Positions 1 through 64,000 of a stretch of DNA of 64,000 nucleotides are shown here, one piece after another; position 1 is the first letter of the stretch; every line of letters starts with the position of its first letter. Made by a program: the position numbers and the translations under genes. Source of the DNA: Liolophura sinensis (taxonomy: Eukaryota; Mollusca; Polyplacophora; Chitonida; Chitonidae); assembly GCF_032854445.1 (NCBI RefSeq), contig NC_088305.1:24523400-24587399 (forward strand). The letters run 5' to 3'. Below the pieces are notes generated by a model. That model was not told where the DNA came from. It ran no database searches and saw nothing but the letters and a program-made list of their open reading frames with translations.

Positions 1-24
1 ATGTATAACCCTCAGGAAACTTAC

Positions 25-183
25 CAGTCCTTTACAGGGTTCACTGATGACGGGCGCAGATGCAGCACACGTGACCTCTTTGTAACTCTCCACGAAGTCC
101 GGGGCCTGAGTTTCCAGAGCCCCGTTAAACGCCGTCATGTCGTCGTCTACTTTGTAGTTAAACCTGCCACATAGACCCTGTAT
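25..183 (-). CDS. VWD gene exon 15: end of VWD domain 2
   Basis: It encodes IQGLCGRFNYKVDDDMTAFN and runs to SEPCKGL. GLCG-x-F is the VWD closing motif, but the following N-G-D is replaced by N-Y-K, so calcium binding at this site may differ. The donor GTAAGT at 24 shows that the gene continues past the left edge. Confidence 0.85.
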
Positions 184-3100
184 CTACAAAGACATGATAT
201 CGACCCATTCAGTGACTGATTGACTGATACGTGGATATACTTTATAAATTTCTCCCTTAGAGGCCGTCATGTCTAGACATTGATTAAACCCTTACCTCTG
301 ATATGAAGGCCTTGTTTCTATGCATAAAATATTGACGGGATGGCTGATTTTTTCACTGGCGAGTTATTGTAAGCTAACAACCTTCCGTGGCTGCTCTGTG
401 CTGTACGTCTTTAATTATATTGTATTCCTGCATAAACCAGGATTCTGCTTGTGGATTAAGCATCACCGACGCCTGGCCTCTTTGCATTGTTTTAATGTGA
501 CTGTATGTTAAATGTGATGACAACACAGCATTTTGGCCTGATTCTACTTAAGCCATGGTGTTAGGTGATCTGTAAATTGCTACTTTTTATGCATTTACAT
601 GGACAGGTACAATAAAACCCTGACTGAGGTAAATTGACAAGAGGCTGTATTTCACCGATGACGTATTACGTATGCTCTGGCTTTACTCTCTGTACTGTAC
701 GTCTATCACATTATCGTCGCTGCTCTGATTTTACTCTCTGTGCTGTACCTCTATCCCACCATCGTCGCTGCTCTGGTTTTACTCTCTGTGATGTACGTCT
801 TTAACTATTTTACTTGACTGATTACAATGCGAGGCCGTAGTTAAATTTTTTTATCAAGCCGTTGAGGCTGAAAAAGTGGCAGTGAGCCACGAATTTATCT
901 AGTAATTGATTTATTTTTTGAATTGTTGTTAAACGCTAGGCGTACTGGCTGAAGTCATAGTTGGAGAGAAGTCAAATAATTTTCTGCTGTCATAGATTGA
1001 TTTATTACTTTACTAACTGACTGGACCATTGATAGTTTTGCTTGACTGAACGTAATGGTCGGTTTTCGTTTTCCAAAGTTGACGCCTGAAAAAGACATGA
1101 TGGTTGAAGGAAATCGGAGTACAGCATCCCTTATTTATTTGGTTGGTATTTTAGGCCGTATTTGTGAATATTTTACATAAACGACGATGGACAGCATTAT
1201 GGTGGGAGGAAACCGAACAGAGCCCGGGGAAACACGTGCGTATGACCTGATGGTAAGACAGCATGAGCTGGACTGGAGCTCACAGATATCGCGTTGGTGA
1301 GGATGTACCCGTCCAAACAGACATTCGTATACCAGCCGACAACCAAGATGGATATTTCAGGTCAATAATTGCAAGGCGAATTCCAGAAATAATGTTAAAC
1401 ACAAACTACCGAAGAACTAAGAAGTACTAAAGAAGCTTCTGAGTCTGTTTTGATTTTGTTTTTATTATCTTAATGATTTTTTTTTCTTTACTCTTACCTT
1501 GCCGCGTACGTGGGAAGGTCTGTCAGCAACCTGCGGATGGTCGTGGGTTTCCCCCGGGTTCTGCCCGGTTTCCACCCACCATAATGCTGACCGCCGTCGT
1601 ATAAGTGAAATATTCTTGAGTACGGCGTAAAACAACAATCAAAAAAAAAAAAAAAAAAAAAAATCTTACCTTGCCGCTGAAGTAGGGACTTAATGTGATG
1701 TACAACTGCTGGTAACCGTAGAGGATCTCGAAAGCGAATCCTGTAATGGAGATGAAGAGAGAGGTGGGACGTTTGATGTAGAGATGGCGGGTAGTGGAAG
1801 TGTAAGGAAGATCATCGCTGATATCCGTGCCGTCAAGAAATACCTGATCCCCTTCAAGCTTTATCCCGACGCCGGCGATGATAATGTCCAAGTACGTCAT
1901 AACAGCCACGCCGCTCACCACGTTGGCGACTTCGAAGTGACCTTTGACCTTTAGGTCGGATCTAGGGTCAGTTATGGCTTGATTTCCCAAGGGCTGAAAA
2001 AAGAAAATGTTTCACACATGCGATACTAGACTCAATTCAAAACAGCTCGGTCTATCTCCACACATATCTACTGAACACAATTCGCATATGATGACTTATC
2101 AGTTATATGGTTACTGAGTGAAAGGATACGGAAATGTATGGGGTCTATAAACCTCGTCCGAGAGTTACAGAAACCATATATTTCCGTATCCTGTCTCTGA
2201 ATAACCGCGTAACGAATTTATTCGACAAAACACCCATCAAATTCAGCACAGAAGGCTGATGTATCGGCGAATTACTCCAGCTACGTCACTCTTTTCACAC
2301 CTGAACCAAGGGAAATAACCTAGTCAACAGACACGTATGGCATCGGCTGCAGAATACGGGAATATAGACGCCCCACGTTGTACATCATTCATATTGTCTG
2401 ATTAGCTCTACCTACCACCATGAGCCCATGCTCCTTACACCACATGCGCCACTAACAAAGTTTGTAAAGAAAACTTGAACAACGTCGAGGTTAGTGTGGT
2501 CACGGTGATGAGGCAGGAAGTGATGTCATAAAACATAAACAGCTCTGTTTCAACCTTTGTTCCTAATAATACCTCATACTCATGCGTGCTATTAATCTAA
2601 AGTATCCACAATATGATTTCAAACAATAGCGGAAACATTTTAATTGACGAATGCTGGTTAAGTAGTTCCGCGCGAGGACACCAGTGAAGAGGCTAAAGCG
2701 TAAACAACCCTGCGTGTCTCTCGCAGGTTTCAAAGGTCAAGCTTTTCTAGTGGTGTCAGTGATGTAGGGAGCTGCACATGCGCTGTAAGGCGTATGCCAT
2801 GGGTCTCCCCCCTGCCCCCCCCCCCTCCCAAACACCAGCAACAAGAGGTATCTATTACAACTACACGAGTGAAAACTAAAATCTTTAACCCTTGATACAG
2901 ATTACATGACACAGTAGAACACAAATCTATAAAATCTCGCTGCAGTGGGTCAGTTTGGCCTCTCCCTGCATGCCGCCTCAATAACTTTAGAAAACGTAAA
3001 AATGGTAACATATTTATATATGTATAGCTGGGATTTTGAGACGGAAAATTCATTCATCTATTCATTTACTTGGTGTTTTACGCCGTACTCAAGAATATTT

Positions 3101-6100
3101 CACTTATACGACGGCGACCAGCATTATGGTGGGAGGAAACCGGGCAGAGCCCGAGGTGAATCTCTGACCATCCACAAGTTACTGACAGACCTTCCCACGT
3201 ACGGCCGGAGAGGACGGAAAATTTAGGAAATACATAAAACAACACAATAGGCAATGTAGCTCTTCTATTACGAAACAAGGGACGATGTCTTGTGGATAGA
3301 AACGCTTGCTTACATTTCGATTATAAGAACCCACGAGGTGTGGGTTAAAACCTGGCCTTGGACAGTGACTTTGTAAATTCACCCGGCTGTCACTGTTTTG
3401 GGGGCTTTGGTGCTAATAAGCTGTACCTAGACGACGCTCATGTGGCCACTTCAACAAGCAAGGTGTGAATAACCGTACGTCACATGCGGAAAAGTTGGTC
3501 AGTAATTTGCCAAAGGTTGGTGGTTTACGCCAAGCGCTCTGTTTTTCTCCACCCATAAATATGACCGGCATCGTTTAAGTGAAAAATCCTTCAGTTTGGG
3601 TTTAAGCAACAATAAATCAATAAATAACTACTGTATCACAGGCCCCTACCTCAATCAGTGAGTACGTGCAAGCGGCCGGAAGGAAGCTGTATTTGTGGCT
3701 GTCGAACGTCCACACGTGAGACACGCCCATAAAACTACACGTAGCTGAACACTTGTTCTTCGAGCATTCCCAGTAACCGTTCTTACATTCACTGAAACAG
3801 ACAATGGTTAATATAGGCACCTCCCCTACTGTGTCATATGCAGGGTCAACAGAGTGCCGGTGTCATATGTGCAAGACATCTCTCAAAAAGGGTATGTTTT
3901 TCTAGCGTGTATTTGTACGTGTGTTTATGTTAGCTATGTTATGAAAAAACATAATTCAGACATTTAGACGGAATTTTGTGGACAAGTTGATCCTAAGCCA
4001 GAACCAATTTATTACCTTTCAGATTTTGCGATTTTTTCAAACGATTCTTAAACGAATGTCAGATAGGGCATGCGTGCATACTAAAATATTGAGCGACAAA
4101 AACGTCCAACAAGGTACAATGTGTTCTGCCTAGCAGGATACAATGTATTCTGCCTTGCAGGATACAATGTATTGTGCCTAGCAGGATACAATGTATTGTG
4201 CCTAGCAAGGTATTGTACCTTTGTTGAATTCGCTTGGATACATTTAGTTGTGGTAGAGGTTTGCAATATCGTGGTGCTTTATAAATCAATTTTTTGGTTT
4301 ATTTTATCTGTTTGCCTTGAAAATGGTATAATGGTCAATTATTCGTTTGAATAGTCCACTGTGACCGGGGGAGTGTTACGTCTAGGGTGTTAGGCTATAC
4401 GTGTTTCTTCAAGAAGACAAAACAGTTCGGTTGGTCTGATGCTAGGGGCGTGTAATTTGCCACCACTCAAACATTTACACAACAGTTAAAATAATCCATA
4501 ACTGAAGTAAATTGTCAAAGAAGCCGGATTTCACCAGTTGCGTTTGACCATTTGCCAATTATCACATTATCGTTTCTGCGCTGTACGGCTTTCAGTATAT
4601 GATATACCATGGGTAGTGTGACCTGTGTTTGACCAGGCGGGCCGTACGTCTGGTGTTGATTAGCCATGATAGTGACTCTTACTCCATAGCATCAAATGCC
4701 TTTCTGTATGTTTCACAGAGAAATATTGTTATCGCTCACACCATAAACGTGCCACACATTACTGTTGTTATGGCTCACACTATACACGTGTCACATATTA
4801 CTGTTGTTATCGCTCAGACTATACACGTGTCACAGATTATTGTTGATATCGCTCACACTATACACGTGCCACATATTACTGTTTTTATCGCTCACACTAT
4901 ATACATGTCACAAATTACTGTTGTCATCACTCACACCCGTGTCACATATTACTGTTGTTATCGTTCACACTATACACGTGTCACACATCATTACTGTTGT
5001 TATTGTTCACGCTATACACGTGTCACACATTACTGTTGTTATCGTTCACACTATACACGTGTCACACATTACTGTTGTTATTGTTCACGCTATACACGTG
5101 TCACACATTACTGTTGTTATCGCTCACACCATACACGAGTCACAGTTACTCCGAACATTAATCCAACTAACCACTTACAGTCTCTCTGAACTGACACTTA
5201 CACTCTTTGACATTTACCACGTGTTACTGTGACGGGGTTTACCAGCTGGGGATTTGAACCAGGGATCTCTGGGATACGAGTCCAAACTTCGCTTCTAGCA
5301 CTTGGCTAAAATGAAATTCCATCCAGCTCGGAGGTAGGTAGTGCTTATACATCACCCTGTTACATTACAAACACTTACCACGTGTTACAATCCCTTTGAA
5401 CTGTTAACATGCTGGCACTTACCATGTGTTACAGTCCATATCAACATTTACCATGTTGGCACTTACCACGTGTTACAGTCCCTCTCAACAGTTACCATGC
5501 TGGCACTTACCACGTGTTACGGTCCCTCTCAACGGTTACCACGCTGGCACTTACCACGTGTTACAGTCTCTCTGCACCGTCGCTCCGCTGGGAAAACTCT
5601 CTTTTTGGTAGGAACATGGACACATATTTTCGGGGATACATTGCCCTTCATTAAGCACCATGCCAGGCATACATTCACATCCGGGCACACAGTATGTTAG
5701 GCACTGCTCCCGGATAAGGCTGCCCACAACGTGGCAGGTCTTCGGACACAGCGAGACACACTCAGAGTACACTTGGTTGGTCGGGCATTCCTTGGCTGTG
5801 AATGGAAGATCGCTTGATCATTCATATGACGAAGAGGAGACATTAGGTCTGTTTACATGTACTGTGCCTTGTGGCAGGGCGAATTCATGCCGCTAAAGTG
5901 CTGCCACCACTGAAGTATCAACACCGCATCCAGTCACACCACACTGACACCGGGCCAACCAGTCCTGTTTCCTTTCTCTAACCTCTCAGTGCTGAGCGCC
6001 AAGCGAGCCAGCAACAAGTACCATTTTTACAGTCTTTGATGTGACCCGACCCGGGCTGACACGACTAATCATAATAATAAATTGATTTATTTATTTTATT

Positions 6101-9100
6101 TGATTGGTGTTTTACGCCATTTTCAAGAATATTTCACCGATACGACGGCGGCCAGCATTATGGTGGGAGAAAACCGGGCAGAGCCCGAGGTGAACCCACG
6201 ACCATTCCCAAGTTGCTAACAACCTTCCCACGTACGGCCGAAGGAAGCCAGTATGAGGTCACATCGACCGCAATGGTGAGAGGCTGAATCATTGTGCCGA
6301 GCTGACGTGCTAACCACCTCGGCCACCTTAATAATCAGTTGAAGTATTGAGAGATTAACTGTGTGCTTAATTGATAAATCTGCGTTTCCACACACGTGGC
6401 AGTTCATGGCAGTTTATCCTGAACTTGTTTGGCCAAACACTGGCATGGATGATTTACTGGGGCCGATCTGCAAATGACAAAACACTGGATGAATGATTAG
6501 GGCTCGACTGCAGATGACAAAACACTGGCATGGGTGATTGAATGGGGCTCAACTGCCAATGACAAAACACTGGAATGGGTGATTGGGGCTCATCTGCAAA
6601 TGACAAAACACTGGCATGGGTGATTGGGGCTCATCTGCAAATGACAAAACACTGGCATGGGTGATTGACTGGGGCTCAACTGCAAATGACAAAACACTGA
6701 CATGGGTGATTGACTGGGGCTCAACTGCAAATGACAAAACACTGGCATGGGTGATTGACTGGGGCTCAACTGCAAATGACAAAACACTGACACGGGTGAT
6801 TGACTGGGGCTCAACTGCAAATGACAAAACACTGTCATGGGTGATTGACTGGAGCTCAACTGCAAATGACAAAACACTGACATGGGTGATTGACTGGGGC
6901 TCAACTGCAAATGACAAAACACTGGCATGGGTGATTGAGGCTCATCTGCAAATAACAAAAACTGGTTTGTTCCGCACTCACGGTAAAACTTTTTCCCAAA
7001 CTCACGGAGAAGTTTCCCAAATTTCGGACAAACGTTAAAGGCTACCAAGAGGTAAGGACGAGGGGTTGAACTTTCAAAAATTTACAACAAAAATGTAAAG
7101 TTTCTACAGATGACAATGTTTAGCAAATTTAGAAAGTAATTTAGACTTCCCCAAACATATGGAAATACGACAAACTTACTACAAAACGATGGAATTTTCA
7201 ATTCGTTTGACAAAGAGATGAGTTATTCCAAATCTTACGATAAAATTTTGCGATTTTTCAAACTTACTACAAAGCTTTGAACTTCTCAAAAGTGAGAATA
7301 AAGACCGCGGAGTTTACCAAACTTAAGACAAAACATCTAGCTTTCTGGGACTTACGACATATGTATTGGCTTTTCCAAACTTACAACAAAATTATGGCTT
7401 TTTTTCTGATCTTATGACATTGAAGCACTGAGCTACTTCAAGCTTATGACAAAATGTTGATGATTCCGTGACTTGCGACAACACTTTTAGCTTTTCAAAA
7501 TTTACAACATAAACGAATGACATTCCTAACAAAGTACAAAACGATGGGCTTCTCCAACACTGCAATAAAACGATGGGTTCTCCAAAATCACTAAAGTGAT
7601 TGCGACAAAACATTGAATTTTTTTAGAGTTGGCTTATTCCAAACTTACGACAAAACTCTGAGCTTCTCCATAGTATGAGCTCGCCCGTCTTAGTCTGGCA
7701 GTCCCGGGCGAACAGGCCGAAAAAATCGCAGATAAGCGCCTCTTTAGTCTCGACGCTCTCTCCCCCGAACTGACAGTACGTCTTTACACACGAACTGTAC
7801 CCTTCATGAACATCCACCTGGTAGACAAAGGAGAAAAATACAGTGCTGAAAGTCGTGGACGACATTGGATACGACTGCGCCCAAAAACAAATGTCATTTT
7901 CACTATGCACCAAGTACCCAAGATGGAATCAAGAAAAGTGTCAAAATATGTATGAAAACAATTTGCTGCCGAGACACCTTTAAAGTTAGTCAGTAATTAT
8001 CATTTTGTCCAAAGAGGATTCAGGCATCATATGCCTGAAAAATTGTACTGTATCTGTACTTACGAAATCGCGACACTTTCCGAAAGGGGAAGTTGCAAGG
8101 AGCAGACGACACTGTTCCTCAGCCTCGTTTTCGAGTTCCGAAGGACAACTGAAATCCACACTTCCAGCAGGACGGCACTGTGAGTTAAACATAAACATAA
8201 TAACTGTCTCAATTGAATATTTTTAAAGGTATGTTTGCTTAGTCAATGAAAAATAAAAATTAAAAAAATAAATAAATAAAAGCGATGGAAAAAACATTTT
8301 GGATGAAACCTTAAGGCGAAGAAAACATAAAAACTACATAATGTTCAGATGAAAGAGGACAAAAAGTTAGTAATAAATGTAGTTTTCATATATTTTTTTT
8401 CGATTTTTCGTTGAAGAAAAAAAGACACCTGAAAAAAATGTTTGCTTGGCTGGTGCTCAGACCGCCTCTTGTTACATGTATATTGTCCTTGTGTAATAAT
8501 GTTTTAAATGAGAATGTAACACATGTTTAATACATATATTCGCATCCAAGTAAATTTATTGCACGCGCATCACATCGTTATTTAGAACATTATTATGCAA
8601 AGACGATATATACCAAGTGGTAGTCCCAAATACCCGCCAAAACAAACATATTTTCAAATACCGTTTTCTCCTGAAAGACAAAAATGGAAAAGAAATTTTA
8701 AAGTCCATAATTACATATAAGTTTGGGCTACATGTTGTTTAATCTGATTTTGACATCATGTTTATGATTTCTTCTCCTTTAAGTCATTCACGTAACACCG
8801 TTTTCCAATTAAAGTTAATCAAACAAAATGGAATAACAATGCTACTGATAATGCGACAAAATTATCACTTCTTTATATCAATGCACAAGCTGAGTAAGCA
8901 AAATTTTGAAGAGGGCAATTTTTTCATTTATCTTTTATTAATGTTTGTGTTTATCGAAGCTGTGAGTTATGTTTTCTACGACACGGTTTATCTTCACATG
9001 GAGAATATGTCGAAATAGTCCAAATAATAAAAGCCTTACCGAGAGGAACTGAAAAAGGAGTGAGTGAATGGGGGGTTAACGTCATACTTAACACTTTTTT

Positions 9101-12100
9101 AGTCATATGGCGACGAAGGAATCCTTAGAGTGCATGTAATGTGCCTCCCTGTTGCAGGACGAATTTCCATCGCTGTTTCACCTGCTGAGACGGCTTACCG
9201 AAGGCAGGTAAGCCTCCCCACCCGAGCCATTATACTGATACAACTTACTCTTTTAAGGTCTTAGGTTTGACCAGGATTGACCCTGGGTCGACCGCTCCCA
9301 AAGCGCAGGCTCTATGAACAGAGCCATCGAGGCCGCTCACTGACAAAAGATAGGATTTCGTCGGTAATGTGTGACCACTTGTAACCTGTCGTGAATGCAC
9401 GTGTACTGACCTCTTCGTCCAAGGTAACGACTTGGTAGGAGTTTCCAAACGCTGCCGGAGAGCTGACTTGTTTTCCATCTAAAGTGATGAAGTCGTCTGT
9501 CGATTGAAGACTTTTGTGATCAAAAAGCAAATACTAAAAAGGATGCACACATTTATTGATTGCTTGATTAATGATGAGGTTAAATAAATGATAACATGAT
9601 TCACAGCATATAATGATAAACATGAAACAGAGCTCTTCAGCTGATCAGGATTACTTTGACACGTCACACGTGTTCTGATGTTTAAGGTTTCGCTTTCAAC
9701 AAGTATACATTGGTTATTTCCCCTTTCTCAGAATTTGTGAGGCCTTGCCGACAATAAGCGTAAAATGACTCATCATTCATCTTCTTCCAATATTCTACGC
9801 ATATCTGTACGTCGCACGTGGGAAAGTTTGTCAGTAACTTGTCCAAGGTCGGCAGTTTTCTCCACCCATAAAATTTCCTTATAAGCAAGTTAGTATAACG
9901 TTAAATAGTAAATAAAGAAAAGAAAAAAATATATATTTGTCTCAAGATAGAGCAAAGAATTTACCACTGAGAATGAGGTTTTGCCGTGTCATACCGACTT
10001 CATGAATATCCGTAAACATGCCAAAGATACTCACTGGTGGCATCACCGTCAAAGTTTGAGCACAGTCCGGTTAAGCTTGTGTTTTCCAGTCGTTTGTCAA
10101 CCGTAATGATCACAAAAACTCCGTCAGATTTGACCCTGATTCCCATCGATGATTTTATCTCCGCATATTCCCCCAATTTGCCAACTGACAAACCGGTTTC
10201 TGGAACAGAGGAATAGGGAATGTGCAAGTATGTACATCACACACGAAAAGGCTCTTCAGTAACGTTCCAAATTTCGGTGGTTTTATTCATTCACCCATAA
10301 AATTGGTGACCAACGTAGAATTTAAACATTTTGCCACAATGTGGCTTTTAACACTCATAAAATAAATAAATAAATAAGCAAGTTCAAAAATTAGCAATAG
10401 CTGCTCGATTCACGACACAGGATTTGGTGTCGCCTTGCACTCAGGGCCGTCGTTAAGTGAATTGCTCGAGTTAAAAGATGGGAAGCCCGTGTTTACAGAG
10501 AAGCGATTCTACTTTGGTTTTTTCTGACCACATTGGGGCCAATTATGTCACCTTTTTGCCACTTGACACACTTTGATTGCTATACTCAAATGCATTTTCA
10601 TTTAGAACTATGAATGCATTCAACAAATGAACCTTGAAACGAACTATCTCATGCCAAAAACTTTGCTGTGACGTCACTGACACCCTCCGGGTCCCAACAG
10701 ATCACCGTAGTATCATAGTTTTAAATGCATTTTCGTCGGTTGGAAAAATTCGACAAATAATCAATAAAACTATTGTCCTCGATAGCGTTTAATGGTCTGA
10801 TAAATACTTTATTTTAATGTTTTCTTTGACTATAAAATATTGCCAGAGTGTGATTTTTTACACTCATGCAATAAATAAATAAATAAGTGCAAAAATTAAC
10901 AGGAATTTAGTGTCGCCTTGCACTGGAGGCCCTCGTTAAGTGAATGGCCCGTGGTCAAAGATGAGAAACTCGTGTTAAAAAATAGGGAGTCAAAAAGGTA
11001 ATCGACAAACAGAACGACAGATTATAGAGTTGTTTAATCACATTCTAATGTTAATACTTCCAGGTGTAATCCACATCTTTTAATGATTTTCCGTGGTTTT
11101 CAAGGGATCAAGTATATGGAAAAGGAAATTAACGCAAAGACAAAAATATTTTGGACAAAATTGATAAATTCAACTTCAAAAACAATGACAACAATTTCAC
11201 CGCGGTGTAAACGTTTTCTCCGCGGTGTAAAAGTTTACATCGCAAAGAAAACCTTTATACCTTTATCAATTTTGGATAAAATGTTTTTGTTTCTGTGTTG
11301 ATATTTCCTTTCGCATATACAGTGCTTCAGATCCTTTGTTCATAATGATACGTACCATTAGAAAGCCTTCTAAATTATTGTGAATCATCAAAAAAATGCT
11401 GAAAATTTCAAATGGCACCAAGGGGTCACCGTAACATTCTCATCAAGTAAACCAATACAAATTAAAAGAAATAAATAACGGTGACATGAGAAAATACCGC
11501 ATGTATTTGGTGTGAGAAGTGGGTTATAGTTCTTACAAAAACATAAGCAAAATTCTCACAAAAACCTCATCAGTGATTTCAGCTTGGGAACGAGATGTAG
11601 CCGAGAAGCTAAATTCCCAAGCTCTTATCATTACGCAGAGCAATGATTCCAAGTTATCCTATTTTGCGAATGGGTTGTTACACAGAAATTATTTCCCAAG
11701 TTATCTCATCTTTGGAATGGGTTGTTATACGAAATTTTTGGGTAAGGCTTCTTACAAAATGAATAAAATTGCTCCTAAGTTATCTAACCTCGGGGAAGTG
11801 TTGTTACGCAGAACATATTTCCCATGTTATCTCCTGTTGGGAAAGAGTTGTTACGCAGAACATATTTCCTATGTTATCTCCTGTTGGGAAAGAGTTGTTA
11901 CACAGAACATATTTCCCATGTTTTCTCCTGTTGGGAAAGAGTTGTTACACAGAACATATTTCCCATGTTATCTCCTGTTGGGAAAGAGTTGTTACGCAGA
12001 ACATATTTCCCATGTTTTCTCCTGTTGGGAAAGAGTTGTTACACAGAACATATTTCCCATGTTTTCTCCTGTTGGGAAAGAGTTGTTACACAGAACATAT

Positions 12101-15100
12101 TCCCCATGTTATCTCCTGTTGGGAAAGAGTTGTTACACAGAACATATTTCCCATGTTTTCTCCTGCTGGGAAAGAGTTGTTACACAGAACATATTTCTCA
12201 TGTTATCTCCTGTTGGGAAAGAGTTGTTACACAGACTATTTTCCCAAAGTTATCGCATCTTGCGAAAAGTTTGTCGCGCAGAAGAATTTTTCCAGGTTAT
12301 TTCAGTTTAGGAAACGCTGGGAAAGGGTTGCTACCAATAATTATGTTCCTAAGTTATCTAACCTCAGGAAAGTGGCGTTAGGCAGAACAAAATTTCAATG
12401 TTCTTCAATCTGGGAAAGGTTTATTATACAGAATCTCGTGTTGAGAAAAGGGCTATTACAAACGTTGTCTGAACTCACCTCCTAGTATCTCGGTTCCAGT
12501 TACGATATCACTGTACGGTAAGGGAGATCCGTTCACTGTGATATTGAAACCCTCCATCTGGATGAGGTGAATGCCTTGAAACTTCATCAACAAAATCTGG
12601 TAGGAAAGTATTTGAAGCGTAAAGATAACTCAGTGCACAAAAACAAACTAATGAAGGGAAAACCAGATGAGAAGCCAATACGGGTGCAAAAACACTAAAA
12701 CAATCAGCTTCAAATACAGAACAGAAATTGAAATGTCAGATTGTATAAATAAAATTTGTATTATAACATTCGTATACCCGCACCTTCAACCATAACTGAC
12801 ATCAGAATTACACAACTGCACGAAGAATTTTAAAACCAACGTTCAACCCAAAACACAACAAAGGAAGAAGTTATGAGGGAAAAGAGAAACAGTCAATAGA
12901 ATTTACAGGGCAAATAAATTAAATCAGTATCAAAACCTTGTTCCAAATTAGTTTATAAGCTGTCGTTTACACAAATACATGTACATCATTTATGCATGGA
13001 TTGCAGCTGTTCATATATCCAACGTATCGATCTTGATCAACACGATGAATGAAAGTTCCCTAACGAAATTGTGGACCTTCAGTGCACACTGACTTCCAGT
13101 GGGTATCAATTCATACTACTCTCTGCCTTTTTGTCGTTTGTCTTGTACATGAGCAGCTATTGTTGTCAAATTCATACGTCCAAAACGTAGCACAAAGTTC
13201 ATCATAGGCCTACCTAAAAAAATTTGAATGAGAATCTTCCGCGCAATGGCGACTCGTGTCCAAGCTGGAATGACCGCTGTTTTCTTGTAATACATGATTA
13301 CTACGTTACTATTGTGCCCATAAATGATCATCTCAAAGGAGGGAATGCTTTGTTATTTATTTATTTATTTATTAATTTATTTATTTATTTGCTTGATTGC
13401 TGTTTTACACTGTACTCAAATATATTTCACCTATATTTCACGGCGGCCATCATTATGGTGGTGGTGGTGGTGGTGGTGGTGGTGACGGGAGGGGGGGGGA
13501 CCCATCACCTTCTGCAGGTTGCTGGTAGACCTTCCCACTTATAGCCGGAGAGGAAGCCCGCTTGAGCTGGACTTGAACACATGGCAACCGCATAGGTAAA
13601 TGGCAACGGTGGAAGGAATACACCATATACTACAATGTTTGGGTCCAGTATTATTTAGGGGTGAAAGGTTCCCCACACATAATACATGCGCGCCGGAAGC
13701 AATTCGAAATATATTCATATTCAATTCAAATATAGCCATGGCCGTACTGCTACCGACGCCAAGGTAATACGTCAGTAAACTTAGAGCTGAGTATACTTAC
13801 AACTCACATTCGCGCATATTTGATTTGATTTTAATCTAACAATCAGTGTGACGTAACAGTAAACTGATCCTATTTACCAGTAGTGAAAGAATACATATAT
13901 AACTGAATACAACATAACACATAAGGCGATCAGTTTCATCTAGGGGAAGATGTTTCGTATCGGCCCCAAAGGGAGATAACAGTGTAAGTACTGGAGAAAA
14001 TTGAGAATATATGTTGAATATTTGACAAGCAAAATGTGAATACTGGTTGGAGTCGAAAGCTTTAATTAAATTACCCTGATGTATGCATGCAGAATATCTC
14101 TTACTTGGTCGGAATGACAGCCATAATTGTTCCACCGAGAGATAGTCTGTTATTCCTCATAAGTTTACGGCCGTACGTGGGAAGGCCTGTCAGCAATCTG
14201 CGGATGGTCGTGGGTTTCCCCTGTGCTCTGCTCCGTTTACTCCCACCATAATGCTGGCCGCCGTCGTATAAGTGAAATATTCATGAGTACGGCGTAAAAC
14301 GTCAATCAAATAAATAAATTAATCATAAGTTTAAGATGGCCAATGTTTTAGTTTACATCCGTGCTCCTTAATAAGGTCGTAAATTTCACATTTCACTAAA
14401 AGTGTTTCGGTCACTAATTACTATTGTCAGATTGTCATTTTATTTATTTATTTTCACCAGTTTGACAAAAACATATGTTTATATATGAGGGTCAATGCAG
14501 CCATTTTATAACATCACTGACCTCTTGACCGTTATATAGTGCAGAGGACAAGGCGTTTCACAGCTCGTAAATTGACTCGTACCTTTCTGCATGTGGCGTA
14601 GTGCTCGCACCCAACCGGCTTGAGCTCGATAGAAAAGGTGCTAAGTTCATCCGACAAGGCCAAGTAGGTGCACTTGCCGTCGAAAAAGTAGGTCCTTCCA
14701 TCCAACGTTCGGTAGTAATTCGGCCCAAAACTGATGCACGAGGCAAACGACAAATCATGGGTCTGATTTATAAAGCTCACGATTTCACCTGGACAGAAAA
14801 AGAATGTTTTGAATTTAACCACAGAATTGAATATACCGGTACTCTATTTCTTTAAATTTTTCGGATACCTAGTGTGCTCTTTTTAGTCAGTAAACATGTA
14901 AATGTAGCAGGAATACGTAGTTTCTTTTTTCTCACATGATTAGACCATCTAATGAACAAAATACTCAAGTCTTTACATTTCCAGAAAGCTGGGAAAGAAA
15001 TGTAATATTCTGCATTTAGCACTTCTAATATCTGCCCCCAAAATTAGAACAATTGGGGTGGGCTGTGTTTGTTTGCGTTTAAAATTTCTTTTTGGGCTTG

Positions 15101-18100
15101 TTTTCGTCATATAACTACTCTGTGTCTTTCTCGTATGTCGCTGAAAACGCGGATATGTTAATACTGCAGCTTCATTTGACAGTCCAGTCCAGGACACTAG
15201 AGCCAGGCGAGATGAGAGCCACGATTACAGATATTTATTGACGCTCAACGTCACTCTCAAGAATGTTTCTCTTATACACTGGTAAACAGATTATCCTGTT
15301 TGTGGCAAACAAACGGCTAGTTTGCTCACATTGAGAGGCAAGCGCCTTTAATCACTAGACCACGAGCCACTCCTCGATTACAGGAGCGTATTCCCTAATG
15401 GTGATCATCAGCGGGTTACCATTGTAACGATTATCGACTTTAGCACATGGGCTATTTCCTTATGGTGAGTGTCATGATTACGATCTCAACCGAGTTCTAG
15501 ACCTGATTTCACAAAGTCATTTCTAACTTAGGCCAATATTTAAAGCCTCGATGCAAAGCTTAGTTTTTTTGTATTGTATGTTGAAATTCTAAAGTATTTG
15601 TCATGAAGTGGTCAATATTTTAGTTTCTAGGGTCAAAAAATAAGCTGAAAAACGCTGTTGCAAATTTTGACCTTATTCAAAAATAACTTTGTGGAAGTGG
15701 CCACAGTATCTAAGCTAAATCTTCTTCCCGTCCTCAAAAGAGAAAGTCAAAAGCGATAATTAATGGTGATTAATCAAAACCAATTAGAAGTTCGCCTTAA
15801 TCTCAACCACTTTATTTGAAACTATAATTTCACCCATGACTACGATACTCATTTTATCTTACTCTGAAAATTCTGTTAAAATTTTGTTCTGAAGATACAA
15901 TGATAGCCTGTTCCTTACTCATCCAGACCCACCTTTGCTTATCGAATCACCCTAACTCATTTAGAACCGCCCTTACTTATCCAATAACCCTTACTCATTC
16001 AGACACACCTTTACTTATCCAATCACCCTTACTCATCCAGACCCGCCTTTTCTTATCCAATAACCCGTACTCAATCAGACCCGCCTTTACTTATCCAATC
16101 ATCCTTACTCATTTAGAATCGCAATTACTCATCCAATCACCCTTGCTCCTGTAGACCCGTTCTTACTTATCCAATCACCCTTACTCATTTAGACACGCCC
16201 TAACTTATCCAATAGCCCTTACACATTTAGACCCACGCTTACTCATTAAATCGCCCTTTCTCATCTAGACCCGTTCTTACTTATCCAATCACCCTTTCTC
16301 ATCTACACCCGTTCTTACTTATCCAATCACCCTTTCTCATCTAGACCCTTTCTTACTTATCCAATCACCCTTTCTCATCTAGACCAGCCCAATCACCCTT
16401 ACTCATTTAGACTCACTCTTACTCATCCATCACTCTTACTTATCCAATCACTCTTATTCATCTAGACCCACCCCCACTTATCCAATCACTCTTATTCATG
16501 TAGACCCACCCCTACTTATCCAATCACCCTTTTTCATCTTAACCCACGCTTACTCATCCAATCACCCTTGGATTGGATTAGCCAGCACAAACCCAGGATA
16601 ACTCTTCCTCATCGCTATTTACTCTGACTCATCTAGATTCGTCAGTACAAACCCAGGACAACTCTTCCTTATCGCCATTCACTCTTACTCATCTAGATTC
16701 GTCAGTACAAAACCCAGGAATACTCTTCCTCATCGTCATTCACCCTTACTCATCTAGATTCGTCAGTACAAACCCAGGACAACTCTTCCTCATCGCCATT
16801 CACTCTTACTCATCTAGATTCGTCAGTACAAAACCCAGGACAACTCTTCCTTATCGCCATTCACTCTTACTCATCTAGATTCGTCAGTACAAAACCCAGG
16901 ACAACTCTTCCTCATCGCCATTTACTCTTACTCATCTAGATTCGTTAGTACAAACCCGGGACAACTCTTCTTCATCTTCAGTCACCCTTACTCATCTAGA
17001 TTCGTCAGTACAAACCCAGGACAACTCTTCCTCATCTTCAGTCACCCTTACACATCTAGATTCGTTAGTACAAACCCAGGACAACTCTTCCTCATCGTCA
17101 TTCACCCTTACTCATCTAGATTCGTCAGTACAAACCCAGGACAACTCTTCCTCATCGCCATTCACCCTTACTCATCTAGATTCGTCAGTACAAATCCAGG
17201 ACAACTCTTCCTCATCGTCATTCACTCTGACTCATCTAGATTCGTCAGTACAAAACCCAGGACAACTCTTCCTCATCGCCATTCACCCTTACTCATCTAG
17301 ATTCGTCAGTACAAACCCAGGACAACTCTTCCTCATCTTCAGTCACTCTTACTCATCTAGATTCGTCAGTACAAACCCAGGACAACTCTTCCTTATCGTC
17401 ATTCACCCTTACTCATCTAGATTCGTCAGTACAAACCCAGGACAACTCTTCCTCATCTTCAGTCACCCTTTAGTCTTAATCTCACCTCAAATACTCCAGT
17501 CTGACCTAACACATGCTGACTTACCCTGACACCATCAGATTTTCATTCTCTCGTCTCGATCCACCTATTTTATGTATTAGTAAGCATTAATCCACATAAT
17601 CCAACACATTCACATCATTCTATACTCACCTATGTTCGTCAACACTCACCTATACTCACACATCCCTATAAACGTGTATACTCATTCTTGATAATTCAAA
17701 TTCACACACACCCATGTACACGTATATTCATTCGTGATAATTCAAATTCACACACACCCATGTACACATATACTCATTCGTGATAATTCAAATTCACACA
17801 CACCCCTGTACACGTATACTCATTCGTGATAATTCAAATTCACACACACACCCATGTACAACTTATACTCATTCGTGATAATTCAAATTCACACACATCC
17901 ATGTACACGTATATTCATTCGTGATAATTCAAATTCACACCCACACCCCTGTACATGTTTACTCATTCCTGATAATTCAAATTCACACACACACACCCAT
18001 GTACACGGATACTCATTCGTGATAATTCAAATTCAAACACACCCCTGTACAGGTATACCCATTCGTGATAATTCAAATTCAAACACACCCCTGTACATGT

Positions 18101-21100
18101 ATACTCATTCGTGATAATTTAAATTCACACACACCCATATACACATATACTCATTCGTGATAATTCAAATTCAAACACACCCCTGTACAGGTATACCCAT
18201 TCGTGATAATTCAAATTCACACACGCCCCTGTACACGTATACTCATTCGTGATAATTCAAATTGACATACACACTCATGTACACGTATACTCATTCGTGA
18301 TAATTCAAATTCACACACACCCCTGTACACGTATACTCATTCGTGATAATTCAAATTCAAACCCACCCCTGTACACGTATACTCATTTGTGATAATTCAA
18401 ATTCACATACACCCATGTGCGCGTATACTCATTCGTGGTCATTCAAATTCATACATACCTATTTACCGATATTTAACCACTCACCCTCTGGGCACGGTGT
18501 ACATTGTCCCGGCAGTCCCCACCCTCTGGCTCCTGGGTGGGACCCGCAGCAGTCCTCATACGTCATCAGCTGATCGTCAGCTACGCCCTCCGGTTTCTGA
18601 CCCAGGCACTTTGTAGACTCATAGCAGAATCGGCCAGAGGTGTTAGTCACGACTGTGGACAGGAATGGACAATGTTGTCAAGGTAAGTTTTTGTTGAGAG
18701 GGGAACTTGTTCTTTGCTGTAATGCTGTTCTTTGTTATACTGCTGTTCTTTATTGTAATGCTTTTCTTTGCTGTAATGCTATTCTTTGTTGTAATGTGTC
18801 GCAGTTTCTGCATAGTTGGGATCGTGAAGCAGAGACGTAGTTTTGTGGGGACAGCAGAGAGCTTGGGATAGATTTGCCTAGGCTAGAAATGTTCCCAATG
18901 TTTGTCTGACTGAATTTTGCACACATACGAAGGCGGGCCAAAGCCTGGTTTGAACCCGCTCCTCGTGTGTCCATGTGATTGAAACCCTGGTAATAAGCTG
19001 CTCGTTTCCGGTAATCTTTGTCAAGGTATAGTCTATCATTTAGTCTCCTGCAAGAGTATTTCAGGTAAAACGTTAAGGAAAACCGTATTTTCTCAAACTT
19101 TTTGCTTAGAAAGGGCAGCTTTCAGTTCAATATGTGCGTGTTTTTAATTTGATTTTTAGAGACAAAACCACTTTGGGTTAGTTGGCGAAGTTTGCAACTT
19201 CACAATGAGTATAGTTTTATCATGCAGTCTTCGCAGTATAATGACTGCAACATATACCTGAATAAACACTTTGCAGACATGTGAAAAATAGTTACAGCTT
19301 GTTTGTTGATTTCTCGTTTGCTTAATTCCGACAGCCATATGAAGACAGCATCTCCACTGACATGTGGCACGTATGGCTGAAAACCATAGCCCACATACTT
19401 ACACACTTATTGCTCCCTCTCTGGAACGAACCTGCCAATATTAATAATAAATTGGATGCCCCCCCCCCCCCCCCGGCCATGAGGAGTTTGGAAGAGTTTG
19501 CAGTCGTTGATTCCAGGCCAGGCCAAGTCAAATAGTACATTTATGTACTTAAATGAAAAAGCTATACAAACTGTGTTGAAATCTAACTTTTTTCTAGATT
19601 TTTTAAAGTTTTCGAAAAGTGGAAAACGGTTTTAAACATTGTCCCTGTAAACAAGATCCACCGATTCGAGGCACATCGAAAGTCCCGCCATGTTTTAGGC
19701 TTGCCCTCCTTTCCTCCTCTTCAATATTCATTTTGACGTCACTGTGCTTAAGTGAACAACTAATTATTGAAAAACCTTAGAATGAAAAACCATAAAGCAC
19801 AATTTTTTTCACTCACGGCTGCTGTCGTCCTCACAAGCCTGGCCAACATACGGAGCCACGCAGTCACATGTCTGCGGTTTCACACAAGAAGCCCCATTCT
19901 GGCACTTTGGTTCACATATTGCTGTGGCAGACAATGAGAAAGATTCTTAGAGTTAGCAACTGGTGATAAACAGATCGTCTCTGATTTCTTTTCTATCATT
20001 TGTTTTTTAACGTTTGCATGCATCTGACAACGATTATTATCTGATTATGTCAAATATACTGTTCACTTATTTGAAGGAAGTCAGCGTCTTAGGTGCAGGC
20101 CTGCGTTACAAAAAATTGTTTTTTTTTTGGCCTAGTATAAAATTCTGAACACTTCGTTCTCAGTGTACGAGTCAAAATCTGAACACACTGTTTCCAGCAT
20201 ACGAAGTAAATTCTGAACACATCGTTTTCAGCGTACCAGTCAAAATATGAACACATCGCTCTCAGTGTACCAGTCATATACGAGACACTTAGTTCTCAGC
20301 GTACCAGTCAAATTCGAAACACTTGGTTCTCAGTGTACTAGTCAAATTCGAAACACTTGGTTCTCGACGACGTTTCTCGTTAAACATTTATACAATGACC
20401 ATATCCATTGTATAAATCTTTTCTCATGGGTCTAAGTTTTTGGACATACATTTCTCAGTGTAAGATTGTAAAAGCACATGTTCCTCAGTTTATGTGAATA
20501 TTAACGTTTTAACACATATGTTCCATTGTAAGGATATATTTATTTGATTTATTTATTTTATTGGTGTTTTACAGCGTACACCAGAATATTTTCCCTTATG
20601 TGACTGAGGCCATCGTTATGATGGGAGGAAACCAAGCTGTAAGAAGATAAAATTCGCACATCATACATTCGCATTTTTTTGTCTAAAAGTATAGACACAT
20701 ATGCGTTTATATGTTTTATGGTGGAAAATTCGGTTTATCAGTACAATACTGCTCTTTTTTATAGTGCCTTTAACCAGCGCACAGTAGAATATAACGTACG
20801 TGTATCACAGTTCGGCATGACGCCCCATCCCGTACAGCAAGCCTGGACCGTGTCTTTCTTCAGTCTGCCCAGAGAAATATCAGTCTGTGAACTACACTCT
20901 AAAAACTATTCTGTTAAAATGACAGAATACTATGTTTTTCTCAGTGATGGTAAAACAGAATATGTTATTGCTATAATAATAAACTTGATCTGTTATTCCA
21001 ACAGAATATTTTTGTTGATGTGATGGGGTATTGCTCCTCAACATACTTTTTTGTAGCAGCACTAAATTTAACATTAGCTTTTACAGTGTATGAACATATC

Positions 21101-24100
21101 GAAATAGGCCGATTCTGTCTTTCGGGAGTCCTGCGAGTTCACGCAGATATGTACGAGACAGGTGGGGGTTCTCGCGCCGATGGGCCAACACACCCGGCTA
21201 TACGAGATGTATATTTATCCATATCAGCGTGAACTCACGGGACTCCTGAAATGAATACTCGGCTTATTGGTGTTTTTAGCTCATCATATCTGGTTTCTCG
21301 TGCTGCGATAAGAAATTGGTGCATGTTGTGTTGTAATAAAATTGACACTCGCGCCACGCGGGAAATCATGATGGAAATCATGAGCGTTCGAGTTTCAAAT
21401 AATGATATGAAAGCAGGAAAAAAATAATCTTCAAATTTTGATCGTTACAAGCAACTTTATTTGGAACTATTGGACCCAAATTTTGTTATTCGTGTAGTTA
21501 ACCCTAAAAAACAAAAAAGTTGCTTTTCAATATTTCTTTGTAAAACAAAGAGATAATTAAAATCATCTTTTTGTCAGTAAATTCTACCGACATAAATACG
21601 TAAGGTATTAAGCTAAGTTGGTGTCTTTACTCAAATTACTTACTTTTATATTCATAAAAGATGTAAACTTCAGATGAAAGATTGTGAAGAGCTATTTGTA
21701 AATATGGCCTTCAGTATTTTTTTTTGTCGATTTTTCTTTAAGGGGAGAAATGACACTTGAAAACAACTTTGGTATGGTGGATATTAGGGATCACCTTTGG
21801 TATCTATCATATTTGCATAATGTTGTTCCAGATGTGATGCTGCTAAATCTGTGTGAATGTTAATTTGCTTTTTGTTTTCAAATACGTGAGTTAAATTTGA
21901 CTTATGATAATATTTATTATAAAATATATTAAGAAAAATAAATATAATTAACATTCTGGTTTACCTGTTTGTTAGGAGAAAGGATCAAATCCAAGCAAAA
22001 AGTAATTCATTAAGCATTACACCCTCATATGAAAATTTATCAGGAAGTTGACATATATAGGCCTACCACCATACAAACAATATTTTCAAAATTTTTATTT
22101 CTTCTTACATAAAAACTGAAAACATCTTGAAGACCATACTCACAAATAACTTTTCAAACTATTCCATCTGAAGTTGACCTTATTTTTATTTTGTTTTCGC
22201 CACATTTTAGACAACGTTTGAGGTGTAGAACAAGCTATATCTGGTATTTTTTCCCATGACCACTCATCGTCCCTTAACACTTCACTTCGCCATTACATGT
22301 TTATTTATCTATTTATTTGATTGGTGTTTTACGCCGTACTCAGGAATATTTCACTTATGCAACGGCGGACAGCATTATGGTGGAAGGAAACCGGGCAGAG
22401 CCCGGGGGAAAGCAACGACGATCCGCTGGTTGCTGCAGACCTTCATGTTTATTTAATGTATGCATCAGTGAATACATTATTCTGAATCCGACAAAAGCGC
22501 ATCAGCAGAACGGAAAGCTCTTGAGATTGCTATCTAAAATTTGCCCATTAAATTCACGTCTCCATCAAATAAATCTCCATCCTACGGGACACGTGTCTTC
22601 GTACAGTCGTGGTGTAATTTATTCATTTTAAGGAAGAGCTAACACTATTTTTTTAAAAACATTATCATCAGAACGGAGAGCTCGTGTCGACTTACTTGAA
22701 GAACGCACATGTAGCATTTTCTTCTGGGTGAGCCATGTAGTATAGCGCCCTCTGGCGGTAGCCGTTCTGGTCCGTGGTGTTAACGTCAGCGAACCCCGGG
22801 TACGCCTGCGTGTCTGTGAGAGCCTCCACATCGAGGCTGTAGCCATTTATCAGGGTGTTGACTAGCTCGGAACACGCAGTCGTCAGCGGTTCCTTAACAA
22901 TGGTTGGCTGATCGCAAACGTGCTGGCTGTAACAGGTAAAGCAATAAATTATTGACTGAGTGATTTGTTGTTTGATTAACTGTTTGAGCGATGTATGGAC
23001 TATGTAAGCAATTGCTTGAGGTAGGATGTACATTTGTGACAGCCCCTAACCAGAGGTTAAGCGGAATTAGACAAAATCATGAAGAACATTACTAGATATT
23101 ATGGACACTCTTTTCACATTTACTAATAATAAAATTATACTCATTTAGAAATTTAGAGTGAGCCTATGCGTCGAAACAGACATTCGTTTACCAGCTGTCA
23201 ACCAAAATGGAGGTTCTAGGTCAACAATTACAAGACCAATTCCCCAAAACGACGTTTAACGCAATCCGCCAAAGAACAAAGAAAGAGGAAGAAGCAGTCA
23301 ACAGATTTCAGGAATGGGGAATGGCTGCAGAGTAATTTGTTAACTGAGTAATGTGCACAGACGTGCGGTTCGAACAAACTTCGCGCAGTAACACAGCCTA
23401 TACTACACTCTCAGTGAAGAGACTATATTTTCTTTTGTAACAAAGTTTCCTAAAATCCAGCTTTAAAACCATACTGTCATAAATAAAAATAAAATTAATT
23501 TTTTAAGGTTTTATTATACTAAACGTGTTAACAATTTCAAATATAACAGTGTTAGAAACACGGTTGACAGTAAAATCGACAGCAGTTCAGGTAACTGGTG
23601 TCGACCTCCGTCAAAACATGTTGAACTCATCCCAATCTCCAGCATGCCATTGTTTTTGGAATAATTATGACGTCACCCGAGGCAGCAGCATCTTGTCGAA
23701 ACCAAGCTTATGGACCTAATGTATTAGAAAAAAGTGTTCTAACTTCATTTTCCTGGCAATAATATGGACGCTTAACATATTAGAGCTTATGCGTAGAGCT
23801 TATTTTGTTACGTGTCGCTGACTAAAGACAATTTTGGTAGTGAGTATGACTGATTTTACAGACTGCTAGATATAGGCGACTCTAAAAAAATAGACTATGA
23901 TTTAATGCGCGGACCGGCCTCGATAGCACAGTTGGTAGAGCGTCCGCTTGGCGCGTTGGTGTTCAGCATCAAGGGGATAGTGCAACGACTGGTTGACCCG
24001 TATCAGTATAATGGCTCGGGCGGGGCAGCTTACTTGCCTTCGATAAGTCGTCTCCGTCAAGCAGCACTAGATAAAAGAGCGGTGGAAATCCGCCCTGCAA

Positions 24101-25046
24101 CAAGGAGGCACATTTCATACACTCTAAGGCCTCCCTCGTCGTCATATGACCGATAAATTGTAAAGTATGATGTTAAACCCCAAACACTTACTCACTCACT
24201 AATTCAATGCGATGAAGATAAAGCCTTTAGCCCGGAATGAAATGAGTTAGCCGAAATGAAACATTCATTCATGAAAAGTCATTAATCAGACTCCCAGAGA
24301 TTTGGGTTGGTTTGTCCATATTTACCTACAAGATAATTATACGCATTGTAAATCGTAAGGCGTATAATGCAATAACCCTAACACACCAGTTTTTGCAGTA
24401 ATAACTTGTCGCGAACTAGATATTGTATCGTCCGGACTAGATATTGTGTCGTCCGGACTAGGCATTGTGTCGTCTGGACTAGATATCGTGTCGTCTGGAC
24501 TAGATATCGTGTCGTCCGGACCAGGCATTGTGTCGTCCGGACTGGATATTGTGTCGTCCGGACTAGGCATTGTGTCGTCCGGACTAGATATCTTGTCGTC
24601 CGGGCTAGGCATTGTGTCGTCCGGACTAGATATCGTGTCGTCCGGGCTAGGCATTGTGTCGTCTGGACTAGATATCGTGTCGTCCGGGCTAGGCATTGTA
24701 TCTTCCGGACTAGGCATTGTGTCGTGCGGACTAGATATCGTGTTGTCCGGGCTAGATGTTGTGTCGTCCGGACTAGATATTGTGTCTTTCGGACTACATA
24801 TTGTGTCGTCCGGGCTAGATATTGTGTCGTCCGGGCTAGATAGAACCACATATTCTGTCGTCCAGACAAGATAACCCTAACAACCCCGCTTCCTTGCGCA
24901 TTTGGAAAATTTCAAATTAAAGTAAACAGTCCAAAGTCACTGCATATGTGGATGTGAAATTCTTACCCTGTCGTGATCGGTAGAAGAGCCCACAGGACCC
25001 CCCAGGCTACTGCCCGAAGCATTTGCGACAACACACACCCCGACAT
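25..25046 (-). CDS. Large secreted EMI/EGF/VWD-C8-TIL-VWD protein, N-terminal 791 codons (15 exons, continues past left edge)
   Basis: Assembled by hand from 15 minus-strand exons: 24967-25046, 22696-22926, 20800-20864, 19817-19921, 18485-18652, 14583-14788, 12479-12596, 10035-10199, 9411-9496, 8064-8177, 7649-7817, 5555-5795, 3650-3791, 1670-1993 and 25-183. Every border is GT-AG, all phases agree, and the sum of 2373 bases is 791 codons without a stop. Residues 1-26 are a signal peptide. About 30-125 is EMI-like and ends in a CC-x-GW motif. About 126-160 is EGF-like. About 161-216 is a Cys-rich TB-like module (CCG, GWG, CTPCP). About 235-395 is VWD1, 408-505 a C8 domain, 505-565 a TIL domain, 595-765 VWD2, and a further linker reaches the edge. 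Known proteins with VWD-C8-TIL series include von Willebrand factor, gel-forming mucins, otogelin and SCO-spondin; the last starts with an EMI domain. An extracellular, disulfide-rich, probably multimerising or matrix role is inferred. The exact orthologue is not determined. Confidence 0.87.
385..830. repeat. Dispersed repeat family D
   Basis: Contains AAATTGACAAGAGGCTGTAT, TTCACC and repeated TGCTCTGATTTTACTCTCTG. Related copies are at about 4440-4640, 25375-25625 and 26720-26880. No coding capacity or end structure was recognised. Confidence 0.75.
1135..1300 (-). mobile_element. Family B SINE fragment
   Basis: Contains CAGCATTATGGTGGGAGGAA and GCATGAGCTGGACT. It runs into a dispersed repeat (family F) at 1290. 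Confidence 0.75.
1290..1440. repeat. Dispersed repeat family F
   Basis: Shares AAACAGACATTCGTATACCA and GGTCAATAATTGCAAG with 23160-23300. No function seen. Confidence 0.68.
1500..1662 (+). mobile_element. Family B SINE body and tail, beside VWD exon 14 donor
   Basis: CGTACGTGGGAAGGTCTGTC through TTGAGTACGGCGTAAAAC and a 22-A run. Its tail ends about two bases from the GTAAGA donor (minus strand, 1664-1669). Confidence 0.88.
1670..1993 (-). CDS. VWD gene exon 14: middle of VWD domain 2
   Basis: A 108-codon phase-0 exon with DLKVKGHFEVAN and VGIKLEGDQVFLDGTDISDD, fitting the beta-strand middle of VWD. It ends SPYFSGK and joins GLCG of exon 15. The acceptor is TTTTTTCAG. The donor is AAG|GTAAGA, followed at once by a T-run that is the A-tail of a plus-oriented SINE. 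Confidence 0.85.
2109..2206. repeat. Imperfect inverted repeat, 34-bp arms
   Basis: GGTTACTGAGTGAAAGGATA and CGGAAATGTATGG pair with CCATATATTTCCG and TATCCTGTCTCTGAATAACC across a loop of about 30 bases. Confidence 0.75.
2640..2800. repeat. Dispersed repeat family E
   Basis: Contains GAGGACACCAGTGAAGAGGC, CAAAGGTCA and CACATGCGCTGTAAGG. The copy at 42550-42700 is similar throughout. Shorter matches are at 49605-49735 and 59335-59405. Confidence 0.72.
3055..3222 (-). mobile_element. Family B SINE, truncated
   Basis: Plus-strand text TGGTGTTTTACGCCGTACTC through CCACGTACGGCCGGAGAGG. The head is missing. Confidence 0.88.
3485..3627 (+). mobile_element. Family B SINE, old copy
   Basis: Diverged body (CCACCCATAAATATGACCGG) and tail ending CAATAAATCAATAAATA. 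It ends about 22 bases from the donor of VWD exon 13. Confidence 0.7.
3650..3791 (-). CDS. VWD gene exon 13: TIL end and start of VWD domain 2
   Basis: It encodes CECKNGYWECSKNKCSATC and then SHVWTFDSHKYSFLPAACTY. The first part is the C-x-C-x-G-x-W-x-C tail of TIL and the second opens VWD2. In place of the common GDPH-x-x-FDG the sequence has GVSH-x-x-TFDSH, so this VWD is divergent. The acceptor is GTCTGTTTCAG and the donor GTAGGG. Confidence 0.85.
4117..4215. repeat. 24-bp tandem repeat, about 4 copies
   Basis: Unit ACAATGTRTTCTGCCTAGCA plus GGAT. It lies in the intron between the TIL exon and exon 13. Confidence 0.85.
4440..4640. repeat. Dispersed repeat family D, third copy
   Basis: Shares CAACAGTTAAAATAATCCAT, AAGCCGGATTTCACCAGTTG and TGACCATTTGCCAATTATCA. 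Confidence 0.65.
4735..5150. repeat. 39-bp minisatellite, about 10 copies
   Basis: The unit contains CACTATACACGTGTCACACA and TTACTGTTGTTATCG. Because 39 is divisible by three, all copies stay in one frame and long open frames appear; none is taken as a gene. Intronic. Confidence 0.9.
5360..5578 (-). repeat. 43-bp minisatellite containing TIL exon end and splice donor
   Basis: Four intronic copies plus the working one. The minus-strand unit contains GACTGTAACACGTG|GTAAGT and then GCCAGC and GTGGTAAC. The working boundary is at 5554/5555. The copies at about 5505, 5462, 5418 and 5367 keep the donor sequence. Confidence 0.85.
5555..5795 (-). CDS. VWD gene exon 12: TIL (trypsin-inhibitor-like) domain
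   Basis: It encodes PKECPTNQVYSECVSLCPKT and then YCVPGCECMPGMVLNEGQC, a typical TIL cysteine pattern. It ends in two bases (TG) completed to Cys by exon 13. The donor ACACGTG|GTAAGTGCC is repeated several times downstream in a 43-bp array. A family C SINE begins about 18 bases upstream of the acceptor (TTCACAG). Confidence 0.87.
5813..6058 (-). mobile_element. Family C SINE beside TIL exon acceptor
   Basis: TTCATATGACGAAGAGGAGA, CGGGCCAACCAGTCCTG, TGCTGAGCGCCAAGCGAGCC, AGTCTTTGATGTGACC. It starts about 18 bases from the acceptor of VWD exon 12. Confidence 0.8.
6083..6330 (-). mobile_element. Family B SINE
   Basis: TTGATTGGTGTTTTACGCCA through CGTACGGCCG, and a head remnant with GCTAACCACCTCGGCCACC. 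Confidence 0.82.
6430..6960. repeat. 45-bp minisatellite, about 12 copies
   Basis: The unit contains GATTGACTGGGGCTCAACTG and CAAATGACAAAACACTGGCA. The length of 15 codons keeps frames open on both strands. It lies in the intron between the C8 and TIL exons, next to the degenerate donor-bearing array. Confidence 0.92.
7000..7670 (-). repeat. Degenerate 30-45 bp tandem array with C8 exon end and donor as last unit
   Basis: About 14 diverged copies with plus-strand pattern CCAAACTTACGACAAAA followed by a variable stretch and GAGCTTCTC. Clear copies are near 7170, 7228, 7257, 7317, 7348, 7376 and 7440. The terminal copy at 7640-7670 is the real donor and the last 20 bases of the C8 exon. Confidence 0.7.
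7649..7817 (-). CDS. VWD gene exon 11: second half of C8 domain
   Basis: It encodes VDVHEGYSSCVKTYCQFGG and ends W-R-S-S-E-F-C, the usual end of C8 before TIL. The donor is TTTTGTC|GTAAGTTTGG. This exon end and donor belong to the degenerate tandem array that fills about 600 bp downstream in the intron. Confidence 0.87.
8064..8177 (-). CDS. VWD gene exon 10: start of C8 domain
   Basis: A 114-base phase-0 exon that opens with Cys and contains EEQCRLLLATSPFGKCRDF, the first half of a C8 domain. The acceptor is TTAACTCACAG and the donor GTAAGT. Confidence 0.85.
8300..8470. repeat. Dispersed repeat family H
   Basis: Shares TTCAGATGAAAGA, TCGATTTTTC and the spacing of GACACCTGAAAA with 21640-21790 (GACACTTGAAAA). 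Confidence 0.62.
9055..9330 (-). mobile_element. Family A SINE
   Basis: Tail remnant GGGGGGTTAACGTCATACTT, body TGCAGGACGAATTTCCATCG, head remnant AGGCTCTATGAACAGAGCCA. It is in the VWD gene intron upstream of exon 10. Confidence 0.82.
9411..9496 (-). CDS. VWD gene exon 9: VWD1 to C8 linker
   Basis: With exon 8 it reads DGDATNDFITLDGKQ and then AFGNSYQVVTLDEE, the usual N-D-F-x-T-x-D-G segment after a VWD core. The acceptor CAATCGACAG was chosen by phase and by homology. An AG 34 bases upstream (TTTTTAG) looks stronger but shifts the frame into a stop. The donor is GTCAGT. Confidence 0.72.
9797..9935 (+). mobile_element. Family B SINE, very diverged
   Basis: CGCACGTGGGAAAGTTTGTC, CACCCATAAAA and an AATAAAG-rich tail. 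Confidence 0.55.
10035..10199 (-). CDS. VWD gene exon 8: C-terminal half of VWD domain 1
   Basis: It encodes GIRVKSDGVFVIITVDKRL and then LTGLCSNFDGDAT, the GLC-x-NF-DGD signature that closes a VWD domain. The acceptor TCTGTTCCAG and the donor GTGAGT are good. Confidence 0.87.
10240..10375 (+). mobile_element. Family B SINE, very diverged
   Basis: AGTAACGTTCCAAATTTCGG, CACCCATAAAATTGG and the (AATA)n tail at 10355-10375. Confidence 0.5.
10336..10985. repeat. Two diverged direct copies of a 150-bp segment
   Basis: 10336-10500 and 10839-10985 share GTGTCGCCTTGCACT, CGTTAAGTGAAT, (AATA)n and AACACTCAT-like text. The 340 bp between them hold no recognised feature. Confidence 0.7.
11103..11333. 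mobile_element. Foldback/MITE-like element with about 60-bp inverted repeats
   Basis: GTATATGGAAAAGGAAATTA and CAAAATTGATAAA on the left are mirrored by TTTATCAATTTTGG and CCTTTCGCATATAC on the right. The centre holds two copies of CCGCGGTGTAAA. It is in a VWD gene intron. Confidence 0.72.
11560..12440. repeat. 47-bp minisatellite, regular core 11780-12240 with diverged flanks
   Basis: The unit contains CATATTTCCCATGTTATCTC and CTGTTGGGAAAGAGTTGTTA. About nine near-identical copies sit in the core and several decayed ones on each side. It is in the intron just downstream of VWD exon 7. Confidence 0.9.
12479..12596 (-). CDS. VWD gene exon 7: middle of VWD domain 1
   Basis: It encodes the beta-rich middle of VWD, with IHLIQMEGFNITVNGSPLP; the V-N-G-x-P-L-P motif is characteristic. 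The acceptor is TTTCCTACCAG and the donor GTGAGT. The exon ends one base into a Glu codon completed by exon 8. Confidence 0.82.
12600..13345. other. VWD gene intron, no feature seen
   Basis: AT-rich unique-looking sequence between exons 6 and 7. No exon with matching phase and no repeat was found on either strand. Confidence 0.5.
13348..13615 (-). mobile_element. Family B SINE with internal (GGT)n expansion
   Basis: Tail (TTTA)n, then CATTATGGTGGTGGTGG in place of CATTATGGTGGGAGG, then TTGAGCTGGACTTGAACAC. The GGT triplet repeat at 13453-13483 arose inside the element. Confidence 0.8.
14165..14330 (+). mobile_element. Family B SINE
   Basis: GGCCGTACGTGGGAAGGCCT through GTACGGCGTAAAACGTCAAT and AAATAAATAAATTAAT. 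Confidence 0.87.
14583..14788 (-). CDS. VWD gene exon 6: start of VWD domain 1
   Basis: It encodes CISFGPNYYRTLDGRTYFF and then GKCTYLAL, the opening VWD pattern (aromatic, T-DG-Y-F, C-x-Y-L). It ends with CEHYATCRK. The acceptor TTCTGTCCAG and the donor GTACGA are acceptable. It ends in phase 0. Confidence 0.85.
14800..15895. other. VWD gene intron, mostly unique; tRNA-like fragment near 15330
   Basis: GAGGCAAGCGCCTTTAATCA and CTAGACCACGAGCC at 15337-15370 resemble the reversed head of a tRNA-derived SINE. A similar fragment is at 37555-37625. Nothing else was recognised. Confidence 0.5.
15900..16570. repeat. 38-bp minisatellite, about 17 copies
   Basis: The unit contains TTACTTATCCAATCACCCTT and CTCATCTAGACCC. 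It is the first of three different arrays joined end to end in the intron between VWD exons 5 and 6. Confidence 0.9.
16570..17470. repeat. 60-bp minisatellite, about 15 copies
   Basis: The unit contains CTTACTCATCTAGATTCGTC, AGTACAAACCCAGGACAACT and CTTCCTCATCGCCATTCA. It shares CTTACTCATCTAGA with the neighbouring 38-bp unit. Confidence 0.93.
17650..18475. repeat. 46-bp minisatellite, about 17 copies
   Basis: The unit contains ACTCATTCGTGATAATTCAA, ATTCACACACACCCCTGTAC and ACGTAT. It ends about ten bases from the donor of VWD exon 5. Unlike the exon-derived arrays, its unit does not visibly contain exon sequence. Confidence 0.93.
18485..18652 (-). CDS. VWD gene exon 5: TB-like cysteine-rich module
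   Basis: A 168-base exon with FCYESTKC, YEDCCGS, GWGLPGQC and TPCP. The CC pair followed by GWG, C and C-P resembles TGF-beta-binding (TB) modules of fibrillin-type proteins and the N-terminal module of properdin. The resemblance is by cysteine spacing only. The donor GTGAGT sits directly beside the long 46-bp minisatellite of the next intron. Confidence 0.8.
18700..18800. repeat. About 20-bp tandem repeat (TGTAATGCTNTTCTTTG), 5 copies
   Basis: Short irregular copies in the intron upstream of VWD exon 5, between exons 4 and 5. Confidence 0.75.
19000..19800. other. VWD gene intron, C-run only
   Basis: A 16-C run is at about 19459-19474. No other structure was recognised. Confidence 0.5.
19817..19921 (-). 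CDS. VWD gene exon 4: EGF-like domain
   Basis: A 105-base exon encoding PICEPKCQNGASCVKPQTC, then CDCVAPYVGQACE. The six-cysteine spacing and the NGA-x-C and YVGQ-x-C signatures are those of an EGF-like repeat. It follows the CC-x-GW motif directly, the usual EMI-then-EGF order. The acceptor is CTGCCACAG and the donor GTGAGT. Confidence 0.85.
20150..20380. repeat. About 33-bp tandem repeat, 6-7 degenerate copies
   Basis: The unit resembles TCTCAGTGTACCAGTCAAA followed by TNNGAACACNTNG. It lies between VWD exons 3 and 4. Confidence 0.75.
20530..20645 (-). mobile_element. Family B SINE, 3' part
   Basis: TTATTGGTGTTTTACAGCGT through ATGATGGGAGGAAACCAAG. Confidence 0.75.
20800..20864 (-). CDS. 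VWD gene exon 3: end of EMI-like domain
   Basis: A 65-base exon encoding LKKDTVQACCTGWGVMPNCDT. The CC-x-GW...C pattern closes EMI domains. The acceptor was set at TTTCTCTGGGCAG because it is the only nearby AG whose phase fits exon 2. The donor GTACGT gives the phase needed by the EGF exon. An upstream AG (GTTCACAG) would break the frame. Confidence 0.72.
20885..21020. repeat. Dispersed AT-rich repeat family G
   Basis: Contains CACTCTAAAAACTATTCTGT and CTCAGTGATGGTAAAACAGA. Related text occurs at 27750-27830, 28185-28310 and 50100-50300. Internal TCTGTTA/TAACAGA pairs suggest a foldback. Confidence 0.62.
21102..21268. mobile_element. Foldback/MITE-like element with about 48-bp inverted repeats
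   Basis: TTTCGGGAGTCCTGCGAGTT and CACGCAGATATG on the left are mirrored by CATATCAGCGTG and AACTCACGGGACTCCTGAAA on the right. Weaker pairing continues outward through AATAGGCCGA and TCGGCTTATT. Confidence 0.78.
21640..21790. repeat. Dispersed repeat family H, second copy
   Basis: Contains AACTTCAGATGAAAGATTGT and TTTTGTCGATTTTTC, matching 8300-8470. Confidence 0.62.
21800..22295. other. VWD gene intron, AT-rich, no feature seen
   Basis: No exon or repeat unit was found in this stretch. Confidence 0.45.
22300..22445 (-). mobile_element. Family B SINE, truncated
   Basis: TTGATTGGTGTTTTACGCCG through GGTTGCTGCAGACCTTC, in VWD intron 2. Confidence 0.87.
22696..22926 (-). CDS. VWD gene exon 2: N-terminal region leading into EMI-like domain
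   Basis: The acceptor is CTGTTACAG. The reading frame of 77 codons contains C-x-F-F-K at its end and an N-glycosylation site (NAT). The donor GTAAGT lies directly after AA. Reading straight through the donor meets TAA at once, as expected for a true exon end. The domain is not clear by eye until it joins exon 3. Confidence 0.8.
23160..23300. repeat. Dispersed repeat family F, second copy
   Basis: Contains AAACAGACATTCGTTTACCA and GGTCAACAATTACAAGACCA. Confidence 0.68.
23300..23905. other. VWD gene intron, no feature seen
   Basis: Open frames are short and lack splice context. Confidence 0.45.
23912..24205 (+). mobile_element. Family A SINE
   Basis: Head CCGGCCTCGATAGCACAGTT GGTAGAGCG, body GACTGGTTGACCCGTATCAG, tail AAGTATGATGTTAAACCCCA and (ACTC)n. 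The second promoter box appears to be lost by an internal deletion between GCGTTGG and TGTTCAGC. Confidence 0.86.
24406..24850. repeat. 21-bp minisatellite, about 21 copies
   Basis: The unit is ACTAGATATTGTGTCGTCCG plus G. Seven codons per unit keep four frames open for 140-170 codons (for example repeated SPDDTIS on the minus strand). It is in intron 1 of the VWD gene and is not coding. Confidence 0.93.
24967..25046 (-). CDS. VWD gene exon 1: start codon and signal peptide
   Basis: The ATG at 25046 has a purine at -3. It opens 26 codons with a hydrophobic core (AVAWGVLWALLPITT) typical of a secretory signal. The donor GTAAGA follows at 24966. The exon ends with two bases of a codon completed by exon 2, giving Gly next to the start of the mature protein (QHVC). 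No transcription start or TATA box could be placed upstream. Confidence 0.85.
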
Positions 25047-25374
25047 TTCCTCCTGGGATGAAATTCTGTCGTCATTTGACAGCAAGATGGGGATCTTGAA
25101 AATAAAGCCGTTTGCCACTGGCACTTCGCCAAAATTTTGAAACCGTTGGTAGGCTTAACTTGAAACACTACCCGCCATAGTTAAATTAAAATCGACTTAA
25201 CTCCTACCTGATGTTTCATTAATGCTTAATCTTTTTTGATATGATGTACTTTCACCAAATATGTTCCCGAGGTTATCGGCTTTGTATTTCACTTATTGCT
25301 TACTTGCCTGGACTGAACCTAGCAGGTGTGGTGGACTAAGCAACCCCAAGGTCTGGTCACTTTACATTGGTTTA

Positions 25375-25625
25375 ATTTTATTGTATATTAAATGTGATGA
25401 CAACAAACCATTTTGAGCAATTCCAGATCAGTGACGTCTAACGAACTTCTGCTGAATTTGCTACTATTTAAACATTTACATGAACAGTTAGAAAAAAAAC
25501 ATATCTTATGTAAATTGACAAGAGGCTGTATTTCACCGGTTACATGTGACCATTTGCTAACTATCATACTGTCGTCGTTGCTTTGATTTTGCTCTGTGTT
25601 CTTTATAATCTTTTACAAATAACGC
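25375..25625. repeat. Dispersed repeat family D, second copy
   Basis: Shares AAATGTGATGACAACA, GACAAGAGGCTGTATTTCAC and GTCGTCGTTGCTTTGATTTT with 385-830. Confidence 0.75.
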
Positions 25626-25639
25626 TTGAATTGTAAAAT

Positions 25640-25850
25640 TGGTCGTGGGTTTCCTCCAGGCTCTGCCAGGTTTCCTACCACCATAATGCTGGCCGCCGTC
25701 GTATAAGTGAAATATTTTTAGGTCGTACTCAAGAATATTGAGTATGGCGTTGAAGCGCTAACTGAGACCGTTTTCTGATATATAAGAGATCTATGCCTGA
25801 GTATGGCGTTAAACAACAATCAAATAAATAAATAAATAAACATTTGCCAG
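25640..25850 (+). mobile_element. Family B SINE with inserted or duplicated tail
   Basis: The body from TGGTCGTGGGTTTCC reaches GTGAAATATTTTTAGG. After an insert, the tail motif GAGTATGGCGTTAAACAAC recurs with (AATA)n. Confidence 0.75.
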
Positions 25851-26424
25851 GAATCAGAGAATTGTAAATAATCCTAGCATAAAATCTGCAGTTCTAATCT
25901 TTCTCTTTATATTCAGATCTCGTGAACTGTTAGATCTCATTTCTCAACAGGCTAAATTCTCTCATAACTACTTCATTCATCACTGAAAATGAACGAGAAA
26001 TAGTTCTTGCCCCACTAAAAATCACATTTAAAAAAATCGATCACTGCCTTGAAAAAAGAAACTGGTCAACGCTATCCACTTTAACTTGTACGCATTCGCT
26101 CCTTCGATTTTCCAATACACTGCGGGGTTTGTAATTGAAACAGCTGGAACACTTATTAACGCCTACTATCGACGTATGTTAGTGACACTAAGAGGTAGAG
26201 GACACGCGTGTGGCCGTTTGCGCTAGTGCTGCATTCTGGCGAATAGGGTGTTAAAAGTTGTGTTGGAATCTTGTGCTAACGTCACCGAGCTAGTCTAGCA
26301 AAGTTAGTTTAAACTTGTTTATTGTTCCAAGAAACACAAGGGATTGGGCGATAAGTTCAGAAAACTTATTCAGACTCTCTCTAGCAAAGTTAGTTGAAGA
26401 CCACTTGTCTCCATCAATCGTCAA

Positions 26425-26545
26425 TACCTCACCCCCGGGTACTCCGTCTAACTCCGCCCATGAAACTGACCCCCTCGTATACATGAAAAAATCTTGAGTA
26501 TGGCGCTAAACAACTATCAAGTAAATAAATAAATATACTGTAAAA
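26425..26545 (+). mobile_element. Family B SINE, degenerate 3' part
   Basis: ATCTTGAGTATGGCGCTAAA, CAACTATCAAGTAAATAAA. Confidence 0.65.
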
Positions 26546-26719
26546 AAAGCTTCCAAAGCTTCCAGTTGTGCATTTAATCTTGTATAGATACAGAGCGTTC
26601 ACTATAACACTAATCAATATACTGATTGACGGAGCCCGCCTGGTTCTAAATCTGGTTATGTTTTTGAAAAAATCTTTCACTTTTCGTCCATTCACTAATC
26701 GTGTGTCATTGTAGGTTTA

Positions 26720-26880
26720 GGAATAATTGCTAGGGGCCATGTAATTTGCTGCTATCTGAGCATTTGTTAGAAAACTTAGAATAAAAAGAGAATCGATTTG
26801 ATCGGTTGTACGCGTGACCATTCGCCAAAATTCGCCTCGGTGAGGCTCTGGTTTTACTATCTATGTTTTATATTTACTTA
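26720..26880. repeat. Dispersed repeat family D, fourth copy
   Basis: Shares GGGGCCATGTAATTTGCTGC, CGTGACCATTCGCCAAAATT and CTGGTTTTACT. Confidence 0.6.
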
Positions 26881-26884
26881 GATC

Positions 26885-27745
26885 ACTTCACCCCACCAGC
26901 CAAACAAAGTCAAAAAAAAAAAAGAAAAAAAGATAGGTCGGATATGTATTATTACATTATTAATGTATTATTAATGTTCACTAAATTTATGCTCCAATAT
27001 CTCCAAAAAAGCTAAAGATGGAGAAATCAAACTTGGTGGTAACGATATTGAACACGTGGCATCACGTGGTTTGGCGGCCATTTTAAATTTTATAGAAAAC
27101 ATTTTAATCTTCTGAAAAATAGATGATCAGATCTAGCTGGAATGTGTTATGGTGTTACTCGGTGAATAGGCTTATACCTGAATCGTAAAACGTTTGATTT
27201 CCGTATGTAAATTAGGATTCTGTAGCCGTTTGTAATAGGTCACAGGATTCATTTTCAGTTTTTGGCCATTTTGTCGCTAATTTTATAATTTATCGCAAAT
27301 TTGACCTTATTTAATGTTTTTTATTGCCCCTGAATCCGAATGTGATAAATGTTTTACCGGCAGTTTCAAGATTTGACTGGAAGTGAAAAAACATGAAAAT
27401 TACCGAAATATACAATAGTAAAGATTTTATCTGACTTTTAGCAGCAGGGCCACATAAAATAGAGATGTAACTGGTCAGAACATTGATCAGCACACAGTTC
27501 AAAGGCGGGAGAGTTCTCTTTTACATCGTTTTATTCGCCCTTTCGTCATCATTTTTTTATCAGTCAGTTTTGGATGGATCGACAACGGAAAGTTTTCTCT
27601 GCGCTGTGTGGATTTATTTAAGTGTCACGCCCGGTGTTTCTATCGTACCACAAACGGTGTCTTCTTGTAGGCGTTATTTAGTTTTTGCTTTGACCTTTCC
27701 TAATATACAAAATGACGATCTGTAATGTAAACTCCCTAGTTCTCA
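26885..27745. other. Intergenic, no feature seen
   Basis: AT-rich. The open frame at 27483-27725 shows no recognisable domain or splice context. Confidence 0.45.
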
Positions 27746-27849
27746 TCTGCACTCTAAAAACTAATCCGTTAAGTTAACAGAGTCGTTATGTTTTCTGAGT
27801 GATGGCAGAGTAGATGATGTTACATCTACAAACTATAGACTAATATAGG

Positions 27850-28205
27850 AGATCGCCTAATGGTTAGAGCGTCTAATGGTTTGCATCGTGATCAAACCCT
27901 GGGCGGTTCATATCAAAGACTTTAAAAATGGTACTTGTTGCTGCCTGGCTTGGCGCACATCACTCAGAGGTTTTAACAAGGAAACATGAATGGTTGGCCC
28001 GGTGTCAGTAAAATGTAACCCTGTGGGGTGTCATGTCTGGTGTATCGGCATGACACTTCATTTGGGGGCAGTACTTTGGCGGCATGGACTCGCCCTACCA
28101 CAAGAAAACACAGTATATGTACACACACCTAATGACCACTCGTCATAAAATGACTGAAAAATTGTTAAGTACAAAGTTAAACCCCAAGCAAAAATTACAT
28201 CCATA
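27850..28205 (+). mobile_element. Family C SINE, near full length
   Basis: Head GCCTAATGGTTAGAGCGTCT with a B-box-like GGCGGTTCATATC; body ACTTGTTGCTGCCTGGCTTG and GGTTGGCCCGGTGTCAGTAA; end TTGTTAAGTACAAAGTTAAA CCCCAAG. Confidence 0.85.
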
Positions 28206-28389
28206 CATGTTCTGCTATACTAACAGAAAAATTGGGTGGCGTATTGAGGGTGTTCTGTTGTCTTTATACATGTAATATTGTGTGATGGTAAAACAACACA
28301 ACATAATATATATACAAGCGTCACTTGCAAAGCGTAATATTATGTAATAATAAATGTAACAGATTAGTTTTAAGGGTGTACTGGTCAAG

Positions 28390-28640
28390 TATTCATTTAT
28401 TTAATTAATTGTTTCACGCCGTACTCTAGAATGTTTCACTTACACGACGGCGGCCAGCATTATGACGGAAGGAAAAAGGGCAGAGCCCGAGGGAAACTCA
28501 CGACAATCTGCTAGTTGCTGGAAGACATTCCCATGTTCGATCGGAAGGGAAGTCAACGTGAGATGGACTTGAACTCACAGCGATCACTTTGGTGATATGT
28601 TGCTGGGTGACTGTGCTGCGCTAGTACGCTACCCAAAAGT
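28390..28640 (-). mobile_element. Family B SINE
   Basis: TTTCACGCCGTACTCTAGAA through GATGGACTTGAACTCACAGC and a head remnant CTGCGCTAGTACGCTA. Confidence 0.82.
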
Positions 28641-28644
28641 AAAT

Positions 28645-29590
28645 TAAGATTACTGGGACACATCGCTGACCAAACACCATGGCTCACAAACGATCCTCCC
28701 CCAACCCCTCAAAAATCCCCCCCCCCCCCTCCAAATCTGTTTTCATATCCTCACCTGTAAACTCTCCCTCCCTATATCCCCAACTTTACCCCAGGCACAC
28801 AAGTGCCAACAACCTTGCCATTATGCGTTCGACCGAGTACAAAGTCACACAGCATGTGCGTGCTTTGGCGAGCATGCCTTTTGTACGCCCCGTGGCCTCT
28901 ATCCTATAATAGGCCTAGCCCATCCTTGATCGCTCAAGGGGGCTCAGATTATTTGCCAAGCTGATTAACAGTTTACCCCCACGGAACAGGTTTGAGGTTA
29001 TCGCATGACAATACAGTGAGTTTATATAAAGGTAGTTAATATTGACAATTATATACTTAAGCTAGCCGGTTCTTAGCCGCTAACTTGTGTTTGTCTATGT
29101 ATACCTACCTGTTCGTGCACCCTGCCTATCTTGGCTTGTGTCTCTGTTGACAGCCAGGCGATTTTCATAGTTACGGCACATAGGCTATAAGAACGGCATT
29201 ACGAATGTTTCGTGCACGATGGTGGCCGATTAAATCAAAGGGAAACGTTCAGTACATTATATGTTAGGTGAGTTTAGAAAGTAAGTTTAGAATATAAATG
29301 GGAAATGTCAAAACGTGTTCGTCGTCGTAGAAGTTTTCTTCTGAACAGGTATAAAATATACCTTGTGGTGAAATTTGGTTAATAAGTTCTAGTTACGAAT
29401 TGTAAAGGTATACCCATAGTTGACTCGCGTCGTCTTTGAAGACTTGCATCTTTGAGTCATTTTATTGTCATTGAAATTGTTTGCCTGTTAGTGGATAGTG
29501 TACAGATGTTGTAAATGACATTAAGAATTTGGTATAATTACATGCGAAATTAGATAGCAGATAACACCATGACTGATAATAACAGAGACT
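28645..29590. other. Intergenic, possible 5' region of the small coiled-coil gene
   Basis: A C-run (about 28718-28730) and a possible donor (TTATATGTTAG|GTGAGTT at about 29270) are seen. Whether the latter ends a 5' untranslated exon cannot be told. Confidence 0.3.
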
Positions 29591-29596
29591 GTGCAT

Positions 29597-29850
29597 AATG
29601 GTGTAGCCTAGTGGGTAGCTCCTAAGCGCCAAAGATCTGAGATCAAAAACGGGAAATGTAACACCAAAGGCTCTGAAAATGGTACTTGTTGCTGCCTCGC
29701 TTGGCGCTCAGCACTAAGAGGTTAGAGCATGGAAACTTGACTAGTTGGCTCGGTGTCAGTATAATGTGGGTGGGGTGTCATGTCTGGCATAACACTACTA
29801 TGACGATAGCACTGTGGTGGCGGAGTTAGCTTTAATTGTCACAAGACACA
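29597..29850 (+). mobile_element. Family C SINE
   Basis: Head GTGTAGCCTAGTGGGTAGCT, body ACTTGTTGCTGCCTCGCTTG and GGCTCGGTGTCAGTATAATG. The 3' end is lost. Confidence 0.82.
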
Positions 29851-30349
29851 TCCATATTATGGTTTTACGAAGTCCTCCGTTTCAAGGTCCATGCGATAAA
29901 TTACACATTCTTAACTCTGTATGTATAAGTATATTGAACGATGAACTCTAGTAAGTAGCTCGTGTGGTTTAAGTGCAACAATACTGATATGACGTCACTG
30001 GTCCTAACATGGTCATAAAAACATCTACACAAAATCGATCAGCGCATGTCATGTTTTACAATTTCAGAATAGCCCATGAAATTACTTTTCAAAATTACCG
30101 TTCAAAATTGGTATTAAAGCCTTTAAAATTCCCAATTCGAGTCGCAGTATAATTTTTTCAATCTTCAGACTCATGTTTAGACTATAAATAGTACAGGTTG
30201 GAGTTTTTTATTTACTGAAGGGCAATAATTGGAGCTATTCTTTATAAATAGTAAGCAGCGCAAGTTTTCCCAGGCAACTCCGTCTCCACTGTCAGCCAAT
30301 CAGTTTCGATTCTGTATCTTTGTAAAAGCTTTTCTCCTTCGACTTGGAT

Positions 30350-30510
30350 GGTGGTACATGGGAAGGTCTGGCAACAACCTGCGGATTGTCGTGGGTTTCT
30401 CGCGGATTCTACCCTTGTTTCTTCCACCATAATGCTGGTCGCCATGATATAAAGTGAAATATTCTTAAGTACGGCGTAAAACTCCAATCAAATAAATAAA
30501 CACATAAATT
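30350..30510 (+). mobile_element. Family B SINE, truncated
   Basis: GTACATGGGAAGGTCTGGCA through AAGTACGGCGTAAAACTCCA and AATAAATAAACACATAAA. Confidence 0.83.
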
Positions 30511-30766
30511 TAAAATGGTCTCATTTGCCTTTCTTCTTAAATTTTGTTCACAACTCTGTCTTAAGAATTGATACTGTATATAATAATACCTATAGTGGAA
30601 GTATCCTTTGAAGTTACGTTTACTAGGTTAAAGATTTCTGTACTTAAACTCCTCTTCTTTATAAAATCTTCTCTCACATGTTAAATTTCCTTCTTTATCA
30701 ACCTGAACGGTTGTTTAGAAGTGGTAGCGCTTTTAAAATAGCGTCTTGTTCTTCACAGTTTGTGTC

Positions 30767-30924
30767 ATGGCGTCGGAAGACGATCCCATGGACATTTCCG
30801 AAGCAGACGAATCTCCACAGTTGTGGACCGATGCACAATTAGAGGAACAAAGACGAAGAGATGCTGAATGCGAAGAGAGGCGAAAGGCTTTGGAAGAACA
30901 AAGCGTTAAGGCCGAGGAAAGACG
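30767..30924 (+). CDS. Small coiled-coil gene, first coding exon
   Basis: 52 codons plus two bases. The start ATG has T at -3 and G at +4 (TGTGTCATGG). The exon as spliced begins at 30759, right after TTCACAG. An intron of 1129 bp follows and holds a family B SINE (31200-31510). Confidence 0.62.
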
Positions 30925-32192
30925 GTTAGTTTATTTCTAATACTGCCCTGACAATAGGATTCTGGCTATATCATTATTTTCATTGACTTTGGCATCTTTG
31001 GTGAACCGCGAGTTTAGTTCAGTTGCATGCAACACGTTTCTATCAATGAAATGCCAGAGCGAGGGTGCTCTAACATCCAATCAGAATATTCGTCTTAATT
31101 GCGCGCCACTACCACCACACATCATGGATTTCTAAAAACAACATTTAAGTGGAGATACATGCTGAAAGATTTCATTGGCTGGCCTATAATTAAGACTTAT
31201 CGGGGCCTCCGTGGCCTATTGGTCAGGGACCACATTCACAAAACTTCTAAAAGTTTTACAAAGTTTTATGAAAGAGGTCCCAGGGTGCTAGTGCAACACA
31301 AGGACTAGTGAGCCTCTCACCAATGAGGTTGCCGTGAATCCAGCCTATGCTTGCTTCCTTTTATACGTCGGAAGGTCTGCAGCAACCTTCGGGTGACCGT
31401 TGACTTCGCCCAGGCTCTGCCCGGTTTCTTCCCACCATAATATGCTGGTTGTTGTCGTACCAGTGAAATATTCTTGAGAACGGCGTAAAACACACCAAAT
31501 AAATAAATTTATTGATTTCGGTTTAACGCCATTTTTGCCGAATTTCATATTGTACCGACCTTGCTCAGTTTCATGTGAACGACTGTGCATGTGGACACAG
31601 ACCCCTATTAATTTTCCATAAGCGACAATTTTAACGTCTAGCGCTGTAGCTCAGTCCCAAACAGTCCGTGGCCAATAATGCATTCCTGGCCCAACTTGTG
31701 AGAAAGAAGCCATAAAAATCTTGACAGGTTGACCCTCAAAATCTGGACCTTTCCATGCCGGCAGCTTCGGAGCGTGCCTTGCACGCCAAGGGGACGTCAC
31801 TCGCAGCCTCATCACTACCTCACAACTTGTGTCCCCTCGCCCAGAATTTCAAACTTCCTCATACCTCCTCAAAGTTTAGACAATTTTCAGCATTTTAATA
31901 CCAAGCATGCACCTGTACACCAAAAATGGCTACCTGGGAGCAAAAAAATACACAGAATTACTTACCGAAAAACGGAAGTTGTAATGGGGGTCTGTGTCCA
32001 TGTAGCGAAGTTTATAAGGGAGATAACTACGTTATAATTGTTATTTACTGCAGACGAAAGGTTGCAAGGAAATTGAAGGGCCTGGGCTTGCGCTGGAAAC
32101 AAGTTGAGCAAAGGCGACTGACGAGGGAAGAGTCAATGCGATCTCTGCATCAAGAAGCGGCCATTTTGATCGGAAATACGGAAGCAACGTGA
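30767..32192 (+). CDS. Small two-exon gene, 98-residue charged coiled-coil protein of unknown family
   Basis: Coding exons 30767-30924 and 32054-32192 join in frame. The first ends AGACG|GTTAGT. The second begins after the acceptor TTATTTACTGCAG, and CG plus A restores an Arg codon. A strong acceptor (TTGTTCTTCACAG) lies 8 bases before the ATG, so a 5' untranslated exon is expected upstream. The protein has an acidic start (MASEDDPMDISEADE), a Glu/Arg-rich stretch likely to form a coiled coil (residues about 22-60), a basic patch (RRKVARKLKG), and ends GNTEAT. AATAAA follows the stop by 12 bases. I do not recognise the family. The phase match, splice sites and poly(A) signal support a real gene; the short length is the main doubt. 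Confidence 0.62.
31200..31510 (+). mobile_element. Family B SINE with head, in intron of small coiled-coil gene
   Basis: Head CGGGGCCTCCGTGGCCTATT, middle insert, then GTCGGAAGGTCTGCAGCAAC through TTGAGAACGGCGTAAAACAC. Confidence 0.78.
32054..32192 (+). CDS. Small coiled-coil gene, last coding exon
   Basis: One base plus 45 codons and TGA. It encodes KLKGLGLRWKQVEQRRLTRE and then HQEAAILIGNTEAT. The acceptor has a fair pyrimidine run (GTTATTTACTGCAG). Confidence 0.62.
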
Positions 32193-32203
32193 AGCACCCG
32201 CCC

Positions 32204-32209
32204 AATAAA
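32204..32209 (+). terminator. Polyadenylation signal AATAAA of the small coiled-coil gene
   Basis: A canonical hexamer only 12 bases after the TGA at 32190-32192, implying a very short 3' UTR. Confidence 0.55.
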
Positions 32210-32664
32210 GACATACAGATCTTTTCTAACGGCTGAGGTTGTGTAGACTTCGAATTTTCAAGATTCAATCTTTCCGTTTTCGAACAGATGTCCGGTGGAC
32301 ATATCATTTTCTTTGCACACGTCAGACCTTCTGATTGCTAATGTGGATATGGTGTTAATTGTCTGACAACCCAAGTCATCCATCATTAAGAAAGCTGTGT
32401 TACGTTTTTGTCTCGTGTAATGAATTGTTTTTCATGAATATTAATGTTACTTAATTTTCGTAGGAAAGATTCATCTTCTCAATAAGCATCGAATCCCCTT
32501 ACCTACGTTTTGGTATCGTGGAGACAATAACCCGTGGATAGAGCGGCACATGGCTGTCTTAAAAAAGTTTCCGTAAAGATCACTAAGGCCCTAGGATCAG
32601 TGCCAGCGAGTAATTTAAATTGTCTGTCCAAGGCTGGGTACCTCAACGATACGCCCTCCCAACC

Positions 32665-33440
32665 CCGTTTGATCCTGGTGATAAATTGTTGTCTTAGGCT
32701 ACAATCAACATTGTCATTGTTACACTATCGTTTAATCCTGGTTATAGATTGTTGATTTACAATTAGCTTTGTCAAAGATTCTCCGCTATCGTTTAATCCT
32801 GGTAATAGATTGTTGTCTTAGGCTACAATCAACATTGTCATTGTTACTCTATCGTTTAATCCTGGTTATAGATTGTTGATTTACAGTCAGCACTGTCAAG
32901 GATTCCCTATCATATAATCTTGCTAATAAGTTGATTTACCATCAACATTGTCAAGGATTGTCTATTACTTAATCCTGGTGATAAAGTGTTGATTTACGAA
33001 CAGTTTTGTCATGGATACTGTATCATTTTGTCCTGGTACTAATTTAGTTTACGATAAACTTTGTAAAGGATATTCTGTCGTTTAATCCTCCTGGGTCGAG
33101 TCACACCTAAGACCTTAAAAGAGGAAGTAACTTCCTCGCTTGGCGTTCAGCACGAAGGGGATAGTGCAGCGACTGGTTGACCCGTATCAGTATAATGGTT
33201 CGGGTAAGCCGCCTCAGTGAAGCAGCACTAGATAAAAGAGCTGTCGAAATCCGTCCTGCAACAAGGCGGCACATTACATACACTCTAAAGATTCCTTCGT
33301 CGTCATAAACCCCAAACACTCACTCACTCACTCACTCACTCGTTTAATCCTGTTTGATTTACGATTAACTTTGTCAACAATTCTCTATCATTAAATCCGG
33401 GTAAAGAGTTGATTTTTTAACAAATCTGGCAAGGATATTC
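32665..33440. repeat. About 55-bp degenerate minisatellite interrupted by a family A SINE
   Basis: The unit contains CTATCGTTTAATCCTGGTTA, GTTGATTTAC and CAACATTGTCAAGGATT. Copies run 32665-33090 and resume at 33340-33440. The gap is a SINE. Confidence 0.8.
33092..33340 (+). mobile_element. Family A SINE, 5' truncated, inserted in a minisatellite
   Basis: GGGTCGAGTCACACCTAAGA through CATAAACCCCAAACACTCAC. TCGTTTAATCCT stands on both sides. Confidence 0.84.
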
Positions 33441-34009
33441 CATCGAATGTGTGGAAGACTGTTGTAGGCAAATTTCAAAGGTAAATTCAATATCACTTTT
33501 CACCTCACTGAAACTAATGCAGTCCATACATTTGTGCTTAGAGGGAGACAGAATCGTCACTGATTGGTCGATATAGAGACAGGCAAATAGTCAGGACTTG
33601 TACTGGACGCATTCACACTAATTCTTGACTAAGGTTTTAGGATGCCAAATTGTATCTACACTGTTTGATGAGAAATAAAAAATTTTTGATTCCACATTCA
33701 TTTAACCCTGCTATAGTGACATTTTAGTCATTTTCTTGAAATCCGTGGATCTGACCAATTTGACCAGTTCATTTAAATTTGCAATCATTGGACTAACAAA
33801 CCAAAGACGCAGTGACACGTAGCACACACAGCCGCAGTACACCATTTGTATACCATCAAACTGAGGGTCACTGTATGATATGACTTAAATACTGAAAACG
33901 TAGCATTATTCATGCAGAGATCCAAGTGAGGACGACAGCCCAGTCACCGTAAAATAACACTGGGTCAGCCAGTAGTTCACCGATTCCGGTCGGTTTCTAT
34001 GGTGACACC

Positions 34010-34890
34010 ATTTAGCGACACCTGCTCAGGTACGGCGAAACCTGTCTGTACCTTGGTCGGTTTCTATGGTGACATCTGTTCATAACCTGGTGCGTTTGTG
34101 TGGCGACACTTGTCTGTATCCTGAACTCTTTAATCACACCTGTCTGTACACTGTTCCTTTTGCGTGGTGACAATTGGTACCCTGGTAGAGGGCAACTGTA
34201 GCGACACCTGCACCAGTACGTTCCTGTGGCAACACTTGTCTGTACCTGTCCGACTGTGGCGACATTTGTTTGTGCCCTGACATACCTGTACCCTGACCTA
34301 TCGGTACCCTGGGTCGTGTCTGTAGCGACATCTGTCTGTATCTTAATCCGCTTCTCCGGCGACACCTGTTTGTCCCCTGACATGCCTGTACCCTGGCCTA
34401 TCGGTAGGGCCTACTCTGGTTCGTGTGTGTAACGACATCTGTCTGTACCCCGGCCCGTTTACGTGGTGACACCTGCCTGTACCCTGATATGCCTGTACTC
34501 CGGTCCGTTTACGTGGTGTCACGTGCCTGTACCCCGATACGCCTGTATCCCGGTCCGTTTCTGTGGCGACGCCTACCTGTACCCTTGTCCGTTTCTGTGG
34601 CGACACCTACCTGTACCCTGGTCCGATTCTGAGGCCATACCTACCTTTAACCTGGTCTGTTTCTGTCGCGACACCTGCCTGTAACCTGGTCCGTTTCTGT
34701 CGCGACACGTCTGTGTCCCGGCCTATTTCTGCGGCGACACCTGTCTGTATCCCGGTTTATTCCTGCGGCGAAATCTGTCTGTATCCCGGCCTGTTACTGT
34801 GGCGACATTTCTCTGTATCTCGGTCTGTTTCTGCGGCGACATCTGTCTGTATCCCGGTCTATTTCTGTGGCGACATCTGTCTGTACCAGA
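34010..34890. repeat. About 34-bp minisatellite, about 25 copies
   Basis: The unit resembles TGTCTGTACCCTGGTCCGTT plus TCTGTGGCGACACC, with much variation. It is intergenic, downstream of the small coiled-coil gene. Confidence 0.88.
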
Positions 34891-35344
34891 ACGAGAAGTC
34901 TAGGTATTTTATCTTTTGTGTTACAATATAGAAAAGAGAGCCAAGAACAAAAATGGCTGTGCGACTAGAGTCCCGGTGATAGGTACACGCGCAAAGGGCA
35001 AATTCAGATCGTAGGTTTGTCTTTTCGCCTATTTGACTGTTTCTTTCCTTATTTTTACACTTGTTTAATAGAGCAGGACCGAAAACTTCCTTACATGTAA
35101 TATGTGTTACTGGACGCAATATCATTAACTCGACCTCATTTCTATAATGATACACGCTAGATGTACGCAGCATTTGTCAAACTTTTACGCAGAAGAATTC
35201 CCGTTATTTGCCGTGTAGACCGTTCTTGTAGCAGAAACATTTTGTTTCTAGCTTCACTTGTGAGTATTTGCAGTGTGAGACGACTTTTCTTAAAAACTTA
35301 ACGTTATTTGAGCAGAAACACGTCTGAATTTTTGTTAGAAAACG

Positions 35345-35660
35345 GCGGAATAATGCTCACAAAGCAGTGTGCTTACTGATGGAACATTGAATGATCACCA
35401 GTATAAGCACATCTGAGTTTTGTTCTTATTGCAAATGCTGGGACAATGGAATGAAACTAGAAACGCAGGTGTAATGCTCACAAAGCAGTGTGCTTACTGA
35501 TGTAACATTGAATGATGATAAACACATCTGAGTTTTGTTTTTGCTGGAAGATATGGTGGAACAATGGAATCAAACTAGAAATGCAGAGGTAATGCTCACA
35601 AACTAGTGTGTTTACTGATGTAACACTGAATGATTATGCATGAATAATGATCACAAAACA
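35345..35660. repeat. About 120-bp tandem repeat, nearly 3 copies
   Basis: Copies share TAATGCTCACAAAGCAGTGT, GCTTACTGATG, ACATTGAATGAT and ACATCTGAGTTTTG. The array leads into the 29-bp array that follows. Confidence 0.8.
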
Positions 35661-35749
35661 GTTTGTTACAGATGTAACATTGACAATATTGAATGTTGAC
35701 AACTGAGTGAGGTGAATTGACAACATTGACTGTTGACAGCTGTATGGTG

Positions 35750-36760
35750 CGTTGTACATTCGGGAACACTGTGTGGGATATTATAGATATGGAAACATTG
35801 TTTGGTACTTCAACACATGGATTCTGTGGGTTACATTGTACACATGGGTACACTGTGTGGTACATTGTACACATGGGTACACCGTGTGGTACAATGTGCA
35901 CATGGGAACACCGTGTGGTAAGTTGTACACATGGGAACACCGTGTGGTAAGTTGTACACATGGGAACACTGTGTGGTAAGTTGTACACATGAGAACACTG
36001 TGTGGTAAGTTGTACACATGGGAACACTGTGTGGTAAGTTGTACACATGGGAACACTGTGTGGTAAGTTGTACACATGGGAACACGGTGGTAAATTGTAC
36101 ACATGGGAACACTGTGTGGTACATTGTACACGTTGGAACACAGCGTGGTACATTGTACGCATGGGAAAAATGTGTGGTGCATTGTGCACATAGGAACGCT
36201 GCGTGCTACATTGTACACATGGAAACACTGTGTGATAAACTGTACACATGGGAACACTGTGTGGTAAGTTGTACACATGGGAAGGCTGTGTGGTACATTG
36301 CACACGTTGGAACACAGCGTGGTACATAGTACGCATGGGAACAATGTGTGATAAATTGTACACATGGGAACACTGTGTGGTAAGTTGTACACATGGGAAG
36401 GCTGTGTGGTACATTATACACGTTGGAACACATCGTGGTACATTGTACGCATGGGAACAATGTGTGGTGCATTGTACACATGGGAACGCTGTGTGGTACA
36501 TTGTACACATGGGAATATTGTGTGGTACAATTTACACATGGGAATATTGTGTGGTACATTGTACACATGGGAACACTATGTGGTACATTGTACACATGGG
36601 AACACTGTGTGGTACATTGTACACATGGGAATATTGTGTGGCCGGTTGTACATTTGGGAACATTGTGTAAAACATTGTACACATGGGAAGGCTGTGTAGT
36701 ACATTGTATGCATGGGAACATTGTGGGATACAATGTACCACACAGTCTTTCCATGCGAAC
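35750..36760. repeat. 29-bp minisatellite, about 33 copies
   Basis: The unit contains GTACACATGGGAACACTGTG and TGGTAAGTT or TGGTACATT. As 29 is not a multiple of three, one frame passes through all three codon phases. The unit has no stops on either strand, so open frames of up to 304 codons arise by chance. Confidence 0.93.
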
Positions 36761-37179
36761 GACACAAGGCGCTGCCATTCTCCATGTGTTAGAGTTTGAA
36801 TCCAGCTTGCGTCATCCAGCTGTTATGCAACGTACGTTTCAAATATCGTGGTGAAGCCTTCTGTCGGGCTCCTGGAAGTTAAACAGTCTTAAGTACTTGG
36901 ATTGGATAAGCTGATTAAAGAAATAAAAAACAGACATTTCAGTTTATAATCTGTTGTCAGTTCCCCGCGAGGAGACCAGTGCTAGAGGAGGAGAATGAAA
37001 TACCGCATCTGATGCCAGTGACGGATTTACTAAAAAAAACAACGTGAGCCATCGGCAGACAACAGACAAGGCGCCTAGTCGAAGGAAGAAAGGTATTCAT
37101 CATTCATTAGTTGATTCATTCTTAACGCTATACACAGGAATGTTTCAGTTTTGCGGTCATTTCTAGATTTGTGGGAGCT

Positions 37180-37425
37180 TTTATTGCCCAGTGGTCAGTG
37201 TGCCAATGACCCAGGTACCATTTGCCAATGTGATCCCTGTGAGTCAAGCTCATGCTTGCTTTCTTTCTGGTCGTACGTGGGAAGGTCTTCCAGCAACCTG
37301 CAGATGGTCGTGGGTTTGTCTCGGGATCTGTCTGGTTTCCTCTCATCATAATGCTGGCCGCTCTCGTGTAAGTGAAATATTCTTGTGTACGGCGTAACAC
37401 AACAATCAAATAAATAAATAAATCC
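37180..37425 (+). mobile_element. Family B SINE
   Basis: GTGAGTCAAGCTCATGC, CGTACGTGGGAAGGTCTTCC, and the tail TGTGTACGGCGTAACACAAC plus (AATA)n. Confidence 0.82.
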
Positions 37426-37639
37426 TTACGTATGAGGTAACTTATACAGACAATATTGATGGAAAACAAGTGGTCTTCAGCGAATGTTACACTGGGGCAA
37501 ACGACCGCACGAGCGTATCATCACTTAGAACGGACGAATTTGTAAATTCTCTGCCGAAGGCTGGGTTTGAACCCGCATCTTGTGTGTCCAGTTGAGAGGC
37601 AAGCACCTTTACTCTTCGGCCACGCCCCTCCACCCTGTA

Positions 37640-37822
37640 CAGGATGTCCCAGAAGTCGCGCACCATCCAGGTTGAGGTTGAATGCTTAAGCTACAGAGTG
37701 GTGTGTTGCCTCATCTCTTCCAAACATAAAAGAAACAGAGAAAAAATTTAAAATCAGTATTAAATCTGAAACACAGAAAAAAAATGAAAATCAGGATGGT
37801 GCACGACTTCTAGGACACCCTG
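37640..37822. mobile_element. Mariner-like MITE with about 30-bp terminal inverted repeats and TA flanks
   Basis: The left end CAGGATGTCCCAGAAGTCGC and GCACCATCC is mirrored at the right by GGATGGTGCACGACTTCTAG and GACACCCTG. TA stands at both outer edges (37638-37639 and 37823-37824). The 183-bp interior has no coding capacity. The CAGGGTGTCCC type of end and the TA target fit Tc1/mariner elements. Confidence 0.88.
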
Positions 37823-37824
37823 TA

Positions 37825-38715
37825 TATAGTGTGTATTATGTGGCGTGATATTGAAACCCAAATAAACGGCCACCCTCGCACATAAACTACGTCACTCTTA
37901 CTGTCGGCAAATAAACACCATTTGTCCGGGCAAACCATATAACTCAGAAATGCACACGCATTAATTTGCCGCATGAAGAAAATATATATGTAAATAGTGC
38001 CCGGCGCGATCTTTATCTTAATTGGTGTTTAACTCCACACCCAAGTCAGTAAAATTCAAACACGACGACGGTCACGTCTGTGAGTAGAGGAGGCGGAATT
38101 GCGACAATAGAAAACCACTTCACTTTGACAGTTTCCTGACAAACCGTCTTACCCAAATCCTCATGCTCAAATTCACATCATATTAAATTTATCCGTTTTG
38201 TTATATTTTTCAATAATTCGTATATTCATGCATGCGTATTCTTAGCTAATTAAACAACCAAAAGCGTTTTTGTTGCAAGAGGGATTGTTTGACGGAATCT
38301 CTTGAATCTTTGAATTAAGTCCTTCCTTCTACAATTTGTTCAATTTTCCGTTGGCAACATTGATGATGTTGGGCGTCGCTGACGTCACAAGTGTTTTTTT
38401 AACACATGCAGTCTTTTCTTCACACCGCATTCAGCCAATCAGTTGACAAGCTTTCCCTGTGGTGCTTGTAGCTATGGTTACATATACACAGTGTATACTG
38501 CATTACGATGGACAGGATGTCAAAGATTCTCTACATTGTAGCAACTGTCATTTCCTTGTTGCACGTCTACATTGTAGCTATCATCATTTTCTTTACATGA
38601 CCGATATGTCTTCATTGTAGCTATCCTCTTTTTTGTATCATTTGCTTGAGGATTTATATCGCTTTCAGCAGTGTTTTTTGGTTATATCGCTGATGATCCC
38701 CAGGGCCGATATACA
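37825..38715. other. Intergenic, weak CTACATTGTAGC repeats
   Basis: TCTACATTGTAGCWA occurs three to four times at 38525-38625. The rest is unremarkable. Confidence 0.5.
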
Positions 38716-38719
38716 TTTT

Positions 38720-38955
38720 TCTATATAATGCTGCTACCCAGGAGCCTCCTCCCAATGCGGTAGGTGTGAGTTCAAGTCCAGCTTATGCTTGTGTTCTTTC
38801 AGGCTGTAAGTGGGAAGGTTTTCTATCAATCTGTGGATGGCCCTGGGTTTCCCCCGGGCTCTGCTCTGTTTCCTCCCACTATATTGCTGGCCGCCGACGT
38901 ATAAGTGAAATATTCTTGAGTACGCCGTAAAACACCAATCAAATAAATAAATTCC
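38720..38955 (+). mobile_element. Family B SINE
   Basis: AATGCGGTAGGTGTGAGTTC, AGTGGGAAGGTTTTCTATC, and the tail TTGAGTACGCCGTAAAACAC. Confidence 0.84.
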
Positions 38956-39089
38956 ACGTAGGTACAAAGCTAAACAGAATTTCCTAAAACCGTACTCTTA
39001 AGCCCTAGTGTCATGAAATCACATAGCTTCATTTGTACACGGAAAAAATTTATTTCAAAGATTTCGTCTTTTTTATACAAGAACTTGAC

Positions 39090-39385
39090 CGCTTGGGTGG
39101 TCTAAAGGTTAGAACGTCATCCTCGGGGGTCATATCAAAGACTTTAAAAATTGTACTTGTTGATGCCTCACCTGGCGCTCGGCATTGAGAGGTTGCGGCA
39201 AAGAAACAGAACTGGTTGGCCCGGTGTCAGTATAATGTGACTGGGTGAGGTGTCATGTCTGGTGTCTTCAGCAGCATGGACTCCCCGTGTAACAAGTATT
39301 TATGTATACACACCCAGTGACTACTCGCCGTCATATAACTGAGATATTGTTAAGTATGACGTTAAACCCCAAGTATATATACATA
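39090..39385 (+). mobile_element. Family C SINE
   Basis: Head GGTGGTCTAAAGGTTAGAAC, body GGTTGGCCCGGTGTCAGTAT, end TTGTTAAGTATGACGTTAAA CCCC. Confidence 0.84.
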
Positions 39386-39399
39386 TACCAAAACCTGAA

Positions 39400-40400
39400 T
39401 ACAATTTCAAAATGGAGTGTACGAAACACGGCGTACAATTACGTGTACCTGTATGCCCATCACATATTAGAACAGCACGTGTCACTCACCGTCAAACCAT
39501 ACTAGGTTCCGCCAATGATACATTTTTTTTTATACTTAACAAAATTGAGGTCACACAAGGTCACGAATCCCTAGTTTTGATGAATGTTCAACTTCATTCT
39601 GACGAAGTTGAACATTAGGAACTAGAAAAAGTATTCTTATCACGTTTTTTATACAATGTGGACATCCAACACATCGATGTGTAGACATTACGTGTGATTG
39701 TCGAAAAGGCAAATTTGGTAGTGAGTATGAGTGATTATATACCGATACTAACACACGATAGTTAAAATTTATCCTTGACTGCGATAGCTTGGGCGTTATG
39801 CCCAGTGTTGTTTATGACTGTCATCTGTTTGTACCCGTTTTCCCATTGCTTGTTTAGTAATTTAAAAATAAAACAAAGTATAAACGGTTTATTTCTGTTT
39901 ATACAAGGCCAGGTAAGAAATGGGGAAAACCGGCCTCGAAATGTTGAGCTCGTATATTTGCCTAACTCGCCCAGACAAGGAAGTGGAAGGATTGTCTAAA
40001 TAACATACAAGTTACTTCACACCACAGCTTAACGGCCATACACAGGTGCAAACCTTTAAAGATCTGTTTACTTTCACAATTTATGTATAGAGCCAGCTAG
40101 GATTCCAGCGTGTGACTTAGAGTCACAAAGATCGTATTGATGGGAGGCTCAAGAGTCATTTTTCATGATACAGGTTATACTGGCTTCCTCTCCAAGCATA
40201 CGTGGGAAGGTCTGTTTGCAACCTGCGGATGGTGACCTGAGCACCGCTGACAGCTCATTGTCACAAAGGCCTCACGAAACGAAAGAGGGGGAAAATGTCC
40301 ATATTCCGGAATAAGCCTAGACTGGTAGCCCCAGGCTAGCTACTGTGGTCAGGGGCCTTAACCACTCAACCACGGGATCTTATGCTACATGGAGGGGGGA
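39400..40400. other. Intergenic, no gene seen
   Basis: A short palindrome is present (AATGTTCAACTTCATTCTGA, then CGAAGTTGAACATT at 39583-39615). No exon was recognised. Confidence 0.45.
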
Positions 40401-40409
40401 GTAGTGGGG

Positions 40410-40678
40410 GGAGGGGCGCCGTGGCCGAGGTCATAAGCGTGCCAGCCCGGCGCAATGACCCAGAATCCTCTCAACAATGCGGTCGGTGTGAGCTCAAGTC
40501 CAGGTCTCGCTGCCTTCCTCTCCGGTGGTGCGTGGGGAGATCTGTCAGCAACCTGCGAATGGTCCTGGGTTCACTCTGGTTGTATTCGGTTTCCTCACAC
40601 CATAAAGCTGACCGCCGTCGTATAAGTGAAATATTCTTCAGTACGACGTAAAACACCAATCAAATCAATAAATAAACA
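40410..40678 (+). mobile_element. Family B SINE with head
   Basis: Head GCGCCGTGGCCGAGGTCATA, GTGTGAGCTCAAGTCCAGG, and the tail CAGTACGACGTAAAACACC. A partial body motif (CGTGGGAAGGTCTG) also lies just upstream at 40200. Confidence 0.83.
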
Positions 40679-40834
40679 AATATTTACCGAACTCCTCTCG
40701 CTATGACACCGACAGTATGTTAATAATTTTGATGTGTGATCTAAATCTGAATCATGAATCATGGTGTCACACAATTTGGTTTTTCATTCTAAAAAATAGT
40801 GTTACATAAGTTAAGGTTTACGAGTGGCGATACG

Positions 40835-41905
40835 TCATTGGATATGTGTGATCAGGTAAATGATTGGATAGGTTTGATCAGGTAAATAATTGGATATGTG
40901 TGATCAGGTAAATAATTGAATATGTGTGATCAGGTAAATGATTGGATATGTGTGATCAGGTAAATGATTGGATATATGTGATCAGGTATGTGATTGGATA
41001 TGTGTGATCAGGTAAATGATTGGATATGTGTGATCAGGTAAATGATTGAAAATGTGTGATCAGGTAAATAACTGGATATGTGTGATCAGGTAAATGATTG
41101 GATATGTGTGATCAGGTAATATGATTGGATATGTGTGATCAGGTAAATAATTGGATATGTGTGATCAGGTAAATCATTCGATACGTGTGATCAGGTAAAT
41201 GATTGGATATGTGTGATGAGGTAAATGATTGGATATGTGTGATCAGGTGTGTGATTGGATATGTGTGATCAGGTGTCTGATTGGATATGTGTGATCAGGT
41301 AAATGATTGGATATGTGTGATGAGGTAAATGATTGGATATGTGTGATCAGGTGCGTGATTGGATATGTGTGATCAGGTAAATGATTGGATATGTGTGATC
41401 AGGTAAATGATTGGGTAGTTGTGATCAGGTAAATGATTGGATAGTTGTGATCAGGTAAATCACTGGATATGTGTGATCAGGTAAATGATTGAATATGTGT
41501 TATCGGGTAAATTGATTGGATATGCGCGATAATGTAAATGATTGGATATGTGTGATCAGGTAAATGATTGGATATGCGCGATCAGGTAAATAATTGGATA
41601 TGTGTGATAATGTAAATGCTTGGATATGTGTGATCAGGTAAATGATTGGATATGCGCGATCAGGTAAATGATTGGATATGTGCGATCAGGTAAATGATTG
41701 GATATGTGTGATTAGGTATGTGATTGAATAGGTGTGATCAGGTAAATCACTGGATATGTATGATCAGATAAATCACTTGTTATGTGTGATCAGGTAAATG
41801 ATTGGATATGTGTGATCAGGTAAATGATTGGATATGTGTGATCAGGTAAAATTACTGGATATGTGTGATCAGGTAAATGAATGGTTATGTGCGATCAGGT
41901 AAATC
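40835..41905. repeat. 26-bp minisatellite, subfamily 1, about 40 copies
   Basis: The unit is GGATATGTGTGATCAGGTAA plus ATGATT. It continues into a diverged subfamily at 41905. Confidence 0.93.
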
Positions 41906-42300
41906 AATGTGCCACCTGATACATGACTGGTTGTGTGTGACCAGATACATGACTGGTTGTGTGTGACCAGATACATGACTGGTTGTGAGTCACCAGATAC
42001 ATCACTGGTTATGTGACCAGATACAGCACTTGTTGTGTGTGACCAGATACATGACTAGTTATTTGTAATCAGATGCATGACTAGTTATTTGTAATCAGAT
42101 ACATCACTGGTTATGTGTAACGAGATACATCACTGGTTGTGTCTGAACTGATACATCACTGGTTACGTGTAATCAGATACATCACTGGTTATGTGTAACG
42201 AGATACATCACTGGTTGTGTCTGAACTGATACATCACTGGTTACGTGTGAACTGATACATCACTGGTTACGTGTGAACTGATACATCACTAGTTACGTTT
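41905..42300. repeat. 26-bp minisatellite, subfamily 2, about 15 copies
   Basis: The unit resembles AGATACATGACTGGTTGTGT plus GTGACC and aligns with subfamily 1 over its whole length. Late copies carry a GTGTGAACTGATACATCACT form. Confidence 0.9.
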
Positions 42301-42549
42301 GGGTTCCTCCTAGATAACATCTACATGCATATGTGTTCATGGGACGGTCGGAGTGTTTATTAAGGATCCAATCAAATCTCCCTACGGAAACCACTATTTG
42401 ACTTACTACTGGGGCCATGGCGATGAGCCAGAAATTGATGTCAGAAAACACAAGAACTGTGCCTTAGCATTCGTTGCTAACGCTAATTTTACCTAACATG
42501 ATTGCAACGCCTGAAACAGTTTTACTGCTAGATATGGATTAAATAGTAA

Positions 42550-42700
42550 CGCGTGAGGACACCAGTGGTAAGGCTAAGCCTGACCGAGCCTACATGAGTG
42601 CTCAGACTCCAAAGGTCATGATTGTCTGTGGTGGTGACAGTGATGTAAAGCGAGCATAGAGAGCGACACATGCGCTGTAAGGAATATGCACTGTCTATGA
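42550..42700. repeat. Dispersed repeat family E, second copy
   Basis: Contains GTGAGGACACCAGTGGTAAG, CAAAGGTCATGATT, and ACACATGCGCTGTAAGGAAT. Confidence 0.72.
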
Positions 42701-42953
42701 AATATTCGGTTCAGACGCACCTAGCTACGTATTAGATATCTGTTTAAAATACTGGAGTCATCGTAAAACATACACTGACAATTTAGCATACACATGGAGC
42801 TCTTTGAGAGGAGGTGGGGTGATTGGTGGAGGCCCCCTCTAGTCGGAATTTCCACCCAGGGTAAGACGTGTGTTACCGGTAGCGATTTGTAAACTTGGTG
42901 TAAGAAGCAGGGTCACCGAGGAGCACTTTTATCTTTACAACAGCCCATGTGAA

Positions 42954-42984
<31 letters not shown>

Positions 42985-43059
42985 CTATACTGGTCTAAGC
43001 TAATAAATACAACATTTCCTCCTTCACAAAAGGTTTTGTGGAATGCGGATTTTCGTAAG

Positions 43060-44585
43060 TGCAAATGGCAAGAAGAATAAATAAAGTCAGTTCCATTTTA
43101 AATACAAACAAAATAGGAGGACAAACTTGTCTAACCTTGTTTTTAGGGGCCTATATGGGGTTTCTGTATGGGGTGAACATCTCCTTTGAAACGCCTCGCA
43201 CGATTTCTTGACACGAAGCAGCATAAAGAGGGGCGTTAGAGGTCAATAAACTCACTCATAACTCCCGGTAGCTCAGAGAAAAGGCCTGTAATTCTGTTGG
43301 TTACCTTGCCTAGCCACTCAGGGTAGAGATATTGACACTGTGGGGATTTCCCTAAAATCATATATTTCTTTTTCGTGACGTTTAATGCAGTACATTTTTT
43401 GCGCAGTGTGGCTTGTAAAAGAAAACTGTGTGGCTTGATAAGCCCTTTAATGATTGATTTATCATTACGGGAATAACTTGCTAATTATAATACATTATAT
43501 ATTTATTTGTTTACTTCACTTGTTGAATGTCTTAGTCAAATAAATGTCACATATACAACGACGTTCACGTTATTTTTGTTCACATACTATTGGCTTCTCG
43601 TCACATATCTGACTGTCATGAAAGCCCCGACAGTTTTCTGTGTAAAAGTTTTCTGCGAACTCAGCAGCCATCGCAATTGTCCAGCGTATAACAACAGCAG
43701 TTTTAGTTCATATTTAATATACTGTTACGCAATTATTTTTGGCCAAAATTGAAGACTTGGCTTAAAATTAAACCCGGTATTAAGTCTTAAAACAATCCGC
43801 CCGAGGTTTAATAGTTTAAGATATTTCCAGGTTTTTTACTTGTCCCAGACATTTTCAAACGTTTTTAACAAACCCACATATTTTATTTGTCCCGTGTGTT
43901 TTTAATTCTCTCAGATTTCTTAATAGCCCCATGTGTTTTTACGAGTCGGTTTTTTTTAAAAAATAATCATAAATGTTTCCACATGTTTTAATGGTCTAAG
44001 ACCTTATCAATTCCCTCACGATTCCAGAATTATTAACAGCATCAGCAAAGTTCACACCTTGAAGCTTTGAAATGTTTTTTCTTACAACAGAAATTAATAA
44101 AGGAAGTAAGTTTAGGATTCCTCAACTGTTTCCTACTGCAAACAAGGCAATGAATATTGGAAAAGCTCTTTTCACCTATGAGTAAAATATCCAGGAAGTA
44201 ATGTTATCAACATTATGGTAAACATACGGAAAAAAGTAATGCGACGCCAGAGTACCTAAATAACCCGTCAATATGGCCCAAAATGACCACCGTACAATTC
44301 CAACGTTTTAATGCCTTTAACACTCCCCTAAACTGCTAAATAGATACTTGAAAGTATGTTTATGTCAGTTGTCTATGTTATATTAAACTTACCCAAGAGG
44401 TAAACGATAAAAATCAAATGTTTAGATTCTAGATTTTACCAAAACTGCTCACTTGTTTGTTTGCTTGCTTGTTGATGTTATTATAATCTTTTTTACATTT
44501 GTGTTTTTGTGTGTGTTTTTTTTACTCATTTATTTTCTGTTTGGATGATCACTTTGTCATATAAACAAAACACAATCACGTACAG
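43060..44585. other. Intergenic, no gene seen
   Basis: AT-rich. Spaced TTTGTCCC/CATGTGTTTTTA motifs at 43840-44000 may be a decayed tandem array. Confidence 0.45.
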
Positions 44586-44589
44586 TTTC

Positions 44590-44710
44590 TCTCCGGCCGC
44601 ACGTGGAAAGGTCTGCAGCAACCTGCGGATGGTCGTGGGTTTCCCCCCGGGCTCTGCTCGGTTTCCTCCCACTATAATGCTGGCCACTGTCGTATACGTG
44701 AGCCGGAACA
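44590..44710 (+). mobile_element. Family B SINE, body only
   Basis: CTCCGGCCGCACGTGG through CACTATAATGCTGGCCACTG, then an abrupt end after GTCGTATACGTGA. Confidence 0.8.
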
Positions 44711-45029
44711 TCTCCGCCGTAACTTCAAATTCACCCAATCCATGTGTCTCCTGTGAGCGTGCTATATTCACAGTTCAGAACAACAGACAACAGAGCATGC
44801 ATATAGCAGAATTAAGCTGCCAGTAGGAAGTTACCTGCTCACACAATACTGCCTATTCTTTGCAATTCAGGTCAAGCAGGTTTCTTTAACAATAGATGTT
44901 ATGAATACCAGCTTGTCTGTATTCAGAGCGCTATGACGAATTGTTTTCTGGGTCGTTCATATTAACTATTTCAAGGCCCACAGAATTTCCATCGTCTATT
45001 GTCAGATATATGCCGGACCAGGATACAAT

Positions 45030-45180
45030 GTAAACCTGGGCTAACCTGCGGATGGTCGTGGGCCAATCGCCCCCCCCCCCCCTCCCCCACTCGGTTTCCA
45101 CCCACCATAATGCTGGCCGACGTCGTATTAGTGAAATATTCTTGAGTACGGCGTAAAACACCAATTAAATAAATAAATTT
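45030..45180 (+). mobile_element. Family B SINE, truncated, with C-run
   Basis: CCTGCGGATGGTCGTGGG, a run of C, TAATGCTGGCCGACGTCG, and the tail TTGAGTACGGCGTAAAACAC. Confidence 0.83.
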
Positions 45181-45347
45181 TATCCGCGAAATCCTGTCAC
45201 CACTGTCAGACAATCAGGGTCGATTCTGTATGCCCTGCAGTCAGAGGCGTACTATATGGAAGCAACATGAGGACACCATGTGTGTGGCGCAACCCGCGAC
45301 TCGAAGACACGCGTGTGGACTAGATGTACTCATTGGGCTTCCATATA

Positions 45348-45788
45348 TTATATTATGTAGCTAAGGCATAGGTAGCGTGTTTTTGAAATGGGGTCACCCC
45401 TTTGTGGTAGATCTTCTGTAATACTAACACCAAATCTCTTCCTTCTCTTCAGTGCGCTTAATGTCAATGCGTCTCTATAGTGCGAGCTGGTACGCACGAA
45501 AGCAGTATTAACCACAGCCAGAGCCCGGTACACTCTTTTCAGAAAAGACTCGTTTTCATTTTGGTGAACAAATAACAGTTTTGAAGGCCAAAGTGTATGA
45601 ATGGTATAATTACTGTCAAAAGGAACAGGGACAGCTCCGTTCCATAAGGACTGGTCTCTGACTCGGTGTCTACACATGCGTCTTAGTTTCTCGGTTAGTA
45701 TATAGGCCCTACACATTCGTTGGAGCTTCACTGTAAGGCCTGATCTCTCAGCAATGGATGTAAAAGACTTGACGTTGCCGAGCAGCAC
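45348..45788 (-). other. Unassigned 146-codon open frame
   Basis: The longest non-repetitive open frame outside the recognised genes. It is basic, with several RR/KR pairs and three cysteines. No domain, signal or splice context was recognised. It lies about 900 bp upstream of the TIR receptor on the other strand. It may be an exon, a relic or chance. Confidence 0.2.
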
Positions 45789-45960
45789 TTGACGTTTTAC
45801 GCTCCTGGACTACCACGGATTTGATATTTGAGAATATGTTAAGTCTACATGTAAAATGTACATTCGGCCCCAAAAAACCGTCTTAAGTAAACTCTTCGGC
45901 TGACTTGAAGTATTCTTACATGGACTACAAGTTAATGTGTTCTTTCGCTTGGATGTAATG

Positions 45961-46134
45961 TGATTATATACAACTGGACACTAACTTCTCCGTTGATCGA
46001 GTGCGTTTTTGGGCGTGACCTATACGAGTTTAGCCCGGGCGTATCAGTGATTACATACAACTGGACACTAACTTCTCTGCTGATCGAGTGCGATTTTGGG
46101 TGTGAACTATACGAGTTTAGCCCGGGTGTATCGT
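45961..46134. repeat. 87-bp tandem duplication upstream of the TIR receptor
   Basis: Two adjacent copies, 45961-46047 and 46048-46134, differ at only a few bases. Both contain ACAACTGGACACTAACTTCT and ATACGAGTTTAGCCCGGG. They lie about 540 bp before the start codon, so they could be in the promoter or a 5' UTR. No function is shown. Confidence 0.85.
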
Positions 46135-46677
46135 GTGAACTTCAACAGGATATGCTCGTATCCACTGAGAGACAAGTGAAGTGACATCATCTGTGAACTG
46201 TACGGCTTAACGACACAGCAACTGTGGCTTAATCATCGTATACTCTTGATCATGTGATCTTTTTGCGGATTCGACACGTTATTGTCTATGGACTATTATT
46301 TTACCTTTTATCTGGACTGGTCGTCTCTGATGATCGTATTCATCCATCGTTGTCTAATGATGGAGCAATTCCAGATTTTGAGCATTGGACTGGTGATATG
46401 TCTTGTCCTGTTAACTACGGGTTCGTGTGATTTTAGCCTGGGTCATGATTTTATATGACATTTGTCGCGAGTAACAATCGAGTTTTGAAACAAAAGCATA
46501 ACATTTGAAGTCAACGCACATTCGATGCTGAGCAGGCTATGAATTCCGGATTTAAGGTTACGTATTTTTCCTATTTCATCCTTTCCGTGTGATTCACGAC
46601 ATGGTGTTTGTTAAATCGGCTTTCGTTAAAAAGCTTTGAAGTTCGCTGAATTGGTTTAAAATTCCGATCATCGCGTC

Positions 46678-48681
46678 ATGGAAACGTTATGGATAATTAT
46701 CTGGGCCATCACCAGCCTGCCCACAGCACTACCGGCCCAACCGAACGTTTCCAACACGACACTTCCTGTCTTGCGCAACGTGAGCCTCCCCACCGGATGG
46801 AATACAATGTGTCATACTTCCGTCGCCTTCGTAGATTGGCATATAACCACCCTCAGTGAAAACGAAGTAAGTAACATGATGCAGGTATCGTGTACACTTC
46901 AGGCCAACTCGTCCTTAAATTTAATTGATTTTCGCAACTGGACCGCGAGGATGCCCTCCAGTCAGAAATTCGCCGTGCAGGTCAGCTGCTCTAATAAAGC
47001 CGTGTTTCGCGCGCCCTGGCCCATGAAAGCTAAGAATTTAGTGTTCTTAAGAATAAAGGATTGCATCATAGAAGACTATTTCGTGGAATACTTCGATCCC
47101 CAGGTCAGCCAAATTAAAGATGAAATACGTGTTTTGGAAATAAAACATTCAGTCATTCCTATTCATTTCTTAAAACTACAGGAATTAGTGAAAAACTATA
47201 CCGAAATTGTTTCAGATTCATACTGCGGACCAGTAACAGTAGAGAAGGCGGCATTCAATGGGATTGTGTTTGAACCGAGATTTCCTTCATCATTCGGTGC
47301 TCCATCGGATTTGTCCGATGTTCCACCGGGTTGTTCCGATCCTAAAGACTTCGTGTCTGACACTTTAGGAGGCAAAAGAACATTAAGTCCAGACGAATTT
47401 CTGAAGATGATTGAAATAGGCGAAGCACTCGACAGGCTCATCAAACTTTTCCTGGGTACTGATATTGGATTCTCTTGTACGTACGAGAACCTTATCTTGT
47501 TTGACGAGAGCAACTCGGCATCCCTTTCCTCCATGGATGTAATCAAGAAAAATTCCAGGTTTAAGGAGCTGCTGACCTACAATCTCTCCTCGGTTGGCTT
47601 TACACGAGTTCCTACTGAGCTCATCAACTGGAGATCGTACACCCATTTCCCCAAGCTGAAGTACCTCGATCTCTCGCACAACTGTATCTCCGACTTCGAC
47701 TTCGCTGACTTCGATGTTACTGACAATGTCTCCGCGCCTGAAACAGGCGTCATCGACCTCCGTTACAACAACATCACACAACTGAACAAGAAAACATTGG
47801 ACTCGCTCTTCAATCTAAAGAGCGCCACAGTCCTCGTGCAGGACAACCCTTTGGACTGCAGCTGCGAAAGCGTTTCTCATCTAATACGTCTCCTGAAAAA
47901 TAGGTCAAGTCTAGGGAGATACGAATATTTACGTCGCCTCCAATGTGCTACTCCTCGCCAGATTAGTGACAGTCGTACCCAAGTGGGACAACTGACAGAA
48001 AGCAGGGTGTGTCCAACAACACCTCAAACGGACTTAATCATACTTTGCAGCGCTCTTGGAGCCACAGTGTTGCTGTTGATAGTGGCGTCTGTCCTTCTCA
48101 TTCACTACAGGAAAGAACTAATTATCATCACGTTCACGCGCCTGCGCATAAAGCTGTCGTGCCGAAAGTCGCCACCGCTGCCAATGAAAACGTATGATGT
48201 CTTCATATCGTCATGTGACGATGATCGAGAATGGGTAAAAAAGAACGTCATCGACGCCTTGAATAATTTCAAGGGGAAGTCTTTTAATATGTGTCTCCGG
48301 GAGAACTGGGAGTATGGCGTCCCCATCGCAGATATGATTGCAAAGAGCATAGACACGAGTGTTCACACGCTCGCGGTGATTTCCAGCCAGTCTCTTAGAG
48401 ATGAATGGCGTCACTTCGAGTTTTCCCTAGCTCTTCATCAGAGTCTTCAAGAAAAACGACGCCACCTTATTGTCCTGTTTAAAGAGGACGTGTCCAAAAC
48501 GGACCTCTTGTCTGACATGAGAAAATACGTGGCCACAACTCCATGTCTCCATTTTAACAAACGACTTTACAGAGACAGATTGATATATGCTTTATGCCAC
48601 GATGAAAAAACCAACCCAACATTGTCTGCTCGGTCGTCAGATACCAGTTTGGAAAGCGACAGCACATTTGTATCGCTGTGA
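46678..48681 (+). CDS. Short Toll-like receptor: LRR, LRRCT, transmembrane, TIR (667 aa, intronless)
   Basis: A membrane receptor of the Toll/TLR type, inferred to act in innate immunity or development through its TIR domain. Residues 1-20 are a signal peptide. Leucine-rich repeats are few; the clearest are LKYLDLSHNCISDF and the next, TGVIDLRYNNITQL. An LRRCT cap follows with C394-x-C396, C423 and C445. A hydrophobic segment at about 453-475 is the membrane span. The TIR domain covers about 506-640: box 1 is YDVFISS; the BB-loop region is CLRENWEYGVPIADMI, keeping the proline (P549) but without the usual R-D-x-x-P-G; DEWRHFEF (575-582) lies at the end of the domain core. The start is the ATG after ATCGCGTC (G at -3, G at +4). 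No intron interrupts the frame. At 667 residues it is shorter than typical vertebrate TLRs, and the missing part is LRRs. It fits the single-cysteine-cluster type known from invertebrates. Confidence 0.93.
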   Translation: METLWIIIWAITSLPTALPAQPNVSNTTLPVLRNVSLPTGWNTMCHTSVAFVDWHITTLSENEVSNMMQVSCTLQANSSLNLIDFRNWTARMPSSQKFAVQVSCSNKAVFRAPWPMKAKNLVFLRIKDCIIEDYFVEYFDPQVSQIKDEIRVLEIKHSVIPIHFLKLQELVKNYTEIVSDSYCGPVTVEKAAFNGIVFEPRFPSSFGAPSDLSDVPPGCSDPKDFVSDTLGGKRTLSPDEFLKMIEIGEALDRLIKLFLGTDIGFSCTYENLILFDESNSASLSSMDVIKKNSRFKELLTYNLSSVGFTRVPTELINWRSYTHFPKLKYLDLSHNCISDFDFADFDVTDNVSAPETGVIDLRYNNITQLNKKTLDSLFNLKSATVLVQDNPLDCSCESVSHLIRLLKNRSSLGRYEYLRRLQCATPRQISDSRTQVGQLTESRVCPTTPQTDLIILCSALGATVLLLIVASVLLIHYRKELIIITFTRLRIKLSCRKSPPLPMKTYDVFISSCDDDREWVKKNVIDALNNFKGKSFNMCLRENWEYGVPIADMIAKSIDTSVHTLAVISSQSLRDEWRHFEFSLALHQSLQEKRRHLIVLFKEDVSKTDLLSDMRKYVATTPCLHFNKRLYRDRLIYALCHDEKTNPTLSARSSDTSLESDSTFVSL

Positions 48682-48764
48682 GGAGGATACTGCTTCCCCT
48701 CTCATAAAGTCGTTTCTTACCAATGACAACAGTAATATTCGACTGTAGGCTGAACTGCGGATAA

Positions 48765-48770
48765 AATAAA
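48765..48770 (+). terminator. Polyadenylation signal AATAAA of TIR receptor
   Basis: A canonical AATAAA lies 84 bases after the stop codon, in an A-rich stretch. It is the first such hexamer downstream on this strand. Confidence 0.6.
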
Positions 48771-49029
48771 AAAACATAGAAAAATGCAATAAGCGTAGCC
48801 TTAAGTCCCAATGGATTCATACACGTCCGTGAAAGGAATTCAAATAAGATTGCTCAAGCAGGCCAAAAACTAAATATTTGTTCACGGTGAATTTTAGAGC
48901 ATCTGGTGAATGTTCCCGGTGTCGATGTAAGCCTAGCTGTTTGTAATGGTTTTAATCGTCTTCTTCTTTTGGACATTTTCCTTTACGCATATCAAAACAA
49001 AAAGACCATTGAAACAATTTCCTGGAAGT

Positions 49030-49033
<4 letters not shown>

Positions 49034-49102
<69 letters not shown>
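49034..49102. repeat. (TA)n microsatellite
   Basis: Uninterrupted alternating TA over about 68 bases, downstream of the TIR receptor gene. Confidence 0.97.
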
Positions 49103-49103
<1 letters not shown>

Positions 49104-50544
49104 AATGAGACATACGTGTACGTGTATATGTAGCCTAACATGGTAACTAAACATGTCACAGAGCTTCCCTATGTACAGCCATATTTGAGAAATGATACTG
49201 TTAACAGTTATTGTTTCGTCATCATGTAATTAGATCTGTATATATGTATGCAGCCTTTTCTTCGTTTGTTGCTTTAAATCGGGGGTTTTGTTCTGTAGGC
49301 TAGCGTTGGGCATACCTGACACGTTGGGCGTTGGGCATACCTGACACCATTCTTCTGACAGCACATGTGTCGCTGTCTGCGCTCGCTTTACATCCTCGCC
49401 ACCACCACCACAAAAGCTATTTGGAGCCTACACGACACCACTAGGCTTGTTTCGACTTATGCTTAAAAGTTATCACGCAGACCTAAAATTATCATGCATC
49501 AATAAATTTGTTTCATGTGTTGTGCATACCTATACTTTAGATGAAAAGAATTCATGTATATCAAGTATTATTTAATATAAAATCCTCGCACATCACTGTT
49601 AGGCAGAAAATGATGTGACCCAGTGACAGCGTTTTTCAAGAATTTGTGTGCAAAATTTACTAGTGTTGGAAGTGATGTAAAAGAAAGTAGATGGGAGTGG
49701 CGCACGCGCTGTGAGCAGTATGAACTGTTACTCAGGTATCCTCTGCCCACAAATCTCCTATATATAATTTTAGCCCCCAAGTAACATTCCATTTGTATAA
49801 TGTATGAGACTTACATTAAGATTTAAGCCAGTCATATGTGCTAATTATTTGTGTTTTGATAACACGTGTATAAGGTTTGTATGAAAGGGATAGAGAAGCG
49901 ACGCTGATTGGCTGACAGTGGAGATAGGATTTTCTGACTTACAATAGGATTTAAACCTGGCTTAAGTGTTCATTTATCATGGGTTTTGAGCAACCGACCT
50001 TACAGATATTCATCAGAACGATATATATACAGATTCCACGAGCGTGAAATGTACGTTGTTCATCGTGAATCAAAAGTATAACGTTTTCACGATGATAGAT
50101 CTACACTGAAATGTATTCTGCTATTGCAGCAGATTATTCTGTTATGTATAACACATATTCTATTAGTTCAAAGAAAAGATTCTATTAGACCAACACAATA
50201 TTCTGTTGAATATGACAAAATATTGTGTTATAATTACAGAATGCATTCTGGCACTCACTCATATAACAGACTTTTTGTTAAAATTAACAGATTAAATTTT
50301 GGAGCGTTGTTCACCATTATTAAACCATGTAGTGTATGTAGTTCACAGTGAATCCACCGTTTGTTTAGAATTTGTAGATCATCATGAACCAATCATGTCA
50401 AAATGCGATCATCATGACTAAACTTGTTTATCGGGAACCAACTTCGCTGTGTATTTAGTTCATCATGAGTTTACTGTTGTGTATCTATTTCATTATTAAT
50501 AAACTCATGTCACGCATGTAGTTCGTCGTGAATAAACTGTATGT

Positions 50545-50850
50545 ATGAAGGCTTTGGGTTTTACGTCGTATTCGTACTTAACAAGTTTACAGTCATATGA
50601 CGAAGAGGAGTCATTAGTTGTGTGCATATATACTGTGTTTTCTTGTGGCAGGGCAAGTCCATGCTGCCAGTGTACTGCCGCCATTGGCCTATCATGCCGA
50701 CATGACACCCTACCCAGTCACATTACTCTGACATCGTGCCAACCAGTGATGTTTCCTTGTTCCAACCTCTCAGTGTTGAGAATCAAGCGATGCAGCAACT
50801 AGTAACATTTTTAAAGTCTTTGGTAACACTGGACCAGGGTTTGAATAGCG
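50545..50850 (-). mobile_element. Family C SINE
   Basis: GGTTTTACGTCGTATTCGTA, CAGTCATATGACGAAGAGGA, CATCGTGCCAACCAGTGATG and a diverged body. It interrupts decayed copies of the 30-bp repeat. Confidence 0.78.
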
Positions 50851-51359
50851 TTTATTTTATACGAGTCTGTGACGTTTGAGACTTTACTTAAACCCGAGCA
50901 TGGTATCATGTTGAAAACGTTAAAAAATACATATCCCACAAAAAAAAAAAAAAAAAAAAATTACGCCTATGTTGATCTTCTGATGCACTGACGCAATATC
51001 AACATCACACCTTAGCTATGTTCTACATACTCATAAATGCATATGTAGTCATACGCTCATATATCGGTATACGTCAATGCGATTGTTTCATATGCAGTTG
51101 TTTACTGCTACGCTGTATATTTTTAAATCATATTTGTGGATAATTCCTACTCAATTCGAATTAATTTTTTTTGCTATAATGCGCTATAACAAGCTCTAAG
51201 GAATTTCACACCCGCATTTAAATTCTCATTTGTATTTTAAATGTCTTATGGTGGGTAAATTTAATATCAAAATAATTCCATAAACCATGTCATTTATGTG
51301 TATATAGATCATCTTGAATAAACTGTTTTGTATGAATATCACTGTGATCAATGTCAGGT

Positions 51360-52350
51360 CATGCGCATTGATCATCGTGTATGAACTGTTGTGTAAGTAG
51401 ATCATCATGAATAAACGGTCATGTGTAGATCATCGTGAACAAAAGGCCATATGTGTAGATCATCGTGAATAAACGATCATGTGTGTAGACAATCGTCAAT
51501 GAACTGTTGTGTATATAGGTCATCATGAATAAACGGTCATATGTGCGGAACATCATGAATAACGGTCATGTGTGTAGATCATCGTGAACAAACGGTCATG
51601 TGTCGAAATCATCATGAACAGTCTTGTGTGTCGACAATCGTCAATGAACTGTTGTGTATATAGATCGTCATGAATAAACGGTCATATGTGCGGAACATCA
51701 TGAATAACGGTCATGTGTGTACATCATCGTGAACAAACGGCCATGTGTCTAAATAATCATGAGCAGTGTTGTGTGTAGATAATCGTGAACAAACGGTCAT
51801 GTGTGTAAATCGTGAACACTCATGTGTGCAGATCATCGTAAATAAACAGCCATGTGTGTAGATCATCATGAACATTCGTGTGTGGATCATCGTGAACAAA
51901 CGGTCGTGTGTTTAGATCATTATGAACAGTCTTTTGTGTAGATAATCGTGAACAAACGGTCATGTGTGCAGATCATCGTGAACAAACGGTCATGTATGCA
52001 GATCATCGTGAACAAACAGTCATGTGTGTAGATCATCGTGGATAAACGGCCATGTGTGTACATCATCGTGAATAAATGGCCATGTGTGTAGATCATCGTG
52101 GACAAACGGCCATGTGTGTATATCATCGTGAATAAATGGCCATGTGTGTAGATCATCGTGAATAAATGGCCATGTGTGCAGATCATCGTGAACAAACGGC
52201 CATGTGTGCAGATCATCGTGAATAAACCGTCATGTGTAGATCATCGTGAACAAACGTCCATGTCTGCAGATCATCGCGAACAAACAGTCATGTGTTTAGA
52301 TCATCGTGAACAAACGGTTACATGTGTAGATCATCGTGAATAAACTTGTG
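51360..52350. repeat. 30-bp minisatellite, about 33 copies
   Basis: The unit contains GTGAACAAACGGTCATGTGT and GTAGATCATC. Decayed relatives of the unit occur upstream at 50030-50110 and 50330-50540. Confidence 0.92.
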
Positions 52351-52359
52351 TATGGCACT

Positions 52360-52735
52360 CTGTTGTGTCAAGTCATGAAAAACAATCATTTTGCAATCAT
52401 ATTTAATATCTGTCAACAGTTTTTCTATTTCATGCATACATTCCGTAAATTCTTGAGAATTTTTGGAAATGACGAGGACATTTACCGGGAGCTCAGGGCC
52501 AGCTTAGCGCCCCTATTTGGACTATTTTTCCCCTACAAAGTTGCGTTGACAGCCATCACTATTGACGTGCCGATGGAAGGCTATTAATTTCCACACGGAT
52601 TGCTGTAGCCTAAAGAAAACTAGCTCAAAAACCATTTTTACACCCCAAGAAGAAAGCTCCGAGATTTATTGTACATTTTTAAAATGCCTTTTACGTGTTA
52701 TGTATCCTTGAACACTTGTACTAAACAATTATTCA
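52360..52735. other. Intergenic, no gene seen
   Basis: An 83-codon plus-strand frame (52336-52587) starts inside the minisatellite and has no recognised domain. Confidence 0.4.
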
Positions 52736-52739
52736 GTAA

Positions 52740-52935
52740 TGTGACGACGAAGGAGTCCTTACGGAGCATGTGCCTGTAATGCATCTCCTTGTTGTTGGGT
52801 GGATTTCCACCGCTCTTTTATCAAGTGCTGCTTTACTGAGGCGACATGCTGAAGGCATGTAAGCCGCCCCACCCGAGCCATTATAACAATACGGGTCAAC
52901 CAGTCGTTACACTATCCCCTTAATGCTGAACGCCA
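52740..52935 (-). mobile_element. Family A SINE, internal part
   Basis: GTGACGACGAAGGAGTCCTT through ATACGGGTCAACCAGTCGTT, CCTTAATGCTGAACGCC. Confidence 0.8.
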
Positions 52936-53394
52936 GTCGAGTTATTCATGTTCTATGCTCTGTGTTAGCCTGTAGCGATTTCTGCAGCCACATCCAGAAT
53001 CTCGGGTATATTCGATTGCAATATCTTGGTCGGAACTACATTGTACAGGTACATGTTTGTCAAATTTCGATCTGGTTTTAGGGGGTGGGAGTTTAAGGGG
53101 CGGGGGTGCGGCGGTGGTGATAATTTTTACGTTGGGGCGGTAGGGTAATAAGTCCGCAGTTTGCGGAGAGGGGCTGTCAAGGTTTCAGGGCTAGCCCAGG
53201 AAAAGGGAATTATCCGAACTACCAACTTATACGAGTATCGAAATCTATACCCTGGCGTTGACCGAACGGTTTAAGTGTCCGTCTTATCAACAGGAGACCT
53301 GGGGTGCAATTCCCTCAAGGGCCACATATTCAAGGCTCTTCAAGTCAGCAGTCTGTGTATTTCTTTTGGCTTGCCATGCATGACACTTATCATA

Positions 53395-53665
53395 TATTTA
53401 CTCGATTGGTGTTTTACGCCGTACTCAAGAATATTTCACTTACACCATTTATCATATAGCTGTGTGCGGTACTAATTTGCCCTGTTTCAGTAATATATAT
53501 ATTTTTTTCTTCATTTATTTTATGTTGTACTCAAGAATATTTCACTTATACGACAGCGGCCAGCATTGTGGTGGGAAGAAACCGGACGGAGGTTGGGGGA
53601 AACACACGACCATTCGCAGGTTGCTGCAGACCTTTCCGCCAACACGTAAGACCGGAGAGTATCAC
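53395..53665 (-). mobile_element. Two family B SINE fragments
   Basis: 53395-53450 holds GATTGGTGTTTTACGCCGTA. 53505-53665 starts again with TTGTACTCAAGAATATTTCA and reaches GGTTGCTGCAGACC. This could be one copy with a partial tail duplication. Confidence 0.75.
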
Positions 53666-53669
53666 TGCG

Positions 53670-54575
53670 CTTCGCCCTCATGAGAAAACACCCCAAGACT
53701 ATTCACGCATGAACATAATGGTGAAGGAAAACTTGTTTGACGCCACTGAACAACATCCGTGAATATACTCCACAAATCCCGCCTTACATTCCAATCATTT
53801 GTCTACATTTAATTCAGTTACAAAAAAAGCAAATATATATATATATAAAAGTATTTCCAGGTAGAGCTTTCATTGTTGCTTACTTCATATTTACATGTAC
53901 GCGCACTTTTCGATTAAATGCATACAGAATGAACGGGGACATTAAGGGAATCTACGGTCGCTACAGACCCTACCTAAATTTCGGCCTTGGATTACCTATC
54001 TTGCACAGTCAGAACCGACTCGGTGACGGTGCTGTATCCCTGTAAACCTTTCACGTTATTTCACCTAAAAATTCACACAAAAAAGTGTGGGTTCATATTT
54101 CATGTCAAATTCATAGTTTTAAGGTGATGTCATAGCTCTGAGCCAATCATCAGCACACTCTTTAGTCACGTGACTAGAGTACTGGAAGTGATAAACCAAA
54201 TTTAACCCAGGCGAGATAGGCCTTGAGTAAGGCGTCAGCAGGAATAATGGAAAAATATGGCTTTTAGGTTTAAGAATTTGTCTGGAAAAGTAATCAGAAT
54301 TCGTCTAACCTTCAAATAAAATAGTTTCATTGTTCTGCAGTACTTTAAACTTTGGAAATTGGCAAAACCTGCATTTCGCCAATTTGGCTCCATCTTATTT
54401 ATCCCCTCCTGGTTCTTTGCCAGGAAGAAGGATGCTGGTAGCTATAAATTAAGTTCATAAAACATTATTTCAAGTGCAGATGCTTCCATTTTCCAGCTGG
54501 ATATATTTGTACCTTTCAATCAAACCTCATCAAACACCATTTCCAGGTTTGAAGAACTCTCAGAAATAGGGAAGA
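53670..54575. other. Intergenic, no gene seen
   Basis: A short (TA)n is at about 53838-53847. Frames are short. Confidence 0.4.
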
Positions 54576-54587
54576 TGAGAAACTTAG

Positions 54588-54955
54588 TGAGTGAGTGAGT
54601 GCTTGGGGTTTAACGTCGTACTCAACAATTTTTCAGTCATATGACGACGAAGGAATCATTAGGGTGCATGCACGTGTAATGTGCCTCCTTCTTGCAGGAC
54701 GGATTTCCACCGCTCTTTTATTTAGTGCTGCATCACTGAGACGACTTACCGAAGGCAAGTAAGCCGTCCCGCCCGAGCCATTATACTGATACGGGTCAAC
54801 CAGTCGTTGCACTATCCCCTTCATGCTGAACGCCAAGCGAGGAAGTTACAACTTCCTCTTTTAAAGTCTTAGGTGTGACTCGACCAAGGATTGATCCTGG
54901 ATCTACCGGTCCCGAAGCGGAGGCTCTACCAACTGTGCTATCCGGGCCGGTCGAG
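54588..54955 (-). mobile_element. Family A SINE, full length with target site duplication
   Basis: On the minus strand: head GGATAGCACAGTTGGTAGAG (A box) and GATCCAGGATCAATCC (B-box region); body TCGCTTGGCGTTCAGCATGA; end TTGTTGAGTACGACGTTAAA, CCCCAAGC and (ACTC)n. GAGAAACTTAGTGA on both sides (from about 54579 and 54954) is a 14-bp target site duplication. Confidence 0.9.
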
Positions 54956-55409
54956 AAACTTAGTGAAAAATTTAAGCTAAAAAACAGTACATGAAGTCAT
55001 ATCACCTTCATATCATATGAAATACTCCTGAATGAAAAACAAAACAAAAATCATTGATTGATAATTGTAAACTGGGCACATTTTGTCCGATCATAATGTC
55101 AAGTTACAGTAACAAACCTGTCTTTTTGTACTAGATTTTGAAGTTGGCAACTCCAGTCTGTGGAGTTCTAATTGAGACCAGAACAATCGGGTATTGGCGC
55201 CTTTACTTGTACCTACAGGTCTCACTCGCACAAGCGTGGTGGTGAAAATATTGCCCAAATCACATTAAATGAATGAATAAATGAATGAAGGATAGTGGTT
55301 TAACGCCACTGGCAATATTTCAGTCATATCGTCATGATGTAAACAACATAGACAGAAGTTACTAGTATCACAAAACTGGTAGCACTGTAACACAAGTTAA
55401 CATCAATTA

Positions 55410-55760
55410 CACTGACTTGACAAATGTCAGCTCATTACATTCACTCAGTGAAAGTCAGCATATTATGTCAGCAGGTTACACTGACTGAGTAAATGCCAGC
55501 ACATTACACTGACTGAGTAAATGTCAGCACATTACACTGACTCAGTAAATGTCAGCACATTACAATGACTCAGTAAATGTCAGCACATTACACTGACTCA
55601 GTAAATGTCAGCACATTACACTGACTGAGTAAATGCCAGCACATTACACTGACTCAGTAAATGTCAGCAAATTACACTGACTCAGTAAATGTCAGCACAT
55701 TAGAATGATTCAGTAAATGTCAGCACATTACACTGACTCAGCAAATGTTAGCATATTACA
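55410..55760. repeat. 28-bp minisatellite, about 12 copies
   Basis: The unit contains ACTGACTCAGTAAATGTCAG and CACATTAC. It lies between the TIR receptor and the RCC1 gene. Confidence 0.92.
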
Positions 55761-55809
55761 CTTACAGTCATCCAAAGTATATTTCTTTATGCCATTTGTC
55801 AGCACATTT

Positions 55810-56015
55810 ACTTTGATTTATTTATTTGACTGGTGTTTTAACATGATACTTTTTAACTTACATGATGTTGGAAGGTCTGCCAGCAACCTGTGGATGGTCG
55901 TGGGTTTCCCCTGGGCTCTGTCCAGTTTCCTCCCACCATAAGGCTGGCCGCCGTCGTATCAGTGAAATATTCTTGAGTATGGCGTAAAACACCAATCAAA
56001 TAAATAAACAAATAA
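55810..56015 (+). mobile_element. Family B SINE with opposed 3' fragment
   Basis: 55812-55840 is a reversed tail (GATTTATTTATTTGACTGGT). 55865-56015 is a forward copy with GGAAGGTCTGCCAGCAACC and TTGAGTATGGCGTAAAACAC. Confidence 0.78.
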
Positions 56016-56184
56016 CTTATATGAGGGTTGTCAGTTTTATGACAGGAGGAAATCTAGCCCATTTCGTTTGAAGGTAGAGCATGTGTCGATAAACCAACAA
56101 GTGAAATGATATCATCTATCTACTGAATAGTCATTCAACACATGTTCAATGTCAGTAATGAAAGCTTTGAAAAGATACAAAATC

Positions 56185-56384
56185 TCAACCCTTCTCATCA
56201 GAGGGATTATCTGCAGACTCTGCAGTCCAAATAAGCGTTCCCCAATATCCACAGTTAACTCTCTCCACCACTAGATGGCGTTGCTTTAATCCAGTGACAG
56301 CAGTAAACCTGTCTCTTGTCTCAGTATCACCAAGTCCCAGCTGTCCATAGTTATTCCATCCTGTCATTAGCAAGTCCCCTTTAT
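56185..56384 (-). CDS. RCC1 gene exon D, last coding exon
   Basis: Encodes DKGDLLMTGWNNYGQLGLGD, then CGYWGTLIWTAESADNPSDE and KG-stop. The acceptor is TTTTTCCACAG. On this strand the nearest AATAAA hexamers are at 55817-55826, inside a SINE 3' tail. Confidence 0.88.
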
Positions 56385-59300
56385 CTGTGGAAAAACAAAT
56401 GAAAAAACAAACTCCAGACCGGGTTGCCACAGGTATGTATTTCAACACAACAAGTTTTGTTTTATATCTATCCACCAAAACATGCCTGTATTTATAGAGT
56501 AGTGAATAAATATGGGCTGATGTGGGTGAGTTCCGTTTCATGCTTCCGCCACATGAAAATAGTACGGATCCACATCAGCGCACATGACCTACTTACTATA
56601 CACCAAACCTGAATCAATTCAAACAACAGTCGCCAAAAATGAAAATTTGACACAAATAATTTTTTTGTATGAATGCCCCAAGATCAAGTACGGCAATGTC
56701 ATCGACTCATACCACAGTAATGTCACGTTGCTGATGGTGACTTGGTATGAACTCGCAATATAAGCACTGCTGGAATTAACTTGCAATATGAACATTGCTG
56801 GTATCAACTTGCAATTTGAGTACTGCTGGTATGAACTTGTGATATAAACACTGCTGATATGAACTTGCAATATGAGTACTGCTGGTATCAACTTGCAATA
56901 TGAGTACATTGCTGATATGAACTTGCAATATGAGTACTGCTGGTATGAACTTGAGATATAAACACTGCTGGTATGAACTTGCAATATGAGTACTGCTGGT
57001 ATGAACTTGCAATATGAGTACTGCTGGTATGAACTTGCAATATGAACATTGCTGATATGAACTTGCAATATGAGTACTGCTGGTATGAACTTGCAATATA
57101 AACACTGCTGGTATGAACTTGCAATATGAGTACTGCTGGTATGAACTTGCAATATGAGTACTGCTGGTATCAACTTGCGATATAAACACTGCTGATATAA
57201 ACTTGCAATATGAACATTGCTGGTATCAACTTGCAATATAAACACTGCTGGTATCAACTTGCAATATGAACATTGCTGGTATCAACTTGCAATATAAACA
57301 TTGCTGGTATGAACTTGCAATATGAACATTGCTGGTATCAACTTGCAATATGAACATTGCTGATATGAACTTGCAATATGAGTACTGCTGGTATCAACTT
57401 GCAATATGAACATTGCTGATATGAACTTGAGATATAAACACTGCTGGTATGAACTTGCAATATGAGTACTGCTGGTATGAACTTGCAATATGAGTACTGC
57501 TGGTATGAACTTGCAATATGAACATTGCTGGTATCAACTTGCAATATGAACATTGCTGATATGAACTTGCAATATGAACATTGCTGGTATCAACTTGCAA
57601 TATGAACATTGCTGATATGAACTTGAGATATAAACACTGCTGGTATGAACTTGCAATATGAGTACTGCTGGTATGAACTTGCAATATGAGTACTGCTGGT
57701 ATGAACTTGCAATATGAACATTGCTGGTATCAACTTGCAATATGAACATTGCTGATATGAACTTGCAATATGAGTACTGCTGGTATCAACTTGCAATATG
57801 AACATTGCTGATATGAACTTGCAATATGAGTACTGCTGGTATGAACTTGAGATATAAACACTGCTGGTATGAACTTGCAATATGAGTACTGCTGGTATGA
57901 ACTTGCAATATGAGTACTGCTGGTATGAACTTGCAATATGAACATTGCTGATATGAACTTGCAATATGAGTACTGCTGGTATGAACTTGCAATATAAACA
58001 CTGCTGGTATGAACTTGCAATATGAGTACTGCTGGTATGAACTTGCAATATGAGTACTGCTGGTATGAACTTGCAATATGAACATTGCTGATATGAACTT
58101 GCAATATGAGTATTGCTGGTATGAACTTCCAATATAAACATTGCTGGTATGAACTTGCAATATAAACATTGCTGGTATCAACTTGCAATATGAACATTGC
58201 TAGTATCGACATGCAATAAGAATGTTGCTGATATCGACTTGCAATACAAATGTTGCTCATGGTGACATGCAACAGGAAACATGTGCGGTATGGTAGCCTA
58301 AACGTTAAAAGATCGTCAAACGAAGGAGTGCAATGAAGTTATAAGTCACACCTTTATAAACCTGTGGCTTACTGTGTACTTTACAAATCAATATACAATT
58401 AAAATAAAATATTGCTTTTCATCATCAAATCCAGAAGTAATTCAGGTTTCAACAATGTGAAATGTCAAGACTCATCCCTATCCATACAAAAATACCTACA
58501 TGTATATAACTTCAGACATGGTTGCGACAAAAACTCCAAATCAAAACTTACTGACTTTTTCCACATCGGGGACGCCAAGGTGGTACTGCCACACAGGTGA
58601 GTTCATAGTTTTTTTTCATTTCCGAAAATATCTGATCACTGACGGTAAAATATACTTCAAATCAGGGATAAGTATAAAGATATATAAACCATGCCTCAAA
58701 AATGAAATTTAAAAACAAAAAAAATGGTATAACTCCAAAACTTTTTTTCCATATAACCAAAATCTTTGTACTAGAGTTAATTTCCATGTAACATTTAAAC
58801 AAGGAACAATAACTCGAATTTGCTGGACTGTTCCAGTAAACAGTGTGTAGACAAGTGAAGTGGATATTCTTTCTGGTTCCAGAAACATCTGCCAAGTTTC
58901 ATGAAGATCAGTTGAAAACTGTAGAAAAAGCTGCATTCACATGCACTTTCTCTCATTAAAGCTAAACCTTACATAATTAATGAAACACACATTTAACTCC
59001 AGCACAAATTTCTGCCCATACTCCTTCCAGTGCATGCATCCCTCTCTGCCTTTCACTTTACCTGACTGCCACCAACAGACCGGCTTGATGTTTAGAGCAT
59101 GTGATACTCACGTAGACTTGTGTAGGATTAGCCTCATCATTTTTCTCCTTCTGCAGCACTAATTAATCAGCACTGATCAATAAAACTGTTTTATAAAATC
59201 TCTACATAAAGAGAATGCATGTGTAGAAAGTATTATTAGAGACGAACGGTGAGACGGATTGTTTGTGTTTTCTGACATCATTTCCTGCCTCATCACACTT

Positions 59301-62300
59301 TGACCTTTGCACTGTTCCAGATTTCTGTACAAAATTTACTGTTGGTGGCTGTGATATAAAGTGATAGGTAAGAGAGTGTGCATGCGCTGTACAGAGCATG
59401 GTTTCTGTATGTCATCCTCCACAGGCCCAGTTTTGTGAAAATTTGATAAAAACGGTGGGAAATGCGTTTGTAAAAAATGATCACAGACTTACAGACGGAT
59501 GGACAGGTGCATATGTTTATTGTTCTATTTTCCAGAAATATACAAGGTATGCCACAGGGGTAAAATTCTTGACATTGCACAAAAATCACATAAATAAATC
59601 AATAACTACATGTATAAAGGGTTTCGTACACCTGACTAATGGCATTTGGGTGACGAAAGGTGTCTTCTCGGGTTACAGAAATAACTCGCACCTGGTTTGT
59701 CAAAAGTAGTAACAGCGCTGTGATTTGCTTTTTTTTTTTTTAATGTGTACACATTAGTTCACTTTGAACTACATGTAAGATGTCTTGCTTTAGTAAAAAA
59801 TGGTATGCTTGTTAAACTTTATTTGAGATACTTTATACATGCATCAACATATCTGGCCTATTGCTTCATAATGATGAATATGAAATTGTATTTCATTTAT
59901 GATTTTCACTGCAAAGGATGTAGGAATATATTGACATCCAGCTATAAAAAACTTGTACATGTATGTCAATGTAAAATTGGCAGCAGCAAGATTTGAACTC
60001 GCCACCTTACACATTACAAAATTCAGAAGATTACATTTATATGATTGGTGTTTTATGTTGTACTCAAGAATGATTCATTTATATGGTGGCAGCCAGCATT
60101 ATGGTGGGGGGAAACCAGGCAAAGCTCGGAAGAAACACATCACCATCTGCAGGTTGCTGGCAGATCTTCCCACTTACGGCTGGAGAGGAAGCCAGCATGC
60201 AGAAAATTACAAAACCTACCTGTCACAATGGCTGTGTGCCTGGACCCGCAACTAACGTCAACAATCGTCAACTCAGTGGAGAAGTTAACAAGACAAGGTT
60301 CACACATCAGCACAACCAAATCCTCGGTCAATGGCTCAGAGGGTTTATCAGAGGCCAGTTTATCATGCAGTGTTTTACACGGCAGTCCCAGCTGTCCACT
60401 CTCATTCCAGCCCCATACATAAACATCACCAATATCTGAAATAACAGTTGCTTCTTTGTTTGATTGGTTTATGCTGTACTGGTTTTCAAAAATTATCAAA
60501 ATGTTCTAAATATTCCAAGCAAACCTCAAAACACCTTTCTAAAATCATTAGAACTCTCAGAATCAGGAAAAATGGCAAATTAGTCATTTATGGTCATTTA
60601 GTGTACCGTGATTCACTTATACGATAGTGGCCAGCATTTATAGTGGGACGAAACCAGGTAGAGCCCAGCAGAAACCCATGACCATCCTCATACGGCTGGA
60701 GGTGACACAACATACATTTTCAACAAAACATATGTGGTGGAAAGTTTTCAACAAAACATGTGGTGGAAAGTTTTCAACATCGGGAAAGTGCACTAGCACT
60801 CCAGCACTAACACAGGCCATACACAGATCCTCTAGATGTCACCAGTGACACTTACCACTGACAACAACAGTTTGCCAGCCTCCAGGCCATACCCAGACCC
60901 TCTCTAGATGTCACCAGTGACACTTACCACTGACAACAACAGTTTGCCAGCCTCCAGGCCATACACAGACCCTCTTTAGATGTCACCAGTTACACTTACC
61001 ACTGACAACAACAGTGTGCCAACCTCCAGCACTAACACAGGCCATACACAGACCCTCTAAATATTACCTGTGACACTTACCACTGACAACAAACAGTGTG
61101 CCAGCCTAAAGCACTAACACAGGCCATACACAGACACTCTAGATGTCACCAGTGACACTTACCACTTGTAACTAAAGTGTGCCAACCTCCAACACTAACA
61201 CAGGCCATACCCAGACCCTCTCTAGATGTCACCAGTGACACTTACCACTGACAACAACAGTTTGCCAGCCTCCAGGCCATACACAGACCCTCTCTAGATG
61301 TCACCAGTGACACTTACCACTGACAACAACAGTGTGCCAACTCTCTAGATGTCACCAGTGACACTTACCACTGACAACAACAGTGTGCCAACCTCCAGCA
61401 CTAACACAGGCCATACACAGACCCTCTAAATATTACCCGTGACACTTACCACTGACAACAACAGTGTGCCACCCTAAAGCACTAACACAGGCCATACACA
61501 GACCCTCTAGATGTCACCACTGACACTTACCACTGACAACAACAGTGTGCCAACCTCCAGCACTAACAAACAGTGTGCCAGCCTAAAGCACTGACACAGG
61601 CCATACACAGACCCTCTAGTATATTACCAGTGACACTTACCACTGACAACAAAAGTGTGCCAGCCTCCAGGCCATACACAGACCCTCTAGATGTTACCAG
61701 TGACACTTACCACTGACAACAACAGTGTGCCAGCCTCCAGGCCATACACAGGCCCTCTAGATGTTACCAGTGACACTTACCACTGACAACAAACCGTGTC
61801 TGCCAGCCTAAAGCACTGACACAGGCCATACACAGACCCTCTAGATATTACCAGTGACACTTACCACTGACAACAACAGTGTGCCAGCCTCCAGGCCATA
61901 CACAGGCCCTCTAGATGTTACCAGTGACACTTACCACTGACAACAAACCGTGTCTGCCAGCCTAAAGCACTGACACAGGCCATACACAGACCCTCTAGAT
62001 ATTACCAGTGACACTTACCACTGACAATAACAGTGTGCCAGCCTCCAGGCCATACACAGGCCATCTAGATGTTACCAGTGACATTTACCTCTGACAACAA
62101 ACAGTTTGCCAGTCTAAAGCACTGACACAGGCCATACACAGACCCTCTAGATATTACCAGTGACACTTACCACTGACAACAACAGTGTGCCAGCCTCCAG
62201 GCCATACACAGACCCTCTAGATGTTACCAGTGACACTTACCACTGACAACAACAGTGTGCCAGCCTCCAGGCCATACACAGACCCTCCAGATGTTACCAG

Positions 62301-63593
62301 TGACACTTACCACTGACAACCCACACACAGACCCTCTAGATGTCACCAGTGACACTTACCACTGACAGCAACAGTGTGCCAGCCTCCGGCACTGACACAG
62401 GCTATACGCAGGCCTTCTAGTTGTTCCACTAGGGTCAGGTTCAGAGAGCTTTCTGTAGAGTTGTGACCCAATTGACCTCGGCTGACAGAAATGAAGAGAC
62501 AAATGACGTGAAACAGTTTGTTTAATAAACGGCAATACCCTAATTCCTTGGCAATTTCGCACACGAAAGGGTAACTCTGAGTAAAATTTAAGCACATTTT
62601 AAATTTGATTTTGGAGAAAAAACTACACTGGTTGGAGGGCTGAGTTTAAGGGCTTCACAAAAAGTACAGTTTTATCAGTCCACACGGAAAAATGTCGTCA
62701 GAATTTGATTGAATAAACATCTTACAAGCATGCGAAAAGGTCGAAGAATTACAATAAAAATAAAAAAAGATTAAAATCATCTTCATCAGACATATTTCTG
62801 AAAACTGGATCAAAAAATGCTTTACTTACAATTGTTTGCTTCAATATGATTCAGCATTTGAATATTACCATTCCAAAGTGTGCTTTATTGTCCATATTTT
62901 TATTTATTTATTTATTTATTTATTTGATTGGTGTTTTACTCAAGAATATTTCACTTATACCACAGCAGCCAGCATTATGGTGGGAGGAAACCGTGCAGAG
63001 CTCAGGGAAAACCCAGGACCATCCGCAGGTTGCTGCCAGACCTTCCCACGTGCGGCTGGAGAGAAAGCCAGCATGAGCTGGACTTGAACTCACAGCGACC
63101 GCATTGGTGAGAGAATTGTGGGCCATTACGCTGCGCTAGCGCGCTAACCAACTGAGCCACGGAGGCCCCTCCATATTTATATTATTAGCTGTTAGGTTTC
63201 AACTTCACCTCCTACTGGTTCAGTTACAACATCTGATTTCAGGAGGTTTGTCTGGTACTCAGGTAACATGAAGCCGTAGAAACCTTTGGGGAGGAGGGAG
63301 GTGTCCTTGGTATAGGTATAGTAGTTACAAATACAAACAACACTTAACCAAAATCAAATATTAACCAAAATCAAATACATAGTTTAAAACCTGAAAACAC
63401 CCCACAGTATCAAAGCTTACCTGCCCAGTCCACAGGTATAAATCTGGCCCGTCTCCGAGAGCACGACAGTATGTTCCTTCCCACAAGTCACCTGTGTCAC
63501 CTGACAGGGTAAACTCAGCGGATTCCATGTCACAAGAGGCTGCAGATCAGATGAATCTTTGTCCCTGAACTCCAGCTCACCACACCTGCCATC
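56185..63593 (-). CDS. RCC1-repeat protein, C-terminal four exons (5' part beyond right edge)
   Basis: Exons 63421-63593, 62360-62481, 60220-60435 and 56185-56384 join in frame to about 236 residues and a TGA stop at 56185. The RCC1 blade motif recurs: VTCGKEHTVVLSETGQIYTC, then GQLGHN; SAGGWHTVAVS, then YVWGWNESGQLGL; VSCGSRHTAIVTDKGDLL, then WNNYGQLGLGD; and a closing VNCGYWGTLIW. This is a seven-bladed-propeller type sequence, of which about three blades are in the window. The short total and the C-terminal blade resemble RCC1 domain-containing protein 1, but other RCC1 proteins are possible. RCC1-type propellers act in chromatin binding, Ran exchange or ubiquitin ligases; which applies here cannot be told. 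Introns 2 and 3 of this set carry large minisatellites. Confidence 0.87.
56745..58260. repeat. 28-bp minisatellite with higher-order structure, about 54 copies
   Basis: The unit is TGCTGGTATGAACTTGCAAT plus ATGAGTAC, with variants carrying GAACATTGCTGATAT and GAGATATAAACAC. It fills part of the last RCC1 intron, between exons C and D. Confidence 0.94.
58265..59985. other. RCC1 gene intron, no exon needed here
   Basis: Exons C and D join in phase without any exon in this stretch. A family E fragment lies at 59335-59405. Confidence 0.55.
60035..60210 (-). mobile_element. Family B SINE beside RCC1 exon C donor
   Basis: GATTGGTGTTTTATGTTGTA through CCCACTTACGGCTGGAGAGG. It ends about 10-15 bases from the splice donor at 60219. 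Confidence 0.84.
60220..60435 (-). CDS. RCC1 gene exon C
   Basis: Encodes DIGDVYVWGWNESGQLGL through VSCGSRHTAIVT, one RCC1 repeat. The acceptor is TATTTCAG and the donor GTAGGT. A minus-oriented family B SINE ends about 10-15 bases downstream of the donor. Confidence 0.87.
60595..60715 (-). mobile_element. Family B SINE, fragment
   Basis: TTCACTTATACGATAGTGGC, CCAGCATTTATAGTGGGACG and TACGGCTGGAGG. Confidence 0.72.
60838..62345 (-). repeat. Minisatellite built from the end of RCC1 exon B and its splice donor, about 20 copies
   Basis: Units of about 48-85 bp. On the minus strand each carries GGCTGGCACACTGTTGTTGT, CAGTG|GTAAGTGTCACTGG and AGAGGGTCTGTGTATGGCC. Longer units also include GCCTGTGTTAGTGCTGGAGG. 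These match the tail of exon B (codons for ACVSAGGWHTVAVSG) and its first intron bases. The array fills the intron directly downstream of the working donor at 62359. Confidence 0.9.
62360..62481 (-). CDS. RCC1 gene exon B
   Basis: A 122-base exon encoding SRGQLGHNSTESSLNLTLVE and then CVSAGGWHTVAVS. The acceptor is CATTTCTGTCAG and the donor GTCAGTG|GTAAGTG. Its last 40 or so bases and the donor are the parent unit of the 60838-62345 array. Confidence 0.88.
62895..63172 (-). mobile_element. Family B SINE, near full-length copy
   Basis: Read on the minus strand it starts with a tRNA-like head (GGCTCAGTTGGTTAGCGCGC as A box, GTGAGTTCAAGTCCAGC as B box). The body contains CAGCAACCTGCGGATGGTC and CCACCATAATGCTGG. 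It ends GTGAAATATTCTTGAGT, AAAACACCAATC and (AAAT)n. It is the best reference copy in the window. Confidence 0.88.
63421..63593 (-). CDS. RCC1 gene exon A
   Basis: Encodes DGRCGELEFRDKDSSDL through HTVVLSETGQIYTCGLG. The donor GTAAGC is good. The acceptor (ATATAGAG) lacks a strong pyrimidine tract, so the 5' border may be off by two bases (ATATAG|AG). Upstream exons must lie past the window. Confidence 0.8.
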
Positions 63594-63739
63594 CTCTATA
63601 TCAACATTATTTTATTTATTATTTATCAAATGTATCTTCATGCTTTTACACATGAAGATTATACCATCTATATCATCTATTTCATCTGCTAAAAAGTTTA
63701 ATTGTGAAGGAAAATAGAGCAGCACTCGCTGAAGGGAAA

Positions 63740-63950
63740 ACATAGCATGTTAAGAAAATGACAACCTTCAAGACAAACCACCGTACATTGCTATGCACTT
63801 GACAAACTTTCAGGCAAACTACAGCACATTACTAAGCACTTGACAAACTTTCAGGCAAACTACAGCACACTGCTAATCACCTGACAAATCATAATACATT
63901 GTTATGCACCTGACAACATTCCAGGCGAACCACAGCACATTGTTAAGCAA
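63740..63950. repeat. About 42-bp tandem repeat, 4-5 copies
   Basis: The unit resembles TGACAAACTTTCAGGCAAAC plus TACAGCACATTGCTAAGCAC. It is inside the RCC1 gene, upstream of exon A. Confidence 0.8.
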
Positions 63951-64000
63951 ATTTATATATATATATATATAACATTTTAATAAATACATAATCAATGTAA

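Follow-up and report, generated by a model that had tools for sequence, protein, structure and literature searches.

An intron of an RCC1-repeat gene in the chiton Liolophura sinensis carries a mirage, a kind of array known from amphioxus and here a case in a mollusc. In the sections of the globin paper used here, mirage is the amphioxus name for the tandem duplication of an exon/intron boundary (PMC3087553), and in the chiton the tandem units span the boundary of their host gene and keep its splice signals. With a probability of about 0.7, we read the array as a minisatellite that began as a chance boundary-spanning tandem duplication and then expanded close to neutrally. The window, that is, the whole stretch of DNA analysed (64,000 nucleotides), lies on C11 of a searched genome of 632 contigs and 609,464,459 bases. 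Its features, and those found elsewhere in the genome, are collected in Table 1.

Table 1. Features of the two mirages in the window and of arrays elsewhere in the genome. Positions are those of the window unless a contig (C) is given.
Feature	Position	Strand	Remarks
Exon A, upstream in the same gene	63421-63596	-	Read by eye; 5′ border approximate
Exon B, RCC1-repeat gene	62360-62481	-	Pfam RCC1, E 1.7e-6
True splice donor of exon B	62351-62359	-	GTAAGTGTC; first of 21 donors
Array-bearing intron B-C	60436-62359	-	1924 nt; 3′ end TTATTTCAG
Mirage array	60799-62359	-	20 decoy donors; low end by eye, exon-like sequence near 60799
Decoy donors	62310, 62240, 62170, 62088, 62018, 61934, 61864, 61780, 61710, 61640, 61530, 61449, 61368, 61317, 61245, 61162, 61080, 60999, 60927, 60855	-	
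Exon C, next RCC1 repeat	60220-60435	-	Pfam RCC1, E 4.7e-14 over 60221-60433
Further RCC1-repeat exon	56230-56382	-	Match C11:24579629-24579781
TIL-domain exon, source of second mirage	5555-5795	-	Pfam TIL, E 7.5e-13 over 5557-5793
Second mirage	5372-5573	-	44 bp units; TRF 4.6 copies
RCC1 donor-side arrays	C8:39472057, C6:3122907, C4:24836212, C6:81269811, C1:13247251		
RCC1 donor-side two-copy duplication	C8:39484248		
Acceptor-side mirage, myosin-head exon (L102)	C2:5378281-5378913		About 7 units just upstream of the real acceptor

Host Gene and Anatomy of the Array

Exon B encodes the end of one RCC1 repeat and exon C, whose own donor is GTAGGT at 60219 (-), encodes the next. Against the RCC1 Pfam profile the match of exon B stops at position 50 of 50 and that of exon C begins at position 2 of 50, so that the first donor, 62359, is the one that fits the protein, and the place that the original prediction assigned to the true donor agrees with this continuity. 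Compared with the PDB, the protein of the gene matches RCC1-fold proteins, with UVR8 at the top; judging from the human sequence, the gene is possibly RCCD1. We infer that the further RCC1-repeat exon in Table 1 probably belongs to the same gene.

Between 62359 and 60855 there are 21 GTAA[G/A]TG sites, the true donor and 20 decoys, in keeping with the approximately 20 tandem units that had been predicted for the intron after exon B. Each unit is made up of an exon tail, CAGTG^GTAAGTG (the caret marks the junction), and about 25 intron bases, and 19 of the 20 decoys read GTG^GTAAGTG, with the same 9-mer as the true donor, the exception being 62088 (GAG^GTAAATG). Eight of the 20 donor spacings are 81–84 bp, nine are 70–72 bp, and one each is 49, 51, and 110 bp; the 70–72 bp units are without 11 bp of exon sequence, and a higher-order repeat of 154 bp runs over 61668-62320.

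The source segment is the last 56–59 nt of exon B. Searching the genome with this exon gave at least nine matches, namely exon B itself and at least eight of its own array units at 74–89% identity, with bases 62–120 of the query matched by at least eight units. Over the exon part, the unit consensus agrees with exon B at 49 of 56 positions, and each of the other seven is a transition; over the intron part, it agrees with the true intron start at 24 of 25. Since the exon carries a conserved protein repeat and is found once, exon B is the source of the array, as had been proposed. That proposal also named an end of similarity at the exon border as evidence against it; in the alignment of all units with exon B, the similarity crosses the border.

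Tandem arrays can be mis-assembled. An assembly artefact is nonetheless a very unlikely explanation here, as the units differ among themselves and the same pattern is found in unrelated genes. In the part of the published Liolophura japonica assembly report that we drew on, the HiFi reads have a mean length of 8,347 bp (PMC11068029), against about 1.56 kb for the whole array.

Donor Strength and Consequences of Decoy Use

The computed U1 pairing energy is −11.0 kcal/mol for 20 of the 21 donors and −6.9 kcal/mol for 62088. Among the 4424 minus-strand GT sites in the window only 31 reach −11.0, and 20 of these are the true donor and its copies. The claim that each unit joins an exon tail to its own donor is supported, and so is the claim that the copies keep a good donor, 19 of the 20 decoys equalling the true one in computed U1 pairing. 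The intron start reads GKCHW, followed by a stop that begins at intron base 15. Because the first intron bases would be retained, use of any decoy would lead to an early stop; the original prediction that a later donor would add repeat-coded residues or stops stands as to the stops, and is put more exactly as always an early stop.

Retention of the true 9-mer by 19 of 20 decoys, together with a read-through that invariably meets a stop, would fit decoys that are functional, competing for U1 and tuning the output of the gene through stop-containing transcripts. There is also a precedent in human IFI6, where, in the portion of the source consulted, downstream repeats serve as donors and several mRNAs result (PMC4526556). 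We nevertheless consider functional decoys improbable in the chiton gene. Mean diversity among units is 0.021 for the donor 9-mer compared to 0.072 for the exon part and 0.087 for the intron part, but uniformity as high occurs in 12 of the 73 nine-base windows (7 of 73 in a cruder alignment), so conservation of the donor is not clearly above that of the rest of the unit and selection maintaining the decoys is unsupported. Accessibility also fails to single out the true donor. The true donor and the decoys all lie within a hairpin of CAGTGG and TCACTG, and masking of the decoys by RNA structure is unsupported, with 8 of 20 decoys costlier to open than the true donor. The corresponding fractions for eight other mirages are 1/4, 1/3, 0/3, 0/2, 2/3, 3/3, 4/4, and 3/4. 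The amphioxus precedent points the same way, as mirages there are described, in the sections used, as causing no interference with regular splicing (PMC3087553).

As had been predicted, no good acceptor was seen among the YAG sites within the array, the best of which has an upstream pyrimidine fraction of 0.65, though this measure is weak because the real acceptor of exon C scores just 0.39. This bears on whether the array could be a step to a new exon or intron, as a published model proposes for the amphioxus globin mirages (PMC3087553, in part). Intron gain by tandem duplication, in which a new intron arises, is likewise known (PMC4974935, in part). For the chiton array we regard such a step as very improbable: by that weak measure the array is without a good acceptor, exons B and C are separated by a single intron, and the RCC1 profile is continuous across it. 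Mirages in general may still allow exons to be extended or introns to be gained.

Mirages Elsewhere in the Window and the Genome

A second mirage in the window follows a TIL-domain exon, with its true donor at 5554 (-) and copies at 5510, 5466, 5422, and 5378; additional donor-like sites lie at 5451, 5217, and 5201. Counting arrays with a period of at least 15 and at least 2.5 copies, minisatellites cover 17% of the window (24 arrays), compared to a mean of 10.5% for ten random pieces of the genome. A strong donor is present in 3 of the 24 arrays against 0.84 expected from shuffles, the three rows representing the two mirages. Apart from these, a long 26 bp array at 40837-42295 has a unit with the donor-like CAGGTAAATG, and no exon was recognised in the adjacent stretch that was read.

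To look beyond the window, exon edges were compared with their own flanks, using the flanks of other matches as the null. Two samples were used: 70 RCC1-family matches in the genome with at least 250 bp on each side (exon B excluded), and 35 of 81 myosin-head matches, chosen for short open frames. On the donor side, six of the 70 RCC1 matches were above the null maximum, five as arrays and one as a two-copy duplication. Four of the 35 myosin matches passed, and two were kept after reading (C12:686729 and C11:2675303); C12:678432 was dropped as a 15-base snippet (scoring 12.5, where the null reached at most 12.0), and C10:719970 (12.5) because its array begins in the donor and is without an exon part. 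On the acceptor side, two of the 70 RCC1 matches passed (C1:48284195 and C5:11205531) and were rejected as single displaced copies of the exon start rather than arrays, while the one myosin match of 35, C2:5378501, has 32 bp units with TTTGTAG^GTTTGAGC. Both samples combined, donor-side mirages were found at 8 of 105 matches, seven of them arrays, and an acceptor-side array at 1 of 105.

A repeat finder placed 14 arrays in the donor flanks (seven RCC1, seven myosin), 7 of the 14 being these mirages, and six in the acceptor flanks (one RCC1, five myosin), one of which is a mirage. It flagged eight of the 70 RCC1 matches, and C12:11413295, C12:11412610, and C1:48286068 were dropped as trivial short repeats. 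One RCC1 exon with a donor-side mirage (L061, C6:3122500-3123420) also has an upstream 74 bp array that ends at its acceptor, the copies reading TTTGTCAT in place of the TTTGTCAG of the real site.

From the other direction, 16 donor-bearing arrays were examined, 15 on C1 and one on C13. A Pfam-supported exon lies at the first donor in three (Branch, GH31, and WAP); two more (L050 and L051) have a long open frame there that matches no Pfam family. For another two, L040 and L041, the stretch examined ended before a complete donor word, and in the remaining nine of the 16 no exon was recognised, including L052, where the donor scored is not that of the array.

Small as the survey is, it suggests that boundary-spanning repeats are common in this mollusc, and mirages at 8 of 105 sampled exon matches suggest that they are no peculiarity of lancelets. 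It is this apparent frequency in a mollusc genome that is of chief interest. Among other contigs of the genome, C99 (108,685 bases) has seven copies of COX1 about 15.5 kb apart, much as if the mitochondrial genome, C632 (15,209 bases, one COX1 copy), had been joined end to end; this concatemer-like contig may be an assembly artefact or real.

Origin of the Arrays

The survey raises the question of how many mirages chance alone would supply. Array density was taken from ten random 10 kb pieces (21 arrays, mean period 41) or from the window (24 arrays, mean period 45), and founding units placed at random would leave 0.9% or 1.7% of junctions inside an array. Chance would therefore yield some mirages by itself; the donor side has more, with arrays at 7 of 105 (P 4e-5 or 2e-3). 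An eleventh random piece was excluded as a 5S rDNA array; this piece, L007 (C4:8000001-8010000), consists over its entire 10 kb of tandem units of about 391 bp, with 26 5S rRNA matches. Pure chance does not look sufficient to explain the donor-side frequency, which is apparently above the prediction from random placement.

A tentative explanation is that in this genome minisatellites arise preferentially around splice donors, as at a mutational hotspot, which would leave mirages over-represented and biased to donors. Roughly 1 in 15 sampled donors would then carry an array of its own exon tail and donor, several-fold the chance rate, and the single acceptor-side array among the 105 matches fits such a bias. 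Several results weigh against it. The difference between donor and acceptor sides is not significant (P 0.07, or 0.23 with the two-copy and displaced cases), and the sampled matches are not independent, the RCC1 matches collapsing into roughly 65 exon groups, spread over 19 gene-like clusters. The array density used is also that of random pieces or of the window as a whole. Genome-wide, donor words in arrays gave 550 matches and reversed words 389, and within 164 kb the donor word is the commoner (7 vs. 3), yet among the matches listed for C1 clusters are equal, with at least 15 of the triple AGGTAAGT and at least 15 of the reversed word, counted by eye to 93.4 Mb and 90.4 Mb, respectively. 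By these cluster counts on C1, a genome-wide excess of the donor word in arrays was rejected. A donor hotspot would in any case complement, rather than replace, an origin by chance duplication and near-neutral expansion. If true, it would make the genome a large natural experiment on a spliceosome choosing the first among many identical donors.

For the exon B array, chance duplication followed by near-neutral expansion would run as follows. A founding tandem duplication of about 81 bp would have taken in approximately the last 56 coding bases, the donor, and some 25 bases of the intron; growth to 20 copies may have followed through slippage or unequal exchange, including one higher-order step of 154 bp. 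Every copy lies downstream of the authentic donor, and a transcript spliced at that first donor would shed the array together with the intron. With the first donor presumably used and the remainder removed, the array would be close to neutral and tolerated. That all 21 donors keep one register relative to the exon tail is consistent with this origin, as is the recurrence of the same anatomy at other exons. So are the agreement of the unit consensus with exon and intron, the continuity of the RCC1 profile with the first donor alone, the higher-order repeat, the absence of a sign of selection on the decoys, and the amphioxus mirages. Neutrality is still not to be assumed, since donors in the downstream repeats are used in human IFI6, according to the part of that source consulted (PMC4526556).

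Comparison with Known Systems

In molluscs, we recognised no report of boundary-spanning arrays among the open-licence PMC papers listed; a 27 bp intron minisatellite is described from abalone, and the excerpt of the source makes no mention of an exon border (PMC6905558). Intron gain by tandem duplication (potato RdRp, ATP2A1) resembles the chiton array in that a stretch containing splice signals is duplicated in tandem within a gene. It differs in that an existing chiton intron was lengthened, with no new acceptor evident. The human IFI6 (6-16) gene is said to have been described by Turri in 1995 as holding a minisatellite with multiple splice donors, and each repeat, as in the chiton, bears a donor downstream of the exon, the chiton donors being judged by computed strength. 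Unlike in the chiton, where any decoy is predicted from sequence to lead to an early stop, the downstream donors of IFI6 are used and yield several mRNAs.

The closest comparison is with the amphioxus mirages. As far as the sections used here describe them, they occur in Adh and other loci cited by the globin paper and in the globins BflGb6 and BflGb9, and boundary-spanning minisatellites are possibly a general cephalochordate feature (PMC3087553). Two further amphioxus cases, PGBD5 (similar duplications) and TnC, are named in the part consulted of a second paper (PMC3902484). The chiton arrays resemble them in their tandem boundary-spanning copies, in splice signals that are kept on the donor or acceptor side, and in a higher-order or concerted pattern among units. 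They differ in the host, a chiton, in the genes, which are RCC1-repeat and other genes, and in number, with 20 copies at exon B; for BflGb6, the same portion of the globin paper gives 6 units in one haplotype and 3 in another, along with length instability (PMC3087553). Each mirage comes with its own experiment on how a 5′ splice site is picked from among nearly identical donors.
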